Origin: Nitrosomonas sp. | GTDB taxonomy: Bacteria > Pseudomonadota > Gammaproteobacteria > Burkholderiales > Nitrosomonadaceae | Length of the DNA stretch: 64,000 nt | Direction: 5' to 3' | Assembly: GCA_021582655.1 (NCBI GenBank) | Contig: CP091135.1 | Coordinates: forward strand, 702,549 to 766,548 | Shown here: positions 1-64,000 of the stretch, one piece after another | Position numbering within the stretch: the first letter of the stretch is position 1 | Layout: every line of letters begins with the position of its first letter | The notes under the pieces: model-generated | What the model was told of the DNA's origin: nothing | Database searches by the model: none | The model's input: the letters and a program-made list of their open reading frames with translations, nothing else | Position numbers and translations under genes: made by a program

Positions 1-1107
1 TTCATCGCCTGAATGATTTGACAAGGGAATGAATTGAACCTTGCCATCCTCTATACGTGCCGCAAGGGATTCACGAACAAATTGATTCGGCGGTACAAAG
101 CGAATATTTCCCGTTACACCGTCGATCGTTATCGATGCAACAACCTGCGGAAGCAGCAGATTAGTCGTTAAACGGAACGCATCAATCCCCAGTGCATACA
201 ATCGCTCCATGTCGGTACTTTTGGGCGCAGCGGAATGCCGGTACGCCATGACCGCCGGATGATCCGGCTGCAGCAACCATGGCATATCCAAGAACCGAAT
301 ACCGTTTAAGTCACTATTCAACAAGGCATTGTCAGTACCGGTAAAAACCAAGGAAGTCGCATACACCGGCGTTTCCGGATCAAGGTAAGTGCGTACGACG
401 CGCGATCTGGCCGCATCGAGCGCGAGAAAAACCACCTGATCGTCACCCTGTGTCACACTGCGCAAGTGCTGCAAAAGCTCGGGATTATCCGTATAACGAA
501 TCAACTCTGTGGTATTTCCGGCCTCACGCACCCATCGTTGCGAGAAAGCATGTTGCAATCGTCTGGAAAGCGAACCTTCATCACCAACCAGAATCGCGTG
601 CTTTCTGCCATTTGCCAATGCTAAGCCAGCAACCTGGCTGGCCTCGGCCTCGGTCTGCAATCCGAACAGATACAATTTTTCCGGCAACACTTTCACATCG
701 GTAGTATTCAACGCAAGCGTGGGTACTGCAAGAGCATGGCTGGACGCAATGGCGGATACGCCATCGCGGGTTAACGGTCCAACAATGAACACCGCACCCG
801 CGGAAACAGCCTGATGGTAGTTGAATAAAATATCAAGCGGATCATCGGTCGTCGTGTAGAGTCGAACCGGAAACGGCAACGGCTGCCCACGTTGCATTGC
901 GACAGAAAATCCATCTCTCACCACGGCCGCCGCTTCCGCGAATGTCCCGGATTCAAGCGGGAGTAACAGTGCGATATGCGCTATAGCCTGACGATCCGAT
1001 ACATTCTCCGGCAACACGGAACCCGCCTGGTCAGTAGCCATGGCTGACGGGTTCCCGTATAGTGCAGCAAGAAAAAATATCAGTAAAAATTTGAAATAAT
1101 TCTGCAT
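1..1107 (-). CDS. LppC/LpoA-family penicillin-binding protein activator (partial, C-terminus beyond window)
   Basis: The reading frame is open for 369 codons from an ATG at 1107 down to base 1, so the C-terminus is missing. It starts with a typical signal peptide ([20 protein letters not shown]). From about residue 45 the sequence IAHIALLLPLESG opens a periplasmic-binding-protein-like fold, as in the LppC domain of E. coli LpoA, which stimulates the synthase PBP1A. Unlike E. coli LpoA there is no N-terminal TPR domain, and no lipobox cysteine follows the signal peptide, so it may be soluble in the periplasm. The divergent rsmI next door matches the conserved lpoA/rsmI pairing. Function is inferred from family and context. 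Confidence 0.8.
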   Translation of the reverse strand, partial: MQNYFKFLLIFFLAALYGNPSAMATDQAGSVLPENVSDRQAIAHIALLLPLESGTFAEAAAVVRDGFSVAMQRGQPLPFPVRLYTTTDDPLDILFNYHQAVSAGAVFIVGPLTRDGVSAIASSHALAVPTLALNTTDVKVLPEKLYLFGLQTEAEASQVAGLALANGRKHAILVGDEGSLSRRLQHAFSQRWVREAGNTTELIRYTDNPELLQHLRSVTQGDDQVVFLALDAARSRVVRTYLDPETPVYATSLVFTGTDNALLNSDLNGIRFLDMPWLLQPDHPAVMAYRHSAAPKSTDMERLYALGIDAFRLTTNLLLPQVVASITIDGVTGNIRFVPPNQFVRESLAARIEDGKVQFIPLSNHSGDE

Positions 1108-1969
1108 GATAAGAATGATGCAAGAAAAGAATGCATTATATGTGGTTGCCACCCCAATAGGAAATTTGGGCGATATCAGCTTACGCGCACTGGAGATACT
1201 AAAAAAAGCCGATTTAATCGCGGCAGAGCATACGCAAAATACCAGCCAGTTATTGACAGCTCATGCAATTCGCACTCAAATGATCAGGCTGCACCAACAC
1301 AATGAATCCGCCACCGCCGAAAAAATAGTATCGCTGCTGCGCGCGGGAAAAAGTATTGCTTTGGTCACGGATGCCGGCACTCCCGGCATTTCCGATCCCG
1401 GCGCAATACTGATTAAGCATGTGCGCACACAGGGTTATCCGGCAATTCCTATTCCGGGTGCAAATGCTGCGGTTTGCGCCCTATCGGTCTCCGGGCACGT
1501 CAATCCACATTTTTTATTTTACGGTTTCCTAACCACCAAAAGCGGATCACGCCGACGTGAATTGTCCGCGTTAAAATCACAGCCCTACACACTGGTATTT
1601 TATGAAGCGCCGCACCGCATTATCGAATCCTTGCAAGATATGATGGCGATCTTCGGTCCACAGCGAGAAGTTACCGTCGCACGAGAATTAACCAAGCTGT
1701 TTGAAACGATTCATACCGGACCGATCGAAGCGATACTTACCGGCCTGCAGGCAGACCCCAATCAACAAAAGGGAGAGTTTGTACTATTGGTAACGGGCGC
1801 CGATGCAATTGACAAATCCGTAATCAGCGATCAGGCAAAGCACACGCTACAATGCCTGCTGGCAGAATTGCCGCTGAAACAAGCCGTGAAATTGAGCGCC
1901 GACATTACACACGAAAATAAAAATTCCCTATACCAATTGGCACTGCAACTCAAAAATCAAAATCCTTAA
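1106..1969 (+). CDS. rsmI: 16S rRNA (cytidine-1402-2'-O)-methyltransferase RsmI
   Basis: RsmI 2'-O-methylates C1402 in the 16S rRNA decoding centre using SAM. The N-terminus carries the family signature [20 protein letters not shown], followed by [11 protein letters not shown], and YEAPHRI lies mid-protein. The length (about 283-287 aa) is normal. The start is uncertain: ATGs lie at 1106, 1115 and 1118 and none has a clear Shine-Dalgarno. The first overlaps the divergent LppC start codon, so 1115 or 1118 is more likely. pyrC follows after 4 nt. Confidence 0.95.
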
Positions 1970-1973
1970 TTAC

Positions 1974-3014
1974 ATGAAAACCTTGACCCTCACCAAACCG
2001 GACGACTGGCATTTGCATGTGCGCGATGGCGAGCAAATGCGCGCCGCACTACCGCACACCGCACGGCAATTCGCACGTGCCATCATTATGCCAAATCTAC
2101 GCCCGCCGGTTGTTTCCGTCGCAATGGCTCTGTCGTATCGCGATCGCATTCTGGCCGCACTGGCAACTGCGGCACAACAATACACTTTTGAGCCGCTAAT
2201 GACATTGTATTTAACCGATCATACCTCGCCGCAGGAAATTATCCGCGCCAAGGAAAGCGGCAAGATACACGCTGTAAAGCTATATCCGGCAGGCGCAACC
2301 ACGAATTCGGATGCGGGAGTAACCGATCTTGCCAAATGTTACAGCACTCTGGCGACAATGGAAAAAATCGACTTTCCTTTACTGGTGCATGGTGAAGTAA
2401 CCGATCCCGACGTGGATGTATTCGACCGGGAAGGTATTTTCATCGATCAAGTACTGACGCCGATGATCCGACAATTCCCCGCACTGCGCATCGTATTCGA
2501 ACATATCACTACCCGCGATGCCGTTTCGTTCGTACAAGAATCATCTCATCCTATTGCGGCAACCATCACCGCGCATCATTTATTACTGAATCGTAACGCA
2601 ATTTTCCAAGGAGGAATCAATCCGCACCACTACTGCTTACCGGTATTAAAGCGAGAAACGCACCGTCAGGCGCTGGTAGAAGCCGCCATCAGCGGAAATC
2701 CGAAGTTTTTCCTCGGTACCGATAGCGCCCCCCACGCACAAACTGCCAAAGAAAATGCCTGTGGTTGCGCCGGGATCTTCACCGCACATGCTGCGCTTGA
2801 ATTGTATACATCCGTGTTCGAGCAAGCCGGTGCACTGGATAGATTAGAGGCTTTTGCCAGTTTTCATGGCGCAGATTTTTACCGGCTGCCAAGAAATCAA
2901 GAGCAAATAGTGCTTCGAAAAGAAAATTGGAGCGTGCCGGAACAATTTGAATATGCGGGTGATAATTTAATTCCGTTCCGCGCAAATACGACACTCACCT
3001 GGCGCATGACATAA
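1974..3014 (+). CDS. pyrC: Dihydroorotase (class II, PyrC)
   Basis: A zinc amidohydrolase that interconverts carbamoyl-aspartate and dihydroorotate in de novo pyrimidine synthesis. Visible marks are the metal-binding HLH in [10 protein letters not shown] near residue 13, the lysine expected to be carboxylated in [10 protein letters not shown] near residue 102, and a late [10 protein letters not shown] motif carrying the catalytic Asp. At 346 aa it matches E. coli PyrC (348 aa). It lies 4 nt after rsmI and is probably cotranscribed with it. Confidence 0.96.
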
Positions 3015-3140
3015 ACTTTCAGTGGATCGCCAATAATCTAATACACTGATATTCCATGGAAAAATTCATGAAATCCATTATGACTCACCTGATTATTCTT
3101 ATCGCTCAATAGTACAGAACAAAGACTGTTTGAGAATTAC

Positions 3141-3488
3141 TCAATGCAACTCGATATGCCGATCAACTCCACGACTAGCATCGATTTGCTCATCTTCGTA
3201 CATTTTCCGATCTCTACGCTTATAAAAACAAAAAATAGCCAAAGCCAAGGCAGTAATCGTTATCAATGCAGGGTAAGGTGTTTGCAACCCAAGATACCAG
3301 TGCCACCATTCCAAACCGGCAAACAGTATAAAAATGATCGGTGCAATCACCAACGGCACGACATCATTATCCATCATGGTATTGAATTTCCGTCGCAGAT
3401 ACCGGTTCATTTCCAACGATACGTTGTTTGTCAATGACTGACTGGCATTGATTCTTTTTCTGACGATAATAAAGCGCATTTTTTGCAT
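3141..3488 (-). CDS. Small hypothetical membrane protein
   Basis: An open frame of 115 codons; an internal ATG (residue 27, MNRYLRRKF) is an equally plausible start. Two hydrophobic stretches (about residues 44-60 and 73-88) suggest two membrane spans around a WWHWYLG loop, followed by a charged tail (YKRRDRKMYEDEQ). I do not recognise the family. It stands alone, with about 125 bp to pyrC and 240 bp to the VanZ-like gene. Confidence 0.5.
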   Translation of the reverse strand: MQKMRFIIVRKRINASQSLTNNVSLEMNRYLRRKFNTMMDNDVVPLVIAPIIFILFAGLEWWHWYLGLQTPYPALITITALALAIFCFYKRRDRKMYEDEQIDASRGVDRHIELH

Positions 3489-3726
3489 GATAATAGCCCA
3501 TAGAAATTATTTTATAGATAACACACGCGTCGATTCGGATCGAGACGTCACAGAAAAAATCTTTAGCGTTAACGGACAATCATGTAAAAAACTTATGATA
3601 TTGAGCCGGTTCAAGTACGCGTTTCAGCTTTATTGGAAAACCACACAATCGTCGCCGCTTTAGCAGATCGCTAAAAAACGCTTCCTAAGCAGTTGCCGAA
3701 CAAGAAAGAACAAACAGAGAAACCTC

Positions 3727-4752
3727 TTACCGGAATGACAAAAAGCTTGACCCGTATCTGATCGCTCGAACCACAGAGAATCCCAAAATGCTTCCCAATG
3801 CATCCAATAAGAAATCGGCGACTGAGGTTGATCGCCCTTCAACATAAAGTTGCGCGAATTCGGTGCCACCCGCAATCAGCAATGCAATGATCATCATCCG
3901 AAAAAAAGACTCCCCGATCATGATCCAACCAAGCATAACGCCTAGTAAGAGAAAAAAAACGAAGTGCCATACCTCGGATAAGTCCCATGGAATCCCGGCA
4001 ATAAATTGCTCACCCTGGATATTGACTTGCGTCGTAAACTCAAACGCAATGTGCTGCTTGATATCACCCGGTATTAAGGTACCAAGGATAATGGAAATAA
4101 TTATAAGAATCAGTATCGTACGCGCAAGCACACTGGCTCCCCGCCGCGCCGCGCAAGAACCTGCCAATAATAAAAAGAATGCACCCCACGTTGTTAAAAT
4201 CGTATTTTTGATTATCGGATACACCGTCGATTCCCGAACCGGATGCAGCCGGATATTGTCGAGTTGAAACAAACCACTGGCTTGGTTGAGTTGAGCCGCT
4301 ACACGAATTTTTTGTGTGGCAGCTGCAATGAGAAATGTTTTCTGGAAATAACTCCAATCTTGAGACCCATACAATGCCGCTGCAGTATGCGGTAAATTCC
4401 AATGGTCTTTATCACCGCTATTTTGAACCAAAATCAACCGTGCCGTATGCCAAGGTTTCTGACCTGGCAATACATCAACGCTTCTTAGCTGCGCAGAAAG
4501 CTTTAATATCGTACCCGGTCGCGGTAACGGAACTGCTTGTTGCGCACTCACTATCTTATGTGCGTTCAAAGCATAGAGAATCAACCCGTGATCGGTGACT
4601 TCGATTCGACTGCCTTCCGTGGCGCGTATATCCCATTCTCCGGTTAAAAGATCGGAACCGACCCATTCGTACTGCTCAAATCTGTCATGCAAATAGAGAG
4701 TTACAATCGCCAGAACAATAAAAATCAGGCAATGCGTTTTAAATAACGGCAC
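3727..4752 (-). CDS. VanZ-family membrane protein with an extracytoplasmic N-terminal domain
   Basis: A 341-aa protein. One N-terminal membrane anchor is followed by about 150 residues with a beta-rich, carbohydrate-binding-like pattern, then several transmembrane helices. The C-terminal third carries VanZ-type signatures: WHFVFFLLLGVMLG, then GGTEFAQLYVEGRSTSVADFLLDALG (Glu-Gln-x-x-x-x-x-R...D-x-x-x-N/D). VanZ proteins are linked to teicoplanin resistance in enterococci, but their biochemical role in Gram-negatives is unknown. It may take part in envelope or exopolysaccharide processes; that is inference. Confidence 0.8.
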   Translation of the reverse strand: MPLFKTHCLIFIVLAIVTLYLHDRFEQYEWVGSDLLTGEWDIRATEGSRIEVTDHGLILYALNAHKIVSAQQAVPLPRPGTILKLSAQLRSVDVLPGQKPWHTARLILVQNSGDKDHWNLPHTAAALYGSQDWSYFQKTFLIAAATQKIRVAAQLNQASGLFQLDNIRLHPVRESTVYPIIKNTILTTWGAFFLLLAGSCAARRGASVLARTILILIIISIILGTLIPGDIKQHIAFEFTTQVNIQGEQFIAGIPWDLSEVWHFVFFLLLGVMLGWIMIGESFFRMMIIALLIAGGTEFAQLYVEGRSTSVADFLLDALGSILGFSVVRAIRYGSSFLSFR

Positions 4753-4838
4753 ACGAAAAACCAGAAAAGCTTCTCATCAATGAAACAGACCAATGAATGT
4801 CATCATTTATACATGCAGCGGCTTCTCACGAAAAATTC

Positions 4839-4913
4839 TCAAAAATATTGCACCATCAAGCTGATATAGCCTGCCACAAAAATAATGAGGACGATAATGA
4901 CAAACTTCTTCAT
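4839..4913 (-). CDS. Candidate 24-residue membrane micropeptide
   Basis: A short ORF, MKKFVIIVLIIFVAGYISLM plus VQYF, directly behind a strong Shine-Dalgarno (AAAGGAGAATCA before the ATG). The peptide is a single hydrophobic helix with a KK N-terminus, typical of bacterial small membrane proteins. It sits in an otherwise gene-free 370-bp gap. Support is only the ribosome-binding site and composition. Confidence 0.42.
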   Translation of the reverse strand: MKKFVIIVLIIFVAGYISLMVQYF

Positions 4914-6108
<1,195 letters not shown>

Positions 6109-6144
6109 CAAAGAAAATACCGAATAAAGCACACAATAATTATC

Positions 6145-6690
6145 ATGTGCACAGATTCTGATCAGAATGACGACGATATGGCGCTATTTCGGACTGCAAT
6201 GCGCGATGTAGCACCACTACCCGCATCTGACAGAGTGACTGATCATTACACCGAGATACCGCCGTTCCCCCTGAAGGTCCGCGTTTCCGACACCGCAAAA
6301 ACAGAAGATTCATTATCCGATCATATTGCATTAATAATGGAACCCGGCGATGCCTGGTCTTATGCGTACCCCGGGATTTCACAACAAACATTAAGACGAC
6401 TCCGGCGCGGATATTGGAACATCCAGGCAAACCTTGACTTGCATGGCGATACCCGCGATGAAGCCAGGCGGCGATTAAGTGCTTTTCTCGATGCATGCAC
6501 AGGCAAAAATATGCGTTGTGTGCGGGTCATACACGGAAAAGGGTTGAGCTCAAAAAACCAGGAACCGGTATTAAAGACCAGAATTGGAAATTGGTTGATA
6601 CAACGCGCTGATGTTTTAGCCTTTTGTCAAGCAAAACAGGAACATGGTGGCGGCGGCGCAGTCCTGATCTTACTTAAAGCAAGCGCATAA
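6145..6690 (+). CDS. Smr-domain protein (possible endonuclease)
   Basis: 181 aa. The C-terminal Smr domain is clear: LDLHGDTRDEAR near residue 97 (the DLHG motif) and VRVIHGKG near residue 130 (the HGKG motif), ending in GGGGAVLILLK. Free-standing Smr proteins include the E. coli SmrA/SmrB nicking or mRNA-cleaving nucleases; SmrB acts on collided ribosomes. The N-terminal 90 residues are poorly conserved. The gene follows trxB and converges with the DksA-like gene. Confidence 0.88.
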   Translation: MCTDSDQNDDDMALFRTAMRDVAPLPASDRVTDHYTEIPPFPLKVRVSDTAKTEDSLSDHIALIMEPGDAWSYAYPGISQQTLRRLRRGYWNIQANLDLHGDTRDEARRRLSAFLDACTGKNMRCVRVIHGKGLSSKNQEPVLKTRIGNWLIQRADVLAFCQAKQEHGGGGAVLILLKASA

Positions 6691-6703
6691 ATCACAATAC
6701 TTA

Positions 6704-7075
6704 TTACAAGGAAGATTTTGACTCTTTGGGAAAAGTCTTCTCAAATTGATTCTGGCATGCGATACAACGCTGTGCCGACGGATACGCCAATAACCGTTCA
6801 AATCCGATTTCATTGCCGCAATCGATACAATCCCCGAATTCCAATTCACTCAAATACCGCATCGACATTTCCAATTCACGCATTTCATTAATCTGGCGAT
6901 CGACCAACGCCGTATCGATATCATCCGGAACATGATTCAAATATTCGATCAATTCCTCATTGCTGATATCCTGAGTATGCGTCAGTTCTTCACGAACTTC
7001 GCACTGAAGCTCCAAATACCGCTTATGTAGCGCGGCTTTCAGTTGAATCAGCTGATCCTCAGTAAAATTTGCCAT
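6704..7075 (-). CDS. TraR/DksA-family C4 zinc-finger protein
   Basis: 123 aa. The C-terminal zinc finger CIDCGNEIGF...CIACQ (Cys-x2-Cys-x17-Cys-x2-Cys) and a helical N-terminus rich in charged residues mark the TraR/DksA family. These bind the RNA polymerase secondary channel and modulate transcription, in DksA together with ppGpp. It is shorter than E. coli DksA (151 aa) and resembles the small DksA-like paralogues. The coiled-coil tip has DIDTA rather than the canonical DxxDxA spacing, so DksA-like activity is uncertain. Confidence 0.85.
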   Translation of the reverse strand: MANFTEDQLIQLKAALHKRYLELQCEVREELTHTQDISNEELIEYLNHVPDDIDTALVDRQINEMRELEMSMRYLSELEFGDCIDCGNEIGFERLLAYPSAQRCIACQNQFEKTFPKESKSSL

Positions 7076-7227
7076 TACCCCCTCCTTATGTTGCGGTTAA
7101 GATATTGCTTGAATATTTTTTAGGGTTTGATGAAAATCAAACTCGCATGGTTCAATATCAGATAATTCTGCAAGAAAAATATGACACTGCAGAATTTTTG
7201 GGCGGACAATACTCGAAATCAGCTGAT

Positions 7228-7875
7228 TTACTTGTCGGTCATCGTACCGATGAAGGCATTCGCTTCATTAATCGAATGCTCCATTGATGCGATCAATGCG
7301 GATACGTCGGATTGAATCGCACCCAATTCACCCTTAAGCGATGCGATAGCGCGAGCATTGAGATTATGCTTCAGAAACATGACTTGATCCTGAAAGACAC
7401 GCAGGATCGGCTCGATTTTGCTTTCAGCTTCTTTCATCGATGCGATCAATTGACGGTAATGTGCCTGGGTGCTCGACAGTTTCTTCTGACTGCTTTGCTT
7501 CAATGAAGCATTGGTATATTGCGTTATCTCCAGTTTCCATTCCGCAAATAACGCTTCCGATACGTTCTCAATATCAGAGATCCGACTTCTGACTTCCTCG
7601 GCTTTGCCGGCACTGGCTTCATAGGCATCATTGAGTTTTTTATACGTGGTTTCCAAGTCCCCGCCCTGAAAATTGGTAACGGCGGTAAATTGCTCCAGTG
7701 CCGACTTGAATTGTTCTTTGGTTTCCTGCTGGGTATCACGCGCTTTTTCAACCCGGTATACCATCACATCGCGCTTTGGAATACCGATTTTCTCGAGACC
7801 TTCAAGATACATCGTGGTGCACGCGCTCAGCACCAGAAAAATCACCAGCAGTGACAAACGGATCGCAGTATTCAT
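7228..7875 (-). CDS. DUF2959-family lipoprotein
   Basis: 215 aa. The signal peptide ends in the lipobox LSAC (Cys near residue 19), predicting an envelope lipoprotein. The rest is almost entirely helical and rich in charged heptad-like stretches, starting with YLEGLEKIGIPKRDVMVYRVEKARD, which I recognise as the DUF2959 pattern. The function is unknown. The gene lies 51 nt downstream of the Tam41-like gene and may belong to the same transcript as the lipid cluster. Confidence 0.85.
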   Translation of the reverse strand: MNTAIRLSLLVIFLVLSACTTMYLEGLEKIGIPKRDVMVYRVEKARDTQQETKEQFKSALEQFTAVTNFQGGDLETTYKKLNDAYEASAGKAEEVRSRISDIENVSEALFAEWKLEITQYTNASLKQSSQKKLSSTQAHYRQLIASMKEAESKIEPILRVFQDQVMFLKHNLNARAIASLKGELGAIQSDVSALIASMEHSINEANAFIGTMTDK

Positions 7876-7926
7876 ATATTCTCCAGTGACAATTTACGAT
7901 GGTTATTTCTCACAGTGAAGAGACTG

Positions 7927-8898
7927 TCAACGTAGCACACCGCGCCGCAATAACCGACCGGCGACTTTCAATCCCCATAAAATCGGGTGACGGCGCAGCA
8001 ATGGCGTCACCTCCACGCACACCCCGGTGTGCCGCTCGATCTTCCAGGCAGCGTAATCCACACTATTGGCGAATGTCAATGTGGCTTTGGCCAATCGCAA
8101 AATCGACAGGATACGTCCTTGCCAACGGCGCCAGCGCCAACGCCGCAATGCTTGCCGCCGCCTCATCGAATCCGTTACGCAACGATATCGATCGTCTTGG
8201 TGTTTTTCCAACAGAGACGTCAGCAACGGATACGCAGTATCGGTAAAACATACCAATGCCGACAGATTGGCTCGCGCCAAGTGGCGCGCACGCGATGCTT
8301 TTTCAGCGCGCAATTCAGCGGCATAGGTAAGCACCAAACAACGCGACCAGATTTCCTCGACATCGAATATATCGGATTCCAATGCAGCAATACCTGTTTT
8401 CAAAAACGTGATGACCGAATGCGCGCACACACTGTATATCCGCCGCCTTGTTGTATCGTCACGTGCGTAAAGAAGGCGCGAAGGTTGCGCAAAACGCGCC
8501 CAAACATACGAATGAAACCAAACGGACGCACCTTGTTCAAAATCGTGCATTGAGATGACAGCGTATTTGGCACGCAACGTTCTACCCTGATCGGATACTT
8601 CGATATAAAACACATTCGGAGGCAACCAAGTGTTCAACAGACTCAAGTAGCGCTGCGGATAGGCATTGCGGTAATCATCCACAACGGCGTATAAATCGAC
8701 GATGCCTTCGTCCAGACTGCAACCGGAATGCAGGCAGGAGCCATACAGGATCACCGCATCGAGCGCCGCACCGAAATGTAATTTCAGTGCATCGACAAGC
8801 GGCGCGTAATCGGGAGAAACGGCTTGATCGCTTTCGGCGGCAACTGCGCGAATCAGCGCATCCGGCACCAATGCACCGGAAAGTGATCGTGAGTTCAT
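7927..8898 (-). CDS. Tam41-like phosphatidate cytidylyltransferase (nucleotidyltransferase)
   Basis: 323 aa with a nucleotidyltransferase core: LYGSCLHSG (GS at residues 53-54), then DLYAVVDD (acidic residues at 68 and 74/75). The continuation (LPPNVFY, RAKYAVISMHDFE, WFHSYVWARFAQP) follows the pattern of mitochondrial Tam41, which makes CDP-diacylglycerol from phosphatidate and CTP. This assignment is from remembered family patterns. Context supports it: the two genes immediately upstream encode a diacylglycerol-kinase-like enzyme, which could supply phosphatidate, and a CDP-alcohol phosphatidyltransferase, which could use CDP-diacylglycerol. The gap to the kinase gene is 10 nt, so the three are almost certainly one operon. 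Confidence 0.75.
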   Translation of the reverse strand: MNSRSLSGALVPDALIRAVAAESDQAVSPDYAPLVDALKLHFGAALDAVILYGSCLHSGCSLDEGIVDLYAVVDDYRNAYPQRYLSLLNTWLPPNVFYIEVSDQGRTLRAKYAVISMHDFEQGASVWFHSYVWARFAQPSRLLYARDDTTRRRIYSVCAHSVITFLKTGIAALESDIFDVEEIWSRCLVLTYAAELRAEKASRARHLARANLSALVCFTDTAYPLLTSLLEKHQDDRYRCVTDSMRRRQALRRWRWRRWQGRILSILRLAKATLTFANSVDYAAWKIERHTGVCVEVTPLLRRHPILWGLKVAGRLLRRGVLR

Positions 8899-8908
8899 GG
8901 TAAATATC

Positions 8909-9919
8909 CTAAAGCACTAAAAAATGTACCGGATCGGTTGCCGTGATTCGCAGCGAACGTTGCGTGCCATAGCTGCGATACAACTCTCCGTCGACAATAT
9001 ATTCGTCGTCCATTTGCAACATCAAGCCATGCGTATTATGGCTGAAATAGCCGTCTTTTTCTTGCAGCGCACGCCCATTGCCTGAAATCATCGGCCATAT
9101 TGCATGCCACAAGCGTTTGCGCTGCTGATCGACCAACGTCACGTGCAACGGCGCCGGTTCGGTGCCCCAATACGGGCGGATATTCAGCAACAAGCAATCC
9201 AATGCGCTGACTTGCGCAAACAAATAAGTGCCTCGATAAGTCCGCCCGCTGTCATCGTCGGTCATCGTCATTGTGACCGGTGCCCACTCGCCTTGCTCTC
9301 GGCCAAGGATCATGCCGGTCACCATGCCCAGCAATGAGCGCAGCATAATCAACGCAGCAAACAAGCCGCCCGTAATACCGATTTGCTTGACCGAGCTGCG
9401 CGAAAATTTGACCCCGCGCGCAACCAATCCTACCGCAAAAAACATACCGAAGATCGGCGGACTACCGTTTTGTTCAATACGCAATACCGGGCGCCGCACC
9501 AATACAGGCGGCTGAGTCGGTGTGCGCAGAAATCGCTGCAGGCGGCGAATCAATTGTTCCGGCTTACCGCGCATGCCAAGATCCAATGGCGTCATGTTGG
9601 TGGTGCCGCCGGGAACGATCATGATCAACGGCCACCGATCTTGCGTCAATCCCATGAATAAATGACCGAGAATCGCATGTGTGGTACCGTCACCGGCGAC
9701 GATCAACAACAGATCGACATCGGCTTGGATCAGTTGGTCGACCGCAGCTTTAAAACCGATCACATCACTGGCTTCATATACCGACAAATCCCGAATACCA
9801 GCCAGCTCTTGCCGAATGGCTGCAACACGTTTGCGCACCCCGCCGCTCATCGGATTGAACAAACAACCCACTTTGGCTGTACCAGCCGCTAACCGCTCTA
9901 TCCGGTTCATCAGTGCCAT
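8909..9919 (-). CDS. Diacylglycerol kinase-like lipid kinase
   Basis: 336 aa. It has the DAGK catalytic-domain pattern: VGCLFNPMSGGVRKR near residue 17, then the nucleotide-binding IVAGDGTTHAILGHL near residue 74 and VPGGTTNMTPLDLG near residue 105. These kinases phosphorylate diacylglycerol or related lipids. The C-terminal half forms the usual beta-rich lipid-binding domain and ends in VDGELYRS, as in the YegS/DAGK family. It is the middle gene of the lipid cluster. The substrate is inferred from its neighbours. Confidence 0.85.
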   Translation of the reverse strand: MALMNRIERLAAGTAKVGCLFNPMSGGVRKRVAAIRQELAGIRDLSVYEASDVIGFKAAVDQLIQADVDLLLIVAGDGTTHAILGHLFMGLTQDRWPLIMIVPGGTTNMTPLDLGMRGKPEQLIRRLQRFLRTPTQPPVLVRRPVLRIEQNGSPPIFGMFFAVGLVARGVKFSRSSVKQIGITGGLFAALIMLRSLLGMVTGMILGREQGEWAPVTMTMTDDDSGRTYRGTYLFAQVSALDCLLLNIRPYWGTEPAPLHVTLVDQQRKRLWHAIWPMISGNGRALQEKDGYFSHNTHGLMLQMDDEYIVDGELYRSYGTQRSLRITATDPVHFLVL

Positions 9920-9939
9920 CTGTAATTGGCATGAACCGC

Positions 9940-11169
9940 TTACGCGAGCGGAAACGGCTTGCGTAAATCGACTGGCGCGCGCGTGAAAATTCTCACCGCC
10001 AGCATTTCTCGATCCCGCACCGGATCAATATCCTGCAACCAGGATTTCAATGCACCTCCCGCCTGCTTAGTACGCCATGCCAGGAAAACACGCCAGCCGA
10101 GAAAAGCGGTGGAAATCAAATGCCAAAACACCACCATCAACAACCCCCAATCCGGTCGCTCGATAAACCATCCAAAGGTCAAAAACAGCATATTCGGATT
10201 ACGCCGCGCGGTAATCAGCCGATTGAACGAATCCAGCTTTTGCCAAATAAACATATCAAACGAAGCAAGCCAGAATTGAAATGCACCCTCGCATAAACGC
10301 CCGCCGACATAGCCCATAAACATCAGCACCATGAAAAATCCCAATCCGGACAGTTCGTATTGCGTGCCGATCAACCCTACGCCCCAAGCCATGTACCACA
10401 ACGGCGGATGAATAATATCCAATCCATGATCCATCACATCACCGATACGACTTGATGTTACCGTAACACGCGCAAGCTTACCGTCGACAGTATCAAGAAA
10501 AGTCATCACCCATCCCATCAACAGTCCAGTTGCAAAAAACCCCGTCCCAAAAGCCAGTCCGGCGAAAATTGCAAGTATCACGCTCAAGTATGTGACATGG
10601 TTGGGTTGCCAGCCTTTGCGCACGCAATATTGCGTCACCCAAAAAGCCGGGACCGGCCAAACCCATTTGGTGACAAGGTCGGTAACCCCCTTGTATGATC
10701 CGGAAAATAATTCCCTCTCCAACAAAAACTTATTTCCTTCACTTACCGGAAAAATGTAAGGCGGATCCTTTTTTTTCAAATTCTGCTGAACATCGATTTT
10801 CAAATCCTTCAAACCGATGTGCGGGATCGTCAGTAACACGAATTTGTAATTCTGATCTTTATTATTATTCAGATTACGCAGTAATTGCGGTGCATAGCTA
10901 CCATCGGTACGGATCGCAGCCGGACAACCTTCATCGCTGTATAGTGCGATTTTCTTATCCACACTCAGCAACGCCGCAAGCACTCTCGCATCAAACAAAA
11001 AATTCGCATTCAGAAACAGCGCATTCGCTGCAGCAGGAATTTTCTCGACATCGTCAACCAACTGAATCTGCTGTGCAGAGCTTAGCATACGATGCAAACG
11101 CATGCGTCCGGTTAATCCCCAAATGGTTGTTTGAATCTCACCGAAAATATGGATATACGTAGTCGACAT
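9940..11169 (-). CDS. CDP-alcohol phosphatidyltransferase with an N-terminal NTP-transferase-like region
   Basis: 409 aa. The CDP-alcohol phosphotransferase signature D-x2-DG-x2-AR-x8-G-x3-D-x3-D is complete at residues 226-251 (DTVDGKLARV...GDVMDHGLD) and lies among hydrophobic helices. The first 150-160 residues are soluble and resemble a nucleotidyltransferase domain lacking the usual GxGxR activation loop, comparable in layout to archaeal bifunctional inositol-phosphate cytidylyltransferase/synthases. It probably transfers a phosphatidyl or phospho-alcohol group at the membrane; the acceptor is unknown. It is the first gene of the minus-strand lipid operon. Confidence 0.85.
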   Translation of the reverse strand: MSTTYIHIFGEIQTTIWGLTGRMRLHRMLSSAQQIQLVDDVEKIPAAANALFLNANFLFDARVLAALLSVDKKIALYSDEGCPAAIRTDGSYAPQLLRNLNNNKDQNYKFVLLTIPHIGLKDLKIDVQQNLKKKDPPYIFPVSEGNKFLLERELFSGSYKGVTDLVTKWVWPVPAFWVTQYCVRKGWQPNHVTYLSVILAIFAGLAFGTGFFATGLLMGWVMTFLDTVDGKLARVTVTSSRIGDVMDHGLDIIHPPLWYMAWGVGLIGTQYELSGLGFFMVLMFMGYVGGRLCEGAFQFWLASFDMFIWQKLDSFNRLITARRNPNMLFLTFGWFIERPDWGLLMVVFWHLISTAFLGWRVFLAWRTKQAGGALKSWLQDIDPVRDREMLAVRIFTRAPVDLRKPFPLA

Positions 11170-11861
11170 GTTGGGCAGTTTTTTGTAAATTCGGTCGATA
11201 AATTACAAGGCATTGAAATAAACGAAATGGATTATAGGGTACGCTCACCAATCTTTGCAAAAAGCATGAAACTAGACTCAAACTTGCCGCACAAAACAAT
11301 TCCATAGTAACCGGACTATCAAATGCAGTTACAAAACAATAGGGAACGTACAAGCCATCCATGAAATTCGCTTTTCCCAACAAATCAGGCGACTGAAAAA
11401 AATCCGTATTGCCGCTGCAGTATTGATAGCGAGCCCCAATGTACATTTATCCTACCTGCAATAGTAAAATTCCAACACAAATTCAACAGCATCATATAAT
11501 CTACAAATATGTCAATCAAAATAATCAATATACTTTTTATTCGACTAAAAATTGGCTGCAAGCCGAAAAAATGCAACAATTCGGTTTGGAACAAGCAGCA
11601 CGATAAGCCCAGAAGAAACCCTGGAATCATGAAACAAAGCACAGAATGGGCACTGTATCATTAACAATTGAATCGTTCAGCTATTTGTTTTATTGACCGG
11701 CTACGAGCAAAATTTAACGGATTGTCAGATAAATAACTATAAAAGCAGCTTCAGAAAAACAATAAGAATGTTTGCAATCTATTCGAAACAGAATCTCGGA
11801 TATAAGGTATGGGATTTTGTCATAACCAGCCAAACAATCTAATCATTCATCAAAACGCCAA
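11170..11861. other. AT-rich intergenic region
   Basis: About 690 bp clearly richer in A+T than the lipid genes on its left. The few open frames are short, lack ribosome-binding sites and have no recognisable content. No terminal repeat or tRNA was found. Together with the AT-rich sulfotransferase gene it may mark transferred DNA. Confidence 0.5.
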
Positions 11862-12791
11862 ATGAATAATGGATTATTTTTCATAATCGCATCGCCACGT
11901 TCCGGAACCACTTTATTAGAGCGGTTACTCAACAGACATTCACGATTATATGTGCCGCCTGAAACCGCATTTTTTACGTATCTCAAAAGATCGGGGCTTT
12001 TTGATCAGAAATACAACGCCGAAGCAATGAAGAAATTCATACCCACCTACCTGGGAAATCGTAAATTTCTAAATTTGGAAAGAGTTCCGGATGTTGAAAA
12101 GCATCTGCTGCAAGACGCAAAAACACATGGCGATGTATTTCTAAATTTATTAGCCTTGCTGCAAAAAATCGATAGCAAGAAACCGCGAATAGGTGAAAAA
12201 ACACCGCACCATTTGGCGCACGCGGAATATCTGCTCAATACGTTTCCGGAAGCTCGATTCCTCGCGATTATCAGAGATGGTCGTGCCGTTGTCCGGAGTC
12301 GGCTGGCTCATCCAAACTGGGAGCATAATTTAGTCGGTGCCGCCAAATTCTGGCGTAAAGATGCCAGGCTATTGCAGAAGATCAAATCGGGCCCTCATAA
12401 TGAGCGCATACATATCATTCGTTATGAGAAACTCATTTCTCATCCGGAAGAAACGCTTAAAGAAGTTTGTATATTTCTGGAAGAAAAATTTGAACCGACA
12501 ATGCTCGAAGAAAATAATACAGCCTCTATTTCATACCAGGAATACTACCAGCAACCCTGGATGGCTAAAAGTAATTCGCCTATCGACCCCGGCAGAGCCA
12601 ATGCTTGGATCGAAGAATATAAATTATCCGAATTAGCGCTCGTAGAGCAATTGATAAAACCAGAATTACAGTATTTTAATTATGAGTTAATGGCTCCGCC
12701 TGACATTCAATGGAGAGTCTTATTCGCGAAAGAATGGGTGCGGCATTATTTCTTCCGAATACACAAACGATTGAGCGGAATGTTAAAGTAG
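11862..12791 (+). CDS. Sulfotransferase family protein
   Basis: 309 aa. The N-terminal P-loop-like 5'-phosphosulfate-binding motif ASPRSGTTLLERLL (residues 10-23) and the later AIIRDGRAVVRSRL (3'-phosphate-binding) identify a PAPS-dependent sulfotransferase. Such enzymes sulfate sugars, lipids or proteins; the acceptor cannot be told. The gene is AT-rich and isolated, with unlike neighbours, suggesting acquisition. The ATG at 11862 is preceded by a poor ribosome-binding site. Confidence 0.88.
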   Translation: MNNGLFFIIASPRSGTTLLERLLNRHSRLYVPPETAFFTYLKRSGLFDQKYNAEAMKKFIPTYLGNRKFLNLERVPDVEKHLLQDAKTHGDVFLNLLALLQKIDSKKPRIGEKTPHHLAHAEYLLNTFPEARFLAIIRDGRAVVRSRLAHPNWEHNLVGAAKFWRKDARLLQKIKSGPHNERIHIIRYEKLISHPEETLKEVCIFLEEKFEPTMLEENNTASISYQEYYQQPWMAKSNSPIDPGRANAWIEEYKLSELALVEQLIKPELQYFNYELMAPPDIQWRVLFAKEWVRHYFFRIHKRLSGMLK

Positions 12792-12869
12792 CCTCATCAA
12801 ATCAAATACACTGCAACCGAAAGTGTGTCGATCGGTTATCACTTAAATACGCTGCTAAAGGAATCATTC

Positions 12870-13850
12870 ATGGCAAATTGGTTTACGGATAATTCGTTAT
12901 CAATTGGTCGCACACCGTTGGTGCGATTGAATCGGATAACCGATGGCGCGCCGGCTTTAGTACTTGGAAAAATTGAAGGACGCAATCCGGCTTGCTCGGT
13001 AAAATGCCGTATCGGTGTGGCTATGATTGATGCGGCGGAGCGCGATGGTTTACTCGGCCCGGGTAAAGAAATCGTAGAACCGACCAGTGGCAATACCGGC
13101 ATCGCCTTGGCGTTTGTTGCGGCTGCACGCGGTATTCCATTGATATTAACGATGCCGGAAACAATGAGCCTGGAACGGCGCAAACTGCTGGTTGCGATGG
13201 GTGCCAGGCTGGTGTTGACTGAAAGCACGCGTGGCATGAATGGCGCAGTTGCCAAAGCCGAGGAGATTGTGGCTTCCAATCCGGAACGCTACGTGTTGCT
13301 GCAGCAATTCAAAAACCCCGCTAATCCGGCGATTCATGAAACAACCACTGGCCCGGAAATTTGGCACGACACCGACGGTGCGGTTGATATTTTGGTCGCA
13401 GGTGTCGGTACAGGCGGCACAATCACCGGGGTATCCCGTCACATAAAAAAAACCAAAAATAAGGCGATTACAACGATCGCTGTCGAACCGGCGGCCAGTC
13501 CTGTATTATCACAACAGCGGGCGGGTAAAATACTGATGCCAGGTCCTCACAAAATCCAAGGTATCGGTGCGGGATTCATACCTGAAAACCTGGATCTTTC
13601 CTTGATTGATGAAATCGAGCAGATTAGTGACGAAGATGCGATTCTTTACGCTCGCCGCCTGGCGCGCGAAGAAGGTATCTTAGCAGGTATCTCCTGCGGT
13701 GCTGCGGTAGCCGCTGCGGTACGGCATGCTAAGCGCCCGCAAAACACCGGCAAAACCATCGTGGTAATTTTGCCGGATTCCGCCGAACGCTATTTGAGCA
13801 GCATTCTTTTTGAAGGTTTGTTTGACACGCAAGGCTTAGCAATAGAGTGA
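12870..13850 (+). CDS. cysK: Cysteine synthase A (O-acetylserine sulfhydrylase)
   Basis: A PLP enzyme that makes cysteine from O-acetylserine and sulfide. The PLP lysine lies in [11 protein letters not shown] near residue 43, the substrate loop is [11 protein letters not shown], and the phosphate-binding loop is [10 protein letters not shown]. The ATG at 12870 follows AAAGGA; an upstream in-frame start at 12825 would add 15 non-conserved residues. 326 aa fits CysK. The stop overlaps the start of the serine acetyltransferase gene, consistent with a cysteine-synthase operon. Confidence 0.95.
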
Positions 13851-14797
13851 AAGAAAATAAAAACATCCGTGATTTGCAGCTTCGCAACACACATCTGGAT
13901 ATTGATCACATCGTCGAGGAATTGCGCGTTTTGCGTATCGCCGCACTGGAAAGCCGCAACCGCCATAACCGGCCGCCGCGCCTTCCGTCACGCTCGGTGT
14001 TGGCGGGAGTCGCCGAAGGTTTAAGTGCGGCAATGTTTCCGAATCGACTCGGCTCCTCGGAATTGGCCGATGAAGGCATTGATCATTATGTCGGCCACAT
14101 CTTGAATACGACCTTGCGGGAATTGATGGTGCAAATTCAACATGAATTACATTACAACTCCGGTCTAGAAACGCTTAGCGACAAAAACCGTGCGCACTCG
14201 GTCGAAATTACACAGGCCTTTACCCAGCGCTTGCCGGAAATTCGCCGTCTGCTGGAAAGCGACGTCAAAGCTGCGTACGAAGGCGACCCGGCAGCACGCA
14301 ACATCGACGAAGTACTGGTCTGTTATCCGGGCATCAGGACTATCATGCACTACCGTCTGGCACACGAATTGCACGGACTGGGCGTGCCACTGATCGCGCG
14401 CATGATTTCGGAAATCGCCCATTCGGCAACCGGTATCGAGATTCATCCAGGCGCACAAATCGGCGGCAGCTTCTTCATCGACCACGGCACCGGTGTAGTA
14501 ATCGGAGAAACCGCGATTATCGGCCAGAATGTTCGCTTATACCAAGCGGTTACACTCGGGGCCAAGCGCTTCCCGATCGATGAGAACGGCGCGCTGGTAA
14601 AAGGCAATCTGCGTCATCCGATCGTGGAAGACGATGTTGTGATTTATGCCGGCGCAACGATCTTAGGGCGTATCACCATCGGTCGCGGCTCGACCATCGG
14701 CGGTAACGTCTGGCTGACACGTAGTGTCCCTCCGGGCAGTAATATTACTCAAGTCCAATCGCGCCAGGAATTTTTTCAGGATGGCGCCGGTATTTGA
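13847..14797 (+). CDS. cysE: Serine O-acetyltransferase (EpsC/CysE type)
   Basis: It acetylates serine to O-acetylserine, the substrate of the CysK encoded just upstream. The C-terminal half has left-handed beta-helix hexapeptide repeats ([34 protein letters not shown]), including the catalytic His of DHGTG. The helical N-terminus is longer than in E. coli CysE (316 versus 273 aa), as in the EpsC branch. It starts with GTG at 13847, overlapping the cysK stop by 4 nt, so translation is probably coupled. Confidence 0.93.
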
Positions 14798-14813
14798 ATC
14801 AAAACAAGAAACC

Positions 14814-15221
14814 ATGACAACGAATAAAATCACCCTAACACTCGATGACGCCAGAAAAATCGCCCATGACGCGGAAACCGAGGCCAGAAAGAACAACTGG
14901 GCAGTGGTCATTGCTATCGTCGATGACGGCGGGCATTTATTGTATTTGCTACGCCTGGATGAAACACAATATGGCAGTATCAACGTCGCCATCGAAAAAG
15001 CACGCGCTGCGATTGCATTTCACCGCCCCACTAAAGTGTGGGAAGAAAATATTGCGGAAGGTCGGTTGCGCTACTTGAATCTACCCGGTACCTTACCGAT
15101 AGAGGGCGGATTGCCGATAGTGATTGGCAATCATTTTGTCGGCGCCATTGGCGTCAGCGGAGTACGCTCGTTTGAAGATTCACAGATCGCTCAAGCCGGT
15201 ATTGATGCGCTCGAATCCTGA
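14814..15221 (+). CDS. GlcG/HbpS-family (DUF336) protein
   Basis: 135 aa from the ATG at 14814. An upstream in-frame start at 14724 lies inside cysE and is rejected. The pattern LTLDDARKIAHDAETEARKNNW, VAIVDDGGHLL and GLPIVIGNHFVGAIGVSG is the GlcG/HbpS (PF03928) fold. Family members bind haem or cobalamin, or act in glycolate and propanediol loci; the role here is unknown. It directly follows cysE. Confidence 0.87.
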   Translation: MTTNKITLTLDDARKIAHDAETEARKNNWAVVIAIVDDGGHLLYLLRLDETQYGSINVAIEKARAAIAFHRPTKVWEENIAEGRLRYLNLPGTLPIEGGLPIVIGNHFVGAIGVSGVRSFEDSQIAQAGIDALES

Positions 15222-15267
15222 ATCATGCTTCGAATACAATCGGAACCTGGAAATCGACTCGAATAAG

Positions 15268-15343
15268 TGGTGGCGAATCAGGGATTTGAACCCCGGACCA
15301 ACGGATTATGATTCCGCTGCTCTAACCACTGAGCTAATTCGCC
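15268..15343 (-). tRNA. tRNA with CAT anticodon (probably elongator Met)
   Basis: A 76-nt cloverleaf on the minus strand. The acceptor stem GGCGAAT pairs with ATTCGCC, the D arm is GCTC-AGTGGTTA-GAGC, the anticodon stem GCGGA/TCCGT encloses the loop ATCATAA (anticodon CAT), the T arm contains GGTTCAAATCC, and CCA is encoded. The body resembles betaproteobacterial elongator tRNA-Met. The G-U first anticodon-stem pair and the TTGGTC variable region also resemble tRNA-Ile2 (lysidine-modified CAT), so identity is not fully certain. Confidence 0.93.
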
Positions 15344-15520
15344 ATACATAAAATTGCAAGTGGCGCATTGTGCCTTTGAGGGCATCACTTGTCAAGATCA
15401 GAATTCCGTTCCGACAAAGATTTACGCTTATTTTCAGTGAATTGAACACGCTTCGAGTACACCTCATGTTACGCTTCAATAGCGTACAGTTTGTGTTTCC
15501 CGTTTAACACCAAGCGGCTG

Positions 15521-15526
15521 TATAAT
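15521..15526 (+). promoter_or_regulatory. Perfect -10 box just before the UbiH-type gene
   Basis: TATAAT ends only 7 nt before the ATG at 15534. If used, transcription would begin at about the start codon, giving a leaderless or nearly leaderless mRNA. No Shine-Dalgarno is present. The -35 region is weak. Confidence 0.45.
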
Positions 15527-15533
15527 CAGTTCC

Positions 15534-16703
15534 ATGAAATTCGATATTATCGTCATCGGCGGCGGTTTGGTCGGTACCAGCCTGGTTGCGGCATTGATGC
15601 ATAGCGGTTTAAAAATCGCGCTGATTGAGCCGCACGAAATCGCCCCTATTCCACAAGATAACAGCTGGGACAGCCGGATTTACGCCATCAGTCCAGGTAG
15701 TGCGGCGTTCCTGCAAAAAATTGGTGCATGGTCGCTGATTGATGCCGAGCGACTGTCACCGGTCTATGAAATGTCGGTGCACGGTGACGATAATGCAGCT
15801 TGCGTCAATTTTAGCGCATACGAAACCGGTGTCGCCGAATTAGCGTTCATTGCCGAGAACCGACAATTGCAAATGGCGGTATGGGACACCCTGAAATCTG
15901 CGGGAGAAAATATTCATGTGCTGTGTCCCGCAAAATGTGTAGCCATTTCTTGGCATGCATCGTGTGTTGATGTGCAATTATCCGATGGCAACGCACTCCA
16001 AGCGGCATTGATAGTCGGCGCGGATGGCGTCAATTCATGGATACGCCAACAAGCCGGCATCACGGCATCACGGCATACCTATCAACAAATCGGTGTCGTT
16101 GCGAATTTTAGTACTGAATTACCGCATCGCCATATCGCGTACCAATGGTTCCAGCGAGATGGTGTGTTGGCACTACTGCCATTACCGGACAAGCGCGTAT
16201 CCATGGTTTGGTCGGTACCGGAAACATATGCTGAAGAAATTAGGAAGCTGCCCCCGGAGCAACTATGCGAACGTGTCGAAAAAGCATCATCATATACGTT
16301 AGGTCGACTACAATTGACTACTGCGCCGATGGGTTTTCCGCTGAATTTTGTTCATGTACGCGACTTAATTAAGTCACGCGTGGTGCTGATCGGAGACGCC
16401 GCCCATGGCATTCATCCGCTCGCCGGACAAGGTGTCAATCTGGGTTTACGGGATGCCAGGGAACTGGCGGAAGTGCTCGGTTCCCGTTCAGCACAGCAGG
16501 ATTGCGGCGACTTCATGTTACTGCGCCGATATGAATTGGCACGCAAAGAAGATATTCTTGCATTGGAATTGGTAACTGATGGACTGCAAAAATTATTCAA
16601 TAATTCCAATCCGACACTTGCCCGCATCCGCAATCTCGGACTTCAAATCACCAATCGCATTCCATTACTCAAAAACCGTTTGATGCAGCACGCGTTGCAT
16701 TGA
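15534..16703 (+). CDS. UbiH/UbiF/VisC/COQ6-family ubiquinone biosynthesis hydroxylase
   Basis: 389 aa FAD-dependent aromatic hydroxylase of ubiquinone ring modification. The N-terminal dinucleotide-binding motif IVIGGGLVGTSLVAAL, the mid DG motif VGADGVNSWIR, and the second FAD motif GDAAHGIHPLAGQGVNLGL are all intact. Which ring position it hydroxylates (C5, C6 or C1) cannot be told. It has no Shine-Dalgarno, and a consensus -10 box lies just upstream. A DsbC-like gene follows. Confidence 0.92.
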   Translation: MKFDIIVIGGGLVGTSLVAALMHSGLKIALIEPHEIAPIPQDNSWDSRIYAISPGSAAFLQKIGAWSLIDAERLSPVYEMSVHGDDNAACVNFSAYETGVAELAFIAENRQLQMAVWDTLKSAGENIHVLCPAKCVAISWHASCVDVQLSDGNALQAALIVGADGVNSWIRQQAGITASRHTYQQIGVVANFSTELPHRHIAYQWFQRDGVLALLPLPDKRVSMVWSVPETYAEEIRKLPPEQLCERVEKASSYTLGRLQLTTAPMGFPLNFVHVRDLIKSRVVLIGDAAHGIHPLAGQGVNLGLRDARELAEVLGSRSAQQDCGDFMLLRRYELARKEDILALELVTDGLQKLFNNSNPTLARIRNLGLQITNRIPLLKNRLMQHALH

Positions 16704-16729
16704 TTTTTCATCTTCACACCGGAGTCATT

Positions 16730-17452
16730 ATGACATCTCACTTCAAACTTTTCATTTTGTTACTGGCATTCTGTTTGGCTTCCAGTACCGTCTGGGCCAA
16801 TGAAACGATCGTCCGGAATGCTGTTCAGATTCAGTTCCCTGAACATAATATCGACAGTTTAAAGAAGATATCCGCTTTAGGTCTGTATGAAGTTGTCCTG
16901 GGTGAAGATGTATTTTATGTCGACGAAAAAGCCGAATATTTTTTCTTCGGCCATCTCGTTGACGCAAAAACAAAAAATAGCCTAACCAATGATCGAATTC
17001 AAGAAATCAAGGCTGCTCGCCGCATCCCGCTGACTACGCTGCCGTTGCAACATGCCATTAAAGTTATAAAAGGCGACGGCAGCCGGCAACTGGCCATCTA
17101 CACCGATCCCAATTGCCCGTATTGCAAACGCTTGGAAAAGGAGTTGCTAAGCATTGACAACATTACAATCTATACGCTGTTGTACCCAGTTCTGAACGGT
17201 TCAATGGAGCTGTCCAAGAAAATTTGGTGCTCCGATAATCAGATCAAGGCATGGGATGATTTTATGCTGAGAGGTATCGCTCCTGCGGATAAAGCATGCG
17301 ATACACCACTTGATGTTTTGGTAAAATCAGGACGCGAAAATCGAGTAACCGGCACACCAACGCTCATCTTTGCCGACGGTTCGATTGTAGGGGGATTGAT
17401 TCCTGCAGCCACTATTGAGGAAAAACTGAAGAGCGCAATTCAAGCCAAATAG
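16730..17452 (+). CDS. dsbC: DsbC-family periplasmic thiol:disulfide isomerase
   Basis: 240 aa from the ATG at 16730, chosen for its GGAG ribosome-binding site and for giving a clean signal peptide (MTSHFKLFILLLAFCLASS..WA). The mature part has the DsbC N-terminal dimerisation region, then a thioredoxin fold with the CPYC active site in YTDPNCPYCKRLEKEL and a cis-Pro region (TGTPTLIFADG). It shuffles wrong disulfides in the periplasm and would be kept reduced by DsbD. Confidence 0.93.
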   Translation: MTSHFKLFILLLAFCLASSTVWANETIVRNAVQIQFPEHNIDSLKKISALGLYEVVLGEDVFYVDEKAEYFFFGHLVDAKTKNSLTNDRIQEIKAARRIPLTTLPLQHAIKVIKGDGSRQLAIYTDPNCPYCKRLEKELLSIDNITIYTLLYPVLNGSMELSKKIWCSDNQIKAWDDFMLRGIAPADKACDTPLDVLVKSGRENRVTGTPTLIFADGSIVGGLIPAATIEEKLKSAIQAK

Positions 17453-17468
17453 CCGTCGTGTTATTTCT

Positions 17469-17492
17469 GTAAAGAATATTTTTATTCTTTAC
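17469..17492 (+). other. Perfect inverted repeat over the trmJ ribosome-binding region
   Basis: GTAAAGAATA, a TTTT loop, then TATTCTTTAC: a perfect 10-bp stem ending 4 nt before the trmJ ATG. No separate Shine-Dalgarno is visible, so an RNA hairpin would cover the ribosome landing site. It could also be a DNA operator. A terminator for dsbC is less likely because the stem is AT-rich and no T-run follows. Confidence 0.55.
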
Positions 17493-17496
17493 GATT

Positions 17497-19127
<1,631 letters not shown>

Positions 19128-19158
19128 TTAAATCAATTTCTCAATAACAGGCAGTCAA

Positions 19159-19635
19159 TCAGCTGACGGTAGCCCGCGTAAATTTTTTATCGCTCATCAA
19201 TTTGTATAAGCTTAACTTTTGCCAAAATTTGCCATCCGCATCGACAAGTCGATCAATTCCCTTGCGTGCGTTTTCTTCGTTGATCAAGCTTTTACTGACA
19301 AACTCTGACAGGTTGCGTATCCCTAGCATGCTATTCACAATAAAACCATTGAATAATTTTTCAGATGAAATTAACAAGACTCGTGATTTTGAGCTATGAG
19401 TCGTCGGTTTCTTGTTCAAATAAGCACCGAGGTCGGTAATACCATAAAGATTCCCACGTACATTCATCAATCCGAGAAACCATGATTGCGTTAACGGAAC
19501 CGACGTTATTTTCTGCAACGCTATCACTTCCTGGATTTCTTCTATCGGTATCAAGTAACGATCCATGCCTGCCATGACGCCAAGTACAATGCTTGAATCA
19601 TTTTTCCTGGAAGCACTATTAATTTTATCGTTCAT
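19159..19635 (-). CDS. CheW-domain protein (PilI-like)
   Basis: 158 aa with a single CheW-like fold. The region MDRYLIPIEEIQEVIALQKITSVPLTQSWFLGLMNVRGNLYGITDLGAYL is the canonical adaptor pattern that links receptors to a CheA-type kinase. PilI of the type IV pilus chemosensory system is a close fit, but no other pil/che gene is nearby. It diverges from the BON-domain lipoprotein gene. Confidence 0.85.
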   Translation of the reverse strand: MNDKINSASRKNDSSIVLGVMAGMDRYLIPIEEIQEVIALQKITSVPLTQSWFLGLMNVRGNLYGITDLGAYLNKKPTTHSSKSRVLLISSEKLFNGFIVNSMLGIRNLSEFVSKSLINEENARKGIDRLVDADGKFWQKLSLYKLMSDKKFTRATVS

Positions 19636-19738
19636 TTCGTAGCATCAAGATCATTCTACGATTAGTTCACGCACATTGTTTGTTCGTAATTGCAATATTT
19701 TACTGTATTATCGATCATAAGATCTGAACTCCGTGGAG

Positions 19739-20335
19739 ATGAGCTTTGTGATAAATTTTTTTTACCGAAGGCTAGTGCCGATTATTTTTATATCTTCGAT
19801 TTTAATGCTGATGGGGTGTGTTCCAATGTTCACCATCGGTACCGCCGCAGGAACTGGAGCTTATATTTCCGAGGATCGGAGAACAAGCGGCATGTTCATC
19901 GAGGACGAAGGCATTGAGCTCAAAAGCGCCCGTCGAATATATCAGCAGTTCAGCAACAACGTTCATATCAATATTACCAGTTTTAATCGCATCGTGTTGC
20001 TGACGGGCGAAGCACCTACAGCTGCTGTAAAAGCGAACATCGAGACACTCATTATGAGTGTTGATAATGTGCGAAAAATTCATAACGAAATTACTGTGGC
20101 ATCTAATTCGCCTCTGACTTCGCGCAGCCACGACACATTAATTACATCTAAAGTCAAAGCACGCTTCCTTACTGAGCGAAAGTTTCAAATTAACCATGTC
20201 AAGATTGTAACTGAAAATGGTATTGTTTATTTACTTGGTATGGTAACGCATCAAGAGGCTGATAACGCGGCAAAAATCGCAAGCTCAACTGCAGGTGTTC
20301 GCAAGGTGATCAAAGTTTTTGAATACCTCAATTAA
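19739..20335 (+). CDS. BON-domain lipoprotein (DolP/OsmY-like)
   Basis: About 198 aa. A hydrophobic N-terminus ends in the lipobox LMLMGC, predicting an outer-membrane lipoprotein. Two BON domains follow: one around INITSFNRIVLLTGEAPT and one around VKIVTENGIVYLLGMVTHQEADNAAKIAS. DolP, the E. coli relative, maintains outer-membrane integrity. The start is uncertain: ATG at 19739, or GTG at 19748, which has GGAG at better spacing. Confidence 0.88.
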   Translation: MSFVINFFYRRLVPIIFISSILMLMGCVPMFTIGTAAGTGAYISEDRRTSGMFIEDEGIELKSARRIYQQFSNNVHINITSFNRIVLLTGEAPTAAVKANIETLIMSVDNVRKIHNEITVASNSPLTSRSHDTLITSKVKARFLTERKFQINHVKIVTENGIVYLLGMVTHQEADNAAKIASSTAGVRKVIKVFEYLN

Positions 20336-20350
20336 CACACCCAAATTCAA

Positions 20351-21727
20351 ATGATATTGCCGGAGCTTCTCACAAAATTGAGCGCAACGTTCCCGAACGA
20401 TCGCATGCTCACCGATCCCGTCGATTGTTATGCTTATTCTTACGATAACAGTCGCAAAATCTTCCCACCAGACGCTGTGCTTTTTCCCCTATCTGCACAA
20501 GATGTTCAGTGCGCTATTATGCTTTGTAATCAATACAAAACACCACTTATCCCACGCGGTCGCGGCACCGGCACTGCAGGCGGCAGCCTGCCAGAAGTTG
20601 GCGGTATTGCCTTAACAATGGAGCGCATGACAACTATTAGGTCCATCGATATCGCCAACCGTGTTGTTGTTGCTGAACCCGGCGTTCTAAATCAATCCCT
20701 CCAAGAAGCTGTTAAGCCTTACGGTTTTTTTTGGCCCCCCGATCCCTCCAGCGCTTATTTCTCCAGTATCGGTGGAAACATTGCGACTTGCGCAGGCGGC
20801 CCTCATGCCGTTAAGTACGGCACAACCCGTGAGCATGTGCTAGGCCTTAAGGCTGTTACCGGCACAGGCACAGTCATTTCGACCGGATGTTACACCACTA
20901 AAGGCGTAGTCGGTTATGATCTAACTCGCTTGTTAATCGGATCCGAAGGTACTTTGGCTGTTATTACCGAGGCTACATTGAAATTAACCGCTCTACCCGA
21001 CTCAAGCAGCGGTATTACTGCACATTTTCGTAGCCTGGTTGGCTGCGCTGAAGCTATTGTCAGAATTATGGCTCTCGCTAAGCTTCCAAGTGCTTTAGAG
21101 TTTCTCGATGCAAGTTCTCTGGAGCTGATACGACGACGCCAGCCGGATTTACTACCAGCCGATACTTGTGCCATGTTGATGATCGAAGTCGACGGAACAC
21201 GAGCCGAAATTACCGAGTCTATCGATGCTATTATTCAGGCTTGCCAATCTTCTGATCTTATCGTTGCGATACGGGTCGACGATCTTGCAGCCCTCTGGAA
21301 AGCTCGTAAAGCTTTATCACCTTTACTACGAGAAATTGCACCCAAAAAAATTAATGAGGACGTTGTCGTTCCCGTCAGTAGTCTTCCATTATTTTTGACC
21401 AGCGTCGCACAATTGTGCCGGCACTTCCAAATTTATAATGTAAATTTTGGACATGCCGGCAACGGTAATATACACGTTAATCTGCTAATCGATTCAGACA
21501 ATGCAACTGAAGTAATCCGTGCCTCGCAATGCCTAGATCAAATTTTTGATTTAGTAATTGAATTACAGGGCACACTGTCAGGTGAGCACGGAATAGGCAG
21601 TGAGAAGCGCGCCTATATCTCTAAGGAGATTGATGCACATACTTTAACACTGATGAGAAATATCAAAATACTTTTTGATCCTAATGATATTCTGAATCCT
21701 GGAAAACTATTCCCTACGATATCTTAA
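20351..21727 (+). CDS. FAD-linked oxidase (GlcD-like D-2-hydroxyacid dehydrogenase)
   Basis: 458 aa. The N-terminal FAD-binding (PCMH) domain has PRGRGTGTAGGSLPEVGG and later CAGGPHAVKYGTT; the C-terminal oxidase domain ends with NFGHAGNGNIHVNLL and LSGEHGIGSEKR. These fit glycolate oxidase GlcD or D-lactate/D-2-hydroxyglutarate dehydrogenase; the substrate is unclear. The start is 15 nt after the BON gene. In many betaproteobacteria SCO1 lies at this end of the cox cluster; here this gene faces ctaB instead. Confidence 0.9.
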   Translation: MILPELLTKLSATFPNDRMLTDPVDCYAYSYDNSRKIFPPDAVLFPLSAQDVQCAIMLCNQYKTPLIPRGRGTGTAGGSLPEVGGIALTMERMTTIRSIDIANRVVVAEPGVLNQSLQEAVKPYGFFWPPDPSSAYFSSIGGNIATCAGGPHAVKYGTTREHVLGLKAVTGTGTVISTGCYTTKGVVGYDLTRLLIGSEGTLAVITEATLKLTALPDSSSGITAHFRSLVGCAEAIVRIMALAKLPSALEFLDASSLELIRRRQPDLLPADTCAMLMIEVDGTRAEITESIDAIIQACQSSDLIVAIRVDDLAALWKARKALSPLLREIAPKKINEDVVVPVSSLPLFLTSVAQLCRHFQIYNVNFGHAGNGNIHVNLLIDSDNATEVIRASQCLDQIFDLVIELQGTLSGEHGIGSEKRAYISKEIDAHTLTLMRNIKILFDPNDILNPGKLFPTIS

Positions 21728-21794
21728 TTGAGACTCATCCTCACGGGGCTATATCATGCATGATTAAAACACAAAGATAAGTTTCAACATCACA

Positions 21795-22688
21795 CTAAAA
21801 ATAGAAATAGTGATCCACCAACAAGACTACAAAAAGCAATGCCAAATAAAGTATTGAATATTTAAATGTTTCCCTTGCTAATTGATCGCTATAGTTGCGA
21901 TAAATTTGAATAGCATAATACATAAAGATTCCGTTCAAGAAGAACGATCCTACCAAATAGATCAATCCACTCATTTGCGTAATGTATGGCAATGTTGCAA
22001 CAACACACAATATTATTGTATACAGCAATACATGTAAGCGTGTGTATTGGTCGCCATGCGTTACTGGCAGCATCGGCATACCGATCGATGCGTACTCATT
22101 TTTGCGATATAATGCCAGCGCCCAAAAATGCGGTGGCGTCCAAGCGAAAATAATTAGGAATAATAACAATGCATCGCTTGCGATTTCACCAGTTACCGCA
22201 GCCCAACCTAGAACTGGCGGCATTGCTCCCGAAGCTCCTCCAATAACTATATTTTGTGGCGTAAGCGGCTTTAGAATCACCGTATAAATAATGGCATATC
22301 CAACAAAAGTACCCAGCGTCAACCACATGGTCAATTCATTGATCCAATAATGTAGAATAAAAAGTCCCAGACCACCCACGATGATCAAAAAGAATAATGT
22401 TTCTGGCACGCTAACTTTTCCGAGCGGTAAAGGACGCCCTTTAGTTCTCGCCATTACCGCATCTAACTTTTGTTCTACGAGACAATTAAGTGCAGCTGCA
22501 GCACCCGCAACAAGAGCAATTCCTACCGTTGCAAAAAACAAAGTATCAAGCGGCACAGCTCCCGGGACTGCCATAAACATTCCGATAACAGCTGTAAACA
22601 CGATAAGTGAAACCACTCGAGGCTTAGTAAGTCGGTAAAATTGATTGATTCTGGATAATGTTTCGTTCCACATCAGACTGGTTGACAT
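21795..22688 (-). CDS. ctaB: Protoheme IX farnesyltransferase (heme O synthase)
   Basis: A UbiA-family membrane prenyltransferase that adds farnesyl to protoheme, the first step towards heme A for the cytochrome aa3 encoded upstream. 297 aa with about nine hydrophobic helices. The Mg-prenyl-diphosphate site is [20 protein letters not shown]. It is the last gene of the oxidase operon on this strand. The usual partner ctaA is missing from the locus. Confidence 0.95.
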
Positions 22689-22731
22689 CTTAAACTCCTA
22701 TAAACAATTTTGATTCGATAGCTGATGCCGA

Positions 22732-23313
22732 TTAATGCTCTATTTGAGATACTTGCAACAATCGCTTTAAATCTTGGCTCATTTTTTTACCATCAATGAT
22801 CTCAGGAAACCGCATCATTAAATTTCCCAATGGATCGATTAAATAAATGTGTTTGGTATGTACTGCATGAGTTTCAATTAAGCTAAGCAATTCGCTATTA
22901 CTTGCATTAATAAAAAAAGTGCCTTCATAATCTTTTAATAACTGCTCATTTGGTGCGGTATCATTATTTATTAGCCACAACCGCTCTATCCTATTCATTT
23001 CTTTTCCTTGCACAAGCCTAACTTGCCGCATAAAATACATTTTCTTCCGACAATCTTCCTCACAAACGCCAGAATCAATATTTACCAAAACCCATTTTCC
23101 ATGCAAATCTTTCATGCGAAAAATTGTGTTATCCACAACATTTGTGCCCGTACCTCTCATTTTTACAATTGGAAGAATACCGCCATAATTATTGCTGTCC
23201 GGTTTGTAGCCCGAAAAATATAACGCATAAGAAATTACTACCGGTGAACATAGTAAAATAAGCATCCAGATCAGTTTGCGCCTATTTGTTTTTTTGATTG
23301 TTTCGTTTGACAT
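22732..23313 (-). CDS. SCO-like thioredoxin-fold protein of the cytochrome oxidase operon
   Basis: 193 aa with one N-terminal membrane anchor (IWMLILLCSPVVISYALYF). The periplasmic part has a thioredoxin-like layout: GKWVLVNIDSGVCEEDCRKKMYFMRQVR contains a CxxxC pair like the copper site of SCO1, and a later HIYLIDPLGNLMMRFP matches the SCO/thioredoxin core. Similar genes sit next to SURF1 in betaproteobacterial cox operons. A role in copper delivery or redox control of oxidase assembly is inference. The start overlaps the SURF1 end by 32 nt. Confidence 0.8.
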   Translation of the reverse strand: MSNETIKKTNRRKLIWMLILLCSPVVISYALYFSGYKPDSNNYGGILPIVKMRGTGTNVVDNTIFRMKDLHGKWVLVNIDSGVCEEDCRKKMYFMRQVRLVQGKEMNRIERLWLINNDTAPNEQLLKDYEGTFFINASNSELLSLIETHAVHTKHIYLIDPLGNLMMRFPEIIDGKKMSQDLKRLLQVSQIEH

Positions 23314-24013
23314 TCAATACAATAAAAATAATTAACGTAGTAGCCGCCAGTGAAAACCACTGTACCGCATAACCCATATTTTTTGTAGCACCAGAATCTG
23401 GCCTTACCCAATCTCGCACTAAACCATCATCTTCTGACTTATGCCGCAACACTATTAATGGTTGGAACTCAAAACCAGTTTCTGCTTGAATTCGTTGTAA
23501 GCTGAAATTACTCCAGACAGGCCCAATTACAGCATCCTGCTTAGAAAACTCTAGTGCTCGAATTTCCGGGGAAATAACCATGCCTGATATTCTCATTTCA
23601 CCGTGTTCTTTTATTACCTTCGGCAGCATTCTCCTGTCATTACCGACTGCTATCCAACCCCTATTTACAGCGACCATTAAATTGCTATCTTTCAATTTGA
23701 ATGGCGTTATTACGTGATAACCGGCGCGCCCCTGATATACTTTATTATCGATATATATCGTCAAATCATTTATGAACTCGCCGTACGCTTCGATTTCACG
23801 GAATTGATAATCTTGCAACTTAATCAATGATCCTGCCATTCGAACAGGTGGTTGCTTTGATTTTAATATTAACTCTTCATATTGCTTATTTTTTTCGGCA
23901 GCTCTAGACAGCTGCCAATTTCCCAGACTTATAAATACAGCAATCAGCGTTATGCTTACCAACACAGCCCAGACTTTAGACTTGAAGCAATAATTTTTTA
24001 CGCTTATCTGCAC
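23282..24013 (-). CDS. SURF1-family cytochrome oxidase assembly protein
   Basis: 243 aa with a transmembrane helix at each end (about residues 15-33 and 215-236), the SURF1 topology. Inside are family motifs: LGNWQLSRAAEKN near residue 30, GRAGYHVITPFKL and VNRGWIAVGNDRR. SURF1 helps insert heme A into subunit I. It lies between coxC and the SCO-like gene in the operon. Confidence 0.93.
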   Translation of the reverse strand: MQISVKNYCFKSKVWAVLVSITLIAVFISLGNWQLSRAAEKNKQYEELILKSKQPPVRMAGSLIKLQDYQFREIEAYGEFINDLTIYIDNKVYQGRAGYHVITPFKLKDSNLMVAVNRGWIAVGNDRRMLPKVIKEHGEMRISGMVISPEIRALEFSKQDAVIGPVWSNFSLQRIQAETGFEFQPLIVLRHKSEDDGLVRDWVRPDSGATKNMGYAVQWFSLAATTLIIFIVLNVKRNNQKNK

Positions 24014-24192
24014 TTGATGCTCACTAAACTTATAACATCGCTTATAACATCGACAGCGCTGCTTCTTTGATCGCTTTTACCCACATACGCTTATTCGCTT
24101 CGATTCTATGATACATCCAGTCCATCATCGCACTACCAATATAGCGCCATACTACTCATAATTGATGAGGACTGGATTTTGGCCCAATCAAG

Positions 24193-25050
24193 CTACATTA
24201 AATATACAAACACGAATAAACCTAGCCACACAACGTCAACAAAGTGCCAATACCAAGCAACTCCTTCGAAGCCAAAATGCTTTTCTGGCGTAAAATGCCC
24301 AGCAACACATCTAAACCAAATGACTATTAGCATAATAGTGCCAACGGTGACATGAAAGCCGTGGAATCCTGTCAACATGAAGAACGTTGAACCATAGGCA
24401 CCCGATGTTAGCATCAAATTCAAATCCTGATAGGCATGAACATACTCGTATGCTTGGCACCCCAAAAAGGTCGCACCTAGTACAATCGTTGCTAGCAGCC
24501 AATTTTTCAAACCACTACGATTATTTGCTTTTAATGCCCAATGCGCCAGTGTACAAGTCACACCCGAAGTCAAAAGCAACAAAGTATTGAATGCTGGTAA
24601 TCCCCAAGCCCCCATTGGAGTAAAAGGATCGTGTGTTCCAGGACCAGCAGTTGGCCATTTTCCATCAAAAGTTGACCAGAAGCTATTACCTAAAACCGTG
24701 CTTTCTTCTGTCAACCACGGAATCGAAAGATTGCGCATATAAAAAAGTGCGCCAAAAAATGCACAGAAAAACATTACTTCAGTGAATATAAACCAACTCA
24801 TACCCCAGCGAAATGACTTATCCACTTGTGTATCATATTTGCCACTCTCGCTTTCTCTCGCAACGGTGCCAAACCATTTGAATAGCATATACACTAGAAT
24901 AGTGAATCCTATTGCTAATAACCAATACCCTGTCTCCATTTTATTCATGGTTAAAGCTGCACCTGAACCCATAAACAAAATTGCCGTCGATCCAATAATT
25001 GGATACGTTGACGGCGCCGGGACATAATAATGTCCAGATTCTTGACTCAT
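24193..25050 (-). CDS. coxC: Cytochrome c oxidase subunit III
   Basis: 285 aa membrane protein with seven predicted helices. The pattern HYYVPAPSTYPIIGS at the N-terminus and GFHGFHVTVGTIMLIV and FEGVAWYWHFVDVVWL at the C-terminus are diagnostic. It stabilises the catalytic core of the aa3 oxidase in the inner membrane. About 180 bp between its end and SURF1 hold no convincing gene; the small twin-membrane-protein gene often found there was not identified. Confidence 0.96.
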   Translation of the reverse strand: MSQESGHYYVPAPSTYPIIGSTAILFMGSGAALTMNKMETGYWLLAIGFTILVYMLFKWFGTVARESESGKYDTQVDKSFRWGMSWFIFTEVMFFCAFFGALFYMRNLSIPWLTEESTVLGNSFWSTFDGKWPTAGPGTHDPFTPMGAWGLPAFNTLLLLTSGVTCTLAHWALKANNRSGLKNWLLATIVLGATFLGCQAYEYVHAYQDLNLMLTSGAYGSTFFMLTGFHGFHVTVGTIMLIVIWFRCVAGHFTPEKHFGFEGVAWYWHFVDVVWLGLFVFVYLM

Positions 25051-25090
25051 TTTCCGCCTCCTCCTACATTTAACTTTAATTTTAACAAAA

Positions 25091-25294
25091 TTAACCCACT
25101 ATCAATCGCACTACAAACATGACGCTCAGTACAAAAATAATGGCACCTATAATCCCACCCACAATCACATGCACTGGCTTTAAAGACGCAGCATCGCTTT
25201 CCAAATCACTTTTTTTCCTGATCCCAATGAATGCAAACATCACTGCTTTTGCGATTCGCCACACGCTAACATCATTTTTTTCTTTTAACGCCAT
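25091..25294 (-). CDS. DUF2970 small membrane protein
   Basis: 67 aa with a basic N-terminus (VWRIAKAVMFAFIGIRKKSDLESD) and one transmembrane helix at the C-terminus (VHVIVGGIIGAIIFVLSVMFVV). This is the DUF2970 layout, a gene that recurs between ctaG and coxC in betaproteobacteria. It presumably helps oxidase assembly or stability; the function is not established. Confidence 0.88.
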   Translation of the reverse strand: MALKEKNDVSVWRIAKAVMFAFIGIRKKSDLESDAASLKPVHVIVGGIIGAIIFVLSVMFVVRLIVG

Positions 25295-25311
25295 ATTTCC
25301 TAAATTCCCTA

Positions 25312-25857
25312 CTACTTCTTAATTACACTCGAATTAGCTGGTAATTCAAAAAAAGTATATGAAATCGTCATCGTCTGAAGCTCAGCTGGTAAACTTGGTT
25401 CTATTACGAACTGTACTGGCATTTGTTTCGTTTCTTTCGGTTTGAGTACTTGCTTAGTAAAACAAAAACACTCAAATTTTTTTAGATATTTATCTAAAAA
25501 CCTTGGACTATAGCTCGGTATTGCTTGTGCGCTGATTTCCCGATCTGACATGTTTGTGATTTCGTACATCACCGTAACAGGCTCACCTGGATGTATGCGC
25601 GCACTGCTTTGCATCGATTTAAACTCCCAAGGAAGTCCCTGAATGTTTGCATCAAACTCAATAGTTATCCAACGACTCTTATCTACTTGGATTTCCTTGC
25701 TCTGTTTGTCAGGTTGTAGCAAATTATTTATGCCCGTCACTTCACAAAACTTTTCATAAAACGGAACCAATGCATAGCCAAATAAAAACATCATTACTGT
25801 AAAAATCAACAACTTCTTCAGCATTAGTGCATTGGTTGCCGCTTTATTTTCTACCAT
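25312..25857 (-). CDS. ctaG: Cytochrome c oxidase assembly protein CtaG (Cox11)
   Basis: A membrane-anchored copper chaperone that builds the CuB centre of subunit I. The start is set at the ATG at 25857 (MVENKAATNALMLKKLL): the longer open frame upstream is occupied by the small overlapping assembly ORF and is not Cox11-like. 181 aa. One N-terminal helix is followed by the periplasmic domain with FYEKFCEVTG and the copper-binding ECFCF motif. The start overlaps the small ORF's stop, suggesting translational coupling. Confidence 0.93.
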   Translation of the reverse strand: MVENKAATNALMLKKLLIFTVMMFLFGYALVPFYEKFCEVTGINNLLQPDKQSKEIQVDKSRWITIEFDANIQGLPWEFKSMQSSARIHPGEPVTVMYEITNMSDREISAQAIPSYSPRFLDKYLKKFECFCFTKQVLKPKETKQMPVQFVIEPSLPAELQTMTISYTFFELPANSSVIKK

Positions 25858-25955
25858 TGTTTTAAGATAACTACCAAATAAAGTGCTATTACTGTGATCA
25901 ATAGATAAATCGCTGTTTTTAACTTCTTGCGTTTTAGTTCTGTTTCTTGTGACAT
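25851..25955 (-). CDS. Cytochrome oxidase small assembly protein (34 aa)
   Basis: ATG at 25955 to TAG at 25851 encodes MSQETELKRKKLKTAIYLLI followed by a hydrophobic stretch and KQW. The charged head plus a single transmembrane helix, placed between coxA and ctaG, matches a tiny conserved ORF I recall from betaproteobacterial cox operons. The last codons (CAA TGG TAG) contain the ctaG ATG out of frame, a typical coupling overlap. Confidence 0.75.
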   Translation of the reverse strand: MSQETELKRKKLKTAIYLLITVIALYLVVILKQW

Positions 25956-25974
25956 ACCTAATCAATCACATTCT

Positions 25975-27561
25975 TTACTTAATAATGGGTGGTTTTTCAA
26001 AACTGTGATAAGGCGCAGGTGTCGGCAAATGCGTCCATTCCAGTGTCGTTGCACCATCCCATTGCTTTTGGGATGCCTTTTCTCCACTACGAATACAATT
26101 AATCACAATATAGAAGAAAAGAAGCTGCGTTAATCCAAATCCAAACGCGCCAATACTTGAAACCATATTGAAATCAGCAAACTGTATATTGTAATCTGGA
26201 ATTCTTCGCGGCATACCAGCCAATCCCAAGAAATGCTGAACAAAAAATGTCACATTAAAGAAAATCATCGACAACCAAAAATGTGCTTTACCTAATGTTT
26301 CATTGTACATACGGCCTGTCCATTTTGGCAGCCAGTAGTATACTCCCGCAAATAATGCGAAAAGCGCTCCAGACACCAACACATAATGAAAATGTGCAAT
26401 GACATAGTATGTATCTTGCACTTGTATATCAATTGGAACAATTGCGCAAATTACACCACTAAAACCACCGACCACAAATAAGAATATGAAACCGATTGCA
26501 AATAGCATTGGTGTTTCAAACGTCATTGAACCGCGCCACATTGTTGCCGTCCAATTGAACACTTTCACACCAGTCGGCACCGCAATTAACATTGTCGCGT
26601 ACATAAAGAATAATTGCCCTACCGTTGGCATACCTGCTGTAAACATATGATGCGCCCAAACCACGCATGACAGGATGGCAATCGACGCCGTTGCATAAAC
26701 CATTGATGAATAACCAAATAATGGTTTACGCGAAAAAGTTGGGATGATTTCAGATACAATCCCGAACGCAGGCAAAATCATAATATACACTTCTGGATGA
26801 CCAAAGAACCAGAAAATATGCTGAAACATTACTGGATCACCGCCACCCGCTGCGTTAAAGAAGCTGGTGCCAAAATGACGATCGGTCAATAGCATTGTTA
26901 CTACCCCTGCCAACACTGGCATTACTAACACCAGCAAATATGCAGTAATCAGCCAAGTCCATACAAACATTGGCATCTTCATCAATGTCATGCCAGGAGC
27001 ACGCATATTCAGAATAGTCGTAATGATATTAATTGAGCCCATAATGGATGACGCACCCAGAATATGAACAGAAAAAATCATCAGATCTACACCGAGACCA
27101 CCTTGCGTTGAGAGTGGTGGATAAAAAGTCCATCCTCCTGCTGCCGCACCACCTGGCACAAAGAATGAGCTAATCAGCAGCGTAGCCGCCACGGGCAATA
27201 ACCAGAAACTCCAGTTATTCATTCGCGCAAACGCCATATCGGGTGCCCCGATCATCATCGGCACTTGCCAGTTTGCAAAGCCGACAAATGCTGGCATGAT
27301 CGCACCGAACACCATGATCAGACCGTGTAACGTTGTAAATTGATTAAATAATTCCGGCTCCAGAATTTGAATCCCAGGCTGGAACAGCTCAGCTCGTATC
27401 CCCATCGCCAAGGTACCGCCAACCATGAACATAGCAAAACTAAACCAAAGGTACATTGAACCGATGTCTTTATGATTGGTTGTTGTAATCCAACGCATCA
27501 TCCCACTCGGATGATGCTCATCATGCTCATGACCGTGCACATCACCATGTACTGCTGCCAT
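25975..27561 (-). CDS. coxA: Cytochrome c oxidase subunit I (aa3 type)
   Basis: The catalytic subunit of the haem-copper oxidase, reducing O2 and pumping protons. 528 aa, 12 helices. Conserved features: [15 protein letters not shown] (haem a ligand), [11 protein letters not shown] (CuB His cross-linked to Tyr, with the A1-family Glu), WAHHMFTAG (two CuB His), and [14 protein letters not shown] (haem ligands). The His-rich N-terminus ([13 protein letters not shown]) is longer than usual and could bind metal. It follows coxB after 13 nt. Confidence 0.97.
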
Positions 27562-27574
27562 AGTCTATCTCCTT

Positions 27575-28393
27575 TTACTGTTTTTCTATATGCATTGATG
27601 TTTTAACTGCAGATGCCTTCCGGGCTTCAGCCCATTTTGAATACTCATCCGCTTCCATCACTTCTACCACAATTGGCATATATCCATGATCTTTGCCACA
27701 CAATTCGGCACATTGACCACGATAAATTCCCGGTTTATCTGCCGTAAACCAGCTGTCACGTATGAACCCAGGTATCGCATCCTGTTTAACACCTAACGCC
27801 GGCACCCACCATGCGTGAATAACGTCATTTGCCGTTATAATTATGCGCACTTTCTTACCAACTGGCACAACCACATGATTATCAACTTCTAATAGGTAAT
27901 TTTCGCCCCTCGGTTCTTTGCCATCAATTTGCGCCCGGGGTGTTGATAATTTACTAAAGAAACTTATCCCTTCCCCTTCGCCTTGCAAATAATCATAACC
28001 CCACATCCATTGATAGCCTGTTGCCTTAATGGTCATATCAGGACTTGAAGTATCTTTCATCGCAATTATTGTCTTTGTTGCCGGCCATGCCATTAGCAGA
28101 AGAATGATACATGGAATTACCGTCCAAATAATCTCTACCGTCGTGCTGTGATGAAAATTCGCTGCTTTGTATCCAAGCGATTTTCGATGTTTAAGCAACG
28201 AATAGAACATAACCCCAAATACACCGATGAATATAACCAAGCATATCCACAACAACATCATATGTTGATCATAAATATCTTTCGCAATAATACTCTGCGG
28301 TTCGGGCAAATTATATTTGGACCCGATCGCCATACTTGAATACAAGGCAAGAGCGGATACCCCCGCCAGGGTTACTACTGATTTACTTCTCAT
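27575..28393 (-). CDS. coxB: Cytochrome c oxidase subunit II
   Basis: 272 aa. A signal peptide is followed by two membrane helices (about residues 45-65 and 85-105) and a periplasmic cupredoxin domain. The binuclear CuA site is complete: HAWWVPALGVKQDAIPG and RGQCAELCGKDHGYMP (Cys, Glu, Cys, His, Met). It accepts electrons from cytochrome c. It is the first gene of the operon, with a strong GGGGGG-type ribosome-binding site before the ATG. Confidence 0.96.
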   Translation of the reverse strand: MRSKSVVTLAGVSALALYSSMAIGSKYNLPEPQSIIAKDIYDQHMMLLWICLVIFIGVFGVMFYSLLKHRKSLGYKAANFHHSTTVEIIWTVIPCIILLLMAWPATKTIIAMKDTSSPDMTIKATGYQWMWGYDYLQGEGEGISFFSKLSTPRAQIDGKEPRGENYLLEVDNHVVVPVGKKVRIIITANDVIHAWWVPALGVKQDAIPGFIRDSWFTADKPGIYRGQCAELCGKDHGYMPIVVEVMEADEYSKWAEARKASAVKTSMHIEKQ

Positions 28394-28900
28394 ATTCCCC
28401 CCACATGATTACTAATTTACAGATCTTTAGGTACGACTATAAACGTTAAAAATCCGAACGTTTTTAAATCAACCTTCCAAGCAATTGTGCAATCTAATTC
28501 TATTTTGCAAAATATCAAATCAAGATCGACACCAATAAATTTTCTTAGTTGAATTTCCTTATTATCCGCAACTTAGATTTTCTTAGTTATAGATGACTTC
28601 TACATGCTAATTAATCGAGCAGAAATTTTAGCATGCCACCAATGCTCAAACAAGGAAAAATCATGATTTTTATAGAATAATTTCCCTGTTTTGATTATAG
28701 GTATTGAAACTTACGACACTTAATTTAAACAAAAGAAAAAGACTTTTTTGATCCTATACTGAGAATCGAACTTTGAAATAACACAATCAGAGATCTTTAC
28801 AAAACTTCCTATCGCCCTAAGAATCGCTATTAGTTCTAATTATTAAATATAATATTTAAAATTTAAAAATTTCTGGGATCGATTACCTTAAGGTATAGTA
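28394..28900. other. Long AT-rich leader upstream of coxB
   Basis: About 500 bp without credible ORFs. It must hold the oxidase operon promoter on the minus strand; a TATAGT hexamer lies near 28434-28439, but no good -35 accompanies it. Short inverted repeats occur (AACGTT pairs near 28443-28463). The right part may belong to the IS3 remnant. Confidence 0.4.
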
Positions 28901-28950
28901 ATCCTCCCATAGATAGGTACGAGCAATTAGCAGAAAATTCCATTAAGCAA

Positions 28951-29238
28951 ATGGATATAAATGATTTCTCTATGCGTAAATCACGTTATGGTGAGAGCCT
29001 GATTGTAGCAATTTTGAAACAGAATGAGAGTATCATTGCAGTTGCGCGACTATACCGGAAACACGGCATGAGCTCAGCTCAATTCTACAAATGGAGATCT
29101 AAATACGGTAGCACGGACGCTTCAATGATGAAGCGCTTAAAGGAGTTAGAAGACGAGAATCGCCGCTTGAAGAAAATATATGCTGAGGAATGTTTAAAAG
29201 CGGGGATTCAGCAGGAGGCACTCGAGGAAAAGTTATAG
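28951..29238 (+). CDS. IS3-family transposase OrfA
   Basis: About 88-95 aa (the family-typical start is the ATG at 28972, MRKSRYGESL). The helix-turn-helix pattern AILKQNESIIAVARLYRKHGMSSAQFYKWRSKYG and the following leucine-zipper region LKELEDENRRLKKIYAEE are typical of OrfA in the IS407-like branch of IS3. It is intact, but its OrfB partner is truncated, so the element cannot move by itself. Terminal repeats were not identified. Confidence 0.9.
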   Translation: MDINDFSMRKSRYGESLIVAILKQNESIIAVARLYRKHGMSSAQFYKWRSKYGSTDASMMKRLKELEDENRRLKKIYAEECLKAGIQQEALEEKL

Positions 29239-29651
29239 AGCCATCTTATCGAAGGGAAATGGAGGCACCAGCAAATCTTACAGCGTGGCATCAGCATTCG
29301 TTTTGCCTGAGTAATATAGCGGGCTATGGCTGGAACCATAAGCGTATTTACCGCATATATCGGAAATTGGAGCTGAACCTTCGAACCAGACCCAAATGGC
29401 GAATCAAGCGAGATAAACCGAATGCGCTATCGTTGCCTGTAGCACCGAGCCAGGCATGGTCGGTAGATTTTATGGATGACTTACGTGTTGATGGTCGATT
29501 GCTTCGCATCTTCAATATGTTGGACGATTACAATCGTGAAGAGCTCGCAATAAAGGTTGATTTATCGTTACCCAATGACCGTGTCATCAGAAGCTTAGAA
29601 AGATTATTAAATGGCGAGGTACGATTGCTTGCTCTATCGATTTCCAATTAG
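29190..29651 (+). pseudogene. Truncated IS3-family transposase OrfB
   Basis: The frame carries recognisable OrfB segments: GYGWNHKRIYRIYRKLELNLR, SQAWSVDFMDDLRVDGRLLRIFNMLDDYNREELAIKVD, and VIRSLERLL. The first catalytic Asp (VDFMDD) is present. An internal deletion joins the start to the SNIAGYGW segment, and the frame ends before the second Asp and the Glu of the DDE triad. It is therefore a dead remnant. Confidence 0.88.
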
Positions 29652-29912
29652 CCCGTTGATCTATTGGATTCAGAAAATTCCTTTTGTGGGAATGATCGGC
29701 AACATCAAATCCCGAGAGGCTCATAAAATTAATTTAGCATCATGATTCATAGAAACATTACATCATTTCGTGCAGCTAAATTTGTTTCTGAACATGCAAG
29801 GGCCTCAATCGGTTATGAAAAATCTGCGCGACAAACCGAAGAGATGCTGATTAATTGACTTGCACGAGCAGACGCTCCTACCGCACACTTGCCCCTTCTT
29901 ATTCGTCTTATT

Positions 29913-31128
29913 TGTAGTAGTTTAGATTTGATCAGACAGCAGGTCTTGCCAAAACTCGGTTTGATAGAGGCACGAATCTTTATCAACCAAGCACGAAAGC
30001 GCAAAGGAGTAATCCCATGCGCAGTGCTCAACAGAAAGTCATCAAACACAAGAACAAGATTGGTTTACTTAATCCGGCAGCCGAGCTTGGCAATGTATCC
30101 CGTGCCTGCAAGATGATGGGTTTTTCTCGAGATACTTTTATCGCTATCAAGCTGCCGCTGAAACAGGTGGTATTGAGGCTCTGATTGATGCGAATCGGCG
30201 CAAGCCCAACATCAAGAACCGTATTGAAGAAGCTTTGATCGCAGCGGTCACAGCCTTTGCTCCGAAGCAACTGACTTTGGGTCAGATTCGTGTTTCCAAC
30301 GAACTACGCAAACGCGGAATCTTTGCTTCTCCGTCCGGTGTTCGTGCAGTGTGGTTGCAGCAAAGTCCGGAGTCGTTCAAGAAGCGTCTATCAACTTTGG
30401 AGAGGCATATCGCCGAGACCGGAGCGAAGCGGAGCTGATCGAGGCACAGGTGCAGGCATTGGAGAAGAAACAGGACGATGATGTTGCTCATGGCGAGATC
30501 GATACCGCTCACCCTGGGTATCCCGATAGTCAGGATACCTTCTATGCCGGCACTCTTAAGGGCGTGGGACGGATTTATCAGCAGATCTTCGTCAACACTT
30601 ATTCCAAATGGGCGACCGCCAAGCCGTATCACCAAAACACCAATCACATCGGCTGATTTGCTCAATGACCGGGTACTATCGTTCTTTACTGAGCAAGGTA
30701 TGGGCGTCATCCGTATCCTGACCGATCGCGGTACCGAATAGTGCAAAAAACCGGGAAATCACGATAATCCGCTCTATCCGGCTACTTGCCGACATTGAAC
30801 ATTCCAAAACGAAAGCCAATCATCCACAAACCAACGGCATTTGCGAGCGTTTCCACAAACCATCTTACAGGAGTTCTACCAGGGGGCATTCCGGTGCAGG
30901 ATTTATCAGTCCATCGAAGCGTTACAACCCGATCCGGGTGACTGGATAACGTACGACAACAGCACGCACTCATCAGGGCAAGATGTGCGGCAGGCGCGCT
31001 CCGATGCAAACTTCAATTGACGGAAGGAAGGGATGGCACGATAAAATCACCGCTTTGAATGACTGAATTTGATCTGACAGGCACATCGTCTGATCGGGTA
31101 AATGTCAGATCGGGTCTGAATTATTACA
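29913..31128 (+). mobile_element. IS481-like insertion sequence (decayed)
   Basis: About 1216 bp. Its ends form imperfect inverted repeats: TGTAGTAGTTTAGATTTGAT at the left and, reverse-complemented, TGTAATAATTCAGACCCGAT at the right, 19 of the first 26 bases matching. A 7-bp direct repeat TCTTATT flanks it (29906-29912 and 31129-31135), as expected for target duplication. It carries one transposase gene broken by frameshifts. Confidence 0.85.
30017..31020 (+). pseudogene. IS481-family transposase, multiply frameshifted
   Basis: From the ATG at 30017 (MRSAQQKVIKHKNKIG) the reading continues through ELGNVSRACKMMGFSRDTF, then shifts frame near 30139 (a T run one base short), continues as IEALIDANRRKPNIKNRIEE, and shifts again near 30430 and 30640. 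DDE-domain pieces remain (DTYSKWATAK-like, VIRILTDRGTE, HPQTNGICERF). A stop follows LTDRGTE. The gene is clearly non-functional. Confidence 0.9.
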
Positions 31129-31188
31129 TCTTATTGATATGCCTTAATCGCTGTGTTCCATACGCTTCGCGCCTTTAAAATTAACGCA

Positions 31189-31368
31189 TCACACTACTTG
31201 CATCAAAAATACGACAAAGAGCACAATAATAGCAATCAACATTATGAAACTCTTCCAGTCAGATTGAGTATTTGGTAGGTTATTTTTCGCCATCTGCCCT
31301 GCCGCCGGAAATATCATAACAATAAACATTACCAACGCGAGCGCGGCTATTACTTCCATCCAATCCAT
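31189..31368 (-). CDS. Small membrane protein (59 aa)
   Basis: ATG at 31368 to TGA at 31189-31191 encodes a 59-residue protein starting MDWMEVIAALALVMFIVMIF, with a hydrophilic middle (GQMAKNNLPNTQSDWKS) and a second hydrophobic helix at the end (FIMLIAIIVLFVVFLMQVV). Two short helices are predicted. The ribosome-binding site is AAGGAA (in AAAAGGAATGT). The stop codon sits at the edge of MITE copy A, so the C-terminus may have been reshaped by that insertion. The family is not recognised. Confidence 0.6.
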   Translation of the reverse strand: MDWMEVIAALALVMFIVMIFPAAGQMAKNNLPNTQSDWKSFIMLIAIIVLFVVFLMQVV

Positions 31369-31394
31369 ACATTCCTTTTCTTATAAGACACAAA

Positions 31395-31426
31395 CAACAA
31401 AGCCCCTATTTTCCGGGGCTTTGTTG
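31395..31426 (-). terminator. Rho-independent terminator after the BI-1 gene
   Basis: A perfect 12-bp stem CAACAAAGCCCC / GGGGCTTTGTTG with an 8-nt loop, followed on the minus strand by a T-rich stretch (TTTGTG). It lies 22 nt past the BI-1-like gene's stop. Confidence 0.85.
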
Positions 31427-31448
31427 ATGTATTCATTCACTACAATAC

Positions 31449-32120
31449 TTAATCGTCGTTACTCATGATACCTAATAATTGTAACAAGCTAATAAAAATA
31501 TTGAATATTGTCATATACAAGCCAATCGTTGCCAAAACATAGTTGGTCTCTCCGCCATGAATAATCCGACTGGTATCGTACAAAATAAATCCACTCATTA
31601 TCATAATTACCGCTGCGGATATCATTAGAGACATTGCCGGAATCTGCATAAAGATATTTGCGAGTGCAGCAACAAGCACCAATAGGAAACCAACCATCAA
31701 GAATCCCCCTAAGAAACTAAAATCTTTCTTAGTAATTAACACATATGCCGACAATCCCATAAATATCACACCAGTCCCTCCAAAGGCCAACATGATGATA
31801 TTCCCACCATTAGGCAATGAAGCATACATCGTTAATAGTGGCCCTAAACCAAAACCAAGCAATCCGGTAATTAGGAATACAATCCCAACACCCGCTCCGG
31901 AATTAGCGAAACGCGGCAATACAAACATAGCTATCACCATGCCACCAATAACCGAAATCAAATAAGTCATCGGTGGCATTTTCAATAGCATTGAAAGTGC
32001 AGCAGTAAATCCGCTAAATATTAGCGTTAATGACAAAAGCATATATGTATTACGTAGTACTTTATTTATCGCCAATCCAGACGATGATCTCCGCTCGATT
32101 GTTGTAACATTCTCATTCAT
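31449..32120 (-). CDS. Bax inhibitor-1 (BI-1/YccA) family membrane protein
   Basis: 223 aa with seven hydrophobic helices. The BI-1 pattern is visible: INKVLRNTYMLLSLTLIFSG near residue 18, TGLLGFGLGPLL in the middle and YDTSRIIHGGETNYVLATIGLYMTIFNIFISLLQL at the C-terminus, with the conserved Asp of the last helices. E. coli relatives are YccA, an inhibitor of FtsH, and YbhL. It has a GGAGG ribosome-binding site and its own terminator. Confidence 0.92.
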   Translation of the reverse strand: MNENVTTIERRSSSGLAINKVLRNTYMLLSLTLIFSGFTAALSMLLKMPPMTYLISVIGGMVIAMFVLPRFANSGAGVGIVFLITGLLGFGLGPLLTMYASLPNGGNIIMLAFGGTGVIFMGLSAYVLITKKDFSFLGGFLMVGFLLVLVAALANIFMQIPAMSLMISAAVIMIMSGFILYDTSRIIHGGETNYVLATIGLYMTIFNIFISLLQLLGIMSNDD

Positions 32121-32242
32121 AAGAAAGCCTCCGTTTTCTAATTTAATTTAATACTATTCAAGCAAACATTAAGATTACGTTAAGCTTGACATAGTTCCGG
32201 GGATATATCATGACCCGATCCAGATTTTAATGGATAATAGCA

Positions 32243-32677
32243 TCATGATAATTTTGACATCGATAAATTGTAGACTAAATAATAACCACCTCGCTCAATC
32301 AAAGTAACATTAAAATTGATTTCTCCTGCAGAAAAATTCGCTACACCAGAGTAGTTGATACGCTTCTCACCAAACAATGATAACATGCTGATTGTTCTTG
32401 AAAAATCTATTTCCTTAATTGATAAAAAATAACCAAAATTGCGATAAAAATCTAATAAATCCTGAAGCTGCTCTTCATTGATCGCATATTTCGCTTCTGG
32501 TGCCAAATGGAGCAAGAAAATACTTTTTTCCCAACTAGAAATCTCTTTCAAGATCTGAACCACAGCCGGCTCCGCTCCTTTACTGTAATACTCCTTCTCA
32601 CGGCTGGTATGAAAGTACAGCATAGCCATTAACATCAATAGCAATGCCATAATCAAGCGAAGTGTTTGTATTTGCAT
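32243..32677 (-). CDS. Hypothetical membrane-anchored protein
   Basis: 144 aa. One N-terminal helix (LIMALLLMLMAMLYF) anchors a domain of about 120 residues with alternating helix and strand (EEQLQDLLDFYRNFGYFLSIKEIDF, YSGVANFSAGEINFNVTLIERGGYYLVYNLS). I do not recognise it. It follows ruvB after 19 nt and is probably at the end of the ruvC-ruvA-ruvB transcript. Confidence 0.65.
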   Translation of the reverse strand: MQIQTLRLIMALLLMLMAMLYFHTSREKEYYSKGAEPAVVQILKEISSWEKSIFLLHLAPEAKYAINEEQLQDLLDFYRNFGYFLSIKEIDFSRTISMLSLFGEKRINYSGVANFSAGEINFNVTLIERGGYYLVYNLSMSKLS

Positions 32678-32696
32678 CTTCTTTAACCTTTTGCCG

Positions 32697-33749
32697 CTAA
32701 ATAAACTTATCGGTACTTTCCCAAAGATCGCTGGTTAATTCCGTTTCTGAAATTTCCAATCCAAAATGTTGGTAAGTAAGCTGCGTTGCCATTCGACCGC
32801 GTGGTGTACGCTTCAAATAGCCTTGTTGAATTAAATACGGCTCAAGTAGTTCTTCGATCGTATCACGCTCCTCACTGATCGCAGCCGCTAAATTCTCAAC
32901 GCCAACCGGCCCCCCATTAAATTTTTTTATTACGGCCAGCAGCAATTTACGATCAAGTAAATCCAAGCCAAGTTGATCCACATCGAGCATTTTCAAAGCT
33001 TCATCAGCTATGGAACTGGTTATTTCCCCTTCAGCTTTTACTTCAGCATAATCGCGAACGCGGCGTAGTAATCGATTGGCTATACGTGGTGTTCCTCTGG
33101 ATCGGCGTGCAACTTCAGCTGCACCATCGGCGGATATTCGCACTTTTAATAACTGCGCTGATCGGAACACAATTTCTCCCAATTCCGCAGGGGTATAGTA
33201 TTCAAGACGCGATACGATACCAAATCGATCGCGCAGCGGATTGGTTAGCATACCAGCGCGAGTCGTAGCACCAATCAAAGTAAAAGCCGGCAAATCCAAC
33301 TTCACCGATCTTGCTGCCGGTCCCTCTCCGATCATAATGTCCAGCTGATAATCTTCAAGCGCGGGATACAAAATTTCTTCCACTAACGGTGCAAGCCGGT
33401 GAATTTCATCTATAAACAAAACATCATTTGACTCAAGATTCGATAACAGCGCCGCCAAATCCCCGGGACGTTCAAGTACTGGGCCGGATGTCTGCTTCAA
33501 ATTGACCCCCATTTCATGTGCGATAATATGCGCAAGCGTCGTTTTGCCTAGACCTGGTGGCCCGAATAACAATACATGATCGAGCGCTTCCCGTCGCTTT
33601 CGTGCTGCCAAAATAAATATCTGCAGCTGTTCTCTAATTTTTTCCTGCCCTACATACTCATCCAGCCGTTTAGGACGTAACGCTCTTTCAAGTATCACTT
33701 CCTGCTGCGATGAAGCTGCTGTAGTTACTATTCGTTCCGTTTCTATCAT
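32697..33749 (-). CDS. ruvB: Holliday junction branch migration helicase RuvB
   Basis: 350 aa AAA+ motor that drives branch migration with RuvA. Walker [11 protein letters not shown] (residues 64-73), Walker [10 protein letters not shown], sensor GATTRAG, arginine-finger region and the C-terminal winged helix ending RTPRGRMAT are all seen. It follows ruvA after 13 nt in the ruvC-ruvA-ruvB order. Confidence 0.97.
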
Positions 33750-33762
33750 CGAGATATGTCAG

Positions 33763-34350
33763 TCAAACTTTTTCCTTAGAAAGTAACTGCAATGCATACC
33801 TGATACCATCTGATACCGACGCATGCGGCGGCAATTGCCTCATCGCCCAATCGACTTCCTGTTCTTTGTACCCAAGAGACATTAATGCATATTGAATGTC
33901 ATCCAGCTGTTCTGATTGCCGGATATCATCCGCGCTATTCATATCCACCAAACGCAGCTTATCACGAAGTTCCAGCAATAAGCGCTCAGCTGTTTTTTTT
34001 CCAATCCCCGGAATTCTGACCAACTTTGCTGTCTGCTGTTGTCTAATCGCCAGTTGCAATTCAGTTACACTCATTCCTGACAACAGCGCGAGCCCTGTTC
34101 TAACACCAATACCTGATATTTTGACCAATTGCCTGAACATGAGTCGCTCGGACTCCTTTGAAAATCCGAACAGTTGATGCATATCTTCACGGATCACGAG
34201 ATGCGTATGAAGCGAGATTGTTGAACCCACGGATGGTAATTCGCAAAATGTGCTCATAGGAACATCTATTTCATAACCGATACCCTGAACATTGAGCAGT
34301 ATTTGCGGGGGATTTTTTTCCAGCAACACCCCCGTTATCCACCCAATCAT
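33763..34350 (-). CDS. ruvA: Holliday junction-binding protein RuvA
   Basis: 195 aa from the ATG at 34350 ([15 protein letters not shown]). The longer open frame upstream overlaps ruvC and is not RuvA-like. Domain I (OB fold), the helix-hairpin-helix pair [16 protein letters not shown] and [23 protein letters not shown], and the C-terminal RuvB-binding domain are present. The start overlaps the ruvC stop (ATGA). Confidence 0.96.
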
Positions 34351-34871
34351 GACCATCGACCTCGCCGTACGCGAAAACTCAATGCTGAAAATCTGCCCAA
34401 TCCTAATCCTCCGTGAGCATGACAAATGGCACAAGCCAAAGCATCAGCAGCATCCATGCCTGGTTCCGTTGCTAAAACCAACAATTTTTTGACCATCAAT
34501 TGAACTTGATTTTTATGCGCATGACCATTTCCAACCACTGCTTGCTTAATTTGCAATGCAGTATATTCAGCAACTATTAGATTATTTATAACTGCTGCAC
34601 AAATTGCCGCTCCCCGCGCTTGCCCCAATAATAATGTCGAGCGTGGATTGCTATTTACAAAAACCTGCTCGATTGCAGCCTGCTCTGGGCGATATTCGGT
34701 GATAATTTGATTTAAATTTTCAACGATTACTTTGATTCGAGCAGGCAAATCACCCGGTTGCGTTCTGACGCATCCGCTTATTAAGTAGTTCAGCTGATCA
34801 CCTTTTTTCTCTATGATGCCAAACCCCGTCGATCGCAACCCTGGATCAATTCCGATTATACGAATTTTAAT
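34347..34871 (-). CDS. ruvC: Holliday junction resolvase RuvC (non-canonical start)
   Basis: 174 aa if started at the ATT at 34871 (or 172 from the ATT at 34865). The frame encodes [19 protein letters not shown] with the catalytic Asp of GIDPG, then [10 protein letters not shown] (catalytic Glu) and [12 protein letters not shown] (last acidic pair). Upstream of GIDPG the frame reaches a TAA without any ATG, GTG or TTG. The first conventional start (TTG at 34838) would delete the catalytic Asp. The usual RuvC length is about 173 aa. An ATT start, or a sequence error, is implied. Confidence 0.9.
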
Positions 34872-34889
34872 TTCCGATCTAACCCAGTG

Positions 34890-35615
34890 TTATTCCGCAA
34901 ATACGGCAGTAGTATAGACACTCTGCACATCGTCTAAATTTTCCAATGCATCGATTAATTTCTGCATTTTCATAGCTTCTTCACCGGCTAAAACAATCTC
35001 GCTCACCGGTTGCATTGTAATTTCCGCAAAATCAGCTTTGAATCCAGATTTCTCCATACTACTTTTACATGTTGCAAAATCTTGCGCCATCGTGATTACC
35101 TCTATACTACCGTCATCATGCACGACAACATCCTCGGCGTTATTATCGAGCGCGACCTCCATGATTTTTTCTTCGTTTGTATCCGGGGCATATATTAACT
35201 GTCCACAGTGCTTAAAAAGAAAGCTCACAGAACCATCCGTGCCAAGATTGCCACCGTATTTGGTGAATGCATGCCTGACATCCGAAACGGTTCTTACACG
35301 ATTATCTGTCATGCAATCGACCATAACTGCCGCACCCGCTATGCCGTAGCCTTCATATCTAATTTCTTCGTAATCGACACCATTCAGTGTACCGCTACCT
35401 CTCTTAATCGCGCGATCTATATTATCTTTAGACATATTTTGATCATACGCTTTTTCCATTGCCAGCCTCAGCCGCGGATTACTATCAGGATCGCCGCCTC
35501 CTAATCGGGCAGCAACTGTAATTTCTTTTATCAGCCGCGTAAAAACTTTACCCTTTCTGGCATCTTGTGCTGCTTTTTTATGTTTAATATTTGCCCATTT
35601 GCTGTGTCCTGCCAT
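34890..35615 (-). CDS. YebC/PmpR-family protein
   Basis: 241 aa; [23 protein letters not shown] is the family signature. YebC-type proteins are either transcriptional regulators or, by recent work on related proteins, translation factors for proline-rich stretches. The ruvC neighbour is the classic context (yebC-ruvC-ruvA-ruvB). It has a complete three-domain length. Confidence 0.95.
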
Positions 35616-35720
35616 AAGCTGGTGAATACTCCATATTTGGTTTCGAAAAGATGCTTCAACAATAATGGTAACACTTCATTGGCACTTCGTCTTTTCTATG
35701 AATGGAAATACATATAAAAA

Positions 35721-35747
35721 AAAAAGGCGACTTATGTCGCCTTTTTT
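35721..35747 (-). terminator. Terminator of the atp operon
   Basis: Stem AAAAAGGCGAC / GTCGCCTTTTTT with a TTAT loop and A/T runs on both sides, so it can act in both directions. It lies about 15 nt after the atpC stop. Confidence 0.9.
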
Positions 35748-35760
35748 ATTCTGTTAGCTA

Positions 35761-36186
35761 TCAATGCTTGCCACGCTTTCTTAACTTTTCAATCGCCGCT
35801 AATTGAGCCATCGCTTCGATAAGCTCAGCCTGTGCTTTTGCATAATCTAATTCAGATTGCCGGTTTTTCATCGCATCTTCTGCTGCACGTTTAGCTTCAA
35901 TTGCCTTTGCTTCATCAAGATCATGGCTACGTACCGCAGTGTCCGCCAAAATCGTAACAACATCTGGCTGAACTTCCAACATACCGCCTGATACATAAAT
36001 TACTTCTTCTTCCTTTAATTGTGCTTTTACTCTGACCATACCCGATTTTATTTTTGTCAACATCGGTGCATGAAAGGGATAAATACCCACTTCTCCCATT
36101 TGCGCAGGAGCTACTAAAAATTCAACCGGGCCCGAATAAATTGATTCTTCCGCACTGACGATATCTAGATGAAAAACTGTACCCAT
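35761..36186 (-). CDS. atpC: ATP synthase F1 epsilon subunit
   Basis: 141 aa. The beta-sandwich N-terminal domain ([39 protein letters not shown]) and the helical C-terminal domain ([28 protein letters not shown]) are typical. It couples rotation of the central stalk and can inhibit ATP hydrolysis. Last gene of the operon. Confidence 0.97.
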
Positions 36187-36200
36187 TAATCTACCCGTAT

Positions 36201-37589
<1,389 letters not shown>

Positions 37590-37612
37590 CTAACTTTTAT
37601 ATCCAAAAAAAA

Positions 37613-38497
37613 TCAAACTGCTGCCGCGCCACCAACAATCTCTGACAATTCTTTTGTAATTGCTGCTTGTCGAGATTTATTGTAAATCAATGTTAATTCA
37701 TCAATGACATTTCCGGCGTTATCTGAAGCAGCTTTCATAGCCACCATCCTTGCTGATTGTTCGGAAGCCATATTTTCGGCGACTGCCTGATAAATAATTG
37801 CCTCGACATACCGTACCATAACATCATCTATTACAGATTTTGCCTCCGGTTCATAGATGTAATCCCATGGCAATTTAGACTTATCATTACCTTCTTTGCT
37901 GCTCTTCATACGCTCATCCGTCAACGGCAGTAATTGCTCCATTACCGGCTCTTGTTTCATTGTGTTGACGAAACAATTATAAAAAAGATATACACGATCA
38001 AATCTATCTTGCGAATAGCCATCAAGTATAACCTTTACCGCGCCGATCAATTTCCCAATATCCGGAGTATCGCCAAGTCCGGTTACCTGAGAAACTACAC
38101 TTGCGCCAATCCTACTCATAAACCCAAGACCTTTATTTCCGATGCAGCAAACTTCGATTTGCTCTCCTTCCGCCTGCCACGCCTTCATTTGGTTGATCGT
38201 TTTTCTCAATACATTAGTATTTAATCCGCCACAAAGACCCTTATCGGACGTCACAACAATAATTCCAATCCGTTTTACTGTATCCCGGGTTATTAGAAAA
38301 GAATGACGATACTCTGTGTTTGCCTTACTCATATGGGCCGCAACATTACGTATTTTTTCACCATAAGGTCGCGCCTTTTTCATCCGCTCTTGCGCTTTCC
38401 GCATCTTGGATGCAGCAACCATTTCCATGGCCCGCGTTATCTTTTGCGTATTTTTTACGCTCTTAATTTTGTTGCGAATTTCTCTGCTGCCGGCCAT
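37613..38497 (-). CDS. atpG: ATP synthase F1 gamma subunit
   Basis: 294 aa central-stalk coiled coil. The N-terminal helix [31 protein letters not shown] and the C-terminal [34 protein letters not shown] form the rotor shaft. [14 protein letters not shown] is the conserved core segment. Confidence 0.97.
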
Positions 38498-38500
38498 TTT

Positions 38501-40042
38501 TTAATAAGTTCCGTGTTGCTTAAATTCTTGAATTGCTGCAGCCAATTCCTTTTCAGTATCTGCCACTAATTCCTTAGTCTGCTCTATTTTATCCAGAATT
38601 GCACCATGCTGACTGCGAATATAGCTTTTCAGCGCCGATTCAAAAGCCAGCGCTCTTTTAACATCAATATCGTCATAATAACCATTATTGATCGCAAACA
38701 ACGTCAAAGCCATTTCCGAAACGCTCAATGTCGCATACTGCGATTGCTTCATTAATTCGGTTGCCATCTTCCCGCGTTCCAGCTGCTTCCTCGTCGCCTC
38801 ATCAAGATCAGATGCAAATTGCGCAAATGCGGCCAATTCACGATATTGTGCCAATGCCAAGCGAATCCCCCCTCCCAATTTCTTGATGACTTTCGTCTGC
38901 GCCGCACCACCTACACGAGAAACCGACACACCCGCGTTAATCGCCGGACGTATACCCGCATTAAACAAATCAGTTTCCAAAAATATTTGCCCATCCGTAA
39001 TCGAAATTACATTTGTAGGCACAAAAGCGGTTACGTCACCTGCTTGTGTTTCAATAATCGGAAGTGCCGTCAATGAGCCAGTTTTCCCTTTGACTGCACC
39101 ATTGGTCGCTTTTTCCACATATTCAGGATTGACACGTGCCGCTCTCTCGAGCAGGCGTGAATGCAAATAAAAGACATCGCCTGGATATGCTTCTCGCCCA
39201 GGTGGGCGCCTAAGAAGCAAAGAAATCTGCCGATACGCCCACGCTTGTTTAGTCAAATCATCATAAATAATCAGTGCATCAGCACCCTTGTCTCGAAAAT
39301 ACTCGCCCATGGTACAGCCAGAGTATGGCGCTATAAACTGCATTGCTGCCGACTCTGACGCTGTTGCCGCTACGACAATGGTGTATTCCATGGCACCATG
39401 CTCTTCCAATTTGCGCACAACATTTGCAATCGAAGACGCTTTCTGTCCAACCGCAACATAGATGCATAGCATATTTTGACCTTTTTGGTTCAAAATAGCA
39501 TCAATTGCCACAGCCGTCTTACCGGTTTGACGATCGCCAATGATTAATTCCCGCTGCCCACGCCCAACCGGCACCATCGAATCTATCGCCTTCAAGCCGG
39601 TTTGTACAGGTTGATCCACCGATTGCCTCCAAATGACACCTGGTGCAATTTTCTCGATGGGCTCATGTTTTGTCGCGGTAATTGGCCCTTTTCCGTCGAT
39701 TGGCTGTCCCAACGCATTGACAACACGCCCTAACAACCCTTCCCCCACCGGAACCTCAAGAATTCTCCCCGTACATTTTACTGTATCACCTTCAGTAATA
39801 TGCTCATATGTACCCAGAATAACCGCACCAACCGAATCTCGCTCCAAATTCAAAGCCAATCCAAATGTATTACCGGGGAACTCCAGCATCTCACCTTGCA
39901 TAACATCGGATAGACCGTGAATACGCACGATACCATCTGTTACCGAAACGATAGTTCCTTGTGTACGAACTTCGGCCGTATCAGCAAGGCCTTCTATTCT
40001 TTTTTTAATCAACTCACTGATTTCGGATGGATTTAACTGCAT
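38501..40042 (-). CDS. atpA: ATP synthase F1 alpha subunit
   Basis: 513 aa regulatory nucleotide-binding subunit. Walker [14 protein letters not shown] near residue 170, the arginine-finger region [34 protein letters not shown], and the N-terminal membrane-stalk-binding helix are present. The stop is 3 nt from the atpG start, suggesting tight coupling. Confidence 0.98.
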
Positions 40043-40054
40043 TTCATTTAACTC

Positions 40055-40591
40055 CTAGCTTTTAAGGGCAATGGCCATCGCTTCTAACTTTCCATGTACT
40101 GAAGCATCAATTATTTCATCACCTATCTCAATCTTCACTCCGCCAATTAGAGCTGAATCAACGATTACATTTGCCTCTATTTTTCGTTTGAATTTATGCT
40201 CCAATTCACGAACCAATTTTTCCAGCTGACTGCTATCCAATTTGAATGCACTAACTATTCTGGCTTCCAGCACACCCTCATGTCGTGCCTTGAAATCCTC
40301 ATATAATTGGCTCACTTGCAACAAAATTTGCACGCGCCTATTTTCCACCATGAGATTAATGAAATTATGAGCTTCATTATTGAATTTACGACCACCGAGC
40401 TCAAATATTAGATCTCTTAATTGCTTAATAGACACCAATGGATTACCGATTAAAAATTTCACACGCTCATTCTCTGCGATCTCTGCAGCCAGCTTTAATG
40501 TACTTGACCATTCCGCCAAAGTATCGCTTGCTACCGCAAGCTTATAGACCGCTTCCGCATATGGTCTTGCAACTGTTATCGCCTCAGCCAT
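40055..40591 (-). CDS. atpH: ATP synthase delta subunit
   Basis: 178 aa peripheral-stalk protein joining the alpha subunits to the b dimer. ARPYAEAVYKLA at the N-terminus and the C-terminal VIVDSALIGGVKIEIGDEIIDASVHGKLE are the OSCP/delta signature. The start overlaps the atpF stop by one base. Confidence 0.96.
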   Translation of the reverse strand: MAEAITVARPYAEAVYKLAVASDTLAEWSSTLKLAAEIAENERVKFLIGNPLVSIKQLRDLIFELGGRKFNNEAHNFINLMVENRRVQILLQVSQLYEDFKARHEGVLEARIVSAFKLDSSQLEKLVRELEHKFKRKIEANVIVDSALIGGVKIEIGDEIIDASVHGKLEAMAIALKS

Positions 40592-41064
40592 TATTTTAAG
40601 TCTTCCTGTATCGCGCTCAACAAATCAGCATGAACTTTCGAATCCACTTCTCTACGCAAAATTTTCGCCGCACCTGCCACAGCAAGTTCGGCAACTTGAT
40701 ATCTTAGCGTCTCCTTCGCACTAAATACCTCATGCTCTATTTCTGCTTTGGCGCCAGCAACAATACGACCACTCTCTTCTTTTGCCGCTTTCTTGGCTTC
40801 CTCAATAATTTCGGAGGCTCTTTTCTCAGCTTGCAGGATTATTTCAGCAGCTTGTTGCTTAGCTTCTTTTAATACTGTCGACGATCGCTGACTTGCCAAC
40901 TCCAATTCATGTCTGCCGCGCTCACCGGCCGCCAATCCATCCGCAATTGTTTTTTGGCGCTCTTCTATCGCCCGTAAGAGTGGTGGCCATACAAACCTAA
41001 CCGTAAACCAAATAAAAACCGAGAAAGCGATTGCTTGCGAAATTAAAGTAAAATTAATATTCAT
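40591..41064 (-). CDS. atpF: ATP synthase F0 subunit b
   Basis: 157 aa. One N-terminal membrane helix ([25 protein letters not shown]) and a long charged coiled coil that dimerises as the peripheral stalk. It normally works as a homodimer; no second b/b' gene is seen in this operon. Confidence 0.96.
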
Positions 41065-41097
41065 AACAAGCCTATATTTTTAATGATGCTGCGCAAC

Positions 41098-41382
<285 letters not shown>

Positions 41383-41420
41383 CTAATTTAGATTAATAAA
41401 CGATACAACCAATAATGAAT

Positions 41421-42230
41421 TTAATGCGACTCATGCGCCATAGCGATATACACAACCGTCAGCATCATGAATATGAATGCCTGAAGCGTCACCACCAGTA
41501 TATGAAAGATTGCCCAACCCGCACCTAAAATTGCCCCAAAAACCGTTCCAGAAATACCAGTTGCCGCCCACATACCTAAGAGTAGAAAAATAACTTCGCC
41601 TGCATAGATATTTCCGAACAAGCGCAACGAATGCGACAATGGCTTGGACACATATTCAATAAAATTGAATAACAGATTCAGTATCCACACGGCCGGGCTC
41701 TTACCGAACGGCGTACAAAACAACTCATGCAACCAGCCCCCCAACCCCTTAACTTTCACATTAAAGAACAACATCAAAATCCACACCGAAAGCGCTAAAG
41801 CAAATGTTGTATTGATATCAGTTGTAGGCACAATCTTCCAATTATGAAGCCCAAACACATTTTCTAAAATCTTAGCCGTAATATCAATAGGAAGAATATC
41901 CATCGTATTCATCATCAATATCCACACAAATACCGTTAACGCCATTGGCGCAACCAATGTATGGCGATTACCGTGAAATATGTTTTTTACTTCTTTATCG
42001 ATAAAATCAACAGCAAGCTCCACAAAGGCCTGAGTTTTCGAAGGCACACCGGAAGTTGCTTTACGCACCACCAGCCAAATAAAACCCAAACTCAACATAC
42101 CCAATATTACGGAGGTTACCAGTGTATCAACATGAAGAACCCAGAAAGAACCTTCTCTTATCTGAGCTGTTAAATATGTAAGATGATGATCTATATACGA
42201 TGATGGGGTTAGTTCTATTTCTGATGCCAT
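41421..42230 (-). CDS. atpB: ATP synthase F0 subunit a
   Basis: 269 aa membrane protein forming the proton half-channels. The essential Arg lies in [20 protein letters not shown]; the last helix [17 protein letters not shown] carries the conserved polar residues. Complete. Confidence 0.97.
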
Positions 42231-42245
42231 GGGTTACTCTAACAA

Positions 42246-42623
42246 TTATTTTTTAATTTCTTCTGAAATCAACAATACAAAACTATGCGTCAACACCACC
42301 AGCATAAACGTTACCATAACTGCAATCGCATTGACATTTTCATAAAATTTAAACACTGCCCAAAATAACAGCAACGTCGTGATTATTTTTATCGCTTCAG
42401 CTCTTAGCACTACCCTGATCGCATCTCCAGCCACATACCCTCTATGGCGCGAAACCATTAATGCGAACAAATAAGATGGCACGGCGCATATTAGACCACC
42501 CATTAAGGCTGACATTGCAACATACCGCCCTAGTACCACCCATATTCCAGAAGCAATAATAAATGTCACAACAAACTGTACCTTCAGTACGATGCTCAGA
42601 GGCTTATTCGTTATCCAAAACAT
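42246..42623 (-). CDS. atpI: ATP synthase subunit I
   Basis: 125 aa with four hydrophobic helices, in the first position of the operon. AtpI is not part of the mature enzyme but helps c-ring assembly and Mg uptake. The sequence pattern (YVAMSALMGGLICAVPSYLFALMVSRHRG) matches the family. It lies 45 nt downstream of a clear promoter. Confidence 0.92.
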   Translation of the reverse strand: MFWITNKPLSIVLKVQFVVTFIIASGIWVVLGRYVAMSALMGGLICAVPSYLFALMVSRHRGYVAGDAIRVVLRAEAIKIITTLLLFWAVFKFYENVNAIAVMVTFMLVVLTHSFVLLISEEIKK

Positions 42624-42668
42624 GCGCGCATCACACTTGAAGTATTACCAGCGCTTTAAAAGCCTGCG

Positions 42669-42697
42669 ATTCTAAAACACTTTAGCGCACGAGTCAA
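42669..42697 (-). promoter_or_regulatory. Sigma-70 promoter of the atp operon
   Basis: On the minus strand TTGACT (42697-42692), a 17-nt spacer, and TAGAAT (42674-42669), about 45 nt before the atpI start. The edge of a MITE-like element lies only 4 nt upstream of the -35 box and supplies the AT-rich sequence that follows. Confidence 0.75.
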
Positions 42698-42701
42698 TTT
42701 A

Positions 42702-42857
42702 GGGAAACGCTGATTAATTCGGCCAGCGCACGGGATGAGGTGTAAGATGCATGGAATGCAAGGCCAATCACGATCGGGTCCTGCCAACAAGATAGCCAAG
42801 GAAGTGAAGCCATTGTCGCAACGAAACATTCGCTGACGCAATCAATTAATCAGTGTT
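42702..42857. mobile_element. MITE-like element copy B, upstream of the atp operon
   Basis: The left end GGGAAACGCTGATTAATTC (42702-42720) and right end ATTAATCAGTGTT (about 42845-42857) are inverted repeats of each other. The interior aligns with the 47431 copy (GATGAGGTGTAAGATGCATGG versus GATGAAGTACCAGATGCACG). About 156 bp, with no coding frame. It fills most of the gap between tyrS and atpI. Confidence 0.8.
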
Positions 42858-42985
42858 AGCCACCAGCAGCCTTTTCCATCCTCACCATATGTATTTGATA
42901 TTAATGATTAATCACAAAAAGAACGGTCTCTTATTTATTGCAACTTTGCGACAAAAAGTACCACCAATTTTGTTACAGCAACGCA

Positions 42986-44188
42986 CTATTCTATTGAAAT
43001 TCTAGCAAATTTTCTTTTTCCGATCTGAATTACCACTTGCTCGCCTCGTCGCATTTTGAGTAATTTATCTTCAATTCGTTGATGATCAATCTTAACCGCG
43101 CCCTGCTCTATCATACGCAACGCTTCACTCGTACTCTCGGTCAAGCCGGTTTGTTTGAGCACCTGTACCAATGGAATTTCTGATTCAGAGATTTGGATAT
43201 GCTTTTCTGGAATTTGATCGGGTAGCCCTCCAAATTTGAACCGTGCCTCAAAATCCGAAAGCGCATTCACAGCTGCCTGCTTGCCATGAAAACGCCCGAC
43301 TATCTCCTGAGCAAGCTTTACTTTGATATCACGCGGATTTCGCCCGGTATCAACTTCATCACGCCACGTTTGTATAGTTTGCAATGACTCGAATGAAAGC
43401 AATTCCAAATATCGCCACATTAATTGATCCGATACCGACATCAATTTGCCAAAAATTTCTTTTGGCGCCTCTGCTATTCCGACATAGTTATTCATTGACT
43501 TCGACATTTTATTAACGCCATCCAAACCTTCGAGTAATGGCATGGTCAGGATACATTGTTGCGATTGCCCAAAAACTTTTTGCAACTCCCGCCCCATTAG
43601 TAGATTAAACTTTTGATCAGTACCGCCCAACTCAAGGTCGGCCTTGAGTTCCACTGAATCGTAGCCTTGTACCAGCGGATACAAAAATTCATGAATCGCA
43701 ATAGCCTGGTTGTTGCGATAACGTTTATTGAAATCATCCCTTTCCAACATCCGTGCAACAGTATGGGTCGCCGCAAGTTTAATTAAATCAGCGGCACTTA
43801 GTTTGTCCATCCAAGCCGAATTGAATACCACCTCGGTTTTCTCGGATCGCAAGATTTTAAAAACCTGATCAGTATAAGATATTGCATTTTCAGCCACTTG
43901 CTCGCGAGTCAATGGTGGACGAGTAGTATTTTTGCCGGTTGGATCGCCGATCATGCCGGTAAAATCTCCGATCAAAAATAAAATCTGATGCCCCATATCC
44001 TGCAATTGACGCAATTTGTTAAGCAATACAGTATGTCCCAAATGCAAATCAGGTGCCGTCGGATCAAAACCGGCCTTAACGCGCAGAGGTTTCCCGAAAA
44101 TAAGCTTACTTTCCAACTCTTTTTCAACCAATAGCTCATGACAACCGCGCTTTATAATTTCAAGATCAGATTTTATTAATTCACTCAC
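42986..44188 (-). CDS. tyrS: Tyrosyl-tRNA synthetase
   Basis: 400 aa class I synthetase. The HIGH-type motif is [13 protein letters not shown] near residue 48, the KMSKS motif is [12 protein letters not shown] near residue 230, and a C-terminal S4 RNA-binding domain ([17 protein letters not shown]) is present. This is the TyrRZ-like long form. Divergent from the M23 peptidase gene. Confidence 0.97.
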
Positions 44189-44331
44189 AATAACCCAACT
44201 TTATGATTTTAAATGTATATTTAAAGAACGGAGCATTTTCTTTCTTTTCTCCGCTTGTCAGTCTTGTCTATTTTCATGATAGACTCGCGCCTGTCCGTAA
44301 ATGACACCCAATGACTGGAGGTACTTCATCA

Positions 44332-45681
44332 ATGCTATATTCATCGCTTAGGATTAGCAGCAAACAAAGGATTCTAGCTCAAAAATCAGAAAAATTTACA
44401 AAAAGATCAATTCACTGGTTAGTTGCACTATCCAGTATCCCACTCTTCGGTATCGTCACAGCATTCGGCATCGCCCCCAATTCTCCTTCATTCGGAGAAG
44501 TTCAAGTTGAGGAGGTTATACTTGATCTGGATCTTGCAATCCCCGAAGTCTTGCCCGAAGCACAAATCGCGCAAACTTTCTGGCGACAGGAAAGCATCCG
44601 ACGAGGGGATACAATCGCCGCGATTTTAAATCGATTGGATGTTAGCGAACAAGATTCCTCCGATTTTCTACAAGCTGCGCGCAGTAGCCGCGCCATGCGC
44701 CAACTCAAACCCGGAAAAACCGTTTATGCACAAACCACGGCAGACGGCGAGTTACTGACGCTGCGTTATTTATTCGGGAATGAAGAATTATTTTTGATGG
44801 AAAAAACCGACGATGAATTCGTCATGACTGAACAGCCGATTGAGCTGAAAAGTCAGATCCACATGAAATCAGGAACCATCAATCGCTCTTTGTTTGCAGC
44901 CACTGATAACGCGGGCATTCCGAATGGTATCGCCACTCAACTCGCTCAAATCCTGGCATCGGAAATTGATTTTCATCGCGACTTGCGTCAAGGCGATCAC
45001 TTCACTGTCGTTTATGAAACTTTTTCTTCAAGCAATGGACGGCGCGCAAAAACCGGACGCGTTCTGGCCGTGGAATTCATCAATAGAGGCAAATCACATC
45101 AAGCAATTTATTTCAAATCATCCAATGGAACAGAAGGATATTATACACCTGAAGGTGAAAGTTTACGAAAAGCATTCCTTTTGTCACCGCTTGATTTTAC
45201 GCGAGTAACTTCAGGGTTCACAAATGCTCGCTTTCACCCGATCCTGAAAGAATGGCGCGCGCATCGAGGTATCGACTATGCAGCACCCACCGGTACGCCG
45301 GTAAAAGCAACGGCTAACGGCATCGTTCAATTTTCCGGATCTCAAAAAGGTTACGGCAACTTGATCATACTGAAACATAATGGCAAATATGAAACAGCTT
45401 ATGGCCATTTGTCCCGTTTCGCCACCGGACTTAGCAAAGGGAAACGTGTCAATCAAGGTGATATCATTGGCTATGTTGGTGCCACGGGAATGGCCACCGG
45501 ACCGCATTTACACTATGAATTGCGTGTGGATAGCATCCAACGGGATCCGGCAAAAGTTATCCTGCCAACCGCTCCCCCTATTGCTAAAAGAGATCTGAAT
45601 AATTTCCAAAAAGAAACGCAACAATTTGTAGCACGCTTAAATATTATGCGCAGCATTCAGTTGGTGGCACTGGAAGAATAA
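44332..45681 (+). CDS. M23-family peptidoglycan endopeptidase
   Basis: 449 aa from the ATG at 44332, which sits 10 nt after GGAGG; the ATG at 44311 precedes that site and is rejected. An N-terminal membrane anchor (SIPLFGIVTAFGIAP) is followed by an OapA/LysM-like region (RRGDTIAAILNRLDVSEQD) and the LytM domain: HRGIDYAAPTGTPVKA (zinc His and Asp) and GPHLHYELRVDS (catalytic HxH). It resembles MepM/YebA, which cuts cross-links during wall growth. Confidence 0.94.
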   Translation: MLYSSLRISSKQRILAQKSEKFTKRSIHWLVALSSIPLFGIVTAFGIAPNSPSFGEVQVEEVILDLDLAIPEVLPEAQIAQTFWRQESIRRGDTIAAILNRLDVSEQDSSDFLQAARSSRAMRQLKPGKTVYAQTTADGELLTLRYLFGNEELFLMEKTDDEFVMTEQPIELKSQIHMKSGTINRSLFAATDNAGIPNGIATQLAQILASEIDFHRDLRQGDHFTVVYETFSSSNGRRAKTGRVLAVEFINRGKSHQAIYFKSSNGTEGYYTPEGESLRKAFLLSPLDFTRVTSGFTNARFHPILKEWRAHRGIDYAAPTGTPVKATANGIVQFSGSQKGYGNLIILKHNGKYETAYGHLSRFATGLSKGKRVNQGDIIGYVGATGMATGPHLHYELRVDSIQRDPAKVILPTAPPIAKRDLNNFQKETQQFVARLNIMRSIQLVALEE

Positions 45682-45692
45682 TATCCCTCTAG

Positions 45693-45723
45693 CCTGCGGC
45701 ATTATATTTTTTTATACCGCAGG
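45693..45723 (+). terminator. Probable terminator after the M23 gene
   Basis: CCTGCGG and CCGCAGG form a 7-bp stem around a T-rich loop of 17 nt that can extend the pairing. It lies just after the peptidase stop; the T-run is in the loop rather than after the stem, so efficiency is uncertain. Confidence 0.45.
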
Positions 45724-45772
45724 TTAACATAATATTTGCCCCATCTCACTTTCCCCGCAAACTATTACCACG

Positions 45773-46876
45773 TTGGAATCTGATTACTATATCGGCATTA
45801 TGTCCGGCACAAGCTTGGACGGTATTGACGCGGTTCTGACGGATTTTCGCACTGCTAATACACCAATTTCCCTGCAGACGCATTTTGTACCGTACGACGA
45901 TGCACTACGAGCGCAATTATTGTCTCTGCACACACCCGATCACGATGAATTGAATCGTGCCGCGATGCTAAGTAATTACTTGTCGCACCTGTATGCAAAA
46001 GCAACGGCCGATTTGTTAATAAATGCAGGATTCTCTGCGCAGCAAATCGCCGCCATAGGTTGTCACGGCCAAACAATCCGGCACTGCCCGGAAACTGAAA
46101 AACGTTACTCCATCCAATTGATCAACACCGCATTGTTAACCGAACTGACCGGCATCACCGTGGTTTCGGATTTTAGGAGCCGTGACATTGCAGCAGGCGG
46201 ACAAGGTGCGCCACTAGTTCCCGCGTTTCATGAAGCAGTTTTCAAAACTCCCCGGCAGCACCGTATCATAGTCAACATCGGTGGAATCGCCAATATTACC
46301 AATCTTGACCCGCAAAAAGCGATAATCGGTTTCGACAGCGGACCTGGAAATCTGTTGATGGATGCGTGGTGCCAGCATCATTTAGGTAAGCCTTATGATC
46401 AAGATGGTCACTGGGCTGGTACAGGACAAATCATTCCCGAATTGCTTGAAGCGCTGCTGGCGGATACATTTTTCAGTTACAAACCGCCCAAAAGTACCGG
46501 CAGAGACTGGTTCAACGTACACTGGCTGAGAAAACATCTAACCGGTACCGAGCTAGCACAAGATGTTCAAGCAACATTATTGGAGTTAACCAGCTTATCG
46601 ATCGCGAGAGCTATTGAGGCATATTGCTGGGGCGCCACTGAAGTGTATATCTGCGGTGGCGGCGCGCGCAATACATTGTTACTACAGCGATTGGAGCGGG
46701 CCCTTCCTAACAAACGTGTCGCCTTGACAGATCAATTGGCCGTAGCCGCCGACTGGGTGGAAGCCCTTGCTTTCGCCTGGCTTGCACGGCAAACATGCCG
46801 CCGAAAACCGGGCAGCCTCGCATCAGTAACCGGCGCGACAGGAAACAGGATCCTAGGCGCAATTTATTATGCTTGA
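45773..46876 (+). CDS. anmK: Anhydro-N-acetylmuramic acid kinase
   Basis: 367 aa. It phosphorylates 1,6-anhydro-MurNAc released by wall turnover, feeding the recycling pathway. The start motif YYIGIMSGTSLDGIDAVL, IVNIGGIANIT and the phosphate-binding GFDSGPGNLLMD are typical. Translation appears to begin at TTG 45773, since no ATG/GTG fits before IGIMSGTS. It follows the M23 endopeptidase, a functional match in peptidoglycan metabolism. Confidence 0.94.
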   Translation: MESDYYIGIMSGTSLDGIDAVLTDFRTANTPISLQTHFVPYDDALRAQLLSLHTPDHDELNRAAMLSNYLSHLYAKATADLLINAGFSAQQIAAIGCHGQTIRHCPETEKRYSIQLINTALLTELTGITVVSDFRSRDIAAGGQGAPLVPAFHEAVFKTPRQHRIIVNIGGIANITNLDPQKAIIGFDSGPGNLLMDAWCQHHLGKPYDQDGHWAGTGQIIPELLEALLADTFFSYKPPKSTGRDWFNVHWLRKHLTGTELAQDVQATLLELTSLSIARAIEAYCWGATEVYICGGGARNTLLLQRLERALPNKRVALTDQLAVAADWVEALAFAWLARQTCRRKPGSLASVTGATGNRILGAIYYA

Positions 46877-47047
46877 CCGGTGTCACTGAGAAACTATCTA
46901 TCCACGCTACTGTTGCCGCACTAAAAGCAGACACAACATGCGCCATAAGCCACACTTTTTTTCTCCTTGCATCATTCACTTCGAAAGCAGTTTCAATACA
47001 CCATTAATCCCGAAGCAACTTCAGCGGGAATCGTTGAAAATTGCTTG

Positions 47048-47392
47048 TTAAACCGAAAACGACGATCCGCAGCCGCATGTACTGCTCGCTCCCGGATTCT
47101 TAATAACGAATTGAGCGCCTTGCAAATTTTCTTGATAATCGATCTCGGCGCCGATTAAATACTGGAAGCTCATCGCATCAATCAGCAATTTGACGCCATT
47201 TCGTTCCATTACGGTATCATCCTCATTAACCGCCTCATCGAATGTAAAGCCGTATTGAAAACCCGAACAGCCTCCCCCGCTGACAAAAACCCGAAGATTC
47301 AGATTGTGATTCCCCTCCTCCTCAATTAATTGTTTAACTTTATTCGCCGCATTGTCGGTGAAATTAAGCGGTATATCGTTTTGAGTATTCAT
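47048..47392 (-). CDS. erpA: Iron-sulfur cluster insertion protein ErpA
   Basis: 114 aa A-type carrier from the ATG at 47392 ([19 protein letters not shown]). The upstream part of the open frame is encoded by the MITE copy and is not ErpA-like. Three cluster-ligand cysteines are in [12 protein letters not shown] and STCGCGSSF at the C-terminus. It delivers Fe-S clusters to apoproteins. The order argC, DUF6776, bactofilin, erpA is a betaproteobacterial arrangement. Confidence 0.95.
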
Positions 47393-47430
47393 GGATATTC
47401 TGCAAATATGTTGATGAGATAATAGATTAA

Positions 47431-47574
47431 GGAAACACTGATTAATTCGATGAACACGATGAAGTACCAGATGCACGAAACACAGCGACCCACATCTACC
47501 AATAAAATAGGCGAAGAGGCGAGCTGCCTTCGCAATGAAGCGACGCTCGTGTAGCCAATTAATCAGCGTTTCTC
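47431..47574. mobile_element. MITE-like element copy C between bactofilin and erpA
   Basis: Ends GGAAACACTGATTAATTC (47431-47448) and AATTAATCAGCGTTTCTC (47557-47574) are near-perfect inverted repeats. About 144 bp. It separates bactofilin from erpA, and its right end contains the bactofilin stop codon. It is the best-preserved copy and serves as the reference for the others. Confidence 0.85.
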
Positions 47575-48028
47575 AGGTTTTCTCTTCTGGCGCACTGGAT
47601 CGATCAGACGCCGAAACAATAAATGGTAGCATTTTCTCAGGTGACTTTGCATGATCACCATCCGACTTACGTTGATGTATCATTTTTCCTTCGACCGATG
47701 CGCCCAATTGGATTTCCAAAGAACCGTATCTCACATCACCGATCACTTTTGCGTGCTCATGCAAATCCAGATAATCATACGCTTCGATTGATCCAATTAC
47801 GGCGCCATTCAAAACCACATTGGCCGCTCTGATGTTGCCTTTTATACTGCCTTCGTTGCTAAGCACCAACGTGCTGCATTCTTCGTCAGTGGCTGTAACA
47901 TCACCAACCACATGACCATCGATGCGAAGGCCGCCGGAGAAACTGATATCCCCGGTAATCTGCGTATTCGCACCGATCAATGTATCAATCGGATGATACG
48001 TTTGATTTTTCTTTCTTCTACCAAACAT
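47573..48028 (-). CDS. Bactofilin
   Basis: 151 aa. The central beta-helix of polymer-forming bactofilins is clear: IDTLIGANTQITGDISFSGGLRIDGHVVGDV, then repeated VLSNEGSIKGNIRAANVVLNGAVIGSIEAYDYLDL. These form filaments at the membrane that position wall enzymes. A GGAGT ribosome-binding site precedes the ATG. The TGA stop lies within the end of MITE copy C, so the last few residues may differ from the ancestral protein. Confidence 0.93.
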   Translation of the reverse strand: MFGRRKKNQTYHPIDTLIGANTQITGDISFSGGLRIDGHVVGDVTATDEECSTLVLSNEGSIKGNIRAANVVLNGAVIGSIEAYDYLDLHEHAKVIGDVRYGSLEIQLGASVEGKMIHQRKSDGDHAKSPEKMLPFIVSASDRSSAPEEKT

Positions 48029-48040
48029 GCCGTAACTCCT

Positions 48041-48805
48041 TCACGATGACGGATGCGCGATCTCCATCACTATCGCTTTCGTACCACCGCTTTTGAAAAT
48101 CTGCACTTGTATTTGTTCAACGACGGTATCGGGCGGCACTTTGAAACTCTCCTCCATGCGATGAAAAGCCTTAAAACTGACGGAAAAATCCCGTTTTGCG
48201 TACTTTGTCGTCAGCGGAATGATTTTACTCAGCTTACCTTGTAACAACTTTACTTGGAACCTCAAATTTCCAGTGAAGTTGCCATCTTTCTCTCCGCCTT
48301 GCAACAAAGTCAGTGCATATCGATAATGGCCCGGCGTTTGCATTTCCTTTAAAGTAAATTGATGAACCGAGACACCGGTTTTCGTATTGCCTGACACCAA
48401 GTGTTGCAGAAACACCAATTTCTCTTTCAGTCGATCGTTTTCGCTGGTCAGCACTTTGACTTGCTCGGCGAGATTCTCGCTGGCGGTGCTATTGATCTGT
48501 AATTGTTGCATCAAATCCCCGATCTCACCGCAAAGCTTTTGCTTCTTGGTTTGCCGGCATACACCCGGATCAAAAACATAACTTGCTTTATCGTCGCCCG
48601 TACCTGAGGCATCATCAAACAAATCCAATCGTTCCTGCTGTTCGATCGCATCACGCTTGCCGACTTCGTGCATACCCCAACCAAACATGCCCAACAATAC
48701 CCCGCCAATAATGACTATCATGAATCGGTATCGCCAGGAGTGCCGTGACCGCACGACCAGGCGATCCGTCAGAATTGCGGATCGGCTACGAAACAACCCC
48801 AGCAC
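48041..48805 (-). CDS. DUF6776-like membrane-anchored coiled-coil protein
   Basis: 254 aa. One N-terminal helix (FMIVIIGGVLLGMFGWGMHEV) is followed by a coiled coil (LMQQLQINSTASENLAEQVKVLTSENDRLKEKL) and a C-terminal beta-rich domain. It is probably a periplasmic-facing protein working with the bactofilin encoded next to it; the role is not established. It begins with GTG and follows argC after 11 nt. Confidence 0.8.
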   Translation of the reverse strand: MLGLFRSRSAILTDRLVVRSRHSWRYRFMIVIIGGVLLGMFGWGMHEVGKRDAIEQQERLDLFDDASGTGDDKASYVFDPGVCRQTKKQKLCGEIGDLMQQLQINSTASENLAEQVKVLTSENDRLKEKLVFLQHLVSGNTKTGVSVHQFTLKEMQTPGHYRYALTLLQGGEKDGNFTGNLRFQVKLLQGKLSKIIPLTTKYAKRDFSVSFKAFHRMEESFKVPPDTVVEQIQVQIFKSGGTKAIVMEIAHPSS

Positions 48806-48816
48806 GGCAAAATCCG

Positions 48817-49845
48817 CTAAGGTAACAACGGTACTTGCTGGATACCCATGGTCTCAGACAAGCCGAACAAAATATTCATATTCTGAATTGCCTGACCAGC
48901 CGCACCTTTGACCAAATTATCCGTCACCGAAAGAATCACGGCAGTATCGCCATTTTGCGGTTGATGCACCGCGATACGGCAAAGATTCGAGCCGCGTACC
49001 GACCGGGTTTCCGGGTGCTTTCCCGCGGGCAGCACATCGACAAATGCTTCGTCTTGATAGCGCTTCTCATAAAGTGCTTGCAAATCAATTTGATTGGTAA
49101 TTTTTGCATATAACGTCGCATGAATACCCCGAATCATCGGTACCAGGTGCGGCACGAAAGTCAGCCCGACAGGATGCTGAGCGACCCTGGAAAGACCTTG
49201 CTTTATCTCGGGAAGGTGGCGATGCCCCGGTACGCCGTACGCTTTAAAGTTATCCGATGCTTCAGCATGCAGCGTATGCACTTCCGCCTTTCTGCCCGCA
49301 CCCGATACGCCCGATTTGACATCGGCGATGAGATGATCGGTATCGACGATACCAGCCTCGATCAGCGGCAGAAATCCAAGCTGTACCGCAGTCGGATAAC
49401 ACCCCGGATTGGCAATTAAGCGCGCATTCTTGACTTCATCGCGATTGATTTCCGGAAGACCATAAACCGCCTCGGCGACCAAATGCGGGCAGGCGTGCTG
49501 CATACCGTACCATCTCTCCCATTCCGCAACATCCTTGATACGAAAGTCCGCCGCCAGATCGATCACTTTGACACCCGCCTCCAGCAATATTTCCGCTTGT
49601 TGCATGGCGATACCGTTCGGTGTAGCGAAAAATACGACATCACACTGACTCAGCTTCGCATCCGCCGGATCACTGAACTTGAGGTCAATATGGCCACGCA
49701 AATTAGTAAACAGCTCAGCAACGCTCATACCCGCTTCCCCACGGGAAGTAATCGCTTTAATCCTTACTTTCGGATGCTGCACCAGCAGGCGCAGTAATTC
49801 CACGCCGGTATATCCCGTTCCGCCAACAATACCAACATTAATCAT
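48817..49845 (-). CDS. argC: N-acetyl-gamma-glutamyl-phosphate reductase
   Basis: 342 aa. It reduces N-acetylglutamyl phosphate with NADPH, the third step of arginine synthesis. NADP site [17 protein letters not shown] and catalytic Cys in [13 protein letters not shown] are intact, with the late [20 protein letters not shown] ribosome-binding site precedes the ATG. It is separated from rpsI by a terminator. Confidence 0.96.
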
Positions 49846-49898
49846 TGAGACTCCTTCGGGTTGATTCGTATCGTACGATATTTTGCCAGATATTCAAT

Positions 49899-49925
49899 AA
49901 AAAAGCCGCCCTGAAAGGCGGCTTC
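49899..49925 (-). terminator. Terminator of the rplM-rpsI operon
   Basis: On the minus strand AAGCCGCC, a 6-nt loop, GGCGGCTT and a run of T form a strong intrinsic terminator, 25 nt past the rpsI stop. Confidence 0.92.
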
Positions 49926-49949
49926 GTCAATCGCGGGAATCGCGAAATA

Positions 49950-50342
49950 TTAGCGTTTAGAGAATTGTTTGCGACGGCGCGCTTTGCGCAAGCCGACTTT
50001 CTTACGCTCCACTTCACGTGCATCACGAGTAACCAATCCTGCATTACTGAGCACAGACTTTAGCTCGGCGTCGTAATCAATCAATGCGCGGGTAATACCA
50101 TGACGTACCGCTCCCGCCTGACCGGATTCACCCCCGCCGCATATATTAACCATGATATCAAATGTATTGACATGATTGGTTAACTCCAACGGTTGCCTGA
50201 CGATCATACGCCCAGTTTTGCGTGAGAAATAATCATCAATCGACTTATCGTTTATAACGATCGCGCCCTTTCCTGGTTTCATAAAAACACGCGCAACCGC
50301 GCTCTTGCGCCGACCGGTACCGTAGTTATATTGCGTAGCCAT
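49950..50342 (-). CDS. rpsI: 30S ribosomal protein S9
   Basis: 130 aa from the ATG at 50342 ([20 protein letters not shown]). Conserved [19 protein letters not shown] and the basic C-terminal tail [12 protein letters not shown], which reaches the P-site tRNA, are present. It follows rplM by 4 nt. Confidence 0.98.
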
Positions 50343-50346
50343 ATTC

Positions 50347-50781
50347 TTAAGCTCTGACATCAAGTGGTTTAGGTTGTTGTGCGGCGTGCGGATGCGCCTC
50401 ACCCGCATAAATTTTCAATTTCTTTATCATCGCGTAACCCAATGGACCTTTGGGCAGCATACCTTTAACTGCTTTTTGCAGTGGACGCCCCGGAAAACGC
50501 GCCTGCATCTTCCTCAGTGTCGTGGAATAAATACCCCCCGGATATCCTGAGTGGCGATAATAGATTTTATCGTCCAGTTTATTGCCGGTTACGCGAATTT
50601 TGTCCACATTGACAACAACGATGTAATCACCGGTATCAACATGCGGTGTGTAAATAGGCTTATGCTTGCCGCGCAAGCGATGAGCGATTAACGAAGCCAA
50701 GCGACCCAATACTTTATCGGTCGCATCAATGACGAACCAGTCATGATTGACTTCGTGTGGTTTGGCTGAAAATGTTTTCAC
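50347..50781 (-). CDS. rplM: 50S ribosomal protein L13
   Basis: 144 aa, the usual size. [31 protein letters not shown] and [28 protein letters not shown] are standard. First gene of the rplM-rpsI pair, under a good sigma-70 promoter. Confidence 0.98.
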
Positions 50782-50817
50782 GAAAACCTGTCCTGCGAAT
50801 TCAAAAAAGAGCCGGCA

Positions 50818-50846
50818 ATTCTAAGTTAGGCTGTACTAAATGTCAA
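50818..50846 (-). promoter_or_regulatory. Sigma-70 promoter of rplM-rpsI
   Basis: On the minus strand TTGACA (50846-50841), a 17-nt spacer, and TAGAAT (50823-50818), leaving a leader of about 30 nt to rplM. Confidence 0.8.
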
Positions 50847-50929
50847 ATTTATAACCGGTTATTTTGTACGCTGATTTCGTTATGACGAAACAACCTGGAG
50901 CGAGAGGTGGATTTTACCGCGATCACCGT

Positions 50930-50935
50930 TATAAT
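50930..50935 (+). promoter_or_regulatory. -10 element of the glnS promoter
   Basis: TATAAT 27 nt before the glnS ATG. The -35 match is weak (TGGATT with a 16-nt spacer). Confidence 0.5.
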
Positions 50936-50962
50936 CTCGCCAGAAAATGATCATACTGAGAG

Positions 50963-52672
50963 ATGCGTACTTTGAAAGATAAACCAGATTTGCCGACAGA
51001 AGCATCGCCTTCCAATTTTATCCGCAACATCATCGACGAAGACCATCGTACCGGCAAATGGAACGGGCGCGTGGAAACACGCTTTCCGCCGGAGCCCAAC
51101 GGCTATTTGCATATCGGTCACGCCAAAAGTATCTGCCTGAATTTCGGCATCGCGCAGGATTACGGCGGCGTGTGTCATTTGCGCTTTGACGACACCAATC
51201 CGGAAAAGGAAGCGCAGGAATATGCCGATTCGATTTGTGACAGCGTTTCCTGGCTGGGCTTCGATTGGGGAGTGCATCTGTATTATTCGTCCGATTATTT
51301 CGACCAGCTCTATCAATTTGCCGAATATCTGATTACCACAGGCAAAGCCTACGTCGAAAGCCTCTCTGCCGATGAAATCCGCGCATACCGCGGCACCTTG
51401 ACCAGTTCCGGTCAAAACAGTCCGTACCGCGACCGCTCGATTACTGATAATCTGGATTTATTCCGGCGCATGAAAGCCGGCGAATTTCCGGACGGCCAAT
51501 ACGTACTGCGCGCTAAAATCGACATGGCCTCACCCAATATCAACATGCGCGACCCGGTGATTTACCGCATCCGTCACGTGCATCACCAACGCACCGGCGA
51601 TCGCTGGTGCATCTACCCGATGTACGACTATACCCATTGCCTATCCGATGCATTGGAAAAAATCACGCATTCTTTATGCACCTTGGAATTTGAAGATCAC
51701 CGCCCGCTGTACGATTGGGTATTGGATCAGCTCGCTGACAAAGTGCCGTGTCATCCGCAGCAGATCGAATTCGCGCGCCTCAATCTGACTTATACCGTAA
51801 TGAGTAAACGCAAATTGATCGAACTGGTAGAAAGCCGGCTGGTCGACGGTTGGGACGATCCCCGTCTGAGTACGCTGGCCGGCGTGCGCCGCCGCGGATT
51901 TACGCCACGCTCGATCAAGCTGTTCGCCGAACGCATCGGTATCAGTAAGGCGGATTCATGGATCGACATGGGTGTGCTGGAAGATTGTTTGCGCGAAGAT
52001 TTGAACGAACATGCACCGCGCCGTATCGCCATTTTGAAGCCGTTAAAACTGATCATCGACAACTACCCGGAAGATCGGCAAGAAGACTGCTTCGCACCGA
52101 ATCATCCGCAAAAGCCGGAATGGGACAAGCGCGTCATCCCATTTTCCAAGACGTTGTACATCGAACAAGACGATTTTATGGAAACACCGGTTAAAGGTTT
52201 TTTCCGCTTGTTCCCCGGTGCCGAAGTACGGTTGCGCTACGCCTTCATCGTCAAATGCATCCGCATCGACAAGAACGCACAAGGCGGCATCGAAGCGATC
52301 CATTGCACCTACGATCCCGACACCAAAAGCGGCACCTCGGGTGCGGAAGTGCGCAAAGTCAAAGGCAATATCCATTGGTTATCCGCAAAGCATGCGCAGA
52401 TGGCGGAAGTACGTTTGTACGATCGATTATTTTCCGATCCTTACCCGGATAGCGGTGGGAAAGATTACAAAACCGCACTGAATCCCGATTCCAAAGCAAT
52501 CATTACCGCGTACGTCGAGCAATCGCTCAGTGATGCACCGCCCGAACAACACTTTCAATTTGAACGCAACGGCTATTTTGTCGCCGACCGTCTGGACATG
52601 AAGCCTGGCAAACCGGTATTCAATCGCACGGTAACACTGCGCGATTCGTGGGGAAAGGTTACCGGCCCTTAA
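50963..52672 (+). CDS. glnS: Glutaminyl-tRNA synthetase
   Basis: 569 aa class I synthetase. PPEPNGYLHIGHAKSICLNFG (HIGH motif) near residue 40 and the KMSKS-equivalent VMSKRKLIEL near residue 277 are present, followed by the beta-barrel anticodon-binding region. Charging tRNA-Gln directly would make the amidotransferase route unnecessary for Gln. Confidence 0.97.
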   Translation: MRTLKDKPDLPTEASPSNFIRNIIDEDHRTGKWNGRVETRFPPEPNGYLHIGHAKSICLNFGIAQDYGGVCHLRFDDTNPEKEAQEYADSICDSVSWLGFDWGVHLYYSSDYFDQLYQFAEYLITTGKAYVESLSADEIRAYRGTLTSSGQNSPYRDRSITDNLDLFRRMKAGEFPDGQYVLRAKIDMASPNINMRDPVIYRIRHVHHQRTGDRWCIYPMYDYTHCLSDALEKITHSLCTLEFEDHRPLYDWVLDQLADKVPCHPQQIEFARLNLTYTVMSKRKLIELVESRLVDGWDDPRLSTLAGVRRRGFTPRSIKLFAERIGISKADSWIDMGVLEDCLREDLNEHAPRRIAILKPLKLIIDNYPEDRQEDCFAPNHPQKPEWDKRVIPFSKTLYIEQDDFMETPVKGFFRLFPGAEVRLRYAFIVKCIRIDKNAQGGIEAIHCTYDPDTKSGTSGAEVRKVKGNIHWLSAKHAQMAEVRLYDRLFSDPYPDSGGKDYKTALNPDSKAIITAYVEQSLSDAPPEQHFQFERNGYFVADRLDMKPGKPVFNRTVTLRDSWGKVTGP

Positions 52673-52687
52673 AAAGCGAAGTATATG

Positions 52688-52894
52688 AATAGCCCAACCG
52701 ACTCACCTCAAGAAGAACAACACGCTATTCAACGTTACCGACTCTCTGCCACTGCGTTAAAGGATACTCGCCAAGAGGTGCTGATGGATCCAGCAATTTA
52801 CTACCGAAGCAGCAGCGCCACGTCCGACGCATCCAGGATAAAACAACCAGACGGTATTGATCTATTGATTTACGAATTACCAAAGAAACACTGA
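52688..52894 (+). CDS. Small hypothetical protein
   Basis: About 69 aa (ATG at 52688), directly after glnS, with GAAG a few bases upstream. Hydrophilic; contains RYRLSATALKDTRQEVLMDPAIYYRSSS. No family is recognised. Its last codons (AAACACTGA) read through a sequence like the MITE end, which may be chance. Coding status is uncertain. Confidence 0.4.
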   Translation, partial: NSPTDSPQEEQHAIQRYRLSATALKDTRQEVLMDPAIYYRSSSATSDASRIKQPDGIDLLIYELPKKH

Positions 52895-52903
52895 TTTTAT
52901 TCA

Positions 52904-53962
52904 TCAATCAATATAAAACACCCCCGGTTGACGCACCATGATCCAATCGGCTCGATTGTCATGGCGGCATGCGCCATAGCGGAAAGATGGCGGCAATTCG
53001 GGAAATTTAAAACGCAGATCGTAGAACCAGGCACACCATCCTTGTTCCGTAGAATCCACATTCTCCAGTAATGGAAGCCGTGAAAAAGCACGGAAGGAAG
53101 CAAAAGCGGAGGACAGCCAGGCTTCACGAATCAGTGCCGCTCTTGCGGGATCGTTGCCGAACTGATGCCGGATTTGCCAGTTGTTTTCCGCTACCGGACG
53201 ATAGGCGGCAGCCATTCTGAATGGCAACCAGGTCGGCACATCGGCTTGCCGTTCGTCGGTGGATTGCCAGAGATCGATATCCGCCAGATGATAAGTTTCG
53301 CGGTCGCGGATAATGATTTTCCAGTGAAACGGTGAAAGCGGTTGCGGTAATATACTGATTTGCACGCGCGATATCGATTGCGTTTCGACATACCGATTGG
53401 CGATCGCGGCAGCTTGCTGATGCAACGCGGACAAGAAGATCACATAACCGCACAACACCAGCAATGCCACGATAGCCGGAATCCTGTTCTGCGGATAGCA
53501 CCATGAAACAACCAGCCCCGCGATAATGATCGAACTGAACCAAGGGTCGATGACAAACACCAGCGGCAATGAAAAACGTTCGCTGGAAAAAGGTGCGAAC
53601 AGCATCAGCCCGTACGACGTAACCAGATCTCCGGCAATGTGAGCGGCGATGCCCAACCCGGCAGGCAGTACAAATGATCGCCAGGGATAACGCTCGTCAC
53701 TCAACCACGAAAATAACCGGGCCAGCAGACAGGTCCATAAAGGCAAAAGAATCACCGAGTGCGTCGGACCTTGGTGCCAGCTCAGATAGGTCAACGTATC
53801 GATCAAACGCAGCACGAGATCCGCATCGGGAAACGCAGCTGCGGCGGAACCGGTGATGACTTGCAAGCGCAGCGGCAAAACAGCTTTCCCCGGATGCGTT
53901 TGGAATGATGCCGCAGCCCGTACGAACAACGCACCGCTTAGCGCATGTGTGAGCGGATCCAT
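52904..53962 (-). CDS. YdjM-type membrane-bound metal-dependent hydrolase (DUF457)
   Basis: 352 aa. It starts with the family hallmark MDPLTHALSGALF, and HQGPTHSVILLPLW and AGLGIAAHIAGDLVTSYG add the conserved His/Asp residues, set in several membrane helices. The C-terminal 130 residues form a soluble periplasmic-looking domain (WYFDL-type Trp/Tyr-rich). Activity is unproven for the family. Confidence 0.85.
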   Translation of the reverse strand: MDPLTHALSGALFVRAAASFQTHPGKAVLPLRLQVITGSAAAAFPDADLVLRLIDTLTYLSWHQGPTHSVILLPLWTCLLARLFSWLSDERYPWRSFVLPAGLGIAAHIAGDLVTSYGLMLFAPFSSERFSLPLVFVIDPWFSSIIIAGLVVSWCYPQNRIPAIVALLVLCGYVIFLSALHQQAAAIANRYVETQSISRVQISILPQPLSPFHWKIIIRDRETYHLADIDLWQSTDERQADVPTWLPFRMAAAYRPVAENNWQIRHQFGNDPARAALIREAWLSSAFASFRAFSRLPLLENVDSTEQGWCAWFYDLRFKFPELPPSFRYGACRHDNRADWIMVRQPGVFYID

Positions 53963-54045
53963 GACTGAACAAACCGTTGGGATTCTAGTGCACTTCTTGA
54001 CCGGTACCGAACATTGCCACGCCTAAAACAAATCTCAATTGTCTG

Positions 54046-54756
54046 TCAGACTGATTTTACATGTTTCTCAAGTGTGACCGACGTCACCAGCGGCGACGAC
54101 TCGGAAATCACGGTGATTTCGGAAGTCGATTGCGGCTCTGCAGGAGAATGAATTTCGGATTCATTGCGCGGGACACCGTACACCATGTGATCCAATGACT
54201 CGGCATACTTTAACTTATGTGCCAGAAAGTCATGGGTATTCTGCGAATTCTCCGAACCATCCTGCATCCAGTAAGCAAATGTTGCCAGATAAATAGTCGT
54301 CAACGCGGTCTCTTCCAATGCACGACGCAAAAAAACGGCATCGCGTTGCGCCGCTTCGCGCACCCACTGCACCGTACGGCTGACGCGCATAATCGCGGGG
54401 ATCTGGATATGCAGGTGACCGGGCTCCAACTTGGCACCGATCATCTGCCGTGTAACTTTGCGATGCACCGCCAGCGCATCGAGCCAGGCCATAATCAGTC
54501 GCTGCAAACGCTCACGCGGCGGCAGTAACAGGAACCCGGCGGTCTCCGCCGTCTTCAGCATGTGACTATCGGCACGATCAAACCAGGCATCGACCACATC
54601 TTCCTTTTCGCGGAAATTTTCCCGGATATCATCCAATGTAATGCCGAGCTCCGCCGCCACATCAAACAATCGCACCGCTTCCCAGTTTGAGCGCTCCGCA
54701 ATGGCAATCGCCGAATCCATAATCGCTTCACGCAAATCAAGCGTACCTGCCTTCAT
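54046..54756 (-). CDS. TetR-like transcriptional regulator
   Basis: 236 aa from the ATG at 54756, selected for its GGGGGG Shine-Dalgarno and because MKAGTLDLREAIMDSAIAIAERSNWEAVRLFDVAAELGITLDDIRENFREKEDVVDAWF is a complete TetR-type helix-turn-helix. The C-terminal part is helical (ligand/dimer domain; some resemblance to COQ9). Open frame upstream to 55008 is not convincing. The target is unknown. Confidence 0.82.
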   Translation of the reverse strand: MKAGTLDLREAIMDSAIAIAERSNWEAVRLFDVAAELGITLDDIRENFREKEDVVDAWFDRADSHMLKTAETAGFLLLPPRERLQRLIMAWLDALAVHRKVTRQMIGAKLEPGHLHIQIPAIMRVSRTVQWVREAAQRDAVFLRRALEETALTTIYLATFAYWMQDGSENSQNTHDFLAHKLKYAESLDHMVYGVPRNESEIHSPAEPQSTSEITVISESSPLVTSVTLEKHVKSV

Positions 54757-55044
54757 CTTGATCCCCCCTTTCGCGTTAATTGGCATGACGTCATGCAACG
54801 CCATTTTCACTATAACACGAGACCACTTCATTTTCGGCGAGTGATCGTCATCCAATTTGTCGTAACGTTCCTTACTGCGCCGGCCGCTCCACTGCACCGA
54901 CAACCCGGAGATCGGCGAGATTTGCGCGTGCACGTATCCGACGGTAAAAACAGGACCGGCAGCGTTGAATCCGGCAACGACAGGATGATTTAACGATAAA
55001 GCACACAATCCACCCCCAATCGCACCGAATGAAGCCGCATTGCA

Positions 55045-55719
55045 TCAATTGCGAAGTGTCGTGAGCAGCGCCACTAGATCGAAGATGCCAGTAAAAGGCT
55101 CAGGAGCATCGTATGCGGTAAAGCGTGACGCTAGCTGATGCGCGCGCGAACTGGCGATTGTTAAATATTGTCGAGTGAGCTCGAATGAATTTGTTGCACC
55201 CTTGAAGTAGTCCGGAATATGCTTTTTTAAGCACTTCTCTACTTTGCGACGATCAAGCGGAGCTTGGATGTCTTCAAAATGCAGCAATAGCCACAACTCA
55301 AAACTCGGCACCGAAGCAATCGACTTGAAATCAATATCCTGTTTGATATCGTTTTTTATTTTACGATCCAGTGATTCGGCTAACTGTAATGCATCAAAAT
55401 AGCTATCGTGATCGTCACGATCAAATACCGCGTAAACCCTCTCAAATGCGCGTGGTTGGATATTTTTGTGAGGATCGCCATTCTCAAACAACTTTCTGGC
55501 GTACTCCACTACTTGGATGGGGGCTGTACCTAATTCGCTGGGTCGAACCACTACATTAGCAGTATGCAATCGATATAATCTGCGAATTTCCTCGAAGTAA
55601 TTCGGTTCGGTTTTACTGCCTTCGGAAACAATCAGGATGCGATCGTAGCCGGCACGCTGCGCTTGCTTTCGTTCGAGCTGTTGCTTCTGCCTTTCTTTTG
55701 GGGAATTATCCCGCCCCAT
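55045..55719 (-). CDS. RloB-family protein (AbiLii-like)
   Basis: 224 aa. The N-terminal YDRILIVSEGSKTEPNYFEEIRRLY and the mid VFDRDDHDSYFDA are the RloB signature, a Toprim-like fold whose acidic residues (Glu in SEG, Asp pair in DRDD) suggest a metal-dependent nuclease. It pairs with the AAA ATPase immediately upstream; the start codon overlaps the ATPase stop (ATGA-type), so they are translationally coupled. RloB homologues accompany AAA15-type ATPases in restriction loci and in the AbiL abortive-infection system. An anti-phage role is inference. Confidence 0.85.
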   Translation of the reverse strand: MGRDNSPKERQKQQLERKQAQRAGYDRILIVSEGSKTEPNYFEEIRRLYRLHTANVVVRPSELGTAPIQVVEYARKLFENGDPHKNIQPRAFERVYAVFDRDDHDSYFDALQLAESLDRKIKNDIKQDIDFKSIASVPSFELWLLLHFEDIQAPLDRRKVEKCLKKHIPDYFKGATNSFELTRQYLTIASSRAHQLASRFTAYDAPEPFTGIFDLVALLTTLRN

Positions 55720-56987
55720 CAGTGTTTCAGCCTCAAGTTGTGATCCAGGAACGGTATTCCGCCATACCGCCCTGTCAGATATCCACGTTCCAGGGCTTCG
55801 TTCTTGCGCGGACTGAATTCGGATAAACTGACTAATGCCGATGCTTGATCACGATCTTTTTCTACAAGCCATATTTGATCGCGCCGGAATAGGTTAGGTG
55901 CGTCCAGCAGCGAAGTATCGTGGGTGGTAAAAATTAACTGTGCACAGCCAGTGTTGATCTCAAGCCGATGGAACAATCGCACCAGCTCACGCACCAGCAA
56001 TGGGTGCAAACTGGTATCAAGCTCGTCAATGATCAGAACCCGGCTTTTACTCAGAATATCCAGCACCGGACCGGCCAGAAACAGCAGATTCCGTGTGCCA
56101 TTGGATTCGTCCATGAAATCAAAAACGGCCTCACCGCGTGAGGTGATGTGACGGAAACGTAACTGATGCTCCTCCATTTCTTCGAGCCGAACCTCTGTTT
56201 TATCAATTGCCTGATCGAACCGAACAGCCTGCCCCATTACCTTGCGGGTTTCCACATCGATGTCGGCAATACTGATGTCAGCGGCCAAAAGGAAGTCGCG
56301 AATCTTTTGGCGACCGCTTGGTTGCTTCAGCATTTGGATGGACACTTGCGGATTAAGTTGAGTCTGTTCATTGAATATAATCAGTCTATTGGCAAACCAA
56401 TCGAATACCGGACGCAAGCATTCGCTGTTCAATTGCACTGCCATCGATAGGAACAGCGAGTTCGGACGGGTAGCGTTTTCCCAGACATTCTTTGATCCCT
56501 TAAGACCAGAACCAAAACTATAGACATCTTTACCGGTTTCTGTATCAAAACGACGTGTAAACCAGTGCTGCGGCTTGAATGCTTTGTAAACCAGTAAATA
56601 TTCGCTAATGATGCGTTGTGATGTCATGGTGAAACCATACTGAAAGCGCACGCGATCCAGCAAAAAAGTTACTTCAAACTCGGTGGATTGACTGACAGAT
56701 CCGGAGTCGAGCCGGAATGGTTGTACTGCAAATGCTTGGCCGGGCTGAATCACTGATGCCGATTCGATCACCACACCACGCATGTATTGCAATGCTTTAA
56801 CGAGATTGGATTTGCCGCTGGCATTGGCACCGTAGACTACTGCGCTTCGAAGAAGCGTGGGTGCGGCATTGATGCCGGTAGTCCGCGTATTCGTATCCAG
56901 CAAAGATTTATCTTTCGATGCAACAAGGCTAAGCACCTGCTCATCACGGAGACTGCGGAAATTTTTGACACGAAACTCGATCAGCAT
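55719..56987 (-). CDS. AAA15-family ATPase (RloA/AbiLi-like)
   Basis: 422 aa. It begins LIEFRVKNFRSLRDEQVLSL, an SMC/RecF-like ATPase start, with Walker A YGANASGKSNLVKAL near residue 57, the signature region SRGEAVFDFMDESNGTRNLLFLAGP, and Walker B SRVLIIDELDTSLHPLLVRELVRLF near residue 315, followed by LIFTTHDTSLLD. This is the Old/RloA/AbiLi class. Its partner RloB follows directly. Confidence 0.9.
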   Translation of the reverse strand: MLIEFRVKNFRSLRDEQVLSLVASKDKSLLDTNTRTTGINAAPTLLRSAVVYGANASGKSNLVKALQYMRGVVIESASVIQPGQAFAVQPFRLDSGSVSQSTEFEVTFLLDRVRFQYGFTMTSQRIISEYLLVYKAFKPQHWFTRRFDTETGKDVYSFGSGLKGSKNVWENATRPNSLFLSMAVQLNSECLRPVFDWFANRLIIFNEQTQLNPQVSIQMLKQPSGRQKIRDFLLAADISIADIDVETRKVMGQAVRFDQAIDKTEVRLEEMEEHQLRFRHITSRGEAVFDFMDESNGTRNLLFLAGPVLDILSKSRVLIIDELDTSLHPLLVRELVRLFHRLEINTGCAQLIFTTHDTSLLDAPNLFRRDQIWLVEKDRDQASALVSLSEFSPRKNEALERGYLTGRYGGIPFLDHNLRLKH

Positions 56988-57095
56988 GTTATCAACACCA
57001 CAAAAACAGAATAATCATCAATTATGAACAAAATCTCCATAATATCAAATTATTTTCATGATTATCGATGTTCCGAAAAAATGATAAATCTGCAG

Positions 57096-59963
57096 TTACA
57101 CATACTTCACCCCACTGCGTCGCATCCAATATTTCTCGAGTTCGATGAATAAAAACAACAGCAAACCAACCGCAACAATGCGTCCCCATGCCGCCGCGTC
57201 GAGTGCGACGGTGCCGAACAGTTGCTGCATCACCGACCAATAGGTGAACAGCAGTTGCAGTGCCAACAGCAGCGCTATCGCGAACAAGATGTAGCGATTA
57301 CCCAAGAGACCTTGGCGCGAACAGGCGGAAGCGATCAAATAACGGCAATTGAACAAGTAAAAAATTTCGCACATCACCAACGTGTTTACCACCACAGTAC
57401 GACCCGATTCAATACTGCCGCCCTGTACGATTTCCCAGAAATACAGGGAAAAGCCGCCGGCGATCATCAATAGTGCGACGATACCGATGCGCCAAACCAG
57501 GAATCCTGAAAGAATGGATGCGTTCGGATCATGGGGGAAACGGACCATGACATTGCTTTCAGGCCGTTCAAACGCCAGCGAAATGGCCAAAGTCACCGTG
57601 GTTACCATGTTCACCCATAAGATCTGTACCGGTGTGATCGGCAGTGCCATACCAAACAGAATGGCAAGCAGCAAAATCCCTGCCCCGCCGATGCTGGTGG
57701 GCAGAATATAAACCACGGTCTTACGGATGTTATCGTAAACGGCGCGACCTTCTTCCACCGCGTACGCGATCGAGGCGAAATTGTCGTCGGTCAACACCAT
57801 TTCCGCAGCTTCCTTGGCGACTTCCGTGCCGTTTCTTCCCATGGCCACACCAATATCGGCGCGTTTCAGCGCAGGAGCATCATTGACGCCATCGCCGGTC
57901 ATCGCAACAATCTCACCATTCTCTTGCAATGCTTTCACCAAGCGCAGCTTATGTTCCGGGTTGGCGCGCGCAAAAACATCGACATCCGCCACGAGCTTAC
58001 GCAATTGTGCAGCATCCATGCCATCCATTTCCACGCCCGTCACGACTTGACGTCCATCACCGATGCCGATAATCGCACCGATCGAAGCGGCAGTGACACG
58101 ATGATCACCGGTGATCATTTTGACGCGGATACCGGCCGTGCGGCACTGTTTAATGGCAGTAACCGCTTCCTCACGCGGCGGATCGATGATGCCGACCATG
58201 CCCAGCAGCGAAAAACCCGCCGTGACATCGGCAAATGCCAAGGTTTGTTGCTTAGGGGCGCACTGGCTAATCGGTTGCACGAGCGAATCGCCTGGTTGCG
58301 CAGTACTCGCTTCCTTATCCATCTCATGGATAGGTCTTGGTCGCTGTGTTCCGTGCGTCTCGCACTTCATCTCATTCGCCGAATTAATCAACGCTTCCTT
58401 AGCAGCGCACACTCGCACCGCAATGGCAAGAATTCGTTGCCCTGTCGCACTGATCTGTTGGATTTTTCCGTGCCAGAAATCCGGCTGAATGGGGCGATCC
58501 TCCCCCTGGCTGCGTTGATAATCACACATGGCAAGCACTTCTTCCGGAGCACCTTTCACATAGATTAGCCTATGCCCGGCAGGATCACGATGCAGCGTCG
58601 CCATAAAGCGATGCTGCGACTCGAAAGGAATAACATCGAGTCGCGGCAGCATCTCATGTTCCCAATCCGAATCCAATGACGCTTTCCCGGCCAGCGTCAC
58701 CAATGCCGCTTCCGTCGGGTCCCCCTGTATCGACCATACGCCATCCTGCAACCGCAACACGGCATCATTACACAATAATCCGGCCTTGCACAACGCCAGC
58801 AAATCGGCGTGATCCGCGATCTTAATTTCCTGTCCGTGCTGGTAAAACCCGCCTTTGGGGACATAGCCGGTGCCACCGACCTGTATCACCGGCTGACCGG
58901 CGACAATCAGATTCTGCACCGTCATTTCATTGCGCGTCAGCGTCCCGGTCTTATCCGTGCAAATGACGGTTACCGCTCCCAATGTCTCCACCGCGGGTAG
59001 CCTGGATACGATGGCATTGCGCCGGGCCATGTTCTGCACGCCGAGCGCAAGCGTAATCGTCATGATCGCGGGCAAACCTTCCGGGATCGCGGAGATCGCT
59101 ATGCTGACTGCAGCCATGAAAATCTCATTAACCGGGTAATCGTGCCGCCACAAACCGTACCCGAAAATACCGGTAGCCAACAACACGATAATCAACGTCA
59201 ACCAGCGGGAAAAAACCGCCATTTGCCGCAGCAGCGGCGAAGTCAGTCTGTCGACATGCACGATCATTTCGCTGATCCGACCAATCTCGGTATACCGGCC
59301 GGTGGCGACAACAACGCCGCTACCCTGCCCATAAACCACCAGCGTGCTTGAGTACGCCATGCAAAAGCGGTCGCCGATCGTAGCAGTCGTGTCGACAGCG
59401 TTTACCGATTTGTCGACGGCCTCCGATTCCCCCGTCAACGCCGCCTCTTCAATGCGCAAATTCTTGCTACTGAGTAACCGCAAATCGGCAGGCACCTTGT
59501 CGCCGGATTGCAATAAGACGATATCGCCTGGAACCAATTGCACCGAGAAAACCGGCCGCCGCTGCCCATCGCGTATCACCATCGCCGTCGACGACAACAA
59601 TTTTCTGATCGCAGCCAACGCTTTTTCCGCTTTGCCTTCCTGAATAAAGCCGATCAAGGCATTGATGATCACCACGCCGAGGATAACCGCACTATCGACC
59701 CAACGACCCAATGCGGCAGTGATTGCAGCTGCCGCCAGCAGCATGTAGATCAATATGTTATGGAACTGCAATAAAAACCGTATGACAGGACTTACCCCCT
59801 TGCCCGGCATCAATCGATTCTCGCCGCAGCGCATCAACCGCCGGGTAACCTCCGTTTCCGTTAAGCCATCCGGTTTGGCCGCCAACAAATGCATCACTTG
59901 CTCCGGCGTCATCGCGTGCCAAACCGGTGGCTCGCCGTGCGTTTGGGTCGGTTCAGTTGGCAT
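57096..59963 (-). CDS. P2-type cation-transporting ATPase with a MITE-encoded insertion
   Basis: 955 aa. Motifs of a SERCA/PMCA-like P2 ATPase are intact: TGES (178-181), SAIPEGLPA (membrane ion site, 291-299), the phosphorylated Asp in CTDKTGTLT (Asp337), KGAPEEVL, MITGDH and TGDGVNDAPALK, plus ten hydrophobic helices and the N-terminal regulatory segment. It probably exports Ca2+ or a related cation. Residues 522-571 are an in-frame insertion made by a MITE-like element, in the linker between the nucleotide-binding and phosphorylation domains. Confidence 0.93.
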   Translation of the reverse strand: MPTEPTQTHGEPPVWHAMTPEQVMHLLAAKPDGLTETEVTRRLMRCGENRLMPGKGVSPVIRFLLQFHNILIYMLLAAAAITAALGRWVDSAVILGVVIINALIGFIQEGKAEKALAAIRKLLSSTAMVIRDGQRRPVFSVQLVPGDIVLLQSGDKVPADLRLLSSKNLRIEEAALTGESEAVDKSVNAVDTTATIGDRFCMAYSSTLVVYGQGSGVVVATGRYTEIGRISEMIVHVDRLTSPLLRQMAVFSRWLTLIIVLLATGIFGYGLWRHDYPVNEIFMAAVSIAISAIPEGLPAIMTITLALGVQNMARRNAIVSRLPAVETLGAVTVICTDKTGTLTRNEMTVQNLIVAGQPVIQVGGTGYVPKGGFYQHGQEIKIADHADLLALCKAGLLCNDAVLRLQDGVWSIQGDPTEAALVTLAGKASLDSDWEHEMLPRLDVIPFESQHRFMATLHRDPAGHRLIYVKGAPEEVLAMCDYQRSQGEDRPIQPDFWHGKIQQISATGQRILAIAVRVCAAKEALINSANEMKCETHGTQRPRPIHEMDKEASTAQPGDSLVQPISQCAPKQQTLAFADVTAGFSLLGMVGIIDPPREEAVTAIKQCRTAGIRVKMITGDHRVTAASIGAIIGIGDGRQVVTGVEMDGMDAAQLRKLVADVDVFARANPEHKLRLVKALQENGEIVAMTGDGVNDAPALKRADIGVAMGRNGTEVAKEAAEMVLTDDNFASIAYAVEEGRAVYDNIRKTVVYILPTSIGGAGILLLAILFGMALPITPVQILWVNMVTTVTLAISLAFERPESNVMVRFPHDPNASILSGFLVWRIGIVALLMIAGGFSLYFWEIVQGGSIESGRTVVVNTLVMCEIFYLFNCRYLIASACSRQGLLGNRYILFAIALLLALQLLFTYWSVMQQLFGTVALDAAAWGRIVAVGLLLFLFIELEKYWMRRSGVKYV
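58253..58400. mobile_element. MITE-like element copy D inside the P-type ATPase gene
   Basis: The reverse complement starts AAGGAAGCGTTGATTAATTC, continues with ATGAAGTGCGAGACGCACGG and ends with GCTCGTGCAACCGATTAGCC, base for base like the copy at 47431. A CTAAG repeat flanks it (sense strand, both edges). It is read through in frame as about 50 codons; the TAG seen near the end of copy C in the same frame is CAA here. Confidence 0.85.
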
Positions 59964-60028
59964 CGGTGTTTTCCTTCGCTACAATGAGGATCGGTTTTCT
60001 TACTTCATACTATCTCAGTGGGGCTATC

Positions 60029-60562
60029 ATGAAACACTTTATCATTCTGACAGCGCTGGTGACTATCGTGATCAGCAGCACAGCACATGCCACAGGGCGA
60101 GTGCCGTTCGGGCACCAGGTGGTCGCGGTGCAAAACTATAGCCGCATCACCGAGCAAATCGCACTTTCCGGTTTGATCAGCGACGGCGGCGTGCCGGCGC
60201 TGGCGGCGACCGGTATTAAAACGGTGATCGATTTACGTACCAAAAATGAGGGCACCGCCGAAGAAAGATCGCTGGTCGACGGTGCGGGTATGATATATGT
60301 GAATATTCCCACCACGGTCGCGGGAATCACCAAAGAGCAACTCGCCGAGTTCGCTAAGGTGATGGAGTCCGTGCAGCGTCCGCTGCTGATTCATTGCGGC
60401 TCCGGCAATCGCGCAAGCGCAATGTGGGCCAGCTATCAAATCACCAAGGGTATGGATCCGGAAGCAGCGCTTGAAAATGCCCGAAAAACCGGATTGCGCC
60501 CCCCATTAGAAGAAAAAATTCGTGAAGCGATAGCCGACAACAGCCTTTGCGTCAATTGCTGA
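60029..60562 (+). CDS. Secreted DUF442/TIGR01244-type phosphatase-like protein
   Basis: 177 aa from the ATG at 60029; the longer frame from 59927 runs over the ATPase start and is rejected. A signal peptide (MKHFIILTALVTIVISSTAHA) precedes a dual-specificity-phosphatase fold: TVIDLRTKNEGTAEE, then LLIHCGSGNRASAMWA, a Cys-x4-Arg loop as in the beta-lactamase-hydrolase-like family rather than Cys-x5-Arg of true PTPs. Periplasmic; the substrate is unknown. It diverges from the ATPase gene. Confidence 0.82.
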   Translation: MKHFIILTALVTIVISSTAHATGRVPFGHQVVAVQNYSRITEQIALSGLISDGGVPALAATGIKTVIDLRTKNEGTAEERSLVDGAGMIYVNIPTTVAGITKEQLAEFAKVMESVQRPLLIHCGSGNRASAMWASYQITKGMDPEAALENARKTGLRPPLEEKIREAIADNSLCVNC

Positions 60563-60986
60563 TCCAGCGACAATCAGGCAGCGCAACCTCCCAGCTGATA
60601 CTGCCGATCACAACAGCGAAAACAACTGGTTGCGTAGATCGTAGCGATAATGGCGAACAATCCCGATAAAAATCCAACGGCCACGCCCGGAGTCGCCCAG
60701 CGCACGAACACACAACCAGTCCTGAACACGCCCCCTTTTCTCATAAGGCAACCGGCAATTAGGATCTATTGGCATTTAGGTAACATGTCATAGTACCCAT
60801 GGCCTCGTCATTTTACAAAAACCCCATCGATTGATCGAATGATCATTCCGTCAGCCTTTGCCCCGAGTTGCTTATTGGCCTGCCGTGTTCTCTAAAAAAT
60901 AAAGACGGGTTTCATCGGGCCGTTATATTTCTGTCATACGTTGTAACTATACTTGAACGATTACCTGACGGAAGGAATTAACATCG
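60563..60986. other. Intergenic region with a candidate small Cys-rich ORF
   Basis: About 420 bp. A minus-strand frame from ATG 60744 to TGA 60574 (56 codons) would encode a peptide with one helix (VAVGFLSGLFAIIATIYATS) and a Cys-rich tail (CFRCCDRQYQLGGCAA). No ribosome-binding site is evident, so it is only a candidate. The right half must hold the promoter of the next gene; nothing else is recognised. Confidence 0.3.
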
Positions 60987-61322
60987 ATGAGATATCCAGA
61001 AACACAAACCAGTCATGACACCGGCAATTATTTAAAACAGCGCGAAAATCGCGTGCCGTTTTATGAAGTCGGGCAATTAAGACGTGCAAAAATGCACGCA
61101 GCCCGCTTGATTGAAGCTTTAGATGATAAAAAAGTATTAACGCCTTCGCTACATCAACTGCTGGAAGCCAGTATTATTCTTGAAACAACCGATTCCAGAA
61201 TCCTCGCCGCATGGTTAAAGCGGACACCCGCTATGGTCCGTGCCGATTTTCAGAAAATATGCACCTCCCTTACAAGTCATCATACATTTTCAAAAAATAC
61301 CCAATCGAACAGCATCGCCTAA
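60987..61322 (+). CDS. Hypothetical protein with a helical, HTH-like C-terminus
   Basis: 111 aa, start ATG preceded by GGAAGGAATT. Helical; LHQLLEASIILETTDSRILAAWLKRTPAMVRADFQKICTSL could form a helix-turn-helix of the kind seen at the end of some response regulators. No receiver domain is present. The family is not recognised. Confidence 0.55.
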   Translation: MRYPETQTSHDTGNYLKQRENRVPFYEVGQLRRAKMHAARLIEALDDKKVLTPSLHQLLEASIILETTDSRILAAWLKRTPAMVRADFQKICTSLTSHHTFSKNTQSNSIA

Positions 61323-61755
61323 CATCAAATATTCGCTTGATGCAGTAGTTCGGATCCAATCGTATAGCACAGCTGGAAGCAATCCACCGCTATCCGGTTC
61401 ACGAAAAAGAGTGACAGGTTATTCCATTTCCAAATCAAACATGACGGGAAGACGAGCTGTAGACAGCATCAATAATACGGCAGGAGAAATCGACAAAGTC
61501 AGGGTTGATTGAGGAATGGAATTATCATGTGCGTATTCACGTTGTTGGGAAGAAAGTATTTTCCACTGCCGATGATTATCCATTGCTGTGCCCACCAAAT
61601 ACCGCATGGTGTTTAGCGCCACCGGGTTCGATTTCCGCCACGCCGAATCCATACCGATCAATTACAATCGCTGTGGCTTGGATTCTCAGGAAGCAACAAA
61701 GCTTGCGGAGCAATCAATCGCCACGGTTTTGAGTAACCCGCAGAAAATGCTATAA
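61323..61755. other. Region upstream of rpsB with an orphan coding-like end
   Basis: No full gene is seen. On the plus strand a frame from GTG 61588 to TAA 61755 (55 codons) has protein-like composition (KYRMVFSATGFDFRHAES, then DSQEATKLAEQSIATVLS) but no ribosome-binding site, and it runs through the rpsB promoter. It may be the remnant C-terminus of a lost gene. Other short frames look random. Confidence 0.35.
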
Positions 61756-61756
61756 T
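61729..61756 (+). promoter_or_regulatory. Sigma-70 promoter of rpsB
   Basis: TTGAGT, a 16-nt spacer, and a perfect TATAAT, leaving a leader of about 110 nt before the rpsB ATG. In other bacteria such leaders bind S2 for feedback control; a conserved structure could not be verified here. Confidence 0.7.
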
Positions 61757-61871
61757 GCACAGATAATTTGACTGCAAAACTAACGGTTTATGCGATCAAA
61801 TTAAATTCACACATTCGCTGAGGCAGTTAGCGGCGAGTGGAGGCTCAATCCTAATCGAGGAGATTATTTAT

Positions 61872-62594
61872 ATGTCAGTAACAATGCGGCAAATGCTGGA
61901 AGCGGGGGTTCACTTCGGCCATCAGACACGTTTTTGGAATCCCAAGATGGCTCCTTATATCTTCGGCCATCGTAACAAAATTCATATTATCAATCTCGAA
62001 AAAACGCTGGTGATGTATGAAGAAGCGATGAAGTATGTACGTCAGCTGGCTTCAAATCGGGGTGTGATTCTTTTTGTCGGCACTAAACGCCAGGCCCGCG
62101 ATATCGTGCGAGAGGAAGCGTCTCGCTGCGGTGCGCCGTACGTCGATCAGCGTTGGCTGGGAGGAATGTTGACAAATTTCAAAACCATCAAACAATCGGT
62201 CAAACGTCTACATGAAATGGAAGCCATGGTACAAGACGGCACATTGGATCGGATGATCAAAAAAGAAGCACTGGATCTGCAGCGGGAGCTGGATAAACTT
62301 AATGGCAGCCTGGGTGGCATCAAAGATATGAAGGGATTGCCGGATGCGTTGTTTGTAATCGACGCCGGTTATCAAAAAGGCGCTATCATCGAAGCACAAA
62401 AGCTGGGCATCCCGGTCATCGCCATCGTGGATACCAATCACAATCCTGAAGGCGTGCAATATATCATCCCCGGGAATGACGATTCGAGTCGGGCAATCCG
62501 CTTGTACGCGCGAGGGGTCGCCGATGCTATTCTGGAAGGAAGAAATCAGTCAATTCAGGAAATTATCGAAGCGGGCTCCGAAGAAAACGAATAA
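61872..62594 (+). CDS. rpsB: 30S ribosomal protein S2
   Basis: 240 aa. [28 protein letters not shown] and the later [37 protein letters not shown] are standard S2. A GAGGAGA ribosome-binding site precedes the ATG. First gene of rpsB-tsf-pyrH. Confidence 0.98.
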
Positions 62595-62657
62595 TTCCAA
62601 CCGCTTCCGGCTGTGCGATGCAAAAAAACCGTATATTGCACTCTGCTTCGGCATAGC

Positions 62658-62751
62658 GTGAATATGGCGGAATTGTCGAAATGCCGGTAAAGCGTAAGTA
62701 TATTATCTACTTTTCATAAACTAATTTTGTATCTGGAGTGAATATGGCGGA
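62658..62751 (+). repeat. Direct repeat of the tsf translation-start region
   Basis: GTGAATATGGCGGA occurs at 62658-62671 and again at 62738-62751, where it spans the real tsf ATG. The first copy opens an 8-codon mini-ORF (MAELSKCR, stop). The 80-nt offset and identity suggest a small duplication in the rpsB-tsf spacer. Confidence 0.6.
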
Positions 62752-63628
62752 GATTACCGCAGGTATGGTCAAAGAGTTGCGTGAAATGACCGGACTCGGC
62801 ATGATGGAGTGTAAAAAGGCCTTGGTGGAAACCAATGGCGATATGAAAGCCGCGGAGGATCTTTTAAGAATCAAAAGCGGCGCCAAAGCAAGCAAGGCTG
62901 CAGGACGTGTCGCAGCAGAGGGTGTTATAGGTGCTTTTATCTCGGCGGACGGACGCAGCGGCGCATTGGTTGAGGTCAATTGCGAGACCGATTTTGTCGC
63001 TCGCAACGAGGATATTATCAATTTCGCCAAAAGTCTGGCTGAACTATCGACGGCTAAAAATTTCACCGATGTCGCTTCGCTCAGCGATACGGCAATGCCA
63101 AATGGTGAAACAGTCGAGGCGTCGCGCAAGGCTTTAGTAATGAAATTGGGGGAAAATATCAGTATCCGCCGCTGCGGGCGCCATGAAACCGCAGGGCAAT
63201 TGGCTTATTATCTGCACGGTACGAAGATCGGCGTCATGGTCGACCACAACGGCGGCGATGAAATCCTGGGTAAGGATATTGCAATGCATATCGCCGCCAG
63301 TAAGCCAATGTGTGTTTCCGAAGAACAAGTATCCGCCGATGTATTGGCGCATGAGCGGCAGATCTTTGCAGCACAGGCAGCTGAAAGTGGTAAGCCGGCC
63401 AACATCATTGAAAAAATGGTCGATGGTCGGATCGCGAAATACCTAGCTGAAATTACGCTATTGGGGCAACCGTTTGTAAAAGATCCGGAGCAGACCGTGG
63501 CACAATTATTGGCAAAAAAAGCAGCCAAGGTAAACGGCTTTACCATGTTTGTCGTCGGCGAAGGTATTGAGAAGAAAACCGAGAATTTCGCCGAGGAAGT
63601 CAAAGCTCAAATGGGGCAGGCAAAATAA
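62744..63628 (+). CDS. tsf: Translation elongation factor Ts
   Basis: 294 aa GDP-exchange factor for EF-Tu. Start [27 protein letters not shown] and the core [17 protein letters not shown]-like segment ([14 protein letters not shown]) are diagnostic. The ATG at 62744 lies behind GGAG; the GTG at 62738 is rejected. Confidence 0.97.
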
Positions 63629-63655
63629 GTTTTTTAATTCAGCATTTGATATCCG

Positions 63656-64000
63656 ATGACCACAGCAACCTATAACCGAATTTTGCTTAAGCTGTCAGGT
63701 GAAGCATTGATGGGTGAAGATCCGTATGGTATCAATCATACGGTAATGGGAAGAATCGTCGCCGAAATTGGGGAAATCAGCAAACTAGGCGTCGAAATCG
63801 CCATCGTGGTAGGTGGCGGTAATATTTTCCGCGGAATGAAATCGGCCAACGATGGTCTTGAGCGGGTCAATGCGGATTATATGGGAATGTTGGCAACCGT
63901 AATGAATGCGCTGGCATTGCAAGACGCCATGAAACTGGCCGGGCTGGTACCGCGTATTCAATCAGCCTTGCGCATTGAACAAGTCGTCGAGCCTTATGTC
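63656..64000 (+). CDS. pyrH: Uridylate kinase (partial, cut by window end)
   Basis: 115 codons from the ATG at 63656; the rest lies beyond the window. [12 protein letters not shown] at the N-terminus and [14 protein letters not shown] are the UMP kinase nucleotide-binding motifs. It follows tsf by 27 nt in the standard rpsB-tsf-pyrH order. Confidence 0.96.

Follow-up and report, generated by a model that had tools for sequence, protein, structure and literature searches.

In-frame capture of small mobile elements by bacterial genes is a known kind of event. The sections of a 2024 review that deal with the subject (PMC10969869) present in-frame fusions of MITEs with genes as not unusual, with the Rickettsia palindromic elements (RPEs) as the extreme case and Rickettsia as the group in which such capture has been carried furthest in bacteria; nearly half of the RPEs of R. 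conorii lie in ORFs. In Coxiella burnetii, according to the relevant part of one report (PMC5896051), the functional annotated genes concerned carry QMITE1 and QMITE2 at their 3' ends, and some hypothetical ORFs have them mid-way and in frame. MITE-like repeats are also described in the available portion of PMC10907252, which concerns Thiohalocapsa rather than Nitrosomonas. A search of the literature on Nitrosomonas and MITEs, made on titles and with most subscription journals outside its coverage, gave, among the titles listed, none on the family studied here, and we have found neither this family nor this host described.

The element that we report, from a P-type ATPase gene of Nitrosomonas sp., resembles the RPEs as these are portrayed in the same review sections (PMC10969869): both are repeated, about 150 bp long, and add an in-frame extra peptide to unrelated genes. 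Recurrent in-frame insertion is seen here in an ATPase, an outer-membrane protein, a PolX-like protein and MnmE, all with empty sites in orthologues, and additionally in AMMECR1-domain, Zn_protease-domain and HExxH-type lipoprotein-like proteins. Unlike the RPEs, the Nitrosomonas MITE does not have a large share of its copies in ORFs (1/126 and 1/68 in two samples), and it shares its ends with an IS5-family element and shows 4-bp duplications. The ends are identical to those of the full-length element over 17-19 bp, which together with the 4-bp duplications and the lack of a transposase of its own likens the family to IS5-family MITEs; its interior, however, is unrelated to the IS of the relative G071, and its own genome has 0 matches to PF01609. 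Like QMITE1 and QMITE2, as far as the relevant part of that report goes (PMC5896051), the element is a MITE that changes ORFs, in some cases in frame. Its insertions, however, lie inside recognisable proteins or close to their N-termini rather than at the 3' ends of functional genes. Furthermore, ERIC and further small mobile sequences of enterobacteria are characterized as short mobile repeats with ORFs that occur inside genes (PMC2759123; PMC10969869); the hosts differ, and the likeness is drawn from these descriptions.

Results

The insertion in the ATPase gene

The window is the whole stretch of 64,000 nucleotides that was analysed (contig CP091135.1, positions 702,549 to 766,548). At 57096..59963 on the minus strand it carries an ORF for a type II (Ca-ATPase-like) P-type ATPase of 955 aa, with the Pfam domains E1-E2_ATPase, Cation_ATPase_N/C, Cation_ATPase and Hydrolase. 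The best NCBIfam match is TIGR01522 (PMR1-type) at 629 bits, under the family cut-off of 798. The initial annotation held that all catalytic motifs are intact, and indeed TGES, DKTGTLTRN and TGDGVNDAPALK are all found in the 955 stop-free codons.

A MITE-like element had been placed at 58253-58400, within a few bases of the boundaries determined here. The whole insertion (58256..58402, minus strand) consists of a 143-bp MITE core with imperfect terminal inverted repeats (58256..58398, minus), delimited from the family alignment and profile and from length and offsets, and a 4-bp CTAA (58399..58402, minus). This CTAA is the 5' copy, in coding orientation, of a target duplication whose 3' copy lies at 58252..58255 (minus); both were read from the sequence, and the family target is YTAR. 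The flanking repeats had been taken as CTAAG: a duplication is there, but its unit is the 4-bp CTAA, and the G merely adjoins it. Together, core and CTAA make 147 nt, or 49 codons (residues about 522-570), and the ATPase frame is intact. By chance the element has a length and a frame that suit the gene, which can therefore be read through it and should gain 49 residues in its product.

When the ATPase was searched against 61 genus genomes, the best matches split into two blocks, residues 1 to ~522 and ~570 to 953. The 29 best orthologous loci (L032-L060) were aligned, and all 29 have 0 residues opposite the insert, with flank identities of 64-73% on the N-terminal side and 70-80% on the C-terminal side. 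In the closest orthologue, L032, the stretch RVLPN-HQQTL stands in place of the RVCAAKEAL...QCAPKQQTL of the window protein. These 49 codons, the empty orthologues and a strong nucleotide similarity to other genomic copies bear out the earlier proposal of a MITE captured in frame that adds about 50 residues. That proposal had named as its counter-case distant orthologues carrying the segment with no nucleotide similarity to the copies; instead, the segment is lacking in 29/29 and similar genomic copies are many. No second strain with the ATPase insert was found, and none of the 29 aligned relatives shares it.

The insert ends about 25 residues N-terminal of the DPPR motif, which starts at residue 594. 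In alignments to two solved P-type ATPases the match breaks off at residue 508 or 502 and restarts at 584. Both observations, which place the insert by sequence alignment, agree with its assignment to the vicinity of the junction between the nucleotide-binding and phosphorylation domains. An AlphaFold model of the ATPase built with 7 sequences had a mean pLDDT of 41.7, too low to use. A reading of the insert as an RNA element was dropped, as 58200-58450 has no Rfam hit at E <= 1 and the consensus fold is weak (-2.25 kcal/mol).

In a tree of 30 sequences the window ATPase has the longest root-to-tip distance (0.386; median 0.240), and this may reflect some relaxation of selection. The insert-free sister L032 stands at 0.359; the terminal branches are 0.221 for the window ATPase and 0.194 for L032.

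The MITE family and its candidate mobiliser

The insert and its flanks were compared with the window's own genome, and among the best 40 of 117 candidates scored as places the top other copy had E = 8.8e-29. A family profile built from 26 copies gave at least 151 matches at E <= 0.01 in this 2.46-Mb genome, with the best 150 of 946 candidates scored. With the profile and stricter filters, 55/85 genus genomes have matches, several of them one to few and some weak, and 30 have none. At order level 48 of 300 genomes match, in 25/134 genera; in many of the genera other than Nitrosomonas the match covers only inner model positions. In several other genera (G126, G161 and G329, for example) it is mostly inner model positions ~14-143 that match, without these ends. 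The MITE core may predate the terminal repeats that it has now, or other elements may carry it. The window genome itself (G000), a single contig, is estimated to be only 83.48% complete; it may be reduced, or its assembly may be prone to error.

The window contains further members of the family. A second copy, copy C of the initial annotation, lies at 47428..47573 on the plus strand (profile match 120.9 bits) and is not among the copies in long open frames in our frame scan. A third copy is found at 42700..42857 (plus; 89.6 bits) between ORFs 41421-42230 and 42986-44188, which by eye are ATP synthase a-subunit-like and tyrosyl-tRNA synthetase-like, respectively. At 31127..31174 (minus) there is a probable fragment that matches model positions 35-82 at 29 bits.

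The family is short, multicopy, dispersed and transposase-free, the 143-bp core being too short for a transposase gene. Its columns show terminal inverted repeats, GGAAACGCTGATTAATT and its complement, which are imperfect in the ATPase copy. Own copies in which both ends are present number 89, and their target is YTAR-like. The 4-mers on the two sides agree exactly in 17 of these 89, against 5.95 on average and never more than 15 in 2,000 re-pairings; in relatives exact duplications occur in 40/66, against 10.2 on average and at most 21. The own copies are diverged, with a median of 81% to consensus (n=89). One relative's copy matches plasmid NZ_CP133084.1 of Nitrosomonas sp. sh817 (95.9% over 99% of the copy), at about the family position on contig 2 of G071.

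IS5-family elements insert at a 4-bp YTAR target. A PF01609 transposase search, which covers that domain, gave 0 matches in the window genome; matches in relatives numbered 12 in G028, 69 in G029 and 12 in G071. In G071 there are seven 1,195-bp elements (e.g. L192:1008-2202) with zero mismatches among all seven, and these identical copies suggest recent IS activity in that strain. The 4-bp flanks match at 7/7 copies and are YTAR at 6. Their transposase belongs to NF033581 (IS5 family; 336.6 bits against a cut-off of 140) and carries the Pfam domains DDE_Tnp_1 and DUF772. Each MITE end is identical to the right end of the IS, one over 19 bp and the other over 17 bp, and otherwise no similarity exceeds 9 bp. 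Because the ends match while the interiors are unrelated, we class the repeat as a MITE with IS5-family ends. The IS5-family element of G071, found in another species and not in the window genome, is thus the likely mobiliser as judged from its sequence. With no PF01609 match, more than 150 MITE matches and diverged copies, the family looks stranded in the window genome.

Reading frame and codon 43

In three relatives the core is 143 bp in 55/66 complete copies, a length that with the duplication makes 49 codons. The family consensus is open in the ATPase frame, and the remaining five frames have stops. An antisense frame that matched widely was rejected as the captured frame, since most of the matches listed have TGA in it. 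In the ATPase frame 29/89 own copies are open against 12.7 in shuffles, an excess that arises because the copies share ancestry. Some open frame is present in 50/89 own copies and in 56.7 after shuffling; one open frame is therefore unremarkable and weak evidence of design. Own copies that are both compatible in length and open in the ATPase frame number 18/89, the ATPase copy included. In the relatives only 9/55 of the 143-bp copies are open.

The initial annotation had noted a TAG in copy C where the coding copy has CAA, and concluded that the latter had lost a stop. The TAG is there at the equivalent codon, 43, and copy C is a real family member. TAG occupies codon 43 in 2/42 own copies of frame-compatible length, as located by codon number, a method that may misplace copies whose indels compensate one another; when the count runs from the right end, the first base of the codon is C in 62% of 89 own copies and T in 15%. 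In the relatives G044, G029 and G071 the 143-bp copies (n=55) have TAG in 26, CAG in 23 and CAA in 4. Because TAG is rare in the own genome and near-even with CAG/CAA in the three relatives, loss of a stop is not upheld, and a CAG-type ancestral state is the more likely in the window genome. A second stop site is codon 15, which is TAG in 8/55 of the relatives' 143-bp copies.

Selection on the inserted peptide

As reference we used the consensus of 25 gap-compatible copies, ATPase copy included. The ATPase copy differs from it by 23 changes, distributed 11/4/8 over the codon positions. Of its changed codons, 14 are non-synonymous and 5 synonymous (74% non-synonymous); random stop-free changes gave a mean of 75%, with 44% of simulations as low or lower, in a comparison that has little power as it concerns one copy. 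The 11 other 143-bp own copies show 167 non-synonymous to 60 synonymous changes (74%), and 6 changes to stop. By this codon comparison the ATPase insert appears to have drifted without visible protein-level selection. As 18/89 own copies are compatible and open, the intactness of the ATPase insert is therefore no strong sign of selection. The earlier suggestion of a mobile element "turned into protein", understood as recruitment, finds no support in changes that look like drift from the subfamily consensus, nor in the equal compatibility and openness of those 18 copies. The changes in the insert point to passive tolerance, not recruitment, as most likely.

Same-frame copies in other genes

The 126 near-full copies of the own genome were scanned for captures, defined by a recognisable gene and an open frame extending 40 codons or more to either side of the element. 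Six copies lie in open frames of this extent, and only the ATPase copy was judged real. By eye, the copies at 2135354 and 2446874 lie upstream of apparent signal-peptide starts, and those at 1470140, 2326712 and 2409398 give no recognisable protein.

Relatives were probed with the 49-aa peptide and, guided by open-frame length (~150 aa or more), 20 loci among the matches listed were examined. Five were accepted (L245, L246, L247, L252 and L254). In L249, L250 and L253 a plausible start codon lies downstream of the element; L248, L251 and L255 are ambiguous, with a hydrophobic stretch immediately after it; L257 and L259-L264 are short frames in which no protein was identified; L256 and L258 have no read-through frame above 140 aa.

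L245, in G071, encodes an outer-membrane protein with an Alginate_exp domain, and the 49 residues sit directly behind an apparent signal peptide. Without the insert, the sequence is TAKASSDPK in the orthologue L295 (98% identical) and IAKASNDPK in L296 (90%). The insert is missing at 19/20 non-self loci; the twentieth is a broken remnant. In L247, a PolX-like protein with DNA_pol_B and PHP domains, the element follows Met-Pro; 5/7 orthologue loci read MP-KHNADIA or MP-IHNADIA, and the other two gave no N-terminus. In L246, MnmE, the element follows M-K-A after a TTG start. The conserved start occurs without the element at 21/22 MnmE orthologue loci, one locus having no match to the pattern, and the copy of G023, 96% identical where aligned, reads LKANTDTIAAIAT. 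The element lies near the N-terminus of the AMMECR1-domain protein L254, where homology to the two best solved relatives starts at residue 53-57, right after it. In L252, a Zn_protease-domain protein with a lipoprotein-like signal, it precedes a hydrophobic stretch. Additionally, L356 of G029 is an ORF with a same-frame element, HExxH-type and lipoprotein-like by eye. Relatives thus hold six other same-frame genes, and empty-site orthologues were examined for three of them, the outer-membrane protein, the PolX-like protein and MnmE.

A sample of 80 loci in relatives yielded 68 elements (32 in G044, 27 in G029 and 9 in G071). The G044 and G029 loci came from listed end matches with at most 1 mismatch, those of G071 from 10 of the listed exact ends, and captures were counted where 110 or more codons are open beyond the element. 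By this measure one of the 68 sampled elements (L356) is a same-frame capture, and by the criteria of the own-genome scan one of the 126 near-full own copies; the G071 sample is biased downward because IS ends and the known capture L245 were left out, and G044 and G029 alone give 1/59. The ATPase and L245 are the only clearly interior captures. In the N-terminal cases translation might start at an ATG inside the element instead.

Discussion

We consider it very probable that a MITE moved by IS5-family machinery was captured in frame in the ATPase, was tolerated as a loop and has drifted neutrally since. The event would fall in an ancestor of the window's Nitrosomonas lineage that had already parted from the closest of the relatives sampled. 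An IS5-family transposase would have put the 143-bp MITE into a CTAA target shortly before the part coding for the DPPR hinge, duplicating the CTAA, in an orientation and phase that aligned the family's one consensus-open frame with the ATPase gene. Translation would then read through and add 49 mostly polar residues, which the pump would tolerate as a loop while the insert drifted neutrally. We infer that the IS5 family of G071 moved the ATPase copy. The predicted 955-aa protein with its insert is probably made and working, the loop would be surface-exposed, and the insert has presumably gained no function.

Other explanations have to be weighed against capture followed by neutral drift. That the segment is an ordinary native loop, like the repeat by chance, has a negligible probability given E values down to 8.8e-29 against other copies, the target duplication and the lack of the segment in 29/29 aligned orthologues. 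The inserted peptide might instead have been recruited for a function in the pump, such as regulation or partner binding, and be under selection, as frame, length and freedom from stops have been kept despite 23 differences from the subfamily consensus. This is very unlikely: its non-synonymous share (74%) compares with 75% in simulations and 74% (167/227) in the 11 other own copies, 18/89 own copies, its own included, are equally compatible and open, and no aligned relative shares the insertion. A pseudogene in progress, its frame surviving by chance, would suit a 49-residue insertion, which is large, and the longest root-to-tip distance of 30. We hold this to be quite unlikely in view of 955 stop-free codons with the key motifs there, both flanks 64-80% identical to orthologues and a branch little longer than the one leading to the insert-free sister.

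By analogy with the RPEs, the whole MITE family might be shaped for readability, being a multiple of three with its duplication and having one open frame, such that insertions in genes are survivable. Consistent with this are the sum 143 + 4 = 147 in 55/66 complete copies of three relatives, the consensus open in the ATPase frame (29/89 own copies against 12.7 shuffled) and the six more same-frame candidates in other genes. However, an open frame of any kind is found in 56.7/89 shuffles against 50 observed and the copies share ancestry, codon 43 is TAG in 26/55 of the relatives' 143-bp copies with only 9/55 open, and captures are rare; we think this explanation unlikely. The corresponding model, an improbable one, would be a "readable" RPE-like Nitrosomonas MITE whose active form is held at 147 nt and one open frame because gene insertions then survive, and which seeds 49-residue segments. 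If true, new segments would land in loops, protein N-termini and junctions behind signal peptides, and some may gain functions.

Capture with neutral drift, the reading we prefer, is of interest in that the chain is visible inside one genus: seven identical IS5-family copies, a MITE that shares their ends, sites that are empty in close relatives, and captured copies. Nitrosomonas, an ammonia oxidiser, is free-living, unlike Rickettsia, and the question of whether such insertions are tolerated or useful thereby becomes testable in a free-living group.

Finally, at L249, L250 and L253 and at 2446874-2447023 of the own genome, the element lies just upstream of apparent starts with an open frame into the gene. 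The genes behind these upstream copies are, by eye, universal stress protein-like, EAL-like, LolB-like and multihaem cytochrome-like, and here the element may serve as a leader as well.
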